Origin: a virus
Length of the DNA: 39,619 nt
Strand: one strand, 5' to 3'
IMG/VR virus record: IMGVR_UViG_3300037076_000112
Coordinates: 1-39,619 of that record
In this document: piece after piece, positions 1 through 39,619 of the stretch
Layout of the letters: each line of letters begins with the position of its first letter
How positions within the stretch are numbered: the stretch's first letter is position 1
Notes under the pieces: model-generated
The model's input: only the letters and a program-made list of their open reading frames with translations
The model's database searches: none
Told to the model about the DNA's origin: nothing
Made by a program: the position numbers and the translations under genes

Positions 1-320
1 TGCGAGGTCTGCGGCTGGGGCGCATCCTGCCCTGGAAGACCCTGAAGGACGGCACGGAGATCCCGCACCCGGCCACCTTCACCAGGGCGGCCATGCGGGC
101 GGCCAACGCTGAGATGAAGACCCCGGGCGTCACCGCCCACCGACTGCGCGGCACATGGATCACACACCTGCTGCGCCGGAAGACCCCGCTGCGGGAGGTG
201 CAGGAGATGGCCCGCCACGCCGAGGAGAGCACCACGAACAGCTACTACGAGCTGGCCTCCGAGGTCCGGAAGGAAGCTCAGGAAGGCCTGGCCCAGGACA
301 TGGGTTTCGGGGCATCCTAA
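1..320 (+). CDS. int: Tyrosine integrase, C-terminal part (continues from window end)
   Basis: This is the catalytic C-terminus of the integrase that begins at 38664. The 126-base overlap of the window ends joins the two pieces in frame, giving a 375-residue protein. Counted on that protein, it holds the HxxR box (AHRLRGTW, His316 and Arg319), the second His (His342 in RHAEES) and the nucleophile Tyr351, nine residues after His342 as in XerD and lambda Int. Residues 1-22 bases of the window do not match the 3' copy and look like an assembly chimera, so the reliable sequence starts near base 23. The gene stops 66 bases before the tRNA-derived attachment site, the usual int-attP arrangement. 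It integrates and, with an excisionase, excises the phage DNA. Confidence 0.93.
   Translation, partial: RGLRLGRILPWKTLKDGTEIPHPATFTRAAMRAANAEMKTPGVTAHRLRGTWITHLLRRKTPLREVQEMARHAEESTTNSYYELASEVRKEAQEGLAQDMGFGAS
23..148. repeat. Terminal direct repeat, left copy
   Basis: Bases 23-148 are identical to 39494-39619, the last 126 bases of the window. The repeat lies inside the integrase gene and keeps its frame, so it is an assembly overlap of a circular or circularly permuted molecule, not a biological terminal repeat or a second integrase. Base 22 (g against t) is the first mismatch going left. Confidence 0.95.
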
Positions 321-386
321 TTGAGACTGGCGCGGATTCGGCACGGCCACCACGAAGAACCGCACCAGCGCTAGGTCTTCCGGATA

Positions 387-431
387 CTACGAATCTGAGG
401 GTCGGGCGTTCGAATCGCTCCGGGACCACCA
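387..431 (+). other. Candidate attP core: 3' half of tRNA-Arg(ACG)
   Basis: The stretch folds as a tRNA 3' half. It has an anticodon loop CTACGAA at 387-393 (anticodon ACG), the 3' strand of the anticodon stem at 394-398, a 5-base variable loop at 399-403 and a T-arm GGGCG-TTCGAAT-CGCTC at 404-420. The acceptor strand CGGGACC is at 421-427, followed by discriminator A and an encoded CCA. Bases 5' of 387 do not pair with the stem, so no whole tRNA is present. This is the signature of a phage that integrates at the anticodon loop of a host tRNA gene and restores its 3' end. It lies directly downstream of int. The tRNA anatomy is seen; its use as attP is inferred. Confidence 0.85.
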
Positions 432-434
432 AGA

Positions 435-459
435 AAAAGCCCCAATCTACGGGGCTTTT
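435..459 (+). terminator. Rho-independent terminator after the tRNA half
   Basis: A nine-base stem, aaaagcccc paired with ggggctttt, encloses a 7-base loop (444-450) and ends in a U-run. It starts three bases after the CCA end, as terminators of tRNA genes do, and would end transcription of the reconstituted host tRNA. It may be part of the host-identical att segment. Bases 460-593 hold nothing I can identify. Confidence 0.8.
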
Positions 460-593
460 CGCTTATCTGGCGTTGATGACGGCGGGTGGCTCTATTGCTG
501 TTCGTTGCTCGTAAGTGCTGACTGTTGCGCCTCGTTTTCGAAGAGTGGCACGTTTTCGGCACGCCCTCTCGGGAGAGTGACTCAGGAACGGAA

Positions 594-617
594 AGGGCCC
601 CCGGTGAAGGGGGCCCT
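594..617 (-). terminator. Terminator of the late operon
   Basis: A perfect 9-bp stem (agggccccc / gggggccct) with a 6-base loop lies 32 bases after the last minus-strand gene. Read on the minus strand it is followed by UUUCC. It is well placed to end the long leftward structural transcript before it reaches attP. Confidence 0.7.
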
Positions 618-648
618 GCGCCTGGCGCTCGGTAGTGGACGACCTAGG

Positions 649-891
649 TCATCGCTTGCGGGGGGTCGCCTTGACGACCTTCTCGATCGCGGCCGGAGGG
701 ACCGCCGCGGCGCGAGGGGCGCGGGTGATCTCGCCGGTCTTGAAATTGACTTGATCCTCGGCGATCAATCCGTACACCTTCGCGAGGTGGTTCAAGGCGA
801 ACTGGACCGTCGCGTTCGCCGCGGCGACGCCGGCCTGAGCGTCGGAGAAGAGGGAGATGTCGGTCGGGGAGATGCTTTCTGTCTGGTTCAT
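649..891 (-). CDS. Small hypothetical protein, last gene of the late operon
   Basis: An 80-residue protein starting MNQTESIS and ending in a basic tail (ATPRKR). No family is recognised. The start is placed at the ATG at 891 because GGAG sits about seven bases upstream; an in-frame start farther up gives an implausible Arg/Pro-rich leader. The 47-base gap before it holds a perfect 16-bp palindrome (907-922). It is the last of three genes that follow the tail-tip set and includes the fibre, so a tail-associated or fibre-related role is possible but unsupported by sequence. The central segment around residues 20-50 looks helical. Confidence 0.7.
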   Translation of the reverse strand: MNQTESISPTDISLFSDAQAGVAAANATVQFALNHLAKVYGLIAEDQVNFKTGEITRAPRAAAVPPAAIEKVVKATPRKR

Positions 892-938
892 GGAAGGCTC
901 CGGAGGGCGGGGACGTCCCCGCAAGGGATGAGGAAAGG

Positions 939-1322
939 TTAGGCCTTCTTCGCCTGGGCGTCGAGGGCCGCGGCCTGGGCGGCGAGCTTCGCCCGAATGG
1001 CGACGTCCATCTGATCCGAGATGAAGTCCCCGAGGCAGGTATCGACGCCGTCGGCGGTCTTCATGGGGATGGCGTAGAAGGCCGCGGTCTCCTCGGGGTT
1101 GTAGCCGAGATACTGCGGGTTCTCGTTCGAGGCGAGGAGCTCGAGCTTCACGTCCTTGTCGTCGACGAGATAGGTCTCGTCCGAGACCTGGATCCCGACG
1201 CCGAACTGGACGGTCGGCGGGGCGCCGGCGGATCCCTTGACGGCGGTCCGGTTCAGGTTGAGGGCGGTCCCGACTGTGATCCTCTTCGGGGTCCCGGAGA
1301 GGGTGATCTCTTTCGCTGCCAT
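939..1322 (-). CDS. Hypothetical protein downstream of the tail fibre
   Basis: A 127-residue protein starting MAAKEITLSG. The first 60 or so residues look beta-rich (alternating hydrophobic residues around VQFGVGIQVS), and the C-terminus is an alanine-rich helix ending in KKA. The ATG at 1322 has a good GGAGG ribosome site nine bases upstream. It lies 34 bases after the fibre gene, and the gap contains a short GGGG-loop-CCCC hairpin at 1337-1350. Position suggests a fibre accessory or tail protein, but I see no diagnostic motif and assign no function. Confidence 0.72.
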   Translation of the reverse strand: MAAKEITLSGTPKRITVGTALNLNRTAVKGSAGAPPTVQFGVGIQVSDETYLVDDKDVKLELLASNENPQYLGYNPEETAAFYAIPMKTADGVDTCLGDFISDQMDVAIRAKLAAQAAALDAQAKKA

Positions 1323-1356
1323 AAGGCCTCCATGAAGGGGACGACGCCCCAGGTTG

Positions 1357-3399
1357 TTACCACTTCGCCCGAACGAACCCGACGCCGCCGGCGCCGCCGG
1401 CCGCGCCCCCGCCGCCTCCGCCGCCACTCGTCCCGGCGGAACCGTTCAAGGGGTTTGTGCTGCCGTTCCCGCCGGACCCCGTCGCTGATGCTCCGCCGCC
1501 GCCTCCGCCGGCCTTCGTCGCCGTCGTTCCGGCGCCGTTCCCGCCCGACCCGAGTCCGTAGATATTACCGCCGCGACCCGCCTGGGAGATCGCCCCAGCG
1601 GGGAGACCGTCCCCCGCGGCCGACCCGGTGCTGTTCCAGGATGACTCGGGACCCGGGAATGAGAACCCGACGTCGGCGCCGTTCGCGCCCGATCCACTCC
1701 CCGCCGTCCCCGCGGCGCCACAGGTCGCCGTGACCGTCGAGAATCCCGAGTCGGTCGTGAACCCGGAGGTCCCGTCGAACGAGACCCAGGAGAAGGTCGA
1801 GTTCGAGCCCGCGGCGCCCAGGGTGAGGCGATAGGTATTGTGAGGCTTGACCGTGACGTTCGCCTTGATGTACTGACCGCCGCCGCCGCCTGTGCCATAA
1901 GACGATGCGCCGTTCCCGCCGGTCGCCTGGAGTGTGACCTCGATCGAGACGACCCCGTCCGGGATGAAGACGTCGGTCGTCCCCGCCGTGTTCCGCGTGA
2001 AGAGGTTCCCCCGGACCCGGTTCGCGATCACGGCGGCCTTGAGACCTCCGATCGAGAGATCCGCGCCGAGTTCGCCGAAGACCGAGAGGGTCGTCCCGTC
2101 GAGAAGGGTCGCCGTGAAGGCCGTCCCCGAGAACTTGAACCCCGAGGGCGCGACGCTTGAGGTCCCGGCCGTGAACCCCGTCGACCGGAGGACCTGTCCG
2201 ATCAATGCGACGTCGGCGGCGATCGCCTGGGCTCCGACCGCGCCGGCAGAGATCACGCCGGCGATGACCCGGCCGACGACCGTCTGAGGCGTTCCGACGG
2301 CGACCCAGGCCGAGCCCGACCATTGATAGAGCTTGCCGAGGAGTCCGTCCGTCTCTGTGACGTCGGTCGCGTACCAGTACGGCGTCGTCCCCGCGGCGAC
2401 GGTCCAAGCGATCATTTGCGCGTACGTCCCGACCTTCGGCGCCGTCGCGGAGGCGACCGCAGCCTGGAGGGTCGCGGCGTTGGTGCCGACATTGCCGAGG
2501 GTGAGGATGAGGGAACCTGCGACCGACGCGCCAACGACAGGTAGATCCACTTTTGCAGAGGCATCGGCGTAGAGCGCCACAATGTTATTGGCCCAAAGGT
2601 TCGTCTGCGACCCATAGTTGTCGGCGGTCAGAACCTTGCCAGAGCGCGATGAAAGGCGAAGCGACTGAGGACCGTAGTCAGATTCGAGGAAAGCAACATA
2701 TCCATTTGTCTCTGCGGTGGCGCTGGCCGTTACCTTGAACCCGGTGGCCGATTTCACTTCATTGGAAGCGGAGACGGTCGAGGCGAACGTCGCCGCGCCT
2801 GTATTGGCAAGGGTGAGGACGAGGATCCCGTTCGGCGTCGCATTATAGGCCGACGTATTGTTGACCCAGAACCGGAGGTATCCGCCCGCCGATGTAGATC
2901 CGCCGACGATCTCATTGTGCGCGTTGTTGCCGAGTTGAAGTTTCCCGTCGGCGGAGCTTCCGACCGAAAGCGTCGTCGGGTAGGACGACGGGTAACTTCC
3001 CGAGTACATCGTCAAGAGATTTAGACCTTGGATTGACGTCGCCAAGAGGGCGCCCATCGTGACGGCGCCGATCCCGCCATAGAAAATCGTCCCGAACCCC
3101 GAAGCATCAATCTCGATTTTGTTGGCCGTAGTCGTGCGAATGAGGTTGATTTTTGTAGCGGCTTCCACGCCCGTTCCCTGACCGCGCCAGGATTCGTTAT
3201 TGGGCAGAACTGCGGAGGTCGCCGTGAGGGCGGCCATCGTCATCGCGCCGTGGTTCCCCGTCCATCCCCCCGACGGCGCCGCCTGGGCCGCGCCACCAAT
3301 GATCGCGCCCCAGGAGACCGACGCCCCCGCGAAAATGTCAATAAATGCCGGCGTGATCGAGGCCGGCGTCGTCGTTGATCCCCAAGGTCCATTAGGCAT
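1357..3399 (-). CDS. Tail fibre / receptor-binding protein with glycine-rich tip
   Basis: A 680-residue protein. The N-terminal 400 residues are repetitive Ser/Thr/Ala/Gly-rich beta-type sequence. From about residue 500 the composition becomes extremely glycine-rich with blocks such as GTGGGGGQY, AGGGGGGAS and GGGGGGGAAGG, and it ends in GVGFVRAKW. Polyglycine tips of this kind occur in adhesins and distal fibres of several tailed phages, where they form the receptor-contacting end. It follows the tail-tip genes and overlaps the small gene before it by eight bases. The middle of the gene (about 2560-3400) is visibly lower in GC than the rest, which suggests recombination with another fibre. 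No chaperone or endosialidase domain is seen. Confidence 0.75.
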   Translation of the reverse strand: MPNGPWGSTTTPASITPAFIDIFAGASVSWGAIIGGAAQAAPSGGWTGNHGAMTMAALTATSAVLPNNESWRGQGTGVEAATKINLIRTTTANKIEIDASGFGTIFYGGIGAVTMGALLATSIQGLNLLTMYSGSYPSSYPTTLSVGSSADGKLQLGNNAHNEIVGGSTSAGGYLRFWVNNTSAYNATPNGILVLTLANTGAATFASTVSASNEVKSATGFKVTASATAETNGYVAFLESDYGPQSLRLSSRSGKVLTADNYGSQTNLWANNIVALYADASAKVDLPVVGASVAGSLILTLGNVGTNAATLQAAVASATAPKVGTYAQMIAWTVAAGTTPYWYATDVTETDGLLGKLYQWSGSAWVAVGTPQTVVGRVIAGVISAGAVGAQAIAADVALIGQVLRSTGFTAGTSSVAPSGFKFSGTAFTATLLDGTTLSVFGELGADLSIGGLKAAVIANRVRGNLFTRNTAGTTDVFIPDGVVSIEVTLQATGGNGASSYGTGGGGGQYIKANVTVKPHNTYRLTLGAAGSNSTFSWVSFDGTSGFTTDSGFSTVTATCGAAGTAGSGSGANGADVGFSFPGPESSWNSTGSAAGDGLPAGAISQAGRGGNIYGLGSGGNGAGTTATKAGGGGGGASATGSGGNGSTNPLNGSAGTSGGGGGGGAAGGAGGVGFVRAKW

Positions 3400-3703
3400 A
3401 GATCGCCCTTACAGAAGCATGGACGACGGCCGCGGAGACGCTCGGCGCAATCGTCTTGATGAGGGTCCGGACCGTCGGATCGGTCCCGACGGACTTAAAC
3501 AACCACTTCGAGTTGTCCGTCGGATCGGTTCCGGTGTAGGCGATGACCTCGAACCCGAGAATCAGGGGGTTGTAAGACGACGGGAAGACCCATGAGACCG
3601 TGACCGTCTTCGTCGCGACGATCGCGGGGCCTCCGGTAGAGCCTCCGGTCGGGGAAGTGTTTTGAGTGTTATCCGTGTCGGTTAGGGTGTTAATTCCGGG
3701 CAT
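3392..3703 (-). CDS. Small tail protein, possible fibronectin-III-like domain
   Basis: A 103-residue protein starting MPGINTLTDTD. After a low-complexity Thr/Gly/Ser leader (residues 1-30) comes a single beta-type domain with TVTVSWVFPSS and GFEVIAYTG, resembling the W-containing B strand and later strands of fibronectin type III folds. The ATG at 3703 lies ten bases after the tip-protein stop; a start farther upstream would add an Arg-rich stretch that is a shadow of the tip gene. It sits between the tip protein and the fibre and may connect them or decorate the tip; that role is inferred from position. Confidence 0.7.
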   Translation of the reverse strand: MPGINTLTDTDNTQNTSPTGGSTGGPAIVATKTVTVSWVFPSSYNPLILGFEVIAYTGTDPTDNSKWLFKSVGTDPTVRTLIKTIAPSVSAAVVHASVRAIYA

Positions 3704-3713
3704 CGTCGCGCCT

Positions 3714-5756
3714 TTAGGTGATCGTGATCGTGATCGAGGTTGGCGATGGGAGGGAGACGGCCGCCGGCGTGAAGGTGTAGGCCGGGACACTGGCGAGGGA
3801 CTGCTTTCCGCCGCCCCAGAGATTCACGGAGACGAGCTTGATGTAGAGCAGCGCCCCCAGGCGGGCCGCAGGCACCGCAACCCTGGCCAGGGCGGCGTCC
3901 ACTCGCGTGAAGGTCTTCCCGCTGAGGTGAGACGCCTGGGTGGTGCCATAGAGCCCACGGACCAGCAGAGTCTGGAGGGTGTATTTGTTCGCGGCCGTGA
4001 GAGTGGCGTCCTGGTAGGCGAACAGCTCCCCGTCACACCAGCAGAGGCTCTGACCATCCCGCGGCACCTGGGCGGCCACGCTCTGCAGCGTGCCTTTGCT
4101 CACAGTGAGATCCACTGCGCACGTCGAGGTGGTGTCCTGCTGGGTCGAACCGGCCGCCATGTTGGCCGTGAGCACCCCGTGCCGCGCGGGCGCCGAGATC
4201 TGGCCGGCCAGCGCGTAGGTGGTGCCGTCAGACGATGCCCACACCTCGCAGCCGCCCCAGAGCGCCCCGCCAGAGGTGGCGATCATGACCTCCGGCCCTC
4301 CGGATGCGCTGAAGAGGGCCGGCACGTCGAAGATCACGGGCGTGTTGGCATTGCCCGGATCCGCGTTGACGTTGGGCGCCGTACCATCGGTGGTCTGGGT
4401 CGTGTAGAGGGTCGCCGTGCCAGTCCCGAAGGGCCATTCCTCAGCCGTGATGGTGAGGCCCTCCTCTTCGGTGCCTTCATCCGGCATGTCGATGCTCACG
4501 ATGCGGCAGATCTTGTGGTCCAAGCCGATGAAGGGCTCGGTGAGGGTGACCAGGTCGACCATGGGCTCGAGCAGAATGTATTTCCAGCCGACCCTGAAGG
4601 TGTAGGTCCGGCGCACGTTCACGTTCCGCTGGGCGCGGATCCGGCTGACCTGGAGCGCGTGGGCAGCCCGGGTGATCGAGTGGAGCACGATGGGTGAGTC
4701 CTTCTTCGTGCCGTTCTGGGCCACGTCCACCGGCTCGGGGTCGTCCAGGATGCTGATGTTGTAGGCGTTCAGCCTGTCGATGAACTCAACCGGGACGCAG
4801 TTCTTCACGTCCTGGGGGCTGGTGATGCAGACCGAGATCGGATCCTCATCCGGGCTGTCCACCAGGAAGTCGTCGACACCCAGGTCGTAGAGCGGGGTCG
4901 TGTTCGGGGTGAAGGTGGTCCCGTTGGCCGTGAGGGGCTGGTCGCCATAGGGGACGATTTTGAGGACCATCGAAGTGGCGCCAGCGGTCCAGACGGCCTC
5001 CGAGTTGGTGGCGTCCAGCAGTTCCTGCAGGTGGGCCGTCGCGGGCTTCTGTTCCGTGAAGGCGGGGCTCAGCACGAAGCCCATGGCCTGGCAGTAGGTC
5101 GCGAAGCTGGCTGCCCCGGTGACCAGGTCAGCGATCTGCGCCGAGTTCCAGCCCGCGCCATAGTAGGGATTCGTCAGGAAATCGGGGATGATGTCGCTCG
5201 GCTTGGCGTCGTAGGCTGCCAGAGCGTTCGGATCCTGCTGGGTCGCGTAGAATCCGACCACCTCAAAGGAGTCGTTCTTCATGGTCCCGGAGGTGCCGAG
5301 ATCAATGGCGGCCGCGCAGATCAGGGCCGTGCCGCTGTACCCGATGGCCTTGGTGGGGTGCTTCGACGTCCAGGTTGGCCAGGCCGTCTGGGGCCTCGTG
5401 CCGGTGTAGAAGGTCAGCCCGTAGCCGCTGAGGCTCCCGATCTCCTTATCCCGGAAGACCTGGTTGATGCCGACGACCGGGCCCTCACAGAGCGCCAGGA
5501 TCACGCCGGCCGTGTAGGTGTAGGTCGTGTTCGTCATCGTGGAGCCACCGCCGCCACCCTTGCCGACCTGCTGGCTGCTGGTGTGGGGCACGGCCGTGAA
5601 GTCGTCGTAGTCGACCAGGTTCGCGGGGATGCGGTTGGTGCCGTAGACGATGGGCAGGACCCCGCCATAGGACGAGGTCTGGAGCTGGATCCCAGCCAGG
5701 ACGTCTTCGGTGGTGCTGGTGCTATGCCCGCGGCCGCCCATCAGGCACCTCCCCAC
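3714..5756 (-). CDS. Tail tip / host-specificity protein (GTA- and J-like)
   Basis: A 680-residue protein whose start (MGGRGHSTSTTED, then GGVLPIVYGTNRIP) is typical of tip proteins that open with a short call to a pre-existing ring interface. The body contains VGWKYILLEPMVDLVTL and repeated beta-type segments as in the central hub of lambda J-like and gene-transfer-agent tip proteins. It is shorter than lambda J (over 1100 residues), as expected where the receptor-binding part is on separate downstream genes. It overlaps the NlpC/P60 gene by 16 bases. In the assembled virion it should close the tail tube below the tape measure. Family placement rests on position and general features. Confidence 0.78.
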   Translation of the reverse strand: MGRCLMGGRGHSTSTTEDVLAGIQLQTSSYGGVLPIVYGTNRIPANLVDYDDFTAVPHTSSQQVGKGGGGGSTMTNTTYTYTAGVILALCEGPVVGINQVFRDKEIGSLSGYGLTFYTGTRPQTAWPTWTSKHPTKAIGYSGTALICAAAIDLGTSGTMKNDSFEVVGFYATQQDPNALAAYDAKPSDIIPDFLTNPYYGAGWNSAQIADLVTGAASFATYCQAMGFVLSPAFTEQKPATAHLQELLDATNSEAVWTAGATSMVLKIVPYGDQPLTANGTTFTPNTTPLYDLGVDDFLVDSPDEDPISVCITSPQDVKNCVPVEFIDRLNAYNISILDDPEPVDVAQNGTKKDSPIVLHSITRAAHALQVSRIRAQRNVNVRRTYTFRVGWKYILLEPMVDLVTLTEPFIGLDHKICRIVSIDMPDEGTEEEGLTITAEEWPFGTGTATLYTTQTTDGTAPNVNADPGNANTPVIFDVPALFSASGGPEVMIATSGGALWGGCEVWASSDGTTYALAGQISAPARHGVLTANMAAGSTQQDTTSTCAVDLTVSKGTLQSVAAQVPRDGQSLCWCDGELFAYQDATLTAANKYTLQTLLVRGLYGTTQASHLSGKTFTRVDAALARVAVPAARLGALLYIKLVSVNLWGGGKQSLASVPAYTFTPAAVSLPSPTSITITIT

Positions 5757-6229
5757 GGCGACCAGAAGCCAGCTAGGCGCTCGCTCAGGTCCTGGTTGGC
5801 CACCGCGTCATCGAGGACGACCGCGCCGGCGTCGATGAAGGCATGGACGATCACGGGCCACTCGATGACGATGGCGGCGTGGCTGAGGCAGCGCCCGTAG
5901 CGGAAGAGGGCGATGTCCCCGGGCAGCGCGATGGCCACGGGGTGGGCGTAGGTGGCCACCAGGGCCTTCATGCGCTCGCCATCCCGGTGTAGGTGCCAGT
6001 CGGCAGGATAATCGTCGGGGACGACGCGGGGGAGGATGCCTGCGCCCTCGTAGACCTCGGCCAGGAGCATGCCGCAGTCCACCCCGGCACCCATGACGCG
6101 GCCCTGGTGGTGGTAGGGCGTCTGAAGCCAGCAGAGGGCCTCCTGGACCACGGCCAGGCGCTGCTGCTGCTCCTCGGTGGGCAGGTGCTCGATCTGGGTA
6201 TGGGCGGCCAGCATGACGTCGGCGATCAT
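5741..6229 (-). CDS. NlpC/P60-type cysteine peptidase of the tail tip
   Basis: A 162-residue protein. The motif VDCGMLL puts the catalytic Cys at residue 52, CLSHAAIV puts His at 117, and His129 in VIVHAF could be the third residue. LPGDIALF before the His is the usual glycine-aspartate turn of this fold. Phage members cut peptide stems in peptidoglycan during DNA entry and ride on the tail tip. The gene overlaps its neighbours at both ends (4 bases with DUF2163, 16 with the tip protein), the same order as in gene transfer agents and many siphoviruses. Confidence 0.85.
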   Translation of the reverse strand: MIADVMLAAHTQIEHLPTEEQQQRLAVVQEALCWLQTPYHHQGRVMGAGVDCGMLLAEVYEGAGILPRVVPDDYPADWHLHRDGERMKALVATYAHPVAIALPGDIALFRYGRCLSHAAIVIEWPVIVHAFIDAGAVVLDDAVANQDLSERLAGFWSPWGGA

Positions 6230-7095
6230 CGGGTCGTCTCCGGAGGTGGGACGAAGGGCCAGCCCCGGTAGCGGTCCAGATTCGCCCAGACCCCGCAGGC
6301 AGCCTTCGTGCGGCCGCAGCCCGGATAGACCGTGAAGGTGTCGCCAGGGGCCGCAGCAGAGGGCAGGGGCATCGTGAGGACCGCCATGCCGGAGAGGTAG
6401 GACTTCACCGCCCTGCGCGAGCCAGAGGCCAGCCCAGACGTCATGGCGAGCACGCCGAGGGCGTAGTAGCCGTCCACGTGCCCGGTGCCCACATTGACCT
6501 GGTTGGCGTTCGTCCCAGCCCCAGCCGTGCCGGCGTCCGTGAGGGCCACCAGGTTCTTCCCGCAGTTCGCGTCCCCGAAGGTGTTCGCGCAGCCGGGCAT
6601 GAAGAGGGTGTGCGGCATCATGTTCGTGAGCCGCTCCCGGTCGTCCTTCACGTGCAGGGTGACCAGGGTCGAAGAGGGATCGACGCCGGCGACGTTGCCC
6701 TCGAAGAGGATCGTGGAGCCGTTGGAGGTGTCGCCCCAGGTGGGCATGAAGACCCGTTCTACCTTCACCCGGCAGCCATCAAAGCCGCCGTTGTGGGCGT
6801 AGAGGGGCAGCGAGATCCCCGAGATCTGCGCAGAGCCCCCGCACAGCAGGTCGAGGTCCATGGTCCCGACCTCGAGGCCCTTGGCCATGCGGATGGCCCC
6901 GCGCTGGAGCAGGGGCTGGGTGCCCTGGTCGGTGGAGGCGGTGAACAGCTGCGCGCCGAGGGTGAGATCCGTGTCGGCCTGGTTCCAGTGCAGGATCGTC
7001 CCGCTGCGGAGCGTGAACGTGTAGAGGTCCGCCATCAGAAACGTGTTGTTCCCGTTCAGGAGGGCGATGAGACCAGCGGAGGCGTACTTCATCAC
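6226..7095 (-). CDS. DUF2163 / BR0599-family tail protein
   Basis: A 289-residue protein. The C-terminus carries the family's hallmark, a GCGRTKAACGVW motif followed by NLDRYRGWPFVPP, and a mid-protein PGCANTFGDANCGKNL cysteine cluster. These cysteines are conserved in DUF2163 proteins, which in the Rhodobacter gene transfer agent form part of the baseplate hub and bind a metal cluster. It lies between DUF2460 and NlpC/P60 with 4-base overlaps on both sides, the canonical order. Length is normal for the family. Confidence 0.88.
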   Translation of the reverse strand: MMKYASAGLIALLNGNNTFLMADLYTFTLRSGTILHWNQADTDLTLGAQLFTASTDQGTQPLLQRGAIRMAKGLEVGTMDLDLLCGGSAQISGISLPLYAHNGGFDGCRVKVERVFMPTWGDTSNGSTILFEGNVAGVDPSSTLVTLHVKDDRERLTNMMPHTLFMPGCANTFGDANCGKNLVALTDAGTAGAGTNANQVNVGTGHVDGYYALGVLAMTSGLASGSRRAVKSYLSGMAVLTMPLPSAAAPGDTFTVYPGCGRTKAACGVWANLDRYRGWPFVPPPETTR

Positions 7096-7691
7096 TTCAC
7101 GCTGAGGAGAGGGATCGCCTTGGCTTCCCAGACACGATCAAGGAACCGCTCGAAGTCCAGCTCGTCAGCGTCGAACCGCACGCGCCGGTAGTAGCTCCCG
7201 GACCAGGTGATGGCCAGGCCGTTGCCCGGGTTCGTGACCCAGGTGATCAGGCCGGCGGCGTTGATGGTGTAGTCCGTGGTCAGGGTCTTCAGGACGCCGT
7301 TCACGGAGACGGCGGGAGCACCGTTGAAGTCGGCGATGGGGAAACCATCGATGTCGTCGATCTGGGTAGTCTGGCCGGCCAGGCCCGTGCCCGTGCCGAT
7401 GTTCTGGGCGGTCGCCGTGTTGCTGTACGCATCCGTCAGGAGGAAGCTGTCCCACCGTCCCTTGGCGGCATTGAATATGGCGAGGAGCGTGGCCACTTCA
7501 TCGGTGGCCGCGTTGAGAACCGCCTGTCGCAGGAAATTCAAGGGCAGCACATAGCGATACCGCGGCGCGCTCTGGAACGAGGCTCGCAGTTCCTTCCCGC
7601 TGCTGGCGGTCTGCACCTTCGTGGCAAAGATCGCCGTCCGCTTGATAGCGATGTCCATGCCGGGGAAGCTGGGAAACACGAGGCTGCTCAT
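7092..7691 (-). CDS. DUF2460-family distal tail protein
   Basis: A 199-residue protein starting MSSLVFPSFPG. The segments RASFQSAPRYRYVLP near residue 45 and FDADELDFERFLDRVWEAK near the end match the pattern of DUF2460 proteins (TIGR02217), which act as distal tail proteins joining tube and tip hub in gene-transfer-agent-like tails. It overlaps the tape-measure stop and the DUF2163 start by four bases each, so it is translated in one coupled series with them. Confidence 0.83.
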   Translation of the reverse strand: MSSLVFPSFPGMDIAIKRTAIFATKVQTASSGKELRASFQSAPRYRYVLPLNFLRQAVLNAATDEVATLLAIFNAAKGRWDSFLLTDAYSNTATAQNIGTGTGLAGQTTQIDDIDGFPIADFNGAPAVSVNGVLKTLTTDYTINAAGLITWVTNPGNGLAITWSGSYYRRVRFDADELDFERFLDRVWEAKAIPLLSVK

Positions 7692-9976
7692 CCGATCCTC
7701 CCATTGCGGGCGGCTTCGTGGAGGACGTCGCGCAGCCCGCCCTGGTTGCGGCTGAGGGCCTGCTTAAAGCTCTTGGCGTCCATGGCGTGGATGTGGAAGT
7801 GCATGCCGCCCGCTCCGCCGTTCTTGCCGAGGTTGCGGATTGTGTTGGACTCTTCCTTCGGGAGGACCATCTCCTCTTCATGGAGCTGGGCCATCGGGTT
7901 CATGCCGGAGGGGATGGACCAGCCGTGCTCGGCACTGCCGATGCTCGACTTCATGCCCATCACGCCAGCCAGCACCGCGGCGCCGGCGGCCAGGGCGATG
8001 GCCCAGCCGTAGACCGGGATCGAGGCAGCAGATGCCGCAGCGCCGGATCCAGCCACCACGGCGTTGCCTGTGGCCTGGGTGGTGGCACTGGAGATGCTGG
8101 CGGCCTTCTTGATCATCTCGCCCTTGACCCACTCCATGGCCATGTCCATGGCCAGCTTCATGAAGCCCTGGGAGATCGACTGCATCATGCTCTGCATGGC
8201 CGAGGCGAAGCTCTGGGTCTTGGTGATCAGGCCGGTGAGCGCGTTGCCCAGGCTGCTGGTGATGACTGTGGCCACCTGGGTCCAGGTCTTCATCTCCTCC
8301 TGGGCCGCCTGGGTGTTGATCTTCTGGATGTCGAGGTTCGACTTGCGCTTGGCGGCCAGGATCCGGTTCTGGATCTCGGCGTACTTCACCGGGTCGTCCT
8401 TGTGCAGGGCCTGCTCGGCGAGGAGCGCGTCGATCTCGATCTTCAGTTCCTCGGCGTGGAACTTCTTCAGCTCGGCCAGCTCCTGCGCGTGGGTGATCTG
8501 GCCCAGCTGCACGGCGGCCGCCAGGTTCGCCCGCTTCACCTCGATGGCGTTCTTGGCTGCGGCCATCTCATCCTGGCGGGTCAGCTTGGCCAGGTCGGAG
8601 GTCTGCTTCTCGGCCTTCTTCGTCTCTTCGTCCTGGGCCTTCTGGATGGCCTTGCCGTCCTCAGCCATCTTCAGGCGGATCGCCACCCACTCGGCGCTGC
8701 CCTGCTTCGTGAGTGCCAGCTTGCCAGCCCAGAAGGCGCGCTCATCGGCCTTGGCCATCTCGGCCAGGTCGCCGTCCTTCTCGGCGAGCAGGGCCTTCTG
8801 CTTCGTCAGCTCGGCCTCCCACTCGGCCACGAGGTTGGGCTTCGCCTTGGGCTTGAGGTCGTCGCCGCCCAGGGTATCGCCCTCGGGGGCCTTGGACTTT
8901 TTCTTCGGGGCATCGGTCCAGAGCTCTTTGGAGTTCTTGGCCAGGTCGGACCAGGTCTTTTTGATCCCCTCGGCCACGGCCTCGTCCTCGGCCTTGATGT
9001 CGCGCAGCCCCTGCTTCCCGGCCTCTACCGCCCCTTTGAAGTCGCCGGTCATGACGGCCATCATCACCTTGCCGAGGGTGGTGAAAATCGTGATCAGCTC
9101 GTCGAACACCGCCGTGACGACGATCGTGATGGTCTCGATGACGGCCTTGAGCACGTAGAAGACCTGCACCACGCCCTTGATAGCGTAGCCAAAGCCCTCG
9201 GCCATGGCAGGGCCGTACTCGCCGAAGAACTGCCCGAGCTTGAGCAGGATCGGCAGCAGGACGTTCCCGACCTGGATCTGCAGGCTCTGGGTGACCAGGG
9301 ACACGTCCTTCATCGCGTCCTTGTAGGCCCGGGTCTGGGCCGCGCCCTCGGGCCCGACGACCAGGTTGTATTTCTTGGCCTTCTCGGCGCTCTCCTCGAG
9401 GAGCTCCTTGCTGATGCGCAGCAAGGGCCCAAGGTCGCCCACGCGGGCACCGAACATGGCCTGGGCGGCCACGTTGCGGTCGGTGCCCGCCTTCATCGTG
9501 TTCAGCTTCTCGATGGCGTCCACCATGACTTCGCTGGTGTTCCGCCACTCGCCGTTCGAATCCTTGGTGGAGACGCCCAGCTTGTCGAAGGCCTCGCTGT
9601 TCCCCCGCATCTGCTTCGTCATCTTCATGGCGATGCCGGTGAAGGTGTCCCCGCCGATGCCCACGTGGTGGAGGGCGACGGCGAGGCCGGAAGCATCCTC
9701 GGAGGTGATGCCCAGGGTCCGGCTGAGCTTCATGACCTCGCCGTTCCACTCCAGCGTCTTGTCGATGGCCTCCTTGAACATCGCCCCGCCGGCGAGGATG
9801 CCACCCAGGGCGCCCATGGTGCTCATCAGCTTCTCGAAGCCCTTGCCGATGCCCTCGATGCTGTGATTGATCTTCTCGGCCGTCTCCTGGGTGCCCTTGT
9901 GAGCGGCACCCATCTTGTCGAGGAAGTCCGCGACGACGGCCTTGAATTGGACGACTACTTCATTTTGGTCAGACAC
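7688..9976 (-). CDS. Tail tape measure protein
   Basis: A 762-residue protein, by far the longest in the tail block. It has a helical N-terminus (residues 1-120) and a hydrophobic multi-helix part near residues 230-300 (VVQVFYVLKAVIETITIVV and following). A long charged coiled-coil spans roughly 370-600 with many AEEL/KKA-type heptads, and a second hydrophobic stretch lies near 650-690 (YGWAIALAAGAAVLAG). This is the architecture of tape measure proteins, which set tail length and enter the membrane during DNA ejection. The start is a GTG at 9976, overlapping the frameshifted chaperone product by eight bases. It lies just after the tail assembly chaperone, as in lambda. Confidence 0.9.
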   Translation of the reverse strand: MSDQNEVVVQFKAVVADFLDKMGAAHKGTQETAEKINHSIEGIGKGFEKLMSTMGALGGILAGGAMFKEAIDKTLEWNGEVMKLSRTLGITSEDASGLAVALHHVGIGGDTFTGIAMKMTKQMRGNSEAFDKLGVSTKDSNGEWRNTSEVMVDAIEKLNTMKAGTDRNVAAQAMFGARVGDLGPLLRISKELLEESAEKAKKYNLVVGPEGAAQTRAYKDAMKDVSLVTQSLQIQVGNVLLPILLKLGQFFGEYGPAMAEGFGYAIKGVVQVFYVLKAVIETITIVVTAVFDELITIFTTLGKVMMAVMTGDFKGAVEAGKQGLRDIKAEDEAVAEGIKKTWSDLAKNSKELWTDAPKKKSKAPEGDTLGGDDLKPKAKPNLVAEWEAELTKQKALLAEKDGDLAEMAKADERAFWAGKLALTKQGSAEWVAIRLKMAEDGKAIQKAQDEETKKAEKQTSDLAKLTRQDEMAAAKNAIEVKRANLAAAVQLGQITHAQELAELKKFHAEELKIEIDALLAEQALHKDDPVKYAEIQNRILAAKRKSNLDIQKINTQAAQEEMKTWTQVATVITSSLGNALTGLITKTQSFASAMQSMMQSISQGFMKLAMDMAMEWVKGEMIKKAASISSATTQATGNAVVAGSGAAASAASIPVYGWAIALAAGAAVLAGVMGMKSSIGSAEHGWSIPSGMNPMAQLHEEEMVLPKEESNTIRNLGKNGGAGGMHFHIHAMDAKSFKQALSRNQGGLRDVLHEAARNGRIG

Positions 9977-10256
9977 GGAGCGCCCCGCCCTGGAACATGG
10001 AGATCAACTCGCCGAGTTGCGACTCACGCTCGGCGGGCACTGGCTTGGAGGCCTTCGCCTCGCCCACAACGCCCAGACCTCGCTGGACGGCGATGTGGGT
10101 GGGGGGGTGGGATTTCCAGTAGCTGGCCAATTCGTTCATCCTCGGGATCGTCATGTGGTCGTCGATGTAGTCCCAGGTCCAGCCGGTGCTGGTGATCAGG
10201 AGCCCGTAGAGGTCGCCCCAGTCGATTCCATCGCCGCTGGGGCCGGCGCTTCCCCC
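9969..10256 (-). CDS. Frameshift extension of the tail assembly chaperone (T part)
   Basis: This open frame lies -1 to the upstream chaperone and has no good start of its own for its first half. Read from the C-rich slip site it gives GIDWGDLYGLLI, then TGWTWDYIDDHMTIPRMNEL and ASYWKSHPP, a sequence type found in the T extensions of G-T tail chaperones. It ends at 9969, overlapping the tape measure start. The 61-residue ORF beginning at the internal ATG at 10154 is only its tail. The product is inferred to be made as a fusion to the upstream gene by a -1 ribosomal frameshift, as for lambda gpGT. Confidence 0.78.
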   Translation of the reverse strand, partial: GGSAGPSGDGIDWGDLYGLLITSTGWTWDYIDDHMTIPRMNELASYWKSHPPTHIAVQRGLGVVGEAKASKPVPAERESQLGELISMFQGGALRV

Positions 10257-10546
10257 GTGGTGCGCTCCAGCCCGGACGCGCCCATGATCGCTTCCAGGGC
10301 CTTGGCCAGGTTGGCCAAGTCGAGGAGGTCCTCCAGCTCTTCGCGGGTCAGCTCGGGGTAGTTCCGGGCCAGGGCAGCCAGCACCACGTCGAGGACCACG
10401 TCGGTCTGCTCGTTGGTGGGCACGTCGCCCATGGTGGCCAGGACGGCCAGCTTCGGGGTGAGCTGGCGCAGGGCCTTGAAATTCAGGGGGGGGGCCACGA
10501 ACTCGCGGCCCCCCAGGTTGATGCGGACGCCTTCAATGAGGGTCAT
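10196..10546 (-). CDS. Tail assembly chaperone (G part)
   Basis: A 116-residue protein that starts MTLIEGVRINLGGREF, a usual opening for tail chaperones of this class, followed by PPLNFKALRQL and a helical, acidic middle (TREELEDLLDLANLAKALE). The last 17 residues, rich in Ala, Thr and Ser, are out of register with the likely functional -1 frame. The gene sits between major tail protein and tape measure, exactly where G/GT chaperones are found. They bind the tape measure and recruit tail tube subunits, and are not part of the finished virion. Confidence 0.85.
   Translation of the reverse strand: MTLIEGVRINLGGREFVAPPLNFKALRQLTPKLAVLATMGDVPTNEQTDVVLDVVLAALARNYPELTREELEDLLDLANLAKALEAIMGASGLERTTGEAPAPAAMESTGATSTGS
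10250..10256 (-). promoter_or_regulatory. Candidate -1 frameshift slip site
   Basis: On the minus strand the sequence reads GGGGGAA with chaperone codons GGG (98) and GAA (99). Slipping back one base lets the P-site tRNA re-pair perfectly with GGG and puts the ribosome into the open -1 frame that runs to 9969. The zero frame stops at 10196, so both products are possible. The heptamer is not the lambda GGGAAAG site but is similar in kind. Confidence 0.55.
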
Positions 10547-10549
10547 CGA

Positions 10550-11272
10550 CTACTCCACGAAGCTCATGTAGCCGAGGTTCCCGGCGTTGTCGCAGGCGAG
10601 CTCGCCGTCCCACTCGGGGATCGTGAAATCCTCGAGCTTGGTGCCGAAGGTCCACTTGTTGGCCACGGCGCTGGGGAAGCGGAACTGGACGGTCTGCCCG
10701 TTGAACTTCTCATTGAAGATCATCTGGAAGGTCGTCTGGTTGCCCATGAGCTGGTTGACAACCTGGAGCTTCGTGCCACCGGCAGCCGCGGTGTAGCTGT
10801 AGTTGAACAGCATGATGGTGCCGTTCTCGGTCGCGTTGAAGCCGTAGACGCCGGCCGCCACGGTGTACTGGCCGACGGCGGGGGCCGAGGCCACACGGGT
10901 GTACTGCACGCCCGTGACGCTGTTCACGCAGCCCAAGTCGGACTGGAAGAAGGCCGAGTTGGCCACGGTGACCGCAGCGGCAGCGATGGTGCCGACTTCG
11001 CTGATGGCCGCGAGCTCGAGACCGGTGGCGGCGGTGCCATTGAAAAACAGGCTGTTGACGGCCGCGGCGTTCAGCTTGGCGGCCTTGGCCTTCCAGGTGG
11101 CTTTGCCAGCGCCGCGGGCAATGGCGACCGGGAACTGGAACTGGCCGCGCAGCTCCTTGAGGCTGAAGTTGAAGTCGAAGGCGATGTCCTGGAGGACACC
11201 GAACTGGACCGGGGTGGGGTTGGCGCCGCTGGGGATTGCGAAAGCGGAGCCGGAGCCGAAGCTAACTTGCAT
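10550..11272 (-). CDS. Major tail (tube) protein
   Basis: A 240-residue beta-rich protein. SLKELRGQFQFPVAIARG near residue 40 and the later TFGTKLEDFTIPEWDGEL block are like major tail proteins of siphoviruses, which stack as hexameric rings to form the tail tube. It is followed at three bases by the chaperone. A leader with a hairpin and a strong GGAGG site (11273-11317), nearly the same as the capsid gene's leader, precedes the ATG and fits a protein made in bulk. Length is normal for the class. Confidence 0.83.
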   Translation of the reverse strand: MQVSFGSGSAFAIPSGANPTPVQFGVLQDIAFDFNFSLKELRGQFQFPVAIARGAGKATWKAKAAKLNAAAVNSLFFNGTAATGLELAAISEVGTIAAAAVTVANSAFFQSDLGCVNSVTGVQYTRVASAPAVGQYTVAAGVYGFNATENGTIMLFNYSYTAAAGGTKLQVVNQLMGNQTTFQMIFNEKFNGQTVQFRFPSAVANKWTFGTKLEDFTIPEWDGELACDNAGNLGYMSFVE

Positions 11273-11317
11273 GGTGACCTCCGAGGGGCCGGGAGTTATC
11301 CGGCAAAGGAGAGGGGC
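11273..11317 (-). promoter_or_regulatory. Structured leader of the major tail gene
   Basis: On the minus strand the order is TCTCCTTTGCCGG, a short loop, CCGG closing the hairpin, then CCCCTCGGAGG, a 4-base spacer and the ATG. The same order with few changes stands before the capsid gene at 15169-15215. It contains the Shine-Dalgarno sequence and a stem just upstream of it. It could protect the downstream mRNA end or boost initiation. Confidence 0.65.
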
Positions 11318-11503
11318 TTACTTGGCGAGGGGTTCCTCGGGCAGCTCCGTGGTGGTTGCGGGGGAAGCCGTCAGGCGAGTCTTGAGCTCTTCCTTGGCGG
11401 CGTGGAACTCGTTCCAGAGGTCCTGGTCGATCCGCGGGCCAAGCCCGCAGAAGTGGTCGCGGAACCACTCCTCGATGATTTCGTTGCGAGTGTCTTCAGG
11501 CAT
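11318..11503 (-). CDS. Small acidic protein before the major tail gene
   Basis: A 61-residue protein starting MPEDTRNEIIEEW. It has an amphipathic helical first half rich in Glu and Trp (EEWFRDHFCGLG) and a Thr/Pro-rich tail ending LAK. No family is recognised. It starts nine bases after the tail completion gene and ends 45 bases before the major tail gene. Its conservation in frame and its place between two tail genes support it as real; a role as a small tail assembly factor would be a guess. Confidence 0.62.
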   Translation of the reverse strand: MPEDTRNEIIEEWFRDHFCGLGPRIDQDLWNEFHAAKEELKTRLTASPATTTELPEEPLAK

Positions 11504-11512
11504 GGCGTCTCC

Positions 11513-11947
11513 TTAGACGGCGAGGACTTCGATGGGGATGATGGCCACGGCCTGGTCGCCCAGAACGCCTTCGTCCGTCTCGATGGCCCCGGAGATGAAG
11601 GCATGCTGGACGAGGCCGCCCAGCGTCTGCTTGGTTCCGGGAGTGGGGGTGAGCTTAGCTTCGATGGCATCCAGGAAGGGGTTGAGGAGGCTGACGGGGG
11701 CGACGGTGGGGTCGGTGTTGTGCACGTAGACGTAGAGCTTGAAAGCGAGCTTGTGGGTGTTCGGGCCGCCCATCTTCTGGATGGCGGTATCGATGCTCTC
11801 GTTGCCCTGGGACTGGAAGAGGGCCGGCTGATCCTCGGCCGAGACGTCCGACCAGTGCTTCAGGCGCCGGGACGTGGTTACGAACCCCGCAGTGGAGCTG
11901 GCCAGGGCGAAGAGGGCCGCCGCGATGGACTCCCGGCTCATGGTCAT
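11513..11947 (-). CDS. Tail completion / terminator protein candidate
   Basis: A 144-residue protein. The N-terminal helix (MSRESIAAALFALASS) followed by TSRRLKHWSDVSAEDQPALFQ and a beta-rich part with KLAFKLYVYVHN is the pattern of lambda gpU-like tail terminator proteins and their relatives. These form the ring that ends the tail tube at the head-proximal side. The position, after the HK97 gp10-like gene and before the major tail gene, is the expected one. It overlaps the preceding stop by four bases. Confidence 0.7.
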   Translation of the reverse strand: MTMSRESIAAALFALASSTAGFVTTSRRLKHWSDVSAEDQPALFQSQGNESIDTAIQKMGGPNTHKLAFKLYVYVHNTDPTVAPVSLLNPFLDAIEAKLTPTPGTKQTLGGLVQHAFISGAIETDEGVLGDQAVAIIPIEVLAV

Positions 11948-12429
11948 GGCTTCATCCCCTTGGCCACGGCCGCCTCGAGGCCCGCGCGGATCTCGGCCTC
12001 CATCTCAGCCATGGCCGTGCGCAGGAAGGACCGCTCGGGCAGGTTCATCTTCATGGGATGGGCGCTGATCTCGATCTTCCGGGGGTTCTTCACTGGCTTG
12101 CCCCAGGCCTGCTTCATCATCCGGAGGTGGGCCGGGACGTTGACGGAGCCCTGGAAGCCGAACTCGTGGGCTTTGGCGTAGCGCAGGTTGGTGCCCACGC
12201 TGCCGACCACCTCCTGGGAGCTGGCCTCCACCCGCATGTTGATGGAGCGCCGCAGGGTGCCCGTCTGGTTCTTCAGCACCTGGCCGGACAGCTTCTCCTC
12301 CTTCACCTTGCGGAGAAGGAGGACGGCCAGGCGGGAGACATCGGCCTTGATGGCGGCCATGGCCTTCGGGGGCAGCAGCTCCAGGAAGGCCACCACGCGC
12401 TCGGCGCCGACGAGTTCCGCGGCGATCAC
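11944..12429 (-). CDS. HK97 gp10-like head-tail / minor tail protein
   Basis: A 161-residue protein. The segment TGTLRRSINMRV followed by VGTNLRYAKAHEFGF matches the core of HK97 gp10-like proteins, neck components between connector and tail. The start is the GTG at 12429, which overlaps the connector's stop in a GTGA junction. The longer frame upstream is an Arg-rich shadow of the connector gene and is rejected. The C-terminus is helical (TAMAEMEAEIRAGLEAAV). Confidence 0.78.
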   Translation of the reverse strand: MIAAELVGAERVVAFLELLPPKAMAAIKADVSRLAVLLLRKVKEEKLSGQVLKNQTGTLRRSINMRVEASSQEVVGSVGTNLRYAKAHEFGFQGSVNVPAHLRMMKQAWGKPVKNPRKIEISAHPMKMNLPERSFLRTAMAEMEAEIRAGLEAAVAKGMKP

Positions 12430-12998
12430 GTCGGCACCACGTTGTTGTACTGCGCGAGGATCGTCTTCACGCTGTCGGGCATGTCCTTGACGATGAAAGC
12501 GACGGTTTCCCCGCCGATGGTCTTGGAGGCATGGCCGATGTGGTCGCGCCCCTTCCATCGGAAGGCGCACAGCTCCAGGCAGGCCTGCTCGATTTCCGGA
12601 GGCGTGGATGCGAAGCCAGCGGTGTAGGAGACCTGGACGTTGAAGTTGTCCATGGTGAAGGTGTAGCCACGGAGGATGATCGCCGTGTCCGTGAAGACGT
12701 AGCCCGGCTGGCCGTAGCCCGGGGAAGGCGGAATGGTCTGCCCGTCGACCACTACCGACGCCACGGCCGTCACTGGCGTGTTCTTGAGCACCAGGCGGTC
12801 GCCGCCCGTGCCAGCCCGAGTCTCGTTGTAGCTCTGACTCCGGATGATGCGGGAGATGTAGGCCTGAATGCCTGCGGACGTGGCCGTGATGAGGCGCTGG
12901 AGCTGGTCCGGGACAGGTGCCTGGACGTTCGTCAGCCCCAGCCAGCCTTCAAGGTTGGCGGTGGTCGTGAGGTCGGAAGGATCGGGGGCGAGGGACAT
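12426..12998 (-). CDS. Head-tail connector (gp6-like adaptor)
   Basis: A 190-residue protein starting MSLAPDPSDLTTTANLEGWL. The helical N-terminus with QLQRLITATSAGIQAYISR and the later VSYTAGFASTPPEIEQACLEL are hallmarks of gp6/gp15-type connectors, whose C-terminal helix after 'YTAGF..P..I..A' packs in the dodecameric ring under the portal. It lies after two small head genes and before the gp10-like gene, the normal order. Confidence 0.83.
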   Translation of the reverse strand: MSLAPDPSDLTTTANLEGWLGLTNVQAPVPDQLQRLITATSAGIQAYISRIIRSQSYNETRAGTGGDRLVLKNTPVTAVASVVVDGQTIPPSPGYGQPGYVFTDTAIILRGYTFTMDNFNVQVSYTAGFASTPPEIEQACLELCAFRWKGRDHIGHASKTIGGETVAFIVKDMPDSVKTILAQYNNVVPT

Positions 12999-13007
12999 GG
13001 TGAGCGC

Positions 13008-13307
13008 CTAGACGGCGGCCCCGGTGATCATGTTCCGCCAGTTGGCGCCGTCCCAAGTGATCCAGACGGCGATGGTGGTGTCGTAGTAATCCTGGTTCAG
13101 GAAGGGCTGAGCCGGGGTCGTCAGCGGATTGAGGGGGCGCTGGGCGGTGGTGCCGACCAGGCCGAGGATGAGCCAGCCAGCAGCGCCGAGAACTGCGGCG
13201 TCCTGGTCCGGCACGTCCTGCGGGGTGCCGAGCACGCCGATGTAGTTGCGCCCGAAGGCGAGGATCGGGGTGGTGCAGCGGGGAGCAGGAAGGACGCGGG
13301 TCGTCAT
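13008..13307 (-). CDS. Hypothetical protein in the head-completion block
   Basis: A 99-residue protein starting MTTRVLPAPRCTTP. Pro- and Gly-rich with a C-terminal beta segment (TTIAVWITWDGANWRNM) that resembles the last strand of proteins that display a Trp-rich hairpin. No family is recognised. It is spaced three bases after the preceding gene and nine before the connector. A role as a head decoration or capsid-binding protein is possible from its position alone. Confidence 0.68.
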   Translation of the reverse strand: MTTRVLPAPRCTTPILAFGRNYIGVLGTPQDVPDQDAAVLGAAGWLILGLVGTTAQRPLNPLTTPAQPFLNQDYYDTTIAVWITWDGANWRNMITGAAV

Positions 13308-13310
13308 GGC

Positions 13311-13619
13311 TTAGTCCTTCGCGGCGACGGCCGCAGCCACGGCCTTGATCAGGTCGGGGCGCGTGATGTCGGCGTCGAGGGTCAGGCCCAGTTCGACGGC
13401 CTTGGCCTGCAGGGCCTCATTGCTCCACTGGGGCACGGGGCGCAGCTGGGGCACGGGGGCCTGGCTGATGGGCGGGGGCAGCTCGCCGGGGATCAGGCCA
13501 TGTGACACCAGGTCGTTGACGGCCTCCTCGGGCACTTCGAACTGGCCGTCCACGGCCTCGAAGGTCTCCCCGCCCCAGCTGACGCTGGTGTGGTTGCTGT
13601 TGGAATACATCTTTTGCAT
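13311..13619 (-). CDS. Small head-block protein with HeH/SAP-like C-terminus
   Basis: A 102-residue protein starting MQKMYSNSNHTSVSWGGE. The N-terminus (residues 10-40) is like the short capsid-following proteins with FEVPEEAVNDLVSHG. The C-terminus, LQAKAVELGLTLDADITRPDLIKAV, resembles the helix-extended-helix or Rho-N type nucleic-acid binding fold. Such proteins often follow the capsid gene in Mu- and lambda-like phages. It begins after a UUCG-loop hairpin and has GGAG upstream of its ATG. Confidence 0.7.
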   Translation of the reverse strand: MQKMYSNSNHTSVSWGGETFEAVDGQFEVPEEAVNDLVSHGLIPGELPPPISQAPVPQLRPVPQWSNEALQAKAVELGLTLDADITRPDLIKAVAAAVAAKD

Positions 13620-13642
13620 CGGGTTCTCCAGAAGAAAGCCCA

Positions 13643-13660
13643 GGGGCCCCGAAGGGCCCC
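13643..13660 (-). terminator. UUCG-tetraloop hairpin after the capsid gene
   Basis: On the minus strand it reads GGGGCCC-UUCG-GGGCCCC followed by UGGGCUUUCUU. It lies 14 bases beyond the capsid stop and before the next gene's ribosome site. The weak U-tract suggests partial termination, so that the capsid message is more abundant than the distal one, or protection of the capsid mRNA 3' end. Confidence 0.6.
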
Positions 13661-13674
13661 CAGGCGGGTTGGGG

Positions 13675-15168
13675 TCAGCCGTTCGCGATGTTGTTGATGA
13701 CGCCCATGGCGCCGGGGAGGTAGACCGCGAGGGTCTCCTCGACGTAGACGCCGCAGTCGCGCGAGCGGGTGGTCTGGGGCCAGAAGGTCTGCTTGTATTC
13801 CTTCCGGATCTTCATCTCGGCGACGTTGGGGACCTCGGAGCTCTGGTACTGAGCAGGGAGGTTCTCGCACCAGCCGAGCAGGGTGCCGGCGGGGACGTTG
13901 GGGTGGATGAGGATGGGGACCTTGTAGCCACCGCCCAGGGCGAAGGGGTTGTAGTAGGCCTCCACCACGCCGTTGCCGACGATGGCGTAGGGATCCTTGC
14001 CGCTGCCGCCGTCGTAGCGGAGCAGGGGGCCGGAAGCGCTGGACAGCACCTTGTTGGTGATGTTCTTCACCTCCTGGCTGTTGGCCAGGATCAGGGTGGG
14101 ACCGCAGCGGAAGTTGTCCCACATGGACTGGAACATGAGGTCCAGCTCGTTGACGTTGCCACGGCCGCCGGCGGTGAGCGGGGTGCCGGTGCCGGCGGTG
14201 CCGGTCGCCAGGGTGTTCACGTAGGCGCCGGAGCCGCTCAGTAGTGCCGAGTAGAGCAGGCCGTCGAAGGCGGCAGAGGCGTTGAGGCTGGCGTCGATGG
14301 TGACCGCGGTGGCGGCCTGGCCGGTGCCGAGCAGGGGCTTGGTGAAGACGACGCTGTTGATGGTGGTGATGGCTTCCAGCTTCTCGGAGCCCGCTATGCC
14401 GGTGTACCAGGCATAGCCCACGGCGCCGTTGATCGCGGGGGTGCTGGCGAAGAGAGTCTGGCCGAGGGTCACGGCCTGGCTGGCCGCAGCGCTCTTCTGG
14501 GAGCTGCCGCCGTTCAGGACGTAGGTCTTGCCGTCAGCCCCGGTGATGGTCGGAGCCTGGACGACGCCGGTGGCCAGGGAGGCGGCGTTGATGCCTTCCA
14601 GGGTCAGGGCGACCACGATCACGCTGTAGGTGGCCGCGGGCAGGGTGGCGCCGGAGCCGGAGGCGCTCACGGTGGGGGTCGTGGGGGTGCCCAGGGCGAC
14701 GGACTTGTTGCCGCCCAGGATCGCGAACTCCTCCTTGATGAAGGTGCCCTGGAGCAGCCGCATGGCCATCGTGGACATGAGGTCCTCGAAGCCCTGGGCG
14801 GCGTTCAGCGCCTCTTCGGAGACCGTGTCTTCCTCACCGAGGGTGCGGTAGCTCGCGGCCTTGTCGATGGCGCTGTAGCTCATGCGGCCCGAGCGCTGAC
14901 CTTCAGGGATCCAGGGCATGGACTTCACGCCGGAGCCGGTGAGGCCGAAGATGGCCTTCCAGTTCGTGGCCGTGCCGCCCTGTCCGGGGACGCGGGGGAT
15001 GCGGTTGCGCAGGGGGGTGATGACCGGGTACAGGTTCTTCGCGGGAGCCTGCAGGTCGTAGTTGATGATGTTGGAGCTGGTGGTGAGGGTCTTCTGCAGC
15101 GTGTTCTCGCCAAGGGCGCTCTGCGCCTTGTTGATGAGCTGCAGGACTTCCTGAATGGATCCGTGCAT
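13675..15168 (-). CDS. Major capsid protein (HK97 fold) with an inserted domain
   Basis: A 497-residue protein. Residues 1-150 hold the N-arm and the long helix region (PVITPLRNRIPRVPG, then WIPEGQRSGRMSYSAIDKAA). The end has the P-domain and A-domain part (NVNELDLMFQSMWDNF, FWPQTTRSRDCGVYVEETLAVYLP). Residues about 155-300 are an Ala/Thr/Gly-rich beta-type segment (TYSVIVVALTLEG, VGYAWYTGI) like an immunoglobulin- or fibronectin-type surface domain, which explains why it is longer than usual capsids of 300-400 residues. It follows the protease/scaffold gene and has the special leader at 15169-15215. Confidence 0.88.
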   Translation of the reverse strand: MHGSIQEVLQLINKAQSALGENTLQKTLTTSSNIINYDLQAPAKNLYPVITPLRNRIPRVPGQGGTATNWKAIFGLTGSGVKSMPWIPEGQRSGRMSYSAIDKAASYRTLGEEDTVSEEALNAAQGFEDLMSTMAMRLLQGTFIKEEFAILGGNKSVALGTPTTPTVSASGSGATLPAATYSVIVVALTLEGINAASLATGVVQAPTITGADGKTYVLNGGSSQKSAAASQAVTLGQTLFASTPAINGAVGYAWYTGIAGSEKLEAITTINSVVFTKPLLGTGQAATAVTIDASLNASAAFDGLLYSALLSGSGAYVNTLATGTAGTGTPLTAGGRGNVNELDLMFQSMWDNFRCGPTLILANSQEVKNITNKVLSSASGPLLRYDGGSGKDPYAIVGNGVVEAYYNPFALGGGYKVPILIHPNVPAGTLLGWCENLPAQYQSSEVPNVAEMKIRKEYKQTFWPQTTRSRDCGVYVEETLAVYLPGAMGVINNIANG

Positions 15169-15215
15169 GGTGCCTCCGAGGGGGCCGTTTCAAAGCGGCC
15201 AAAGGAGAAAAGGGG
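15169..15215 (-). promoter_or_regulatory. Structured leader of the major capsid gene
   Basis: On the minus strand the order is TTCTCCTTTGGCCG, loop CTTTGAAA, CGGCC closing a 5-bp stem, then CCCTCGGAGG, spacer and ATG. The layout and much of the sequence equal the leader of the major tail gene (11273-11317). It fills the whole gap between the protease stop and the capsid ATG. Confidence 0.68.
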
Positions 15216-16427
15216 TTAGCGCGTGGCCGTAGCGCCCGCGTGGACAGCCTTGATGAGGAGGCGGGACTGCTCCTCAGGGGGAAGGGACATGAAGGCCGCG
15301 GCCTGCTTCTGCAGGTCGGCTTCGGAAAGGGGAGGGGTGGTGGTGGTGTCGTCGGACTTCCCGACGACGTGGTTGGCGTTCTGCACGCCCTTGGGCGCCT
15401 CGGGCTGGGCCTCCAGCTCGGTGACGCGCTTCTTGAGGGTCTCGATCTCGGTGTTGGCCTTGACCAGGTCGTCCTGGGCCTTGGTCAGCGCTTCGGTATC
15501 AGGCTCGGCGCCGGCGACCTTGGCCATCTTCTTGTTGTCCTCGCCACCGTCGGCGTCCTCTTCGTCGTCCTGCTTGTAGCCGAGGGCGTCCATCTTGGTG
15601 CAGCAGTCGCCCAGCGTCTTGTGCAGGTCAGCCAGGGCCTCCTTGGTGGCCTTGCTGAACTTCTGCCCCTTCTTGGCCAGGTCCTCGGGCTTGGCGCCCT
15701 TGGAGAGCTTGGAAGCCATGGCGATGACCTCGACAGAGGGCGGGGCGGGCAGGGTCGCCAGCAGCTCGGCGATCTCCTCGGCGGCCATGGCCTGGAAGAT
15801 GCTGGCGCCCTCGGCCAGCCAGTCGCGCAGGGCCGCGGGGACGGGGCTGTTGTCGCCCTCGTATTCGGCCTCCCAGGCGCTGTCCGTGGCGATCCACCCC
15901 AGCTGGGAGAGCAGGCCCGCGAAGTCCTGAACCTGCCACATGCCCTTGCGGAGCTCGCCCAGGGTGCAGTCGTCGTCGGCGCCCTCGACCTTGCCCAGCT
16001 TGAAGACTGCGTCGGGGTTGGCGGGGCGGTCCACCACGGAGATCTCGGTGAGCTTGATCCCGGTGATGATCGTCTTGTTGAGCGGGTCGCGGCTGGTGAC
16101 CTTGCCGCCGACGGAGAAGCCCTTCAGGACCTCCTCGTCGATCTTCATGCAGGTGACGGGGTCGACGATCTTGGCCTCGAGGTGGGTGATGCCCTCGGCG
16201 TCCACCTCGCACTTGATGGCGCTGCCAGCCGCGATGGGCTGGTGCATCTCACGGATGGCGCCGAACTTCATGTAATCCGGCATCGCCGCCTTCATGGCGT
16301 CCGAGGTGATGGTCTCGCCGTCGGAGTCCACGGCCTCGCTGGAGGCCACGCCGGAAACCAGGATGGTCCCGTCTTCCTGCTTTTCGACCTTTTCAAAGGC
16401 CACGAAAAAAGACGCTTTGCGCTTCAT
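15216..16427 (-). CDS. Prohead protease with C-terminal scaffold
   Basis: A 403-residue protein. The N-terminus (residues 20-135) is XkdF/prohead-protease-like: SGVASSEAVDSDGETI, then IREMHQP (His62) and GFSVGGKV (Ser105), plausible catalytic residues of a serine protease, and ISVVDRPANPDA. The rest is acidic and helical, with a long coiled coil around residues 300-345 (LVKANTEIETLKKRVTELEA) typical of scaffolds. A fused protease-scaffold explains why no separate scaffold gene exists. It lies one base after the portal stop and 47 before the capsid ATG. Confidence 0.83.
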   Translation of the reverse strand: MKRKASFFVAFEKVEKQEDGTILVSGVASSEAVDSDGETITSDAMKAAMPDYMKFGAIREMHQPIAAGSAIKCEVDAEGITHLEAKIVDPVTCMKIDEEVLKGFSVGGKVTSRDPLNKTIITGIKLTEISVVDRPANPDAVFKLGKVEGADDDCTLGELRKGMWQVQDFAGLLSQLGWIATDSAWEAEYEGDNSPVPAALRDWLAEGASIFQAMAAEEIAELLATLPAPPSVEVIAMASKLSKGAKPEDLAKKGQKFSKATKEALADLHKTLGDCCTKMDALGYKQDDEEDADGGEDNKKMAKVAGAEPDTEALTKAQDDLVKANTEIETLKKRVTELEAQPEAPKGVQNANHVVGKSDDTTTTPPLSEADLQKQAAAFMSLPPEEQSRLLIKAVHAGATATR

Positions 16428-16428
16428 A

Positions 16429-18615
16429 TCAATCCTCCTGTGGTGTTTCGTCGGTTAGGGCCGGCAGCAGGTCGCACAAGCAGCCGGGATGGGCGGGGAC
16501 CGTGGTCGCGCCGCTGGGGAAGGGTTCGGTGGCCTCGCCCGTCTCGGGGTCCATGGGCACCGTCGTGCTGTCGTTGAGCTCGCAGTCCGGGCAGGTGCGC
16601 TCGTCCTCGCCCTCGTTGGCCGTGACCCACTCCAGGCCGCTCACCACACCCGAAGCCGCATAGCCGATCTGATTTCCGCGCACGTCAGCGAAGGCCCGCT
16701 CCGTGGTGGCCACCAGCTCAGCCCGGCGCTCGCTGAAGGCGTAGTCGGCCTCGAGGACCTTAGCGATGTCCTGGACGCTCATGCCCAGCTCGATCGACGC
16801 GGCCAGGTCGCTGCGGAGCCGGTCCCGGGTCGTGGTCGTGAGCTGCGTGACCAGGTCGGCAGCGTGCTTCTCGGCCCACTCGACGGCCTTCTCGTTGACC
16901 TGGTCGAGCAGCTCCGCGGTGGTCTTCGAGCCGACCTGGATGAGGCCCTGGGCCGCGCCGTCCTGAGCGATGGCGGCCAGGATGGGCTCCAGGTCGTCGC
17001 CCAGCTTGGTCCAGTCGAAGTTGACGGCCTCGAGGATCTTGAGGGCGTCCTCCTTGCTCATCTTGGCCAGCTTCTCGGCGCTGTCGGGCATCACATCGTG
17101 CAGCAGCTGCGCGATGGGCTCGACCTGGGCCTGGAGGAACTTGAGAGTGGCCTTCTGGAGCTTGGCTTGGAGCTTCAGCAAGGCCTTCCGGTCGCGCTTG
17201 ATGGGCTCGACCTTCTTGGCCTTGGCCAGCTTCTGTGCAGGTTCCCCCGGCACGGTGGACGGTTCAGCAGATGGCGCAGCAGCCGGGGTCGACCCGGAAG
17301 GCTGGCCGGGGGTCGCGGGGACAGTCCCAGGGGCCGGGGGAAGGACGGGGGGCACCGCGGGCGGCTCGGGCTCAGGCAGCGGCTCCAGGCCACGGTCCTC
17401 CCGGCACTCGTCCACGGTGCGCACGCCGGAGGCGACGTCGATCTGGTCCCGCTGGCTCTGCACCAGGGGCTCCATGCTCTTCTCGTCGCTCCAGACGAAC
17501 TCCAGGTCCGAGGCCTCGAAGCACTCCCGCAGGATCCGGTCCATGAAGGCCTTGATCCAGTTCATGACCGGGGCCAGGCCCTCGCTGAGGGCGGCCTTCT
17601 GCACGGTCTGGGCGGTGGCGCGGTTGTTGTCCTTGACCAGAGCCGAAGGGCTGATGCTGAAGGCGAAGCACACGAGCCGGGCCAGCCACTCGTCATATTC
17701 ATCCTTGAGGGCATGCTCCTTCGTGTCGAAGGGCTTCACCTCACCAGGGACGAACCGGGCCCGCTGCCGCTGGGCGCTGTTGCCAGCCATGAGGCTGTCC
17801 CACCACTCCTGGAACTTCTTGATCTGGTCGGTCGTCCACTCCTTGGGCACGCCAAAGACCAGATTCGGGGTGTTGCCGTCGGTGTAGTAGCTGAGCTGGT
17901 GCAGCTGGCGCCGGAGCGCGATGTTGACCGTGTTCACGATCTGCTCGACCGGACCGTAGCCGAAGGCCTGGTGCGTCCGGGGGTTCCGGGGCATCCAGAT
18001 CAGCTCCTGGCGGGTGTACTCGCTGGCGATGACGCCCTTGATCACCTGCTGGTAGGCCACACCCTCCAGGGGCGTGCGACCGGTCGGGTCCAGGACGCGC
18101 TTGATGGTGCCGCCGTCCATGGTCTCCAGCGCGAAGAGCGCCTTGCCCTTGGTGCGGCGCACGTAGACCGTGGGCGCGTCTAGGACGAAGAGGTCCTCGC
18201 AGAGCATCCGGATCCACGTGCCGAAGGGGTGCTCCAGGTCGGGGTAGGCCAGGAAGTCGGTGATCTTAGCGATGCGCGGGTCAGGCGCAGCGCCCTTCTT
18301 GGTGATCTTCATGCCCCGCTTCTTGATGTCCCAGGTGAGCTTCTCGACCTGGTCCTTGCGGGTCTCAATGACCAGGCGCAGCAGGTCGTAGCCGTCGGCG
18401 ATGCTCCGGAGCATGCCGAAGGTGACGCCCTCGTAGGGCTTCGGGGTGACCTGGAGGTTGTAGCCGGTGGCGAAGTCGAAGGCCCGGCCCGCGGCCTGGT
18501 TCTGGGCCACGGGAACGATGGGGGTGCCCGGGCCAAACCACTGCTGACTCGACGCGATCTGCGACGTGTAGTCGAAGAGCCCGAGGCCGGCGGCAGTTTC
18601 CAGGACGTCGCCCAT
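16429..18615 (-). CDS. Portal protein fused to a MuF-type head morphogenesis domain
   Basis: A 728-residue protein. Residues 1-410 are a portal of the HK97/phi29-type superfamily: helical wing and stem with FGYGPVEQIVNTVNIALRRQ at about 218 and SISPSALVKDNN at 320-331. Residues 411-465 are a Pro/Ala-rich linker. Residues 470-600 are helical, and 630-720 carry the MuF core: LVATTERAFADVRGN, then CPDC at 675-678 and HPGCLCDL at 709-716, likely metal-binding. Portal and MuF are usually separate neighbouring genes, so this is a fusion. The MuF part is expected inside the capsid. It is coupled to the upstream TM gene by a TGATG overlap. Confidence 0.87.
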   Translation of the reverse strand: MGDVLETAAGLGLFDYTSQIASSQQWFGPGTPIVPVAQNQAAGRAFDFATGYNLQVTPKPYEGVTFGMLRSIADGYDLLRLVIETRKDQVEKLTWDIKKRGMKITKKGAAPDPRIAKITDFLAYPDLEHPFGTWIRMLCEDLFVLDAPTVYVRRTKGKALFALETMDGGTIKRVLDPTGRTPLEGVAYQQVIKGVIASEYTRQELIWMPRNPRTHQAFGYGPVEQIVNTVNIALRRQLHQLSYYTDGNTPNLVFGVPKEWTTDQIKKFQEWWDSLMAGNSAQRQRARFVPGEVKPFDTKEHALKDEYDEWLARLVCFAFSISPSALVKDNNRATAQTVQKAALSEGLAPVMNWIKAFMDRILRECFEASDLEFVWSDEKSMEPLVQSQRDQIDVASGVRTVDECREDRGLEPLPEPEPPAVPPVLPPAPGTVPATPGQPSGSTPAAAPSAEPSTVPGEPAQKLAKAKKVEPIKRDRKALLKLQAKLQKATLKFLQAQVEPIAQLLHDVMPDSAEKLAKMSKEDALKILEAVNFDWTKLGDDLEPILAAIAQDGAAQGLIQVGSKTTAELLDQVNEKAVEWAEKHAADLVTQLTTTTRDRLRSDLAASIELGMSVQDIAKVLEADYAFSERRAELVATTERAFADVRGNQIGYAASGVVSGLEWVTANEGEDERTCPDCELNDSTTVPMDPETGEATEPFPSGATTVPAHPGCLCDLLPALTDETPQED

Positions 18616-18890
18616 CAGCGGTCCCCTGCTTCATAGGGGCATTCAGGCGAAGAGCAGACGTCGATCTTCCGGCGACCGAAGGCGTGAGCCCCGCCGTTGG
18701 TGTTCTCGCGCCACTCTTCGAGGCGGATGATCCGCCCGTTGTGCTCGTTCAGGCGCCCATCCATGCCGTCGAGCTTCGTGTCGATGTTGTCCAGCCGGCC
18801 CAGGAGCATGCCCTTGATGAGCGCAGCCATGCTGGCAATCAGCAGGCCGCACGTGGCGATGACGATGGCGGCGACAGTTGGAAGGTTCAT
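18615..18890 (-). CDS. Membrane-anchored coiled-coil protein in the lysis block
   Basis: A 91-residue protein. After MNLPT comes one membrane helix (VAAIVIATCGLLIASMAALI, residues 6-25), then LLGRLDNIDTKLDGMDGRLNEHNGRIIRLEEW, a classic coiled coil, and a soluble tail with CSSPECPY. Such a layout is seen in small holin-associated or XhlA-like proteins. It lies between the spanin candidate and the portal gene. Its role in lysis is inferred from that company; it could also be an unrelated membrane protein. Confidence 0.72.
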   Translation of the reverse strand: MNLPTVAAIVIATCGLLIASMAALIKGMLLGRLDNIDTKLDGMDGRLNEHNGRIIRLEEWRENTNGGAHAFGRRKIDVCSSPECPYEAGDR

Positions 18891-18900
18891 CGCGTAACCC

Positions 18901-19578
18901 CTAGAACCGCACGCCGACGCGGCCAATGGCCTCGAGCGTGGTTTGGCCACCAGAGACCTGGTGGCGAACGATGTCCATGCCGGCGCGCACGATGCCCCGG
19001 TCGTATTCCAGGCCGGCTCCTGCCGTCTGGTTGGTGCCGTAGATGGCGCTGGCGGCCCAGCGCAGCTCAGGGGGCCGGGCGGCGATGCTGGCGCGCAGCT
19101 GCACCACCTCGGCCCTCAGGTCTTTCACCTGTGCCTGGCGTTCGAGATCGGCCTGGGCCAGGGCCGCGCTCTGGGTCTTCAGGTCGGCCACTTCCAGGGT
19201 CAGAGCCGCAATGAGCTGGTCCTTGGCGGCATCCAGGGGAGCCAGGACCACGGGGGCCGGATCAGGGTGAGCAGGGGCATTGATCGTGGCGTCCTGGGAA
19301 TGTCCAGCAGGTCGAGACACGTGAATCGCCAGCCGAGCCAGGGCGGCACGGGCCGCGGCGACCGCTGCGTCGTCAGCCTGGAGCTGGGTTTGGATCGCCG
19401 CCGCTTCCTGCTCATGGATTTCCGCCTTTGCGCCGTGGGTGGCCTGGGAGGTGTCGAGGGCGTCGGCCTTCTTGAGGTGCAGGGCCGCCTGGTGGTCCCG
19501 GTACGCGCGCCAGCCGCCGTAGCCAGCCAGGACCAGCACGACGGCGACGACAGCGGCGAAGAGGGCGCGGGGCGTCAC
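18901..19578 (-). CDS. Membrane-anchored coiled-coil protein, spanin candidate
   Basis: A 225-residue protein with an N-terminal membrane helix (LFAAVVAVVLVLAGYGGW, residues 6-23) and a periplasmic coiled-coil region in two parts (residues 40-90 and 115-165), separated by a Pro-rich stretch near 100. The C-terminal 55 residues are unlike Rz: ASAIYGTNQTAGAGLEYDRG and later VSGGQTTLEAIGRVGVRF alternate as in an outer-membrane beta-hairpin and end in aromatic Phe. Position after the holin candidate fits an inner-membrane spanin. The odd beta end could contact the outer membrane directly. I see no separate small lipoprotein partner overlapping it. Confidence 0.65.
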   Translation of the reverse strand: MTPRALFAAVVAVVLVLAGYGGWRAYRDHQAALHLKKADALDTSQATHGAKAEIHEQEAAAIQTQLQADDAAVAAARAALARLAIHVSRPAGHSQDATINAPAHPDPAPVVLAPLDAAKDQLIAALTLEVADLKTQSAALAQADLERQAQVKDLRAEVVQLRASIAARPPELRWAASAIYGTNQTAGAGLEYDRGIVRAGMDIVRHQVSGGQTTLEAIGRVGVRF

Positions 19579-19580
19579 GG

Positions 19581-19835
19581 CTACTTGCCTTCGGGCCGCT
19601 TGTCCAGGCCGACGCCCGCGAGGATCTCGGCCACGTCATCGACGTGGAGGCAGTCCACCATGCAGGCGAAGTCGTTGGGCGGCTGGATCGGGGCAATATT
19701 CCCATTGCAGTAGTCGTTCCCAGCCACCGCGCTGTGGAGCACCCCGAAGGCGACCACCTTGCCGGTGGTCATGTCGAGCTTCACGATCTTGTCGCCGTTC
19801 TGGGCTTCTCTTCCGTTCCGGTAGTGCATGGTCAC
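19581..19835 (-). CDS. Conserved-type small phage protein of unknown function
   Basis: An 84-residue protein. MHYRNGREAQNGDKIVKLD followed by GNDYCNGNIAP is of a kind that recurs in small hypothetical genes next to phage lysis genes. The start may be the GTG at 19835, which overlaps the holin stop as GTGA, or the ATG at 19829 two codons on. It ends two bases before the spanin candidate. The fold looks like a small beta barrel with two cysteines (DFACMVDCLHVDD); no function is known to me. Confidence 0.7.
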   Translation of the reverse strand: MTMHYRNGREAQNGDKIVKLDMTTGKVVAFGVLHSAVAGNDYCNGNIAPIQPPNDFACMVDCLHVDDVAEILAGVGLDKRPEGK

Positions 19836-20089
19836 GCTCCTTGGGATGGGGGACAGGCCCCGGGTTCGGTGCTCGACTTCAGGCCCAGGGCGGCGCCATG
19901 GGTCACGGCGAGGCCAGACAGGGCCAGGGCCAGGTCCTTCACGGGGACACGGACGCCCTGGTGCTCGTGGTAGGCCGCCAGGGCCAGCACGGCCGCGGTG
20001 CAGCCCGCCCAGCTCACGCGGCCCATGTCCAGTGTCACGCCGTCCTTGCCGGTGAAGAGCATCTTCAGGTGGACGCGGACCCAGTTCAT
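19832..20089 (-). CDS. Putative holin
   Basis: An 85-residue protein. A short charged N-terminus (MNWVRVHLKMLFTGKDG) is followed by two likely membrane helices, around residues 24-41 (VSWAGCTAAVLALAAYHE) and 51-69 (KDLALALSGLAVTHGAALG), with a polar tail. Size, two helices and the place immediately after the muramidase gene (4-base overlap) fit a class II or related holin. No family match can be named from sequence alone. It would make the membrane lesion that releases or triggers the muramidase. Confidence 0.65.
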   Translation of the reverse strand: MNWVRVHLKMLFTGKDGVTLDMGRVSWAGCTAAVLALAAYHEHQGVRVPVKDLALALSGLAVTHGAALGLKSSTEPGACPPSQGA

Positions 20090-20676
20090 GCCGGCACCAT
20101 CGCGGCCCGGTTCAGCCAGCCAGCCAGGAAGCGGCCCTGGGACCGATCCCGCTGGACGATGGCGCGGTAGTGGCCGACGGCTGCCTCGACCAGCAGGGCC
20201 AGCAGGTGATTCGGCTCGACGGCGTTAACCGAGCCCTCGGTCGTCGGGCCCCAGATGCCGTCCTCGGCCAGGCCCGCGCCCAGGGCGTTGAGCTGGGCCT
20301 GGACCATCCGCACGGCGGTGCGCAGCGAGGTGTTCACGGCCAGGTCCAGCAGCTTCATGGCCACGCGGTCCTCGTCCAGGCCGTCGAACCGCCAGAACTC
20401 GGCACGGTAGATCGAGGCCAGCTTTTCAGCGCTGATCGCCTGCAAGTCATCTACCGTGCTGATCCCGTGCGGGGTGGCGGTGCGCAGCGTCATGCCGAAG
20501 GCCGTGGCGCCGCCGTGGTCGAGAGGGTCGTCGCTGAACCAGGCCTTCAGCCCGTGCAGCTTCACGTAGTCCATGGCCGCGCCCAGGTCTTCCACCAGGG
20601 CGCCGTTATCCGTCGTCGGCCAGCCCCTCACCTCATGGGATAAAACAAACGGAAGGCACGCATAGAGGTTAGCCAT
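20086..20676 (-). CDS. GH108-type muramidase (endolysin)
   Basis: A 196-residue protein. The N-terminus contains PFVLSHEVRGW (Glu15 is the likely catalytic acid) and DHGGATAFGMTL at 53-63, the D-x-GG-x-T block of GH108. In usual members these are about ten residues apart; here about thirty intervene, an insertion of some 25 residues. The C-terminal half (about 105-185), with RTAVRMVQAQLNALG, DGIWGPTT and LAGWLNRA, is the PG_binding_3 domain that partners GH108. The ATG at 20676 overlaps the HNH stop by eight bases, so the endolysin start codon lies inside the HNH gene. No signal peptide is seen, hence holin-dependent. Confidence 0.88.
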   Translation of the reverse strand: MANLYACLPFVLSHEVRGWPTTDNGALVEDLGAAMDYVKLHGLKAWFSDDPLDHGGATAFGMTLRTATPHGISTVDDLQAISAEKLASIYRAEFWRFDGLDEDRVAMKLLDLAVNTSLRTAVRMVQAQLNALGAGLAEDGIWGPTTEGSVNAVEPNHLLALLVEAAVGHYRAIVQRDRSQGRFLAGWLNRAAMVPA

Positions 20677-21220
20677 TGGCGTTCCTTCGGCGCGTTTCCC
20701 AGCCCTTGCGCGCCCATTCCGCCTGCTCCTCGGGAGACTTCTTTGCACGAGTCTCCGCAGAATGTTTCCCCGCCAGCATGGCCCGAGCTTGGCGCCGCTC
20801 GGGGCTCAGGGCGGTCCAACTGGCCCGACCCACTCGTTCTCGCAGTGTGGCGGGCTTATCTAGGGCGTTCTCGTGGGGGGTTCCGATGGCCAGGTTGGTC
20901 ATCGTGTTGTTGCTGGCGTCTCCGTCGAGGTGGCGAACATGGACGTGGCGCCCACCAAAGGCCCGGTCACCCCAGACACAGTAGGCCACCGCCTTGTGGA
21001 TTGGGACGCGGGCGCCACAGAGGGACACGCAGTCATAACCAACCCCATTCCCGAAGGGCTTCAGCGCCTTCCCCTGCTTCGAGTAGACGATCCCCAACAC
21101 GGGGTCGATCCAATACCCGCAAGCAAGAGCGGCCTTCAGTGCCGTCAAGACTTTCGGAGCCAGCGATGCACCCGAACCAGATTCAGGGACCCAGGGCAGG
21201 GCGTGCTCGAACTTAGCCAT
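20669..21220 (-). CDS. HNH homing endonuclease inserted before the endolysin
   Basis: A 183-residue protein. VPIHKAVAYCVWG, HVHVRHLDGDASNNTMTNL and GTPHENALDK form the HNH_3-type nuclease centre of free-standing homing enzymes, followed by a basic C-terminus rich in AGKHSAETRAKK repeats of the NUMOD sort. Its start reads ATGGCTAA, the same eight bases as the endolysin start in which its own stop codon lies. The 55-base gap before it is AT-richer and holds TATAAA (21254-21259), a possible own promoter. It breaks the tight series of overlapping late genes. Confidence 0.85.
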   Translation of the reverse strand: MAKFEHALPWVPESGSGASLAPKVLTALKAALACGYWIDPVLGIVYSKQGKALKPFGNGVGYDCVSLCGARVPIHKAVAYCVWGDRAFGGRHVHVRHLDGDASNNTMTNLAIGTPHENALDKPATLRERVGRASWTALSPERRQARAMLAGKHSAETRAKKSPEEQAEWARKGWETRRRNANG

Positions 21221-21275
21221 GCCCTCAGCGTTAAGTCCAATCGTTACGGTGTCTTTATAGGGCGCTGGAAAACCT

Positions 21276-21563
21276 TCAGCCCCGGCTGCGCCAGAAGTAG
21301 ACGGTCGACAGGCTCACGTGGTGGCGCCGGGCGATCTCCTTCACGTCGCCGGAGCGGTCAGCCAGGACGGCCGCGCGCCGTGCCTCGCGTTGGGATTTCC
21401 TGACGATCTCCGGGTGGTAGATCAGCTTGCCGCCCGTGATGGCAGCCAGGGCCTGGATGGTTTCCTCCTGGGCGCCCAGCCTCCGGAGGATGGCGTAGAT
21501 GTCTTCCGAGGGGTCAATGCGGAGATCCGCGCACTCCTTGGCGAGGGGGTGTTCTGCGGTCAT
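21276..21563 (-). CDS. Helix-turn-helix protein, Mor-like
   Basis: A 95-residue protein. The C-terminus has GDVKEIARRHHVSLSTVYFWRSRG, a helix-turn-helix resembling the end of Mor/C activators or small recombinase-like DNA-binding domains. The N-terminal half (LAKECADLRIDPSEDIYAIL) is helical and may dimerise. It overlaps the upstream zinc-ribbon gene and precedes the HNH gene. It could activate late transcription or bind phage DNA; nothing in the sequence decides. Confidence 0.7.
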   Translation of the reverse strand: MTAEHPLAKECADLRIDPSEDIYAILRRLGAQEETIQALAAITGGKLIYHPEIVRKSQREARRAAVLADRSGDVKEIARRHHVSLSTVYFWRSRG

Positions 21564-21820
21564 GGCTTGATCCCCATGGAGCGGAGCAGGGCGGCGTCAT
21601 CGGCGGCAATCTTGAGGCCGACGGCCTGGCGGTCTGGCTCGAAGACGGCCTGAGGGATGATCTGGCGCCACCCGGTTGGCGGTGGGACGAAGGTGGGTTC
21701 CGGCACCACGGGGTGGACGCCGCATTGGCAGCGGCTCTCCCAGACGGGGACATTGCACCACATCGTGACGAAGCCGAAGTCACAGCCGCAGCCAGGGCAG
21801 TAGGGCGGGGGTTGAATCAT
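21560..21820 (-). CDS. Small zinc-ribbon protein
   Basis: An 86-residue protein with CPGCGCDF at residues 8-15 and a second pair in CQCG near residue 31, probably one zinc ribbon. The C-terminus is charged and helical. It starts at the ATG at 21820, ten bases after the previous stop, and ends in a 4-base overlap with the HTH gene. Position between terminase and lysis genes gives no clear role. Confidence 0.68.
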   Translation of the reverse strand: MIQPPPYCPGCGCDFGFVTMWCNVPVWESRCQCGVHPVVPEPTFVPPPTGWRQIIPQAVFEPDRQAVGLKIAADDAALLRSMGIKP

Positions 21821-21830
21821 CGAGTGCTCC

Positions 21831-22196
21831 TCAGATCGGTGCCCAGCTGGGCCAGAAGTCATCAGGCAGGGCCTCGAGGAGCGCAGCGTGGATCTCCTGG
21901 CGCATGCCCTCTTCGCTGTCCCCATAGGCAAGCGTTGATTCCAAGGGGACGCTGGCCTCCACGATGGCTTCCACAGGCAGCGAGTAAGCCGGTTCAGCCC
22001 GTACCGCAGCCCTGAAGTCGTAGCAGCGCCGATACATGGGCAGCCGCTCAAACCAGATGATCGTCCCCACGCCACCGAGGATCTGTAAGGTGCGGGCAGG
22101 CTGCTCAACGGCCCACCCCTGGCGAAGCAGCTCGCGCCCGATCTCGGCCATGGGCACGATGCGCTGGGTGTAGAGGTTCGCTATCTGGACGCTCAT
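21831..22196 (-). CDS. Hypothetical protein following terminase
   Basis: A 121-residue protein starting MSVQIANLYTQRIVPMAEIG. Mixed alpha/beta with a hydrophobic stretch (TLQILGGVGTIIWFERL) and an acidic C-terminus ending PSWAPI. No family is recognised. It overlaps the terminase stop by four bases, so it is translated with it. Confidence 0.68.
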   Translation of the reverse strand: MSVQIANLYTQRIVPMAEIGRELLRQGWAVEQPARTLQILGGVGTIIWFERLPMYRRCYDFRAAVRAEPAYSLPVEAIVEASVPLESTLAYGDSEEGMRQEIHAALLEALPDDFWPSWAPI

Positions 22197-23683
22197 GCCA
22201 CCCCGTCGCCCTTCATCGCTGCGATTTCACTCTCCAGCCAGCCCATGAGGCCCATCGAGCCCCCGCCCATCACGAGGTAGTTCACGAGCTGCGTGAAGGC
22301 GTCCACCTGGTCGTCGTGGGCCGCCTTCGGGAAGCTGTAGAGCTCCTCGAGGAAGGCGTCGACCCAGGGCGCGCCCATGGGCAGGAAGATCCGGCGCGCC
22401 TCCCAGGTGGGGATGATCACCCAGGCCCTGGAGACCTTGTCCGTGTCGACCTTCACGGCCACGACGGGAAGGCTCGTCTCCTGGCGCAGCTCCTGGATCA
22501 GCGACTGGCCCGAGGCCTTGTCCTCGATGAGCAGGCCCGAGATGCTCCGAGTCGCTGCCCAGGCCTTGGCCTTCTCCTTCAGGGCCGGGTAGCTCATGCG
22601 GTCGAGGACGTGGTCCAGCAGGTAGATCCCACGCTCTGCCTCGCCACCCAGCAGGCCGCAGCTGGGGTCGTTCTGCTGCTTCTCCTTGAAGGCCGTGTCC
22701 CAGCTCATGACCAGGCGCTTGAACTCCGGCAGCGGCAGCTCGGGGTCGTAGAACTGCACGAAGCCCCGCTTGAAGATCTCGCCTTCCTTGGCGGACGGTC
22801 GCTGCTGGTGCTGGCCGGCATACCCAGAGGAGGCCAGGCGCCTGCGCTCACCCTCGACCACGGCCGCGGGGAACCGGGCGGGGAAGAACAGCTGGCCGTC
22901 CTCGGTGCGCGGGTCGATCCAGCCCAAGCTGGTGGGAGGCAAGCCGGGATCGGCGTCGGTGGCCAGCTCGTGCTCCTGGCGGATGACCAGGTGATCCCAG
23001 ACCTCAGGCTCGCGGTCCATGACGTGGCCCGTGAGGTCCTCCTCGTGCAGACGCTGCTGGATGATGCACCGGCTGCCGCTGCTCATGTCCGAGAGGCGGT
23101 TCGCCGCGCCCTGGTCCCACCAGGTGATGATCTGGTCACGGGCGGCTTTGCTGAAGCTCTCGGCGGCGTCGTTGGGGTCATCCACGAAGATCGCGTCCCC
23201 GCGGTCGCCAGAGATCCGCGCGCCGGCCGAGACCGCCATGCGGAAACCCGTTGCGGTGTTCTTGTAGTGCCCCTTCGCGTTCTGGTCCTTGGTGAAGGTC
23301 CACCGCGGCGCGAAGGTGATCCGGTACCAACCCGAGTCCAGGATGTCGCGGCACTTCAGGGAGTCGCGGATCGCCACCCCCTCGTTGCCAGACGCGAAGA
23401 TGCCCCGCCAGCTGGGGCGGTGCAGCCACATCCAGGCAGGGGCGCAGACGCTCACGATCGTGGACTTCATGCTGCCGGGCGGCACGTTGATGATCAGGTT
23501 CTGCTTGCCCAGGCGGCCTTCCAGCAGGGCCTGCACGTGGTTGCAGATCACGTCCAGGTGCCAGTTCCAGACCAGGGGCGTGCTGGGCTCAATGATCGGC
23601 CACGCCTGCTTTACGAACTCAGCCAGGCTGCGCCGCGCCTGTTCAGCTCGCACCTCCTGGAGGCTCGGCAGGGCCAGTTTCAC
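22193..23683 (-). CDS. terL: Terminase large subunit
   Basis: A 496-residue protein, normal for the family. The ATPase part has Walker A VPPGSMKST (67-75) and Walker B DAIFVDDP (163-170). The nuclease part has SWDTAF (Asp329), LLIEDKASG (Glu387/Asp388) and HDDQVDAF (Asp457, Asp458, Asp461), the metal-binding acids of the RNase H fold. It cuts concatemers and pumps DNA through the portal. It overlaps the small subunit gene by four bases. Pac or cos usage cannot be told from the protein alone, though the circular assembly is compatible with either. Confidence 0.95.
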   Translation of the reverse strand: MKLALPSLQEVRAEQARRSLAEFVKQAWPIIEPSTPLVWNWHLDVICNHVQALLEGRLGKQNLIINVPPGSMKSTIVSVCAPAWMWLHRPSWRGIFASGNEGVAIRDSLKCRDILDSGWYRITFAPRWTFTKDQNAKGHYKNTATGFRMAVSAGARISGDRGDAIFVDDPNDAAESFSKAARDQIITWWDQGAANRLSDMSSGSRCIIQQRLHEEDLTGHVMDREPEVWDHLVIRQEHELATDADPGLPPTSLGWIDPRTEDGQLFFPARFPAAVVEGERRRLASSGYAGQHQQRPSAKEGEIFKRGFVQFYDPELPLPEFKRLVMSWDTAFKEKQQNDPSCGLLGGEAERGIYLLDHVLDRMSYPALKEKAKAWAATRSISGLLIEDKASGQSLIQELRQETSLPVVAVKVDTDKVSRAWVIIPTWEARRIFLPMGAPWVDAFLEELYSFPKAAHDDQVDAFTQLVNYLVMGGGSMGLMGWLESEIAAMKGDGVA

Positions 23684-24261
23684 GCCTGACCCCCACTCAG
23701 GATCTTGGCCAGGAAGGTCAGCTCGGCTTCGGACAGGCTCTTCACGTCCACGGTGGCCACAGGGATCGGGCCACCACCAGGGCCGCCGAGGGTGAAGGGG
23801 ATCGGCTCGTCCAGGCCCAGCATCTTGGCGCGCCGCTGCTGGCAGTCCAGCACCAGGGCCAGGAAGCGGGGATCGCCGTTCAGGGTCTCGGTCTTCAGGG
23901 ACACGGAGCCGCCATCTGCGCCGCCCGTCTTCGTGGTGCGGATCTGCTTCCGGCCGATCCCCCGCCGCCAGGCCTCCCAGGCCTCCCGCTCCAGCTCGTC
24001 GAGCTTGGCCAGCTCGTCGGCTTTGGCCTGGGTGATGTCCCGCAGCGCGTTGTTCTTCCAGATTGCCGCCAGGTGCACCAGGTCGCCCTGGATCGTGGCC
24101 ACCTGCCAGGGCTTCCCAGAGTCAGGGTTCACGCACTTGTCCTTCGCCAGGGCCGCCACGATCTTGCGGATGCTCAGGCCCTGGACCTTGTAGCTGGCCA
24201 CCCGGGCCCTGCGGTCGTCGACCAGTGCTTCCCGGCTGGCTGCGGTGTTGTTCAGGCGCAT
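23680..24261 (-). CDS. terS: Terminase small subunit
   Basis: A 193-residue protein starting MRLNNTAASREALVDDRR. The N-terminal SYKVQGLSIRKIVAALAKDK is a helix-turn-helix for DNA recognition. The middle (ADELAKLDELEREAWEAWRR) is helical for oligomerisation. The C-terminus (SLSEAELTFLAKILSG) probably contacts the large subunit. The start is at 24261, inside the last ten bases of the RusA gene. Longer frames upstream are RusA shadows. It finds the packaging site and regulates the large subunit. Confidence 0.87.
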   Translation of the reverse strand: MRLNNTAASREALVDDRRARVASYKVQGLSIRKIVAALAKDKCVNPDSGKPWQVATIQGDLVHLAAIWKNNALRDITQAKADELAKLDELEREAWEAWRRGIGRKQIRTTKTGGADGGSVSLKTETLNGDPRFLALVLDCQQRRAKMLGLDEPIPFTLGGPGGGPIPVATVDVKSLSEAELTFLAKILSGGQA

Positions 24262-24635
24262 GCGCTCACCTCGACAGCCAGGTCCTCGATCGTGATGGTC
24301 ATGCCGGTGGGCCCCTTGCGGGTGACCTTCTGCGTGAAGACCAGCTCGGCATGGCGGGGCCGGTCGTCGATCAGCAGGCCGCGCAGCTTGATGAAGTCGA
24401 CCAGGCCTTTGCAGCCGCCAGCCAGGTTGTCCTGGTCGAGGGCATTGCGCCCATGCCGGCAGATGGTGAGCCGCCGCTTGCCGGTCGCCTTCGGGATCGA
24501 GGGGATCCGGTTCAGGGCCGAGACGACCTCCCACTCGAGGACGGTCTCGGCGCGCTTGATGGCCGCCCAGTGCATGCGCCGAGTTTCATTCAGCGAGGGG
24601 GTGACGGACGGGATGGTGAGGGTCCAAGAGGTCAT
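24252..24635 (-). CDS. rusA: RusA-type Holliday junction resolvase
   Basis: A 127-residue protein. DQDNLAGGCKGLVD followed by GLLIDDRPRHAEL is the RusA hallmark: the acidic residues bind metal and cut four-way junctions. Residues 1-50 contain SLNETRRMHWAAIKRAET, also usual for the family. It lies just before the terminase genes, where phages need resolved DNA for packaging. Length (about 120-130) is normal. Confidence 0.9.
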   Translation of the reverse strand: MTSWTLTIPSVTPSLNETRRMHWAAIKRAETVLEWEVVSALNRIPSIPKATGKRRLTICRHGRNALDQDNLAGGCKGLVDFIKLRGLLIDDRPRHAELVFTQKVTRKGPTGMTITIEDLAVEVSACA

Positions 24636-24835
24636 TTCGCCTCCTGACGCTTCGCCCAGGCGATCAGGTTACGTTTGGTCGTCGCCTTGCCTGCCTCGGT
24701 CTTCCGGTAGGCCCGCTTCGAAGCGTTCCGACATTCACGGCATTCTCGGGCTCCCGTCCCCGGTTTGAACCGGGTGTTCGCCTCGGTCATCGGGTGACCC
24801 TTGGAGCAGGTCTTAACTCCTGGGAGCGGGGTCAT
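24632..24835 (-). CDS. Small cysteine- and lysine-rich protein
   Basis: A 67-residue protein. TCSKGHPM and CRECRNASKRAYRK make a likely zinc-binding pair, followed by a very basic C-terminus. It looks like small nucleic-acid-binding zinc proteins found beside HNH and resolvase genes. It is the first gene after the iteron-like array and the only one in the block with a free upstream region (117 bases). GGGAG stands upstream of the ATG. Confidence 0.66.
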   Translation of the reverse strand: MTPLPGVKTCSKGHPMTEANTRFKPGTGARECRECRNASKRAYRKTEAGKATTKRNLIAWAKRQEAK

Positions 24836-24849
24836 CGGACACTCCCCTG

Positions 24850-25056
24850 CGTTAGCTCGTTACCTACCCTCCACCTAAAGGTGGAGAGGTAACGGGGTAA
24901 CGCGATGCGCCCGTTACCTGCTGCGTTACCTAGATAACGGGTTGTAAGTTGCTTATTCTTCATCATTTGAGTTGCCTCCGTTACCTAGTGTTACCTGGAG
25001 CTTTTCGAGACCTAACGCGGTCAATTCCGGGCGACTTGCGTTACCTAGGTAACGCA
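24850..25056. repeat. GTTACCT palindromic array, candidate replication origin
   Basis: At least eight copies of CGTTACCT or its complement lie here. Forward copies are at 24858, 24912, 24924, 24979, 24990 (as TGTTACCT, from 24989) and 25039; reverse copies at 24887, 24896, 24932 (one mismatch) and 25047. They form palindromes: CGTTACCTAGGTAACG at 25039-25054, extending to 20 bases (25037-25056); CGTTACCT/AGATAACG at 24924-24939; and a long hairpin at 24858-24894 with inner stem CTCCACCT/AGGTGGAG. The right half lies in the last codons of the helicase gene. Iteron-like arrays at the edge of replication genes are typical of phage origins. Confidence 0.72.
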
Positions 25057-26176
25057 GTGCTTTAAGTTTAGAAATAGCCTGCCTTAAGTTGTTCGCCGCC
25101 TTGATCGGGACCAATTCCGGCCAGTACTTCTGCTCCATGGCTCGGCGGTCGATGTCTGGTAAAAAACGGGCGTCATAGATGTCCTTGAGAATCGACATCT
25201 GCTTGGAGAAAGCCGCGACCGCCTTCGACCCTCTGAACCGGGCGAGGAGCTCGACTGAATCGGGACTTGCCGACCATCGCCCCCGGTCGTCCTGGACGAT
25301 CACGCACCAATCGGGTCGGGATCCGTTGTTCGTTTTCGTCACCCCGAAGACCAGGATTTGGCCCCTCGACGCCATGTCGACGTCCATGCCTGCGCCGGCA
25401 GCCTCGTCCTCAGAGATCCGCGCGAACTGCATGGCGCACCGGAAATTGCCCACGATGGACCCAGAACCGCGAATCCATTCGGTCGACATGCGGTCGGCCA
25501 GGGTGGGCTTATCCTTCGCGTTCTTGGCGCCGTCCTGCCCCTTCCCGACGTGGTGCAGCATGATGGGCGAGAACCCCGACTCGGCGATCCGCGCGCAGGC
25601 GTTCAGGACCGGCCGCAGCCCCTGGACAGTGTTCTCGTCCCCATCGGAGACCCGGGCTAGGGTGTCTATCACCATGATCCCGGGCGTCACCTGGTGGGCC
25701 TCGTAGACACCGATTAGCGTCTCAATGTTGGGCATCAGGTCAGGCAGAAAACTGGTGGCCCCGCTGGATTTCCAGTTGATGAATGGCGCGCTGAAGTTCG
25801 TCCGGAAGTTCTTGGCGTCGGCGTCGGACCAGTCATCGGCGAACTTGTAGAGGTCGATGATGTTGAGCACCCGGGCGTGGAACTGGTTCTTGGGATCCTC
25901 GAGCCCGAAGAACACCGCAGCCCTCGGCCCGGAGGCCGGGAAGTTCAGGAATGGCTTCCCGGTGGCCACCGCGATGCAGAGCTGCAGGAACAGGAACGAC
26001 TTTCCCAGGCCCGGCTGCGAGGCCATCACGGCCGGAATTCCCTGGGGGATCAGGCCGGGCACCACCCACTTCTGCTCGGGTGGCACGTTGTCCAGGAACT
26101 CCCTGCCGAAGTAAACGGACAGGGCTGGAATCTCGACGAGCTTGTCCGGGTCCACTTCAAAGGCGAGGTGTCCCAT
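24953..26176 (-). CDS. RepA-like helicase / AAA_25 ATPase
   Basis: A protein of about 407 residues. PAVMASQPGLGKSFLF holds the Walker A (around 50-62), and TPGIMVIDTLARVSDG (about 165-178) the Walker B followed by the Thr/Arg pattern of RecA-fold hexameric helicases such as RepA of RSF1010. MLHHVGKGQDG is the conserved H-motif region. The ATG at 26176 shares one base with the primase stop; a GTG one codon earlier is possible. It should unwind DNA at the phage origin and act with the prim-pol upstream. The last 35 codons contain GTTACCT repeats, read as VTLGN-type peptides. Confidence 0.85.
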   Translation of the reverse strand: MGHLAFEVDPDKLVEIPALSVYFGREFLDNVPPEQKWVVPGLIPQGIPAVMASQPGLGKSFLFLQLCIAVATGKPFLNFPASGPRAAVFFGLEDPKNQFHARVLNIIDLYKFADDWSDADAKNFRTNFSAPFINWKSSGATSFLPDLMPNIETLIGVYEAHQVTPGIMVIDTLARVSDGDENTVQGLRPVLNACARIAESGFSPIMLHHVGKGQDGAKNAKDKPTLADRMSTEWIRGSGSIVGNFRCAMQFARISEDEAAGAGMDVDMASRGQILVFGVTKTNNGSRPDWCVIVQDDRGRWSASPDSVELLARFRGSKAVAAFSKQMSILKDIYDARFLPDIDRRAMEQKYWPELVPIKAANNLRQAISKLKALRYLGNASRPELTALGLEKLQVTLGNGGNSNDEE

Positions 26177-27048
26177 CACGCCTGCCCGTAGATCAGAAGG
26201 CCACCCACAGAGCGGGAGCGGGCCAGCATCGAGCCAAAGGACCCAGTGCCATACGCCCGGGCGTGGGTGATCTTCGCGGCCAGCTCCTGGTCACTCCAGG
26301 CCGGCTGGCACCGGGCATTCCACTCCCGCATGATGTCCAGCGCCTGGTCGTCGCTCAGGTTGAACCCACGAACCAGCCTGCAGGCCTGGACGTAGGTGTG
26401 ATTGTCACCACCCGCGCCTGTGATGGCTCCCGGGACGTTGTTCATGTAGCGCACGGCCAACTCGTAGGCATCTTTCTCGGCAGGGCCACCAAAGTGCAGC
26501 ACCGGCCGGACGAAGCTGGTGAGCGTGGCCTTCACCGCCTCGGGGAACCAGGATTCTTCGTAGAGCGGCAGCTCTGGCGGGGGAGTGATATTCGACTCGG
26601 AGGTCAGGCAGTAGACGTGGCCACTCGGATGGGTCGAACCGGGTCCAATGACCAGGCCGCCGTCCCCGCGGAGATCCACGGGGGGGATGTCCAGCACCCG
26701 GCAAGCGTTGGGGACTTTGGTTCCGGAATGGCGGTAGTAGTAGTGCCGCCCCTTCCGGGTCTGGACCACCATGGGCGTCTTCGTGCAGGTTTCCTCGATG
26801 AACTCACAGGCCTGGAGGCTATCGCCGTCCACGACCACGATGCCGGAGACGGCGCCCGTGATGATGGCCAGGTTGTGCTCGCCCTGAAGGAACCACTCCT
26901 CCACCTGCTCACGGGGGATGCGCTGGTCCTGGTACTGCTTCCAGGGCACAGCGGGGTGCTTGCCCTTCAGTGGGACGAGGACGACCTGGAACCCGTGGTC
27001 ATGGAAATCCAGCGCCCAGTCTCGAGAGGTGTAGGCCGGGATCGTCAT
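26176..27048 (-). CDS. Primase-polymerase (prim-pol, N-terminal type)
   Basis: A 290-residue protein. VVVDGD (residues 71-76) gives the DxD metal-binding motif, TRKGRHYYY (98-106) the conserved His, and VDLRGDGGLVIGPGSTHPSG the third motif of bifunctional DNA primase/polymerase (PF09250) proteins. The C-terminal 100 residues are a helical linker domain (RAVRYMNNV..., QALDIMREW) as in prim-pol-helicase pairs. The gene overlaps the next by one base, so the pair forms a split version of the usual primase-helicase. Confidence 0.9.
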   Translation of the reverse strand: MTIPAYTSRDWALDFHDHGFQVVLVPLKGKHPAVPWKQYQDQRIPREQVEEWFLQGEHNLAIITGAVSGIVVVDGDSLQACEFIEETCTKTPMVVQTRKGRHYYYRHSGTKVPNACRVLDIPPVDLRGDGGLVIGPGSTHPSGHVYCLTSESNITPPPELPLYEESWFPEAVKATLTSFVRPVLHFGGPAEKDAYELAVRYMNNVPGAITGAGGDNHTYVQACRLVRGFNLSDDQALDIMREWNARCQPAWSDQELAAKITHARAYGTGSFGSMLARSRSVGGLLIYGQA

Positions 27049-27608
27049 CGGCCACCCAAGATTTCGAGCAGGTGGAAGCAGCAGATGTCCCAGGCGCCAG
27101 AGGTGAAGATGAACTCGTCAGGCAGGTCGGGCAGCTCATGGATGCCACTGAAGTCCAGCACCAAAAAAGGGCCAGCCTCACGAGGAGGATATTTCGCGTG
27201 GTAGGCATCCATCTCTGGTGTCGGGCGCCCATGTCCCACGAGTTTTGTGAGCCTAGGCCTCATGTAACGGATGGAAAACCACTCGTAGCTCTGCCCAGGC
27301 TTGGGAATGAACGACTCGCACTCCCGTTCAAGGCGCAGCAGGGCCGGTTCTACCGCGCACAACGACGCGAAACGAGCGTTAAAAATCTTGGTTCGCTTCG
27401 CATAGTTGCAGGGCTGGCAGAGGAACTGGAGGTTCTCCAGGTCGTTGGAGCCGCCGATCACCACCGGCACGCAGTGGTCGATGTGGAGGCCCTCCTCGGC
27501 CCTGCAGTTCACGCACCTGTAGCCGTCGCGCTTGGTGAGGGCCTCGCGGAACCACTCACGGTCAGAGCGGATCTCGCATCGCTGTTGGAATGCAGCCGCG
27601 GCGCTCAT
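27045..27608 (-). CDS. HNH endonuclease in the replication block
   Basis: A 187-residue protein. RCVNCRAEEG (Cys32, Cys35), LHIDHCVPVVIGG (His45), NLENLQ-type Asn and FLCQPCNYAKR (Cys64, Cys67) make a complete zinc-stabilised HNH centre. The rest (residues 80-187) has no clear domain. It lies between a small gene and the prim-pol with overlaps on both sides. It could be a homing enzyme or a packaging-type HNH; the distance from the terminase argues for the former. Confidence 0.83.
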   Translation of the reverse strand: MSAAAAFQQRCEIRSDREWFREALTKRDGYRCVNCRAEEGLHIDHCVPVVIGGSNDLENLQFLCQPCNYAKRTKIFNARFASLCAVEPALLRLERECESFIPKPGQSYEWFSIRYMRPRLTKLVGHGRPTPEMDAYHAKYPPREAGPFLVLDFSGIHELPDLPDEFIFTSGAWDICCFHLLEILGGR

Positions 27609-27742
27609 GCGCCCACCACCATTTCAGCCAGCAGCACCTGCAGCTCGACCACCAGGCCCTGGGCCCTGGTCAGGTCACCGGCGTGGGTCGCGTACTTGAT
27701 CTCGTCCAGCAGGTTGTCGACCTTGATCGTGGCCGCACTCAT
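27605..27742 (-). CDS. Very small helical protein
   Basis: A 45-residue protein, MSAATIKVDNLLDEI and on to LLAEMVVGA, almost wholly amphipathic helix. The longer frame upstream is out of the coding register and is a shadow of the next gene. It starts in a 4-base overlap with the previous stop and ends in one with the HNH start. No function can be assigned. Confidence 0.6.
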   Translation of the reverse strand: MSAATIKVDNLLDEIKYATHAGDLTRAQGLVVELQVLLAEMVVGA

Positions 27743-27912
27743 TTCCGCACCAGCGGCCACGCGGACACCATCCGACACGAGGGGCAGAAGAACTTCCCGT
27801 CGGGCATCTTGGCGGCCAGGACGTGAGTGCATGCCTGCTGCGCCCAGGTGGGCGCGGGGGGCTCGAACAGGGCTTCGAGAAAGCCAGGGAGGGCCGTGCG
27901 GTCGCCGCTCAT
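27739..27912 (-). CDS. Small zinc-finger-like protein
   Basis: A 57-residue protein starting MSGDRTALPGFLEAL. The C-terminus has FFCPSCRMVSAW, half of a zinc finger, with His in ACTHVLA as a possible partner. The start at 27912 overlaps the stop of the upstream gene (ATGA). It belongs to the run of tiny early genes. Confidence 0.6.
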   Translation of the reverse strand: MSGDRTALPGFLEALFEPPAPTWAQQACTHVLAAKMPDGKFFCPSCRMVSAWPLVRK

Positions 27913-28109
27913 GGCCGGAACCACAGGCACACGGCCGCGATGAGGCAGGCCAGGCCAATGACACCGCCGGCAACGCGCCAGCCGATGTCGGTCACGGGGT
28001 TGCAGACCTCGCACGGCAGCCAGTCCATGCGGGGAGGAAAGCCGGGGAAGTGGACCGGGCCCCAGACGAAGCTGCGGCCTTTGCAATTGCGGCAGTAGCG
28101 TTCGCTCAT
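27909..28109 (-). CDS. Small membrane protein with zinc ribbon
   Basis: A 66-residue protein. RYCRNCKGRSF and LPCEVCN form a CxxC...CxxC ribbon at residues 5-36, and VAGGVIGLACLIAAVCLWF (about 46-64) is a single membrane helix near the C-terminus. It would sit in the inner membrane with the ribbon in the cytoplasm or periplasm. ATGA overlaps at both ends. Function unknown. Confidence 0.68.
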   Translation of the reverse strand: MSERYCRNCKGRSFVWGPVHFPGFPPRMDWLPCEVCNPVTDIGWRVAGGVIGLACLIAAVCLWFRP

Positions 28110-28270
28110 GACAGCACCTCCGCTGCAGCGGCCGGCTCGACCTCGGGAATCTTCATACCCTTGGCGATGAGCTGGCGAAGCGCGGCGATGTGCTCGCGCT
28201 CGACCTTCAGGAGCGCCTCATAGCGGCACTCGGTGATCTGCTGGAGCTGGGCGGCGAAGGCGGGGTTCAT
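28106..28270 (-). CDS. Small helical protein
   Basis: A 54-residue protein, MNPAFAAQLQQITECRYEAL with a helical, charged body (KVEREHIAALRQLIAKG) and an Ala/Glu tail. The long Arg/Pro-rich extension upstream is rejected as a shadow of the CII-like gene. ATGA overlaps link it to the genes on both sides. No known family. Confidence 0.6.
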   Translation of the reverse strand: MNPAFAAQLQQITECRYEALLKVEREHIAALRQLIAKGMKIPEVEPAAAAEVLS

Positions 28271-28755
28271 TGGCCACCCCCTTCGACGTCGGCAATCAGC
28301 GTTTCCACGAGGGTCCGCAGCTTCCGGAGGCCCGGCAGATCCTCCTTCTGGTTCAGGTGCTTGTCGAGGTCTTGGAGCAGTTGCTGGACCACCTTGCCGG
28401 ACTGGCTGGCCAGCAGCCCGATCACCACCACCACGTCCTGGTGCTGGTGGGGCGCATGCTCGCCATGGTGGTAGACGCCACCGCACAGCCGCGCCAGCTC
28501 TTCCATGTAGCCCGGGCCCGCAGATCGGGTCAGGTGTGGCACCTTGTGGGCCGGGAGGTCGTCGGGATACTGGTCCCCAAGGTAGCGCGTGAGCTGCGCC
28601 TCGGAGGTCCGGAGGTCGTAGGCGATGGCCTTCTGAGCCTGCCCGCAGAGGTTGGGGTCGGTCTCGGTGCGGAGACGCGCTTTCAGCTTGAGCTTAAGTG
28701 GATCAATAGATCGGGATTGGTCTTGATTGGCGGGGCTGCCCACACTGCTGTGCAT
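28267..28755 (-). CDS. CII-like regulatory protein (CP76 type)
   Basis: A 162-residue protein. CGQAQKAIAYDLRTSEAQLT and RYLGDQYPDDLPAHKVPHLT followed by RLCGGVYHHGEH follow the layout of the Phage_CP76 CII family: a helix-turn-helix, a short hinge and a conserved Gly-Gly turn. The C-terminal part is a coiled coil (LLQDLDKHLNQKED) for oligomers. It is the second regulatory gene in the leftward early transcript after the Cro-like gene. It may activate lysogeny promoters as CII does. Confidence 0.72.
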   Translation of the reverse strand: MHSSVGSPANQDQSRSIDPLKLKLKARLRTETDPNLCGQAQKAIAYDLRTSEAQLTRYLGDQYPDDLPAHKVPHLTRSAGPGYMEELARLCGGVYHHGEHAPHQHQDVVVVIGLLASQSGKVVQQLLQDLDKHLNQKEDLPGLRKLRTLVETLIADVEGGGQ

Positions 28756-28809
28756 GGAGGATCCTTGGTGGATGAAGGAAGCAGGGGAAAGGGAACGCCC
28801 GGGCCAGCG

Positions 28810-29013
28810 CTAACTGGTCCGGGCGCAGTGAACCGCAGCGCTGAGGGCAGTCAGCACGTCGGGGTAGGACGGGGGGTTGTCTTTGTGATTTTCATGACGA
28901 TGGAGGAATTGCGCGTCGCTGGCCCGCTGGCCCTGCGTCCCTGGTTGGAGCGCCGGATGCGCTACTTGAAGCGCGGGCCGGGGACCGTGGTGGAGTTCGG
29001 GCCATGAGTTCAT
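28810..29013 (-). CDS. Doubtful small protein between cro and the CII-like gene
   Basis: A 67-residue frame whose ATG overlaps the Cro stop (TGATG-type junction). The C-terminal part (DNPPSYPDVLTALSAAVHC) looks coding and has G/C at most third positions. The N-terminal half does not: there a plus-strand frame at 28894-29007 (MTMEELRVAG, ending in GPGTVVEFGP) shows the better codon signal, about 32 of 36 third positions G or C against about 26 of 39, but it has no ribosome site. Which strand is translated cannot be decided here. Confidence 0.38.
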   Translation of the reverse strand: MNSWPELHHGPRPALQVAHPALQPGTQGQRASDAQFLHRHENHKDNPPSYPDVLTALSAAVHCARTS

Positions 29014-29249
29014 GCGGCGATACGATCAGGACGGGGGGGCACTTGCCCGGGCAACCAGAGATCCGGGCGGATTTCCCAGGCCGCAAACTCCCCATTGCTC
29101 GCGTGGTGGATGGCGGCCGCAAGAGGGGCCCCGCACTCGGCAGGCTTCGTCATGTCCTCCCGGGGCTTAATGGCGCGGTAAACAGTCCCGGGGTGGCAGC
29201 CAATGATGGTCGCCAGGGTTTCACTTCGCTCAAGAAGGGTCTCGCTCAT
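29010..29249 (-). CDS. Cro-like repressor (YdaS / P22 Cro type)
   Basis: A 79-residue protein. TLATIIGCHPGTVYRAIKP is the helix-turn-helix, and AIHHASNGEFAAWEIRPDLW is the conserved C-terminal tag of YdaS/Cro proteins (the 'SNG...LRPD.W' block). The start at ATG 29249 has AAGGGC just upstream; the longer frame is a shadow of the intergenic region. It is divergent from the repressor candidate at 29346 across a region with operator-like repeats, and is first in the leftward early operon. Confidence 0.85.
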   Translation of the reverse strand: MSETLLERSETLATIIGCHPGTVYRAIKPREDMTKPAECGAPLAAAIHHASNGEFAAWEIRPDLWLPGQVPPRPDRIAA

Positions 29250-29345
29250 GCCCTTAAAACTAACACTTTTCGTAAGTCGCGCAAGCGAAACACTGACGAA
29301 ATTCGTATGTTTGCGGAAAATCAGATACTTACGCAAAATGTAGGG
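29250..29345. promoter_or_regulatory. Divergent early control region with operator repeats
   Basis: This AT-richer gap separates cro from the repressor candidate. ACACTTTTCGTAAGT (29263-29277) and the inverted ACTTACGCAAAATGT (29327-29341) match in 13 of 15 positions after inversion, and ACGAAATTCGT (29296-29306) is a central palindrome. Together they resemble three operators over divergent promoters. The promoter hexamers are not clear: a weak plus-strand pair is CTGACG, 17 bases, GAAAAT. I do not assign exact sites. Confidence 0.68.
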
Positions 29346-29711
29346 ATGAGAACTTGGAACCGAGACCTCTTTGTTCGACTCGTAAAAGAGAAGAGGGACG
29401 CAGGGGTTTCCGACGAGGAGATCGCCAAGGCTCTCGGTGACATTTCCACTGCGACGCTGCAGGGCTACCTGGACCAAAGGGGGCGTGCGGTCTCCAAGAA
29501 GCTGCTGGAGTTCGCGCCTGCCTACCTCGGGGTGGAATTGGAAGACCTATGGCTGGACGACGCCAGCGAGGACCAGGTGGAGCTGCGCCGGGCCCGGGCC
29601 ATGGTTCGGGAAACCCTCGGGAAGGATCGAGCTGCAGACTTCACGGATGAGGCGGCACTGAAGTGGTACCGGATGGCCAAGAACCTGATTGCCGCCCACG
29701 CCAGCGACTAG
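29346..29711 (+). CDS. Repressor candidate, partner of ImmA
   Basis: A 121-residue protein starting MRTWNRDLFVRLVKE. AGVSDEEIAKALGDISTATL is a helix-turn-helix-like segment near residues 19-39, followed by a helical dimer-type region (VELEDLWLDDASEDQVEL). It lacks the LexA/CI S24 peptidase domain. It is divergent from cro and followed by a metalloprotease ten bases on, which suggests an ImmR-like repressor removed by cleavage. The start is uncertain: an ATG farther upstream would place part of the operator region inside the gene. Confidence 0.7.
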   Translation: MRTWNRDLFVRLVKEKRDAGVSDEEIAKALGDISTATLQGYLDQRGRAVSKKLLEFAPAYLGVELEDLWLDDASEDQVELRRARAMVRETLGKDRAADFTDEAALKWYRMAKNLIAAHASD

Positions 29712-29720
29712 GATCATGGG

Positions 29721-30209
29721 ATGCAAAACCCGGCCTGGTTCTCCCGGCGCTACCCAACATTTTCGGATTTTGAAGACTTGGCGCAGACCTATGGTGCGCT
29801 GATAGGCATTGGAGATTGCCCGGGCGCGTTGTTCGTCCCACCTGGTGTAATGGGAAAGAACTCCCCACCGCTGCTGCTGATCCCAGAGAGATCTGGGCTA
29901 CTTGAGCGCATGTGGTTCCTTGCCCACGAGCTGGCCCATCTCCAGAAGCATTCCGGAGCCCCCTGCGCCACTCGGGCGACCAAGGTAGAAGCCCAGGCCG
30001 ACCGCTGGGCAGCTGAGGCCCTGATCCCTGAGGCGGCCGTGCGACGCTACCGCAACGCGAGCGAAGACGCCTTCATCGCAGCTCTGAGCGCTCACTACGA
30101 GGACCTCCCTGCCTACAACTGCCCTGCGCGAAGATTGGCCGGGACCATTGCGCGGATCAGGCTTTCCCTGGTAGAAGATCGTCAGGAAAACAATGAGGAG
30201 GCTGTGTGA
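29721..30209 (+). CDS. ImmA/IrrE-type metalloprotease
   Basis: A 162-residue protein. WFLAHELAHLQKH gives the HExxH zinc site (His69, Glu70, His73), and TKVEAQADRWAAEALIP gives the downstream third ligand motif (Glu90 or Asp94) as in ImmA/IrrE. The family includes ICEBs1 ImmA, which cuts the ImmR repressor, and DdrO-cutting IrrE. It lies directly after the repressor candidate and overlaps the next gene by GTGA. The likely target is that repressor; this is inference. Confidence 0.86.
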   Translation: MQNPAWFSRRYPTFSDFEDLAQTYGALIGIGDCPGALFVPPGVMGKNSPPLLLIPERSGLLERMWFLAHELAHLQKHSGAPCATRATKVEAQADRWAAEALIPEAAVRRYRNASEDAFIAALSAHYEDLPAYNCPARRLAGTIARIRLSLVEDRQENNEEAV

Positions 30210-30562
30210 ACGAGAAGAAGAAGACCCACCCATTCGTCTGGGGGTGCGGCGGGCTCCTCGGGATCAGCATGATCATCGGCATGGTCATGCAGGTGAAACA
30301 GGCCCCAGCGGTCGCGGCCGCCAAGGCTCAGGCTGCTGTCGACACCAAGGCTGAGGCCGAAGCTGAGGTGAAGCGCCAGGCGGCCATGGTGAAGGCCCAT
30401 AAAATCTGGGTAGGTATGACTGAGGCCCAGCTCGTCAAATCACTTGGGAAGCCCGACAAGGTCAACCGCACCGTCACGGCCAACGGGAAATCCGAGCAGT
30501 GGGTCTACCACGGGAACTACATCTACGTGGAAGGTGGCGTCGTCACGGCCTTCCAGAACTAG
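30206..30562 (+). CDS. Membrane-anchored BamE/SmpA-like protein
   Basis: A 118-residue protein. The N-terminus is a basic stretch then a membrane helix (FVWGCGGLLGISMIIGMVMQ, residues 10-29), followed by an Ala/Lys coiled spacer to 65. The C-terminus, IWVGMTEAQLVKSLGKPDKV then WVYHGNYIYVEGG, is the BamE/SmpA-type fold. GTG start at 30206 has AGGAGG ahead and overlaps the protease stop. It is co-transcribed with the lysogeny genes and ends at a strong terminator, so it is likely expressed in the lysogen, perhaps acting on the envelope (e.g. superinfection exclusion). Confidence 0.75.
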   Translation: MNEKKKTHPFVWGCGGLLGISMIIGMVMQVKQAPAVAAAKAQAAVDTKAEAEAEVKRQAAMVKAHKIWVGMTEAQLVKSLGKPDKVNRTVTANGKSEQWVYHGNYIYVEGGVVTAFQN

Positions 30563-30586
30563 ATTTACCGGCATCAGACTCATCCA

Positions 30587-30610
30587 GCCCCGATTCGTCG
30601 GGGCTTTTCT
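30587..30610 (+). terminator. Rho-independent terminator with UUCG loop
   Basis: GCCCCGA-UUCG-UCGGGGC is a perfect 7-bp stem with the very stable UUCG loop, followed by UUUUCUUU. It stands 24 bases after the BamE-like gene and closes the repressor-protease operon. Confidence 0.9.
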
Positions 30611-30623
30611 TTGCCCGCAGGGA

Positions 30624-30676
30624 ACTTACAGAAAGTGTAAATTTCCTCTTGCATGCGCTAACGGAAATCGTAAGCT
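30624..30676 (+). promoter_or_regulatory. Operator-like repeat and candidate promoter of the recombination operon
   Basis: ACTTACAGAAAGTGT (30624-30638) is the inverse of the cro-side repeat ACACTTTTCGTAAGT with two mismatches. A second partial copy, GGAAATCGTAAG (about 30663-30674), follows. A weak promoter could be TTGCAT (30649-30654), 16 bases, TAAGCT (30671-30676). The region lies between a terminator and the plus-strand operon beginning at 30771, so the repressor may control that operon too. Bases 30677-30770 hold no other feature I can name. Confidence 0.55.
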
Positions 30677-30770
30677 GTTCTCAGCAAGGCGAACCACCTT
30701 CACACCACCACCCAGCCTCTGACGGGCAGATCAGATGCGATAGCCGCGCCATCCGGCGCCAGGAGAAGCC

Positions 30771-31325
30771 ATGCCGATCCGCACCACCGAACAGCCCCAT
30801 ATCAAGCCCATCACTGGATTCCCTTTCTATGGAGTTTCCGCTGATGGGCGAGCCTGGACTTGCCGTGTCCCAGGGCAGAAGACGGCGACTCGGTCGAACT
30901 GGGAATGCATGTTTGGTGGCTTCCGAACGGGCTATCCCTGCGTTGGGATCCGCGATGAGGAGGGCGTCCGGCACTACTTCAGCGTCCACCGTCTGGTTGC
31001 CGAAGCATTCCTGGCCCCAGTCGAAGGTAAGACCCTCGTGAACCACAAGAACGGCATCAAGACCGACAACAGGGTCGAGAACCTTGAGTGGTGCGACTAC
31101 ACGGAAAACATGCGCCACGCCTTTGCCAATGGCCTCAATCAGGCTTCGCGCGGCGAAGACAAGGGTAATTCGAAGCTGACTGAAGCGCAGGTCCTGGAGA
31201 TCCGCAGGCTGCGAAAGACCGGGCTCTTTCATCGGGAGATCGCCAAGCAATTCGGCGTCTCGTATTCATCCATCCAGCTGATTTGCCAAGGCCTCAGGTG
31301 GGCATGGCTTAAGGAGATCGCATGA
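30771..31325 (+). CDS. HNH homing endonuclease with DNA-binding C-terminus
   Basis: A 184-residue protein. The N-terminus (GFPFYGVSADGRAWTC) is NUMOD4-like. YFSVHRLVAEAFLAP and LVNHKNGIKTDNRVENLEW are the HNH core. GNSKLTEAQVLEIRRLRKTG with IAKQFGVSYSSIQLICQG is a NUMOD/HTH targeting domain. Its first residues MPIRTTEQ mirror MSIRTVEQ of the next gene, which starts within its last four bases. It is first in the plus-strand operon after the operator region. Confidence 0.88.
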   Translation: MPIRTTEQPHIKPITGFPFYGVSADGRAWTCRVPGQKTATRSNWECMFGGFRTGYPCVGIRDEEGVRHYFSVHRLVAEAFLAPVEGKTLVNHKNGIKTDNRVENLEWCDYTENMRHAFANGLNQASRGEDKGNSKLTEAQVLEIRRLRKTGLFHREIAKQFGVSYSSIQLICQGLRWAWLKEIA

Positions 31326-31732
31326 GCATCAGGACCGTAGAACAGTCCGCACCAGCCACCCTCGCCGAGTTGATTCCCCAGCTCACGATGCTCACCACCG
31401 ACCAGCCGACCACCGCCGAGATCGAAGAAGCGCTGATCAAGATCGTGCCGGCCATCACCCGTGCGCTGGCTGACTGGCTCCGCAGCCGCCACGAGATCGG
31501 CCGGGATGCCCACCTCGCGGCCGTCATGGACCGGCCCGTGGGCTCGGGCCAGATCCCTGCCACGCCCACCTTGACGGCCCTGGTCGACGCCTTCGCCGAC
31601 CACCACCAGCGCGACCATGCCGGCGAGATCCCCGTCGAGAACGAAGCCGAACGGGAATACCTCGACCAGGTCGAGAGCGCGCACCCCCACATCTTCGCCC
31701 CCGACCTCACCCCCATGGAGAAGCCCGCATGA
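31322..31732 (+). CDS. Hypothetical protein of the recombination operon
   Basis: A 136-residue protein starting MSIRTVEQSAPATLAEL, mainly helical (IEEALIKIVPAITRALADWL) with an acidic C-terminus ending PMEKPA. No family recognised. It overlaps the HNH stop and the Sak4-like start by four bases on each side, so it is co-translated with the recombination genes. Confidence 0.7.
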   Translation: MSIRTVEQSAPATLAELIPQLTMLTTDQPTTAEIEEALIKIVPAITRALADWLRSRHEIGRDAHLAAVMDRPVGSGQIPATPTLTALVDAFADHHQRDHAGEIPVENEAEREYLDQVESAHPHIFAPDLTPMEKPA

Positions 31733-33192
31733 GCGTCCAGATCAAGAAAGCAGTCCGCGAGCGCGTCTACCTGAAGCTCGTCGTCACCGGCCCCAGCGGG
31801 GGCGGGAAGACCCTCGGCAGCATCGGCATCGCCAAGGGCCTGGCGCCCACCGGAAAGATCGGCGTCATCGACTCCGAGAACCGGAGCGCCAGCTACTACG
31901 CCAGCCGCTTCGACTTCGATGTGATCGAGCTGGAGGCGCCCTTCACCACGCAGAAGTACCTGGAGGCACTCCGGGCCTTCATCGAGGGCGGCTATGAGGT
32001 GGTCGTCATCGACTCTCTCACCCACGAGTGGGCGGCCTCCGGAGGCATCCTCGATCAGAAGGCCGCCAAGGATTCAAGGGGGGGAAATTCGTTTTCCAAC
32101 TGGAACGAGATGAAGCAGCTCCACAACAAGTTCGTGGAAACCCTGCTCCAGTCCCGGATCCACGTGGTGTGCACTCTTCGCTCGAAGATGGAATATGCCC
32201 TGGAGCAGGACGAGAAGGGCCGCAGCACCGTCCGCAAGGTCGGCCTGGCTCCCATCAGCTCCGACGGCATGGAGTACGAGTTCGGCGTGATGTTCGATGT
32301 GGAGCGCAACAGCCACCTGGCCATCGCCTCCAAGGACCGCACCGGCCTGTTCGAGGGCCGCAGCCTGAACCTGGACGAGCGGGTGGGCAAGGAACTGGCT
32401 GAATGGCTGGCCTCCGGCGCCGAACTGGCGCCCGTGCCCCCCACCGGTGGCGGCCAGTCGGGCCCGGCCGCTGCTGCCCCGACGAAGGCGGCCACGCCGC
32501 GCCCTACCCAAGCCGGTGCGAGCGCTGCGGCAAAGAAGTCCGCCCCGGCTTCGCCATCTGCCGGAAGTGCTGGAGCATCCTCGCTCCCCACGCCCGCTAC
32601 CGATGAGCCCCCCGCCGAGTGGGTGGCCGCCATGGTCGAGCTGTGCGAGGTCACCTTCGGCATGGGTGAGCCAACCCGCACGAAGCTCATCGCGCAATGG
32701 GAATCCGAAGGCCCCGCCAGCCTGGCCGCCCTGCGCACCGAGGTGGTCAGCCTCCGCTCGATCATGCACCCCGAGTCGATGGCGCCCACCACCGCCGGCG
32801 AGGTCATCAACCAGCTGCCCCGCCCCGAGGTCCAGCAGATCAGCCAGGAGGCCAACGACTTCGTGGAGGGCGTCGACCCAACGCCGGCCGACACCGACGA
32901 GGCCGCCGGCGGGATCAGCCAGATCCAGTACGAGGCTCTCAACACCCTTATCGGCGCTTTCAAGATCAACCGCGACGCCCTGCGGTCCTGGGCCTTCAAG
33001 TCCGGCCACCTGCTGCCCGGCGCCAACGGCCCCACGCTCGCCCGGATGAAGGCTGAGGAGTTCGAGAAGCTCCGCACGAAGCTCTGCAACCAGGCCATCG
33101 CGGCGAAAGGTGAGACCTGGTCCCAGCGCACCGTCCGAATTATCAATTCTTCCCCCATCACCACCTACCAGCCCGTTGCGGCTGCCTCTTAA
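31729..33192 (+). CDS. Sak4-like RecA-fold ATPase, possibly a fused or frameshifted gene
   Basis: A 487-residue reading frame. Residues 1-230 are a RecA-like core: Walker A VTGPSGGGKT (19-28), KIGVIDSENR (43-52), Walker B VVVIDSLTHEW (91-101), and VVCTLRSKMEY, as in Sak4 single-strand annealing ATPases of phages. Residues 237-293 are an Ala/Pro/Ser-rich linker whose DNA in the -1 frame encodes a zinc ribbon. Residues 294-487 are a helical domain with ISQIQYEALNTLIGAFK and ending SPITTYQPVAAAS, like C-terminal parts of annealing proteins. It is unusually long for Sak4. See the separate entry on the hidden frame. Confidence 0.83.
   Translation: MSVQIKKAVRERVYLKLVVTGPSGGGKTLGSIGIAKGLAPTGKIGVIDSENRSASYYASRFDFDVIELEAPFTTQKYLEALRAFIEGGYEVVVIDSLTHEWAASGGILDQKAAKDSRGGNSFSNWNEMKQLHNKFVETLLQSRIHVVCTLRSKMEYALEQDEKGRSTVRKVGLAPISSDGMEYEFGVMFDVERNSHLAIASKDRTGLFEGRSLNLDERVGKELAEWLASGAELAPVPPTGGGQSGPAAAAPTKAATPRPTQAGASAAAKKSAPASPSAGSAGASSLPTPATDEPPAEWVAAMVELCEVTFGMGEPTRTKLIAQWESEGPASLAALRTEVVSLRSIMHPESMAPTTAGEVINQLPRPEVQQISQEANDFVEGVDPTPADTDEAAGGISQIQYEALNTLIGAFKINRDALRSWAFKSGHLLPGANGPTLARMKAEEFEKLRTKLCNQAIAAKGETWSQRTVRIINSSPITTYQPVAAAS
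32437..32606 (+). other. Hidden -1 reading frame encoding a zinc ribbon inside the Sak4-like gene
   Basis: Starting at the run of six C (32437-32442), the frame -1 to the Sak4 gene reads RCERCGKEVRPGFAICRKCW then SILAPHARYR and stops with TGA at 32606. Two CxxC pairs make a textbook zinc ribbon. In that frame about 25 of 29 codons have G or C in third place, against about 17 of 29 in the Sak4 frame, so this is the frame under coding selection. The Sak4 frame resumes the coding signal right after, where GTG (32623) or ATG (32632) could be starts. Either one base is missing or extra in the C run, or a ribosomal frameshift is used. Confidence 0.68.
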
Positions 33193-33204
33193 GGAGCACC
33201 ACCC

Positions 33205-33600
33205 ATGAGCTATTGCCCCGAAGGCGTCTCCGAAGTCACCATCGGCCCCGGCACCCACCCGGTCTTCATGACCGGCATCAAGCGGATCACCGACCGCGAG
33301 AAGCTGGCCAAGTTCAGCGCCCAGGCCGTGTTCATCGCCACCTTCAAGTCCGTGGAAACGGCCGTGGAGAAGGACATGGTCATCAAGTTCTCCGGCGCGT
33401 CCTCCGACCACTACGCCGGCCTGAACATCGATCGCCTGCACCTGGCCGCCGGCCTCGAGGCCCCCGCGGCCGGTGAGCGCCTCGACCTCGAGAACCTGGT
33501 CAACCTCCTGGATGGCGTGGAGCTGCTCCTCGAGGTCAACGACAAGGGCTACGCCAACGCCGTCGTGATCCCCGAGCAGCCGGGCGAGGAAGTGGTCTGA
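33205..33600 (+). CDS. Hypothetical protein after the annealing ATPase, possible SSB substitute
   Basis: A 131-residue protein starting MSYCPEGVSEVTIGPG. Mixed beta/alpha with IATFKSVETAVEKDMVIKF and a C-terminus of LLEVNDKGYANAVVIPEQ plus acidic EEVV, which resembles the acidic tail of single-strand binding proteins. Position right after a Sak4-like gene is where SSB or DUF669-type partners are found. No motif settles it. Its stop is shared with the start of the low-GC gene. Confidence 0.62.
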   Translation: MSYCPEGVSEVTIGPGTHPVFMTGIKRITDREKLAKFSAQAVFIATFKSVETAVEKDMVIKFSGASSDHYAGLNIDRLHLAAGLEAPAAGERLDLENLVNLLDGVELLLEVNDKGYANAVVIPEQPGEEVV

Positions 33601-33602
33601 TG
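33592..33602 (+). repeat. 11-bp direct repeat, left flank of the low-GC gene
   Basis: GTGGTCTGATG spans the stop-start junction before the low-GC gene and recurs exactly at 34374-34384 across the junction after it. The repeat distance is 782 bases, one gene. Both junctions keep a TGATG overlap. Confidence 0.88.
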
Positions 33603-34382
33603 AAAACCACCCTGGAAACAATCACCCCAACCATGGCCGAAAAATACCTAGAAAAGAACCACCAAGGCAATCGCCATTTAAGAGTAACCCATGTTGGAAA
33701 TCTTGCTGCGGCGATGTCCCGTGGGGAGTGGATTCCAAATCATCAAGGAATCTCGTTTGATGTTCTTGGGAATTTGAATGACGGTCAGCACCGGCTCCGA
33801 GCCATTATTCAACACGGGCATCCGATTCAGATGAATGTTACTCGGGATGTCCCAGTTGATTCCTTCAAGACTGTCGACATTGGTATCAAAAGATCAGTGG
33901 CCGATGTTCTTGGTGGCTCTGTGCGCAAGAATGCCATTGGCGCTTTTTTATCCAGGATCTTGTATGGAAATTTTGGCGCCACACCAACAGGAATAGAACA
34001 GGTTATTAAGTTCTTTGAACCCGAAATTGAAATGCTAATCGCGCATTGCGGATCAACAAAAAAGACGTTTAGCAGTTCTGCTGTTCAGGCCGCTGCTGTG
34101 TTCCGTCTGCGCATGGACTCAAGCGCTGCTGATTACATCTTGAACACTTACAGAAGCATGGTTTTGGGCCATTTGAATGAACTCCCATCGGTGGCGGTTT
34201 CCTTCGTTAATCAAGTAAACAACAGGGCGATCAGTTCTTCTCGTGGTGAAGATTTGTTTGTTAGAGCTTTCATAACTTTTGATTACCGCAAATCTGGTAT
34301 TTCAGTTGTCGCCTACAAAGACAAGGCTCCCACGATGAGCCTTGTTCGGAACCGCTTCTGCACAGCTATCGGGGTGGTCTGA
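33600..34382 (+). CDS. Low-GC DGQHR-motif (ParB-like) protein, recently inserted
   Basis: A 260-residue protein. HLRVTHVGNLAAAMSRGEW, FDVLGNLNDGQHRLRAIIQH and VDSFKTVDIGIKRSVADVLG follow the ParB/sulfiredoxin-like fold of proteins with a DGQHR motif (residues about 62-67), common in phages but of unclear function; some relatives bind DNA or nucleotides. Codon use is starkly different: A/T-ending codons (aaa, gat, ttt, att) dominate, whereas both neighbours end almost always in G/C. The 11-bp repeats at both ends mark an insertion that left neighbouring genes whole. Confidence 0.83.
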   Translation: MKTTLETITPTMAEKYLEKNHQGNRHLRVTHVGNLAAAMSRGEWIPNHQGISFDVLGNLNDGQHRLRAIIQHGHPIQMNVTRDVPVDSFKTVDIGIKRSVADVLGGSVRKNAIGAFLSRILYGNFGATPTGIEQVIKFFEPEIEMLIAHCGSTKKTFSSSAVQAAAVFRLRMDSSAADYILNTYRSMVLGHLNELPSVAVSFVNQVNNRAISSSRGEDLFVRAFITFDYRKSGISVVAYKDKAPTMSLVRNRFCTAIGVV

Positions 34383-34384
34383 TG
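34374..34384 (+). repeat. 11-bp direct repeat, right flank of the low-GC gene
   Basis: Second copy of GTGGTCTGATG, covering the stop of the low-GC gene and the ATG of the next. Removing one copy and the gene would leave the 131-residue gene's stop joined directly to the ATG at 34382 in the same TGATG overlap. Confidence 0.88.
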
Positions 34385-35086
34385 GACGCCCTCGCCACCA
34401 TCCCCGAGGAGGGCTCCCTCCTCATCCTCCGTGCCACCTCCTTCCCCGTGGACGTCCAGGGGGTGAAGATCAACACCCCCGAGGAGGCCCAGGCTGCCGT
34501 TGACCAGACCCGCGAGATCAAGGCCCTCGCGGCCCAGATCGAGGAATACCGGAAGAGCCTGACCAAGCCTCTGGACGACGAGAAGAAAGCCATCATGGAC
34601 ACCTTCCGCCCAGCCACGGAGTTCCTGGCCAAGTGCGAGCTCGTCCTCAAGGGCAGCATCACCACCTTCAACCAGGAGCAGGCCCGCATCGCGGCCGCTG
34701 CCGCTACTGAGGCTCGGCGCCTGGAGAAGATCGAGCTGGACCGCCAGGCCGAGGAGCAGGCCGCGTCTGAGGCACTCCTGGCCCAGGCCGAGGAAGCTGC
34801 CCTGGCCGGCGACAGTGCGGCCGCAGAGGCACTGGAAGAGAAGGCCATGGCCGCACAGGCCCAGGCTGCCCCCATCGCAACCTATGTGCCCCCGGTGGCC
34901 ACGAAGCCTCGCGGCGCGTCCACCACGAAGATCTGGAAGTGCAGGGTGGTCGACCCCACCAAGGTCCCCGACCAGTTCAAAACCATCAACGAAAAGGCGC
35001 TCGATGCCTATGCCAAGGCCATGAAGCAGGACGCCAAGGTCGATGGCTGCGAGTTCTACTCCGAAGACTCCCTTTCCATCCGCTGA
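34382..35086 (+). CDS. Coiled-coil protein of the recombination block
   Basis: A 234-residue protein. After a beta-type first 40 residues comes REIKALAAQIEEYRKSLTKP and LDDEKKAIMDTFRPATEFLA, then a long Ala/Glu coiled coil (residues 100-170). The C-terminal KIWKCRVVDPTKVPDQFKTI and NEKALDAYAKAMKQDAKVDG domain is of a sort seen in phage proteins beside RecT/Erf/Sak genes. It probably assists recombination or DNA handling. G+C-rich codon use resumes here after the low-GC gene. Confidence 0.78.
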   Translation: MDALATIPEEGSLLILRATSFPVDVQGVKINTPEEAQAAVDQTREIKALAAQIEEYRKSLTKPLDDEKKAIMDTFRPATEFLAKCELVLKGSITTFNQEQARIAAAAATEARRLEKIELDRQAEEQAASEALLAQAEEAALAGDSAAAEALEEKAMAAQAQAAPIATYVPPVATKPRGASTTKIWKCRVVDPTKVPDQFKTINEKALDAYAKAMKQDAKVDGCEFYSEDSLSIR

Positions 35087-35093
35087 GGAACCC

Positions 35094-35936
35094 ATGACCG
35101 CAACCAATCCCCCCGACCGCACCGCCATCGATACCGTGCTGATCAAGCTCAACCTGGGCTGCCAGTACATGGAGATCAACCACCCGTCCAAGGCTGACGT
35201 GAAGAAGGCCTCCGAAGCCGCCAAGGACGCCGCGGACATCCTGAAGGCCTGCTTGGTCCTGCTGGACCACGATATCTACGTCGTCCAGGAAGCACCCCCG
35301 GCTCCTGGTGTGCCCCTGTTCAAGGATTCCGGAGAGCCGAGCAGGGGCGCGGAAGTGCCTGCTCCCGAGCCTACGCCCGAGCCCGCCAAGGTTCTTCCCA
35401 CACTGGGCATCATCGACGTTGAGGTCGTCCGCAAGTTCAAGGTGGGAGACAGGGTAAAGGAGGTCCTCTGCCAGGAAGACCTCGACGCTGGCGAGAAGCC
35501 CCGCACTGGGGTCATCGATGAGGACGATGGCAGCACCGAGGACAACGCTCCCTACTTCGTGACGTTGGATGGCGATGGCTACAGCTCCTGGTTCGACGCC
35601 GCCGAACTGGAGATGGTCGAGGCCGGCCCCGAACTGACTGCCGATCAGAAGACCTTGGCCGAGCCCTTCCCTAAGGGCACCAAGGCCGAGCAGAAGGCAG
35701 TCTTCGGACAGCGCCTCACCACACTGAAGGACATCTTCTGCCAGCGTCTCGACCTGGCCGGCAGCACCGCGACCCTGGACTCTCAACTCAAGGAGTTCCG
35801 CCCCCACCGCAATGCCTGGGCAGCTGCCTGGAAGGCCGACGCCAAGGCCACCTGGCCGAAGCTACTGGCTGCCATCGTCGAGGCCAACACCCTCGCCAAC
35901 AAGTTCACCAGCTGGGCGCCCGAGGTGGCTGCATGA
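35094..35936 (+). CDS. Hypothetical protein of the early plus-strand operon
   Basis: A 280-residue protein; the ATG at 35094 has TGAGGAACCC ahead, so the shorter start is chosen. Residues 1-60 are helical (MEINHPSKADVKKASEAAKD); 80-110 Pro-rich; 120-185 a small beta-domain with RKFKVGDRVKEVL and SSWFDAAELEMVEA, similar to SH3-like folds; the C-terminus (200-280) is helical. No family recognised. It overlaps the pentapeptide gene by four bases. Confidence 0.7.
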   Translation: MTATNPPDRTAIDTVLIKLNLGCQYMEINHPSKADVKKASEAAKDAADILKACLVLLDHDIYVVQEAPPAPGVPLFKDSGEPSRGAEVPAPEPTPEPAKVLPTLGIIDVEVVRKFKVGDRVKEVLCQEDLDAGEKPRTGVIDEDDGSTEDNAPYFVTLDGDGYSSWFDAAELEMVEAGPELTADQKTLAEPFPKGTKAEQKAVFGQRLTTLKDIFCQRLDLAGSTATLDSQLKEFRPHRNAWAAAWKADAKATWPKLLAAIVEANTLANKFTSWAPEVAA

Positions 35937-36847
35937 GCCAGGAGAAGCCCACCCCCGAAGAACTGAAGCAGATCCTCGCTGACCACCTGCTCTGGCGCCA
36001 GTCCTACGGCGCCAAGGGCAAGCAGGCCAACCTCGTCAGGGCCAACCTCGTCAGGGCCAACCTCGACGGGGCCAACCTCGACGGGGCCAACCTCGACGGG
36101 GCCAACCTCGACGGGGCCTACCTCGTCAGGGCCAACCTCGACGGGGCCTACCTCGTCAGGGCCAACCTCGTCAGGGCCAACCTCGCCGGGGCCAACCTCG
36201 ACGGGGCCTACCTCGTCAGGGCCAACCTCGACGGGGCCTACCTCATCAGGGCCAACCTCGTCAGGGCCAACCTCGCCGGGGCCAACCTCGCCGGGGCCTA
36301 CCTCGTCAGGGCCAACCTCGCCGGGGCCAACCTCGACGGGGCCTACCTCGACGGGGCCTACCTCGACGGGGCCTACCTCGTCAGGGCCAACCTCGACGGG
36401 GCCCGTGGTTTCGAGCCCTTCATCTGCGTCGGACCGATCGGCAGCCGCCAGGCCTACACCACCGTCTTCCTCTACCAGGACAAGATCGTCTGCGGCTGCT
36501 TCACCGGCACCCTCGCGCAATTCGAGTCCAAGGTGCGCAGGACCCACGCCGACAACCCGGCGCACCTGGCCGAATATATGGGCCTCATCGCCTATGCCAA
36601 GGTGCTCCGCGAAGCGCAGCCCGAGCGCCCCGCCCAAGAGCCGGAACCGCCAGCGCCCTTCGCTGAAGGTGCCCGGGTGCGTCTCACGGCCGCAGGCAAG
36701 GAGAAGTATCCCTGGGCCACGAGCGACCAAGGCGACGTCACCAGCTGCGCCGGCGGCTGGACCCGCATCGAGTTCGACGACTGCTACATGAGCTTCGCCA
36801 ATGAGTTCGTGGAGCGCGTCGAGGAAGCCGAGAAGGCCGCCTCATGA
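35933..36847 (+). CDS. Pentapeptide-repeat protein with C-terminal domain
   Basis: A 304-residue protein. Residues 32-156 are 25 perfect pentapeptides of types ANLVR, ANLDG, ANLAG, AYLVR, AYLDG and AYLIR, which would form a right-handed quadrilateral beta-helix with Leu in the central position. A domain with PFICVGPIGSRQAYTTVFLY and CGCFTGTLAQFESKVRRTH follows (residues 160-215), then a Pro-rich hinge and an SH3-like end (ARVRLTAAGKEKYPW). Such helices may mimic DNA, as in Qnr and MfpA, so gyrase or nuclease inhibition is thinkable. The 15-bp repeats are so alike that recent expansion is likely. The long ORF on the opposite strand is a shadow. Confidence 0.86.
   Translation: MSQEKPTPEELKQILADHLLWRQSYGAKGKQANLVRANLVRANLDGANLDGANLDGANLDGAYLVRANLDGAYLVRANLVRANLAGANLDGAYLVRANLDGAYLIRANLVRANLAGANLAGAYLVRANLAGANLDGAYLDGAYLDGAYLVRANLDGARGFEPFICVGPIGSRQAYTTVFLYQDKIVCGCFTGTLAQFESKVRRTHADNPAHLAEYMGLIAYAKVLREAQPERPAQEPEPPAPFAEGARVRLTAAGKEKYPWATSDQGDVTSCAGGWTRIEFDDCYMSFANEFVERVEEAEKAAS
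36026..36400 (+). repeat. 25 tandem copies of a 15-bp coding repeat
   Basis: Units are gccAACCTCGTCAGG, gccAACCTCGACGGG, gccTACCTCGTCAGG and close variants, with no indels. The near-identity at synonymous sites points to recent slippage or unequal exchange, so copy number may vary in a population. Confidence 0.95.
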
Positions 36848-37002
36848 CCCGCATCACGCGCCTCCTTGTGGCCGGCGCCAGCCCGCGCTCCATCTACGCG
36901 CCCACGCTCGCCCAGCAGGTAGACGCGGTCGTGAGCACCTTCCTGACGATCAACCTGCTCACCCTCCAAGTGGGGGTGAGCTTCGAGGAGGTGGCGCCAT
37001 GA
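36844..37002 (+). CDS. Very small protein, head of an overlapping gene train
   Basis: A 52-residue protein, MTRITRLLVAGASPRSIYAP with VDAVVSTFLTINLLTLQVGV near the end. It starts in an ATGA overlap with the pentapeptide stop and ends in one with the next gene. Partly hydrophobic but no clear membrane helix. Unknown function. Confidence 0.6.
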   Translation: MTRITRLLVAGASPRSIYAPTLAQQVDAVVSTFLTINLLTLQVGVSFEEVAP

Positions 37003-37085
37003 AGAACCACCACCGCGCCCTGGCCCTGCTGGGCCTTATCTTCCTGGCCTGCCTCGTCGTGAACCACGTGTGGAGGCACACATGA
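36999..37085 (+). CDS. 28-residue membrane peptide
   Basis: MKNHHRALALLGLIFLACLV then VNHVWRHT. A short basic start, one membrane helix (about residues 7-22) and a basic end. The gene has ATGA overlaps on both sides and GAGGTGGCGCC upstream. Its size suits a small regulator of a membrane protein or a minor toxin-like peptide; no evidence decides. Confidence 0.55.
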   Translation: MKNHHRALALLGLIFLACLVVNHVWRHT

Positions 37086-37258
37086 TCCAGGCAGGCGACA
37101 TTCTCCGAGACGACGAGCAGCGCTCTGTGAAGGTCCTGCGCCTGGTCGAGAACGGCCACAAGGTCGAGCTGGAGCGCATGGACCGGCGCCCGCGGGAGCA
37201 CCGCACGGTGATCCGGTGGAAGGCTGAGGTCGACCACTACCCCGAGGTGCACCCGTGA
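37082..37258 (+). CDS. Small basic protein
   Basis: A 58-residue protein, MIQAGDILRDDEQRSVKVLR with RPREHRTVIRWKAEVDHY, beta-type and basic, like small KOW/SH3-type proteins. ATGA overlap with the previous gene and GTGA with the next. No assignment. Confidence 0.6.
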   Translation: MIQAGDILRDDEQRSVKVLRLVENGHKVELERMDRRPREHRTVIRWKAEVDHYPEVHP

Positions 37259-37548
37259 GCCCCCTTCTCATGACCTTCGGCCCTGGCCAGCCCGGCGCGC
37301 CCAGCTCGATCTCTGAACTGGCCGACAAGATTCCGCTCCCCATGGTCATTCGACTCCTGCCGCAGCTGCAGCACCTGAAGGCCAAGGAAGACGCCTTGAC
37401 CTGGGTGGCCGAGCAGATGGTCCGTTCTCACGACCACGCCGCGCGGCGCATGTCTGAGGCCCTCACCGGCACCGGAGAGATCGTAGACGTCCCCCGCATC
37501 TGCCTTTGTTCGCTCTGTCGGCATGCCCGGCCCTGGGTGCAGCCGTGA
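37255..37548 (+). CDS. Hypothetical protein with C-terminal cysteine pair
   Basis: A 97-residue protein starting at the GTG at 37255. DKIPLPMVIRLLPQLQHLKA and LTWVAEQMVRSHDHAARRMS are helical; the tail ICLCSLCRHARPW has CxCxxC. Overlaps by GTGA at both ends. Unknown function. Confidence 0.63.
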   Translation: MSPLLMTFGPGQPGAPSSISELADKIPLPMVIRLLPQLQHLKAKEDALTWVAEQMVRSHDHAARRMSEALTGTGEIVDVPRICLCSLCRHARPWVQP

Positions 37549-37715
37549 AGGCCCGCACCTTCGAAGGCTGGAAGCTCCTGGGCTACTACGTCCGAAAGGG
37601 CGAAAAGGCCACGGGTCGGGACAAGAACGACAAGGCCACATTCACGCGCGACCAGGTCGAGGACCAGGAAGACTTGAACGACCTGATCTGCGACCCCTAC
37701 CAGGACGGAGGGTAA
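37545..37715 (+). CDS. Small protein with KGEKxxGR motif
   Basis: A 56-residue protein from the GTG at 37545: MKARTFEGWKLLGYYVRKGE then KATGRDKNDKATFTRDQVED. The 'W...GYYVRKGEK..GR' motif is like the N-terminal part of ArdC/LtrC-type or other small single-strand DNA-binding accessory proteins in phages. The listed longer frame starts inside the previous gene and is rejected. Confidence 0.62.
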   Translation: MKARTFEGWKLLGYYVRKGEKATGRDKNDKATFTRDQVEDQEDLNDLICDPYQDGG

Positions 37716-37717
37716 CC

Positions 37718-37957
37718 ATGCTCCATGAGCTGAAGCTCCAGACCGACTACTTCCAAAGGAAGAGGCTCGGGTTCAAACCCTGGGAAATCCGTGATGCCCA
37801 GGATCGCGACTTCCAGCCCGGCGACACGGTGAAGTTTTTTGAGCATCACCGGGATGGGACTACCAGCACGGCAAGCCTGGGGCCCTACACGATCACCTAC
37901 GTGATCGGAAATTCTCCCGGCCTTGCCCCCGGCTACGTGATCTTCACCCACACCTGA
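37718..37957 (+). CDS. DUF3850 (ASCH-like) protein
   Basis: A 79-residue protein. MLHELKLQTDYFQRKRLGFK, PWEIRDAQDRDFQPGDTVKF and YTITYVIGNSPGLAPGYVIF have the order of DUF3850, a PUA/ASCH-like domain that probably binds RNA or a modified nucleotide. AGGAGGGTAACC precedes the ATG. Size is normal for the family. It is common in early phage operons. Confidence 0.85.
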   Translation: MLHELKLQTDYFQRKRLGFKPWEIRDAQDRDFQPGDTVKFFEHHRDGTTSTASLGPYTITYVIGNSPGLAPGYVIFTHT

Positions 37958-37966
37958 GAGCGCCCC

Positions 37967-38476
37967 ATGATCCTCACGCAGCAGCAGCTCATCCTCGCGC
38001 TCCGAGCCCTCAAGCCCGAGCCGATCCGGGTGTGCAGCCTGACCATCCACGCCTGGATCAGGGCAGGGTGCCCCACGGTGGCCAACGGCAAGCGCCCCAG
38101 GTTCAAGCTGGATGATGTCTTGGCCTGGGTCAGGCTAGGCAAGGCGAAGCCCCGGACCCAGCAACGCAGGGCAGGGGACACGAACCCGAACGTCCTGCGC
38201 CAGATGAAGCTGAAACTGGCTGAGTGCCGTTGCGAGGTCTGCGGCTGGGGCGCATCCAGGGAGACCTTGAACCGGCTGTTCAACAAGCGTGTGACTGCCG
38301 TCGAAATGCATCACATTCTCCCGGTCCGTGATGGTGGTGGCGACTGGGCCTACAACCTCATCGCGCTCTGCCCCCAGTGCCATTGGATCGCCGACAGGCT
38401 CAAGGGCCTCACCTCCAGAGAAGAAACCCAATCGAGGGTCCGAGAGATCCTCGACCAGTTCAGGGTGGCGTCATGA
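37967..38476 (+). CDS. HTH-HNH endonuclease next to the integration module
   Basis: A 169-residue protein. Residues 1-55 hold a helix-turn-helix of the MerR/excisionase sort (CSLTIHAWIRAGCPTVAN, FKLDDVLAWVR). Residues 86-145 hold the nuclease: CRCEVCGWG (Cys89, Cys92), EMHHILPVRDGG (His115/His116), NLIALCPQCHW (Cys135, Cys138, His139). The start ATGATCCTCAC resembles the next gene's ATGAACCTCAT. It could be a homing enzyme that targets the xis start, or a sequence-specific nuclease. Confidence 0.84.
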   Translation: MILTQQQLILALRALKPEPIRVCSLTIHAWIRAGCPTVANGKRPRFKLDDVLAWVRLGKAKPRTQQRRAGDTNPNVLRQMKLKLAECRCEVCGWGASRETLNRLFNKRVTAVEMHHILPVRDGGGDWAYNLIALCPQCHWIADRLKGLTSREETQSRVREILDQFRVAS

Positions 38477-38667
38477 ACCTCATTAACTGGCACGGCCTGT
38501 CGGACCAGTTCCGCGCCATGCGGGGCGAGGGAGTGAGCTACCACACCATTCAGGCGTGGCAGGTCATGGGAATGCCTTACATTCAGCAGGGCAGGCGCAT
38601 CTGGTATCAATGGGACGAGTGCTGGGAGTGGTATCTTGAGCGGTTCAGCGTGAGGAAAGCCGGATGA
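38473..38667 (+). CDS. xis: Excisionase-like HTH protein
   Basis: A 64-residue protein. VSYHTIQAWQVMGMPYIQQG and RRIWYQWDECWEWYLERF are a winged-helix/MerR-type DNA-binding fold as in AlpA/Xis proteins. It overlaps the HNH stop and the integrase start (ATGA). Small basic HTH genes directly before int are usually excisionases; there is no direct proof here. Earlier in-frame starts fall in the HNH gene and are rejected. Confidence 0.72.
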   Translation: MNLINWHGLSDQFRAMRGEGVSYHTIQAWQVMGMPYIQQGRRIWYQWDECWEWYLERFSVRKAG

Positions 38668-39619
38668 AGCTCTGGAAAGATGCAATCTCGGGCATCTATA
38701 AGGTCCGCTTCACCGTGGACTGCCAACCTAGCGAATGTGATGCCTGCAAGGCCGGGACCAAGCACACGAAGCACACGAAGCGATTCCAGAAGAACCTGGG
38801 CAAGGTAAAAGGGCAGGCCGAGCAGCTCGCACTGGAGGTCATCAAGGAAACCAAGGCCCGGGCCAACGGGACCTATATCCCAACGCTGAAGGAGCTGCGG
38901 CAGGATTGGCTGGTGGCCAACGCCGCTGAGGTCTCCATCGGGCACTGGAACAACGTGAACACCTGGGACAGCCAGGGCCTCGACAAGTTCAAGATCGACC
39001 GGCTCACCAACGAGGTCGTGGAGCTGGCGCGCGGGAAGTTCCGGGCTGGGAAGGGCAGGGCAGGCGAGACCAGGTCGGACGCCACCGTGGCCGGCTGGAT
39101 GCGCAACCTGAACCTGCTGCTCAACTGGGCCATCGCCCGGAAGGCGATCACAACGAAGCCCTACGACATCGCCATCCCCAAGCCCCAGAAGAACCCCAAG
39201 AAGATCCTCCCCGTGGCCCTGGTGAAGGCCTGGGTGGAGTGCGTCGACCGCCACGCCCGGAACCCCCAGGTGGGCACTGCCACGCGCCTGATGGCCGGTC
39301 TGGGGCTCCGGGAGTCCGAGGCCCTGGGCGCCAGGTGGGAGTGGATGGACTGGGAGGCCCACACCTACACCCCGGGCCGGATCGTGGGCAGGAAGTTTGT
39401 CACCAAGGGGAAGACGGCCGTGCCGGTGGACGTCCCCGGCTGGCTCTACGACCACCTGCTGCAGCTGCGCGGCGAGCAGATCCGGCTGGGGCTCATCCTG
39501 CCCTGGAAGACCCTGAAGGACGGCACGGAGATCCCGCACCCGGCCACCTTCACCAGGGCGGCCATGCGGGCGGCCAACGCTGAGATGAAGACCCCGGGCG
39601 TCACCGCCCACCGACTGCG
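38664..39619 (+). CDS. int: Tyrosine integrase, N-terminal and central part (continues at window start)
   Basis: The frame stays open to the window end and continues at bases 149-320. N-terminus: MKLWKDAISGIYKVRFTVDC with QPSECDACKAGTKHTKHTKR, an arm-type DNA-binding part with a cysteine pair; then a SAM-like core-binding domain (about residues 73-160, LKELRQDWLVANAAEVS and ATVAGWMRNLNLLLNWAI). The catalytic domain begins with LMAGLGLRESEALG (Arg216) and VTKGKTAVPVDVP (Lys). The start ATG at 38664 overlaps the xis stop. Total length 375 residues, normal for the class. Confidence 0.93.
   Translation, partial: MKLWKDAISGIYKVRFTVDCQPSECDACKAGTKHTKHTKRFQKNLGKVKGQAEQLALEVIKETKARANGTYIPTLKELRQDWLVANAAEVSIGHWNNVNTWDSQGLDKFKIDRLTNEVVELARGKFRAGKGRAGETRSDATVAGWMRNLNLLLNWAIARKAITTKPYDIAIPKPQKNPKKILPVALVKAWVECVDRHARNPQVGTATRLMAGLGLRESEALGARWEWMDWEAHTYTPGRIVGRKFVTKGKTAVPVDVPGWLYDHLLQLRGEQIRLGLILPWKTLKDGTEIPHPATFTRAAMRAANAEMKTPGVTAHRL
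39494..39619. repeat. Terminal direct repeat, right copy
   Basis: Identical to bases 23-148. It is the overlap that lets the contig be closed; see the left copy. Confidence 0.95.

Follow-up and report, generated by a model that had tools for sequence, protein, structure and literature searches.

A repeat array at the 3' end of a RepA-like helicase gene, probably an iteron-type replication origin that adjoins its own initiator

In this work we analyzed a repeat array located at positions 24,850-25,056 of a phage genome; the whole stretch analyzed, hereafter the window, is a complete IMG/VR virus record of 39,619 bases with a GC content of approximately 65%. The best explanation for this array, which we consider probable, is an iteron-type replication origin that begins within the last codons of its initiator's gene and continues immediately 3' of it. 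The initiator would be a helicase whose C-terminal domain binds the repeats; the spacer between the two repeat sets would melt, and the helicase C-terminus and the array would be exchanged, or co-evolve, as one module. The anatomy of the array, its conserved place and layout, and the covariation of its repeats with the C-terminal domain of the helicase are established here by sequence comparison. A first-pass annotation had proposed either an origin with initiator sites or the operators of a late switch; the origin is strongly favoured, since the array tracks an AAA_25 helicase across unrelated phages and hosts and brackets an AT-rich spacer. Further support for the origin comes from the observations that the array stays where the terminase and structural genes are replaced, and that its position and layout match those of the origins of phage-inducible chromosomal islands (PICI). 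The features of the region are the following:

24632..24835, - strand: small HNH-type protein, 3' of the array (PHROG 1492, 1.9e-11)
24832..24966, - strand: 44-codon ORF across set A; its start overlaps the helicase end and its stop overlaps the HNH start
24850..24939, no strand: repeat set A (downstream in the helicase sense), GTTACC at 24859, 24887(-), 24895(-), 24913 and 24925
24850 and 24932(-): near-copies of set A, from a one-mismatch scan
24858..24894, - strand: bulged hairpin, two inverted repeats enclosing an inner 7-bp stem (CTCCACC-TTTA-GGTGGAG on the - strand)
24937..24978, no strand: AT-rich spacer separating sets A and B, candidate unwinding element, with the helicase stop codon inside
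24979..25056, no strand: repeat set B (upstream), within the last helicase codons; sites at 24980 and 24990 plus the 20-bp palindrome
25037..25056, no strand: 20-bp perfect palindrome TGCGTTACCTAGGTAACGCA, two repeats head-to-head
24953..26179, - strand: RSF1010-RepA-like hexameric helicase (AAA_25, SF4), 408 aa, proposed initiator (Pfam PF13481, 1.3e-28)
24992..25267, - strand: helicase C-terminal domain (about residues 305-396), predicted winged helix (model pLDDT 81)
26176..27048, - strand: Prim-Pol (AEP primase-polymerase), 290 aa, proposed primase (Pfam PF09250, 6e-23)

The motif GTTACCT occurs nine times in the window and eight of these copies lie at 24,859-25,053; the mean in shuffled sequences was 0.68, and nine copies were never reached in 100 shuffles. 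Seven of the eight window copies of CGTTACCT and 9 of the 13 copies of GTTACC fall inside the array, and with the single-mismatch copies of CGTTACCT at 24,850, 24,895, 24,932 and 24,989 there are about ten copies altogether, or slightly more, in both orientations, as had been noticed at first sight. In 60 first-order simulations GTTACC reached at most 2 copies per 207-base stretch, and the best cluster of any 6-mer reached 5, versus the 9 observed in the array. The palindrome was located exactly where the first-pass annotation had placed it, and the right part of the array, which had been described as embedded in codons, corresponds to set B within the final codons of the helicase. The first-pass annotation saw no other cluster in the window. 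There is a single array of this kind, and one stronger 6-mer cluster, the only one that outscores it, is found at 36 kb in the coding repeat of a pentapeptide-repeat protein. Due to this cluster, a motif-agnostic test ranks the array of the window itself as unexceptional. The pentapeptide-repeat gene (35933-36847, + strand; PF00805, 5e-36) carries about 15 tandem AACCTCGGGCCA units within 300 bases; this protein is also present in the relatives L132 and L133, and phage record MW202557 (L178) has another such gene in the vicinity of its helicase.

The spacer between the two sets has a GC content of 0.30-0.38, and its 33-base minimum of 0.30 is among the lowest 0.1% or so (0.08%) of the genome windows. 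The array has the general attributes of an iteron-type origin, i.e. repeats beyond chance, an adjacent initiator gene, and an AT-rich region. Cumulative GC skew, which had been suggested as a check, shows no extremum at 24.95 kb and is flat from approximately 19.5 to 27.5 kb; given that skew in this genome tracks gene direction, it is uninformative either way for the origin. Regarding base composition, the gene at 33600-34382 (+ strand) has a third-position GC of 0.47 in this 65% GC genome and is probably a recent acquisition.

The order of the genes on the - strand is Prim-Pol, helicase, array, HNH, a RusA-like protein (named by its sequence, without a database match), and the large terminase, whose gene lies approximately 1.2 kb downstream of the array. 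The initial proposal that the array ends a pair formed by a prim-pol and a RepA-like helicase is confirmed by the matches to PF09250 and PF13481 and by the fold: the best PDB match of the helicase model is RSF1010 RepA (1olo, E 9.6e-10), with 1g8y and 1nlf likewise at the top. AAA_25 is the only Pfam match of this protein. Its final 100 residues or so form a separately folded domain in the predicted model (pLDDT 81), whose nearest folds are mostly winged helices of the MarR/MepR type; the match is moderate, with Z scores of 8-9 and up to 9.3, and the best Foldseek E value against winged helices is 0.098. The array had also been said to span the only free gap before the structural genes, but this gap is covered by the 44-codon ORF at 24,832-24,966 (- strand), which overlaps both neighbours and may therefore be translated; within it the repeats impose V-T and L-G-N-like peptides. 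Equivalents can be read in the relatives L010, L011 and L012, and in L009 the HNH gene is fused to a frame that crosses the array. The helicase frame itself extends over the entire array in two Paracoccus contigs, L161 (2125-3756) and L163 (7060-7998), where it encodes a V-T rich tail.

The hairpin at 24,858-24,894 has 8 + 7 = 15 pairs and a 3-base bulge, with the loop TAAA on the + strand and TTTA on the helicase-sense strand; the bulged hairpin reported at first is thus present, with 15 pairs instead of 16-bp arms. The strand around it folds at z = -4.7 relative to shuffled sequences. A hairpin with six or more pairs and, read in the sense of the helicase gene, a TTTA loop was found in 10 of 22 arrays versus 0 of 743 control windows from the same records, usually in the downstream set and flanked by inverted repeats. 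The stems vary in sequence among phages and complementarity is kept; these hairpins were selected for pairing, which makes a figure of 100% paired automatic, and the evidence is limited to the diversity of their pair types and the comparison with control windows.

Close relatives of the helicase were identified by a protein scan (L009-L012) and by a motif scan (L056). The helicases of these five fetched relatives are 50-66% identical to that of the window, and in all five an array with a hairpin occupies the same position with repeats different from those of the window: GTGAC (L009), CGTTAC (L010), GGTTACC (L011), GGTTAC (L012) and CGTTACC (L056). Absence of the array from relatives had been named as the result that would speak against an origin; the array is there, built of other repeats. 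The AT-rich spacer was present in the four relatives examined for it (L009-L012). The motif-agnostic test found the array unexceptional in the relatives' loci L132, L133 and L134, for which the evidence is the aligned position of the repeats. In addition, three loci of the relatives have every copy of their main repeat inside the array (CGTTAC, 10/10 copies in L133; CGGTTA, 7/7 in L134; GGTTAC, 10/10 in L135). The Prim-Pol and the helicase are matched in the relatives wherever the record extends that far, whereas the large terminase and most structural genes of the window have no match among the fetched loci. A profile search with the helicase in bacterial genomes found no relatives.

The association between array and helicase was also surveyed in other phages and elements. 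A loose motif scan listed mostly chance pairs, and a stricter four-repeat pattern (GTTACC x2, spacer, GGTAAC x2) was used instead, for which chance matches are estimated at well below one in the genome collection. This pattern was found in 18 viral contigs and in 8 bacterial or archaeal contigs. An AAA_25-type helicase precedes the array in L146, L152, L153, L154 and L157, where the array starts at its 3' end; in the two contigs from Paracoccus, L161 and L163, the array is embedded in the codons for the C-terminus of such a helicase. The GTTACC motif is not limited to one helicase class, given that the array follows a VapE-domain primase-helicase in L156 and L158, and a DUF5906 protein in L147. 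Additional GTTACC arrays were observed in other settings: within the frames of other proteins (L017, 1096-1170; L034, 1926-2050), where they resemble internal origins of the lambda O type; beside structural genes, as 14 copies, several of them spaced by 11 bases, with identical array sequence in the phage contigs L079 (6668-6944) and L038 (473-749); and as an 11-copy array at the start of a Prim-Pol/DUF5906 gene in a Bifidobacterium prophage-like locus (L166, 2821-3044; L155, 1395-1618).

For a motif-blind test, the clustering of any 6-mer in a 500-base stretch at the 3' end of the helicase gene was compared with that in every other window of the locus. Twenty named phages were chosen for their RepA-like helicases before their arrays were inspected and six more were added; these 26 phages were hand-picked for diversity rather than sampled randomly, and they include some that are closely related to one another. 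The helicase 3' end beats all other windows of the locus in 15 of the 26 (11 of the 20, and then 4 of the 6: Castelnaud, Diane, Javan629 and CRP-831). The 6-mers are diverse: CTACAA x11 in CRP-823, GTATAA x10 in CRP-821; CTGGAA in CRP-406; GTGACA x14 in Rhizobium 16-3 and x15 in RHph_X2_25; CTCCGC x13 in RHph_N65; GGTTCA x12 in XX1924; GGTACA x11 in 1N2-2; and GGGACA in CGphi29, Javan46 and ct3Oc712. The remaining 11 phages lack an array at this position; it is displaced in 2 and none was seen in 9. In ctyzp037 the array lies 1.4 kb downstream, and in Vibrio phage 1.123.O (L179, 1301-1557) nine CCGCGA repeats are found upstream of the RepA-like helicase and not 3' of it. No array is present in L189, a Salmonella element that encodes an AAA_25 helicase. 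The link between helicase and array is common, not universal. Arrays occur together with separate Prim-Pol, fused Prim-Pol or Toprim primases; since they persist while the type of primase differs, the helicase is their common factor.

A group of five roseophages, all with an identical hairpin, indicates which protein would read the repeats. CRP-811 and CRP-823 share a C-terminal domain that is 99% identical and the repeat TTTGTAG, with primase parts that are 82% identical. Similarly, CRP-821, CRP-822 and CRP-831 have C-terminal domains that are 99-100% identical and all carry the repeat TTTATAC, even though the identity of their primase parts falls as low as 82%. In contrast, CRP-821 and CRP-823 are 97-98% identical in primase and core and 76% identical in the C-terminus, and their repeats differ. 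From these alignments, the identity of the repeat appears to follow the C-terminal domain of the helicase and not the primase or the core. Given the adjacency of the two, a single recombination tract could carry the C-terminal codons and the array together in these phages. The Prim-Pol was also considered as the reader of the repeats, by analogy with the recognition of TTTGGTTA by the enzyme of phage NrS-1, and it is disfavoured: no array lies 3' of the PrimPol gene in five loci outside the AAA_25 helicase group, and arrays are found with Toprim-type primases.

In the mechanism that we propose, the C-terminal winged helix of the SF4 helicase would bind both sets of repeats and concentrate the helicase on the site, the AT-rich spacer would melt and helicase rings would load, the separate Prim-Pol would lay primers, and host or phage polymerase would extend them. 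The TTTA-loop hairpin would probably serve as a single-strand signal for priming or loading, comparable to the ssi hairpins of RSF1010. The repeats would diverge between relatives because the C-terminus of the helicase and the array are exchanged, or co-evolve, as a single module. A broader proposal, to which we give a little less than an even chance and which is advanced tentatively, is that RepA-like SF4 helicases are self-initiators with a C-terminal winged helix, phage-specific 3' iterons and a TTTA hairpin, and form a widespread undescribed class whose specificity switches when the C-terminal domain and the array are swapped together. A search of the open-access PMC literature turned up no account of iteron origins located 3' of AAA_25 helicase genes in phages. 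If the proposal is true, a phage origin could be located from the end of its RepA-like helicase gene, and the initiator and its binding domain would be named simultaneously; CRP-821 and CRP-823, as a naturally swapped pair, would provide a ready-made test of specificity. A fast change of the repeats would fit escape from an attack directed to the origin or the avoidance of cross-recognition, as in the PLE/Odn case (PMC8263062).

Among the other explanations, it is unlikely that the repeats are replication-control iterons, involved in copy number or incompatibility like the crr of P4, at which the binding of helicase or Prim-Pol would limit initiation from an origin located elsewhere. Iteron arrays of plasmids and P4 act in control as well as in initiation, and an identical binding protein and position would be expected in both cases; nonetheless, two sets round an AT-rich spacer with a conserved hairpin suit initiation better, the window has a single array of this kind, and the same layout is a tested origin in PICI. 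We regard as very improbable that the repeats are the operators of a transcriptional repressor or of a late-gene switch. In its favour are the position of the array, with replication genes on one side and structural genes on the other, and a neighbouring gene for an IrrE-like protein, a situation common in temperate phages. Against it, no promoter-like site was found within 24,500-25,400 and the array itself has no terminator-like site, half of its length is helicase coding sequence, the overlap of stop and start codons at either end points to an uninterrupted operon, and elsewhere arrays follow the helicase regardless of the next gene; the switch proposed in the first-pass annotation is thus left without support. 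A packaging site (cos/pac, or a binding site of the small terminase) would fit the nearby large terminase and the GTTACC four-repeat arrays that immediately precede genes for a small terminase-like protein and a large terminase in L145, L148, L149 and L159, where no replication gene is visible on the fetched stretch; however, the relatives keep the array in loci that lack a match to the large terminase of the window, and in named phages the genes that follow the array encode thymidylate synthase, NTP-PPase, methyltransferase or hypothetical proteins, which makes this explanation extremely improbable. The least credible explanation is an RNA-level element (attenuator, terminator or translational coupling hairpin), which would account for a stable hairpin at a gene end whose stems vary and remain paired, but not for repeats in both orientations and a palindrome that resemble protein-binding sites on double-stranded DNA, nor for the lack of a T-run behind the hairpin, and which leaves the AT-rich spacer without a role.

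The iteron-type origin that we favour can be compared with several known systems. The published origin of the S. thermophilus phage Sfi21 is reportedly near its primase gene. For the Prim-Pol of phage NrS-1, the template recognition sequence TTTGGTTA or GTG was suggested to mark the start of replication (PMC8718748), and the genome has two copies of the 8-mer (PMC7102993); in this phage there is no array, whereas the arrays surveyed here follow the AAA_25 helicase and not the Prim-Pol. In the RepA/ori of PLE, which faces the ICP1 nuclease Odn, the iterons change together with the DNA-binding domain of the initiator, and the two are swapped as a unit (PMC8263062), although in that case the domain is an N-terminal RepA_N, the origin is in a separate intergenic region, and the iterons are of about 30 bp.

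Two plasmids resemble the window in other aspects. In pRN1 an essential stem-loop lies directly 3' of the gene for the Prim-Pol-helicase orf904, and similar stem-loops occur in some phages (PMC4234260); the Prim-Pol and helicase, the C-terminal winged helix (predicted in the window) and the stem-loop 3' of the gene are shared with the window. In contrast, pRN1 lacks iterons, its SF3 helicase is fused to the Prim-Pol, and its stem-loop measures 100 nt, of which the loop takes up 58 nt, whereas the window has a short hairpin of 15 pairs, many iterons and an SF4 helicase. In the IncQ plasmid RSF1010, RepC binds the iterons, RepA, which itself does not bind them, unwinds the DNA, and short stem-loops serve the primase (PMC4234260). 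Its oriV is similar to the window in the fold of the RepA helicase, the dedicated primase, the iterons and the presence of short stem-loops, those of the plasmid (ssi) being exposed by the helicase; the hairpin of the window would be a counterpart. The repeats of the window differ in being of about 8 bp and in both orientations, and no RepC was recognised in general scans of window proteins; the extra C-terminal domain of the window helicase would replace it.

The window also resembles in layout the PICI and SaPI elements, such as SaPIbov1 and EcCICFT073, in which a primase gene and an initiator helicase gene are followed immediately 3' by the origin. In PICI the origin was described as lying immediately 3' of the initiator gene, with two sets of iterons flanking an AT-rich region, and that of EcCICFT073 was shown to support plasmid maintenance (PMC6092414); in our reading of this region TCTACC/GGTAGA is repeated 11 times, with copies in either orientation, right behind the 3' end of rep, and the TTTA-loop hairpin was not found in it. 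The downstream iterons of SaPI Rep and of Cch2 of SCCmec are recognised through the C-terminal domains of these proteins (PMC7581432). The differences are that the initiator of these elements is of the D5/SF3 type (Pfam D5_N and DUF5906 in EcCICFT073 rep) and that of the window an SF4 AAA_25 protein, and that the window belongs to a phage, which encodes a terminase and structural proteins of its own. Judging from these features, the array of the window would work like a rep-ori of the PICI type, outside that family, since its helicase belongs to another superfamily.

Follow-up and report, generated by a model that had tools for sequence, protein, structure and literature searches.

A 260-aa gene that interrupts a recombination operon in a viral genome, and whose product carries a DGQHR motif, is probably a recently acquired accessory early gene that entered that operon by short-homology recombination, its exact point of entry being the translation-initiation region that links two coupled genes. 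The DNA analyzed, called the window below, is the IMG/VR virus record IMGVR_UViG_3300037076_000112, positions 1 to 39,619. The operon starts on the + strand with an AAA_24 ATPase gene (31729-33192; Pfam AAA_24, E 4e-15; phrog_1366, E 2.5e-81) of weak Sak4-like similarity (phrog_124, E 2e-5), and continues on the same strand with a 131-aa gene of no known family (33205-33600, 3' end GTG GTC TGA), the inserted 260-aa gene (33600-34382, of the DGQHR-motif, ParB/sulfiredoxin-like family phrog_5931) and a gene for a 234-aa coiled-coil protein (34382-35086; phrog_10477, labeled exonuclease in PHROGs, E 3e-23). As the first-pass annotation had noted, an exact 11-bp direct repeat, GTGGTCTGATG, brackets the 260-aa gene at 33592-33602 and 34374-34384 (both + strand). 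No further copy, with up to one mismatch permitted, occurs in the window. Both copies cover a TGATG stop-start overlap: the left one contains the stop of the 131-aa gene and the start of the 260-aa gene, and the right one, which is contiguous with the empty site of a related phage (L003, see below), contains the last two codons and stop of the inserted gene together with the start of the coiled-coil gene. The hexamer GAGGAA at 33586-33591 (+ strand), likewise present in the relatives L002 and L003, reads as the likely ribosome-binding site of the native junction and would now serve the inserted gene.

The 260-aa gene has a GC content of 0.465 and a GC3 of 0.47, against GC3 values of 0.93 in the upstream and 0.86 in the downstream neighbor. 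Codons ending in A or T account for 53% of the gene versus 6% and 13% of its neighbors, so the contrast in codon use is real, albeit calling the gene "A/T-ending" was somewhat too strong. Because 61 left-maximal repeated 11-mers are found at a similar spacing (400-1500 bp) in the window outside the pentapeptide gene, the 11-bp length of GTGGTCTGATG is by itself weak proof of an insertion. The unusual feature of the repeat is its register, both copies lying across a gene's start codon; among 448 control genes in comparable loci, only 3 show a start-spanning repeat that is 10 bp or longer. The 771-bp insert between the repeats has neither a start nor a stop codon of its own and is in frame with both sides, a comparison of its ends as inverted repeats gives 6 matching bases of 25, and it consists of a single ORF of a family other than transposases. 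A scan of positions 33300-34700, covering sigma-70 type promoters only, revealed neither a promoter-like site nor a forward terminator, and the gene thus lacks the promoter and terminator of its own that would mark a moron.

Related phages provide the empty site, and that of L003 is the decisive check on the repeat. In L003 (IMGVR_UViG_3300022555_000146), both neighbors are present (proteins 92% and 84% identical to those of the window, the former also 92% identical in L002) and are joined by one copy of GTGGTCTGATG. In a blastn comparison the alignment stops at 33602 of the window and resumes at 34374, with an overlap in L003 of exactly 11 bp (8348-8358), so that 11 native bases are exactly duplicated in the window and the target sequence is fully retained. 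With one repeat and the gene deleted, the window again has a single stop-start overlap, as the first-pass annotation had predicted, and differs from L003 at 9 of 131 bases; the relative lacking the gene and carrying one repeat copy, which had been set in advance as the object of a search, is therefore at hand. Single junctions are likewise found in L006 and L007 (TGATG) and in L008 (TAATG), those of L007 and L008 differing in sequence from the junction of the window, and no DGQHR family member was found in the records of L002, L006, L007 and L008, which are possibly fragments. Scans of viral contigs for the junction pattern returned chance matches only, apart from L002 and L003. The presence of a single junction in empty relatives favors insertion over loss, and the recent insertion of the 260-aa gene, with a stop-start overlap preserved on both sides as first proposed, is confirmed by sequence comparison with these phages. 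The 5213-bp contig of L002 stops exactly on GAGGAAGTGGTCTGATG (5197-5213), where occupied and empty versions diverge, possibly owing to an assembly break in a mixed population of the two.

The window site is not the only one to have received a member of the family. At the next junction of L003, whose counterpart of the window site is empty, lies another DGQHR-family gene (9071-9892, GC 0.45 in a locus of 0.64) with the 9-bp start repeat ACCCATGAC at both ends, and in the window the corresponding start-codon region is an empty site with a single copy of ACCCATGAC (35090-35098, + strand). Identity is 39% between the two DGQHR proteins, against 84-92% between the products of the genes around them. 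In L017, a third and more distant phage, yet another member is located further along a similar operon. In a tree of 58 members the genes of the window, L003 and L017 do not form one clade, with modest branch support, and the path from the window gene to that of L003 is about 1.9 changes per site; to judge from these comparisons, the three look like separate acquisitions rather than one relocated gene. The first-pass description of the gene as mobile therefore holds in the comparative sense, members being found at different junctions in relatives. Nothing points to a self-moving element: no transposase was found, and the insert ends are not inverted repeats.

Other differences from these relatives were seen elsewhere in the window. 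An HNH_3 gene (30771-31325) lies inside the 5' end of the next gene (31322-31732), whose counterpart in L002 and L003 begins MPIRTTEQSAP; in the window the start MPIRTTEQ now belongs to the HNH_3 gene, and the gene after it begins with MSIRTVEQSAP, a recoded version supplied anew (16 of 24 bases identical). A 169-aa gene with an HNH domain (37967-38476) shares only its first 55 residues with L003 and L006, which suggests a domain swap or an HNH fusion, and the repeat region of a pentapeptide-repeat protein (35933-36847) matches L003 in several registers offset from one another, which suggests that the number of repeats varies.

The same habit recurs in unrelated phages. In L057, a family member sits between recT (PF03837, E 7e-43) and a YqaJ exonuclease gene (PF09588, E 2e-23), at the start codon of the latter, flanked by 11-bp AAGCATGAAAA repeats, and in its relative L134 the gene is absent and both flanks meet at one start codon. 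Identity between L057 and L134 is 95% over the first 60 bases from the start but 67% over the last 60 bases before it, and the 3' end of the L057 gene resembles the leader that precedes this exonuclease in L139 and L141, as though it continued into a duplicate of the downstream leader. Among mycobacteriophages, Cambiare has a DGQHR gene in the slot before recE, Antsirabe an HNH gene, FlagStaff and Pinnie other genes and Sneeze no gene, and homology on the left stops at the same ATGA where homology on the right begins; across the cluster-G-like mycobacteriophage records L014, L096, L100, L102 and L103, this one slot is either empty or occupied by a DGQHR, HNH, HTH or other gene. Of 58 non-redundant members, 14 have a start-spanning repeat of 7 bp or more, compared to 29 of 448 other genes from the same loci (p 9e-5), and repeats of at least 9 bp were found for 5 of 58 members and 4 of 448 control genes (p 0.0015); with the window left out the counts are 13/57 (p 2.5e-4) and 4/57 (p 0.007), all of these figures being indicative since the loci are the best 80 hits rather than a random sample and the control genes come from a crude gene caller. 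In GC-rich loci, 16 of 43 members and 0 of 81 long control genes have a GC content more than 0.10 below that of the flanks, again an indicative figure. In a same-strand gene call, the families that lead among the two nearest neighbors on either side are SSB, Sak4, RecE-type exonucleases, RecT, NinB and Holliday-junction resolvases. The best reading of these loci is that phage recombination operons have repeatedly acquired DGQHR-family genes at their translation-initiation regions. Mobility is not universal in the family, as one large group (20 loci) has its family member in shared, stable flanks with no composition gap. Two phages considered as clean empty-site pairs, Vibrio 1.165 and Pseudomonas Kassivere, were rejected because the comparisons show replacements, as was NEU2024 versus PaTs-2, in which left homology stops a few bases before the start codon. 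In Pseudomonas phage Kassivere (L009, 3900-4860), promoter-like leaders of TTGACA type precede both the DGQHR gene and the gene after it, and the DGQHR gene there looks like a stand-alone cargo unit.

The window protein matches phrog_5931 (E 7.8e-35, residues 2-212). The analysis covered 80 homologous loci and a 38-row alignment in which D61, G62, H64 and R65, and further D93 and R98, are invariant. Pfam contains no family for the window protein and revealed no nuclease among the 38 members; the PADLOC defense models gave no match, a PDB sequence search was negative, and the DndB model PF14072 scored 11.6 bits, below the 29.1 required. NCBIfam at E 0.01 returned nothing for the window protein, its DGQHR model TIGR03187 weakly matching 2 of the 38 members. 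An AlphaFold2 model computed from the 38-row alignment (pLDDT 92) found as its top PDB structure match ParB with CDP (6sdk; prob 0.94, E 0.04), with a TM of 0.31-0.38 that places the match at domain level only, followed by KorB and Noc (prob 0.69 and 0.63), the three matches (E 0.04-0.2) being fold-level only; ParB/Sulfiredoxin entries were also among the weaker viral matches in BFVD. The N-terminal part is thus likely to adopt a ParB/sulfiredoxin-type fold, as predicted from the model, and the LxDGQHRLxAI motif, invariant here, is the counterpart of the phosphate-binding box of this fold (PMC4619093, PMC12704722). We infer that this ParB/sulfiredoxin-like factor probably binds nucleotides, associates with DNA and works together with the recombination module.

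As to how the gene arrived, the native junction, with its ribosome-binding site, stop and start, would now start the inserted gene, GAGGAA having been kept ahead of the new start, and the second GTGGTCTGATG provides the last two codons and stop of the new gene plus the old downstream start. With this placement translation could pass through both genes, the downstream one presumably relying now mainly on the TGATG overlap. The likely route would be recombination between two phage genomes at short stretches of matching start-codon sequence or, alternatively, within a downstream gene shared with the donor, with phage recombination enzymes rather than a transposase as the probable agents. A stop-start or RBS-start junction is a short sequence common to many phage genes, and since recombination at such junctions would keep both genes translatable, survivors would cluster there. 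For the second copy of GTGGTCTGATG, target duplication and donor-borne homology yield the same picture. A direct search of viral contigs revealed no close relatives of the window protein, and one genome scan only four members of about 35% identity, so that no donor emerged; the nearest relatives, less than 40% identical over their full length, are too distant for the crossovers to be reconstructed.

The same repeats could also have been produced in other ways. If the gene were ancestral and had been lost in relatives by deletion between the repeats, recombination of the 11-bp copies would yield exactly the L003 junction, but four relatives are empty, two of them (L007 and L008) with junctions of their own, and the composition of the 260-aa gene is strongly mismatched, and we rejected this reading as the most improbable of all. 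Scarcely more credible is a transposon-like insertion with an 11-bp target duplication and a transposase acting in trans: it would account for the exact duplication of native bases with no loss of target, but an insert devoid of its own start and stop would then have kept the reading frame at either end, its termini do not form inverted repeats, and the other insertions of the family vary in repeat length while all lying at start codons, so that this model was rejected as well.

Homing is somewhat more probable, although we consider it unlikely. Here the DGQHR family would be a homing-type selfish gene that, like free-standing HNH genes, is copied into an empty start region after its ParB-fold product has cut or nicked it, which agrees with the mobile distribution and AT-richness of the family, with exact insertions that interrupt the junctions seen empty in L003 and L134, with the slot that is taken by an HNH gene in mycobacteriophage Antsirabe, and with the nuclease activity reported for ParB-fold proteins (review, PMC4619093). 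HNH, GIY-YIG and LAGLIDADG motifs were not found, however (no Pfam nuclease match in 38 members), the six invariant residues fit an NTP-binding box, and the insertion-site sequences vary among phages, the window and L003 members even occupying different sites within one phage group. The broader proposal, a shade less probable again, is that phrog_5931 is a self-spreading ParB-fold class whose targets are the regions where translation of phage recombination genes is initiated; it would thus form a start-codon homing system with no relation to the known families of homing endonucleases. Accessory early genes of phages often act against host defense. The insert may be a defense or anti-defense gene kept by selection, a claim about function that is compatible with acquisition by short-homology recombination and that the likeness of the DGQHR motif to DndB and GmrS (PMC4619093) speaks for. 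We regard this role as doubtful, if less so than homing, given the negative PADLOC and Pfam searches, the weak NCBIfam matches in 2 of 38 members and the recombination genes that recur as neighbors; the "defense or anti-defense cassette" of the first-pass annotation, which moreover has no promoter or terminator of its own and lies in a recombination operon, is not borne out. Acquisition by short-homology recombination at the start codon remains our preferred explanation.

How genes enter phage operons without breakage is an old question, because most phage mosaic boundaries show no short repeats. Here, one gene family is found in occupied and empty versions in three phage groups, with base-exact boundaries at start codons beside recombination genes, and these pairs lead to the testable hypothesis that short homology at start codons, or a nuclease acting there, drives gene-by-gene swapping. 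They also point to an unstudied, widespread phage protein of predicted ParB fold that is linked to recombination modules.

In phage T4, the mob and seg genes are free-standing homing endonuclease insertions between phage genes. Free-standing HNH genes precisely inserted between phage genes (PMC3706429) resemble the present case in that a single foreign gene lies precisely between genes, is absent in relatives and shares its slot with several unrelated genes, but the window protein has a predicted ParB/sulfiredoxin-like fold and no HNH motif. Closer to the window event, which to judge by its sequence is of a kind already known from mycobacteriophages (precise insertion between direct repeats), are gene 68 of Island3, with a 3' end common to it and the gene upstream, of which the relative Brujita has one copy, and the 1.35-kb insert of LRRHood between 29-bp repeats that are single in Cali (Pope et al., 2011, PMC3029335). 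In each, one or a few genes are present in one phage and absent from a close relative in which the direct repeat is single, and the Island3 repeat, like that of the window, is located where the inserted gene and the one upstream have their 3' ends in common; those repeats, however, are 29 bp and about 50-60 bp long rather than 11 bp centered on a stop-start overlap, and unlike these inserts the DGQHR family is found again and again at start codons, many of them in phages that are unrelated. With the ParB-CTPase/sulfiredoxin fold proteins, including DndB and GmrS (PMC12704722, PMC4619093), the window protein would share the predicted N-terminal fold and a DGQHR/GxxR-type phosphate-binding box, but it is not a member of a curated Pfam family and its C-terminal helical half is family-specific. 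Our literature search, which covered a set of open-access papers, found no description of a non-HNH, ParB-fold family that inserts repeatedly at start codons beside recombination genes, and the family-wide insertion habit appears to be undescribed so far. It is this habit that is added here to phrog_5931, a family of unknown function in PHROGs that the window protein matches over residues 2-212 (E 8e-35).
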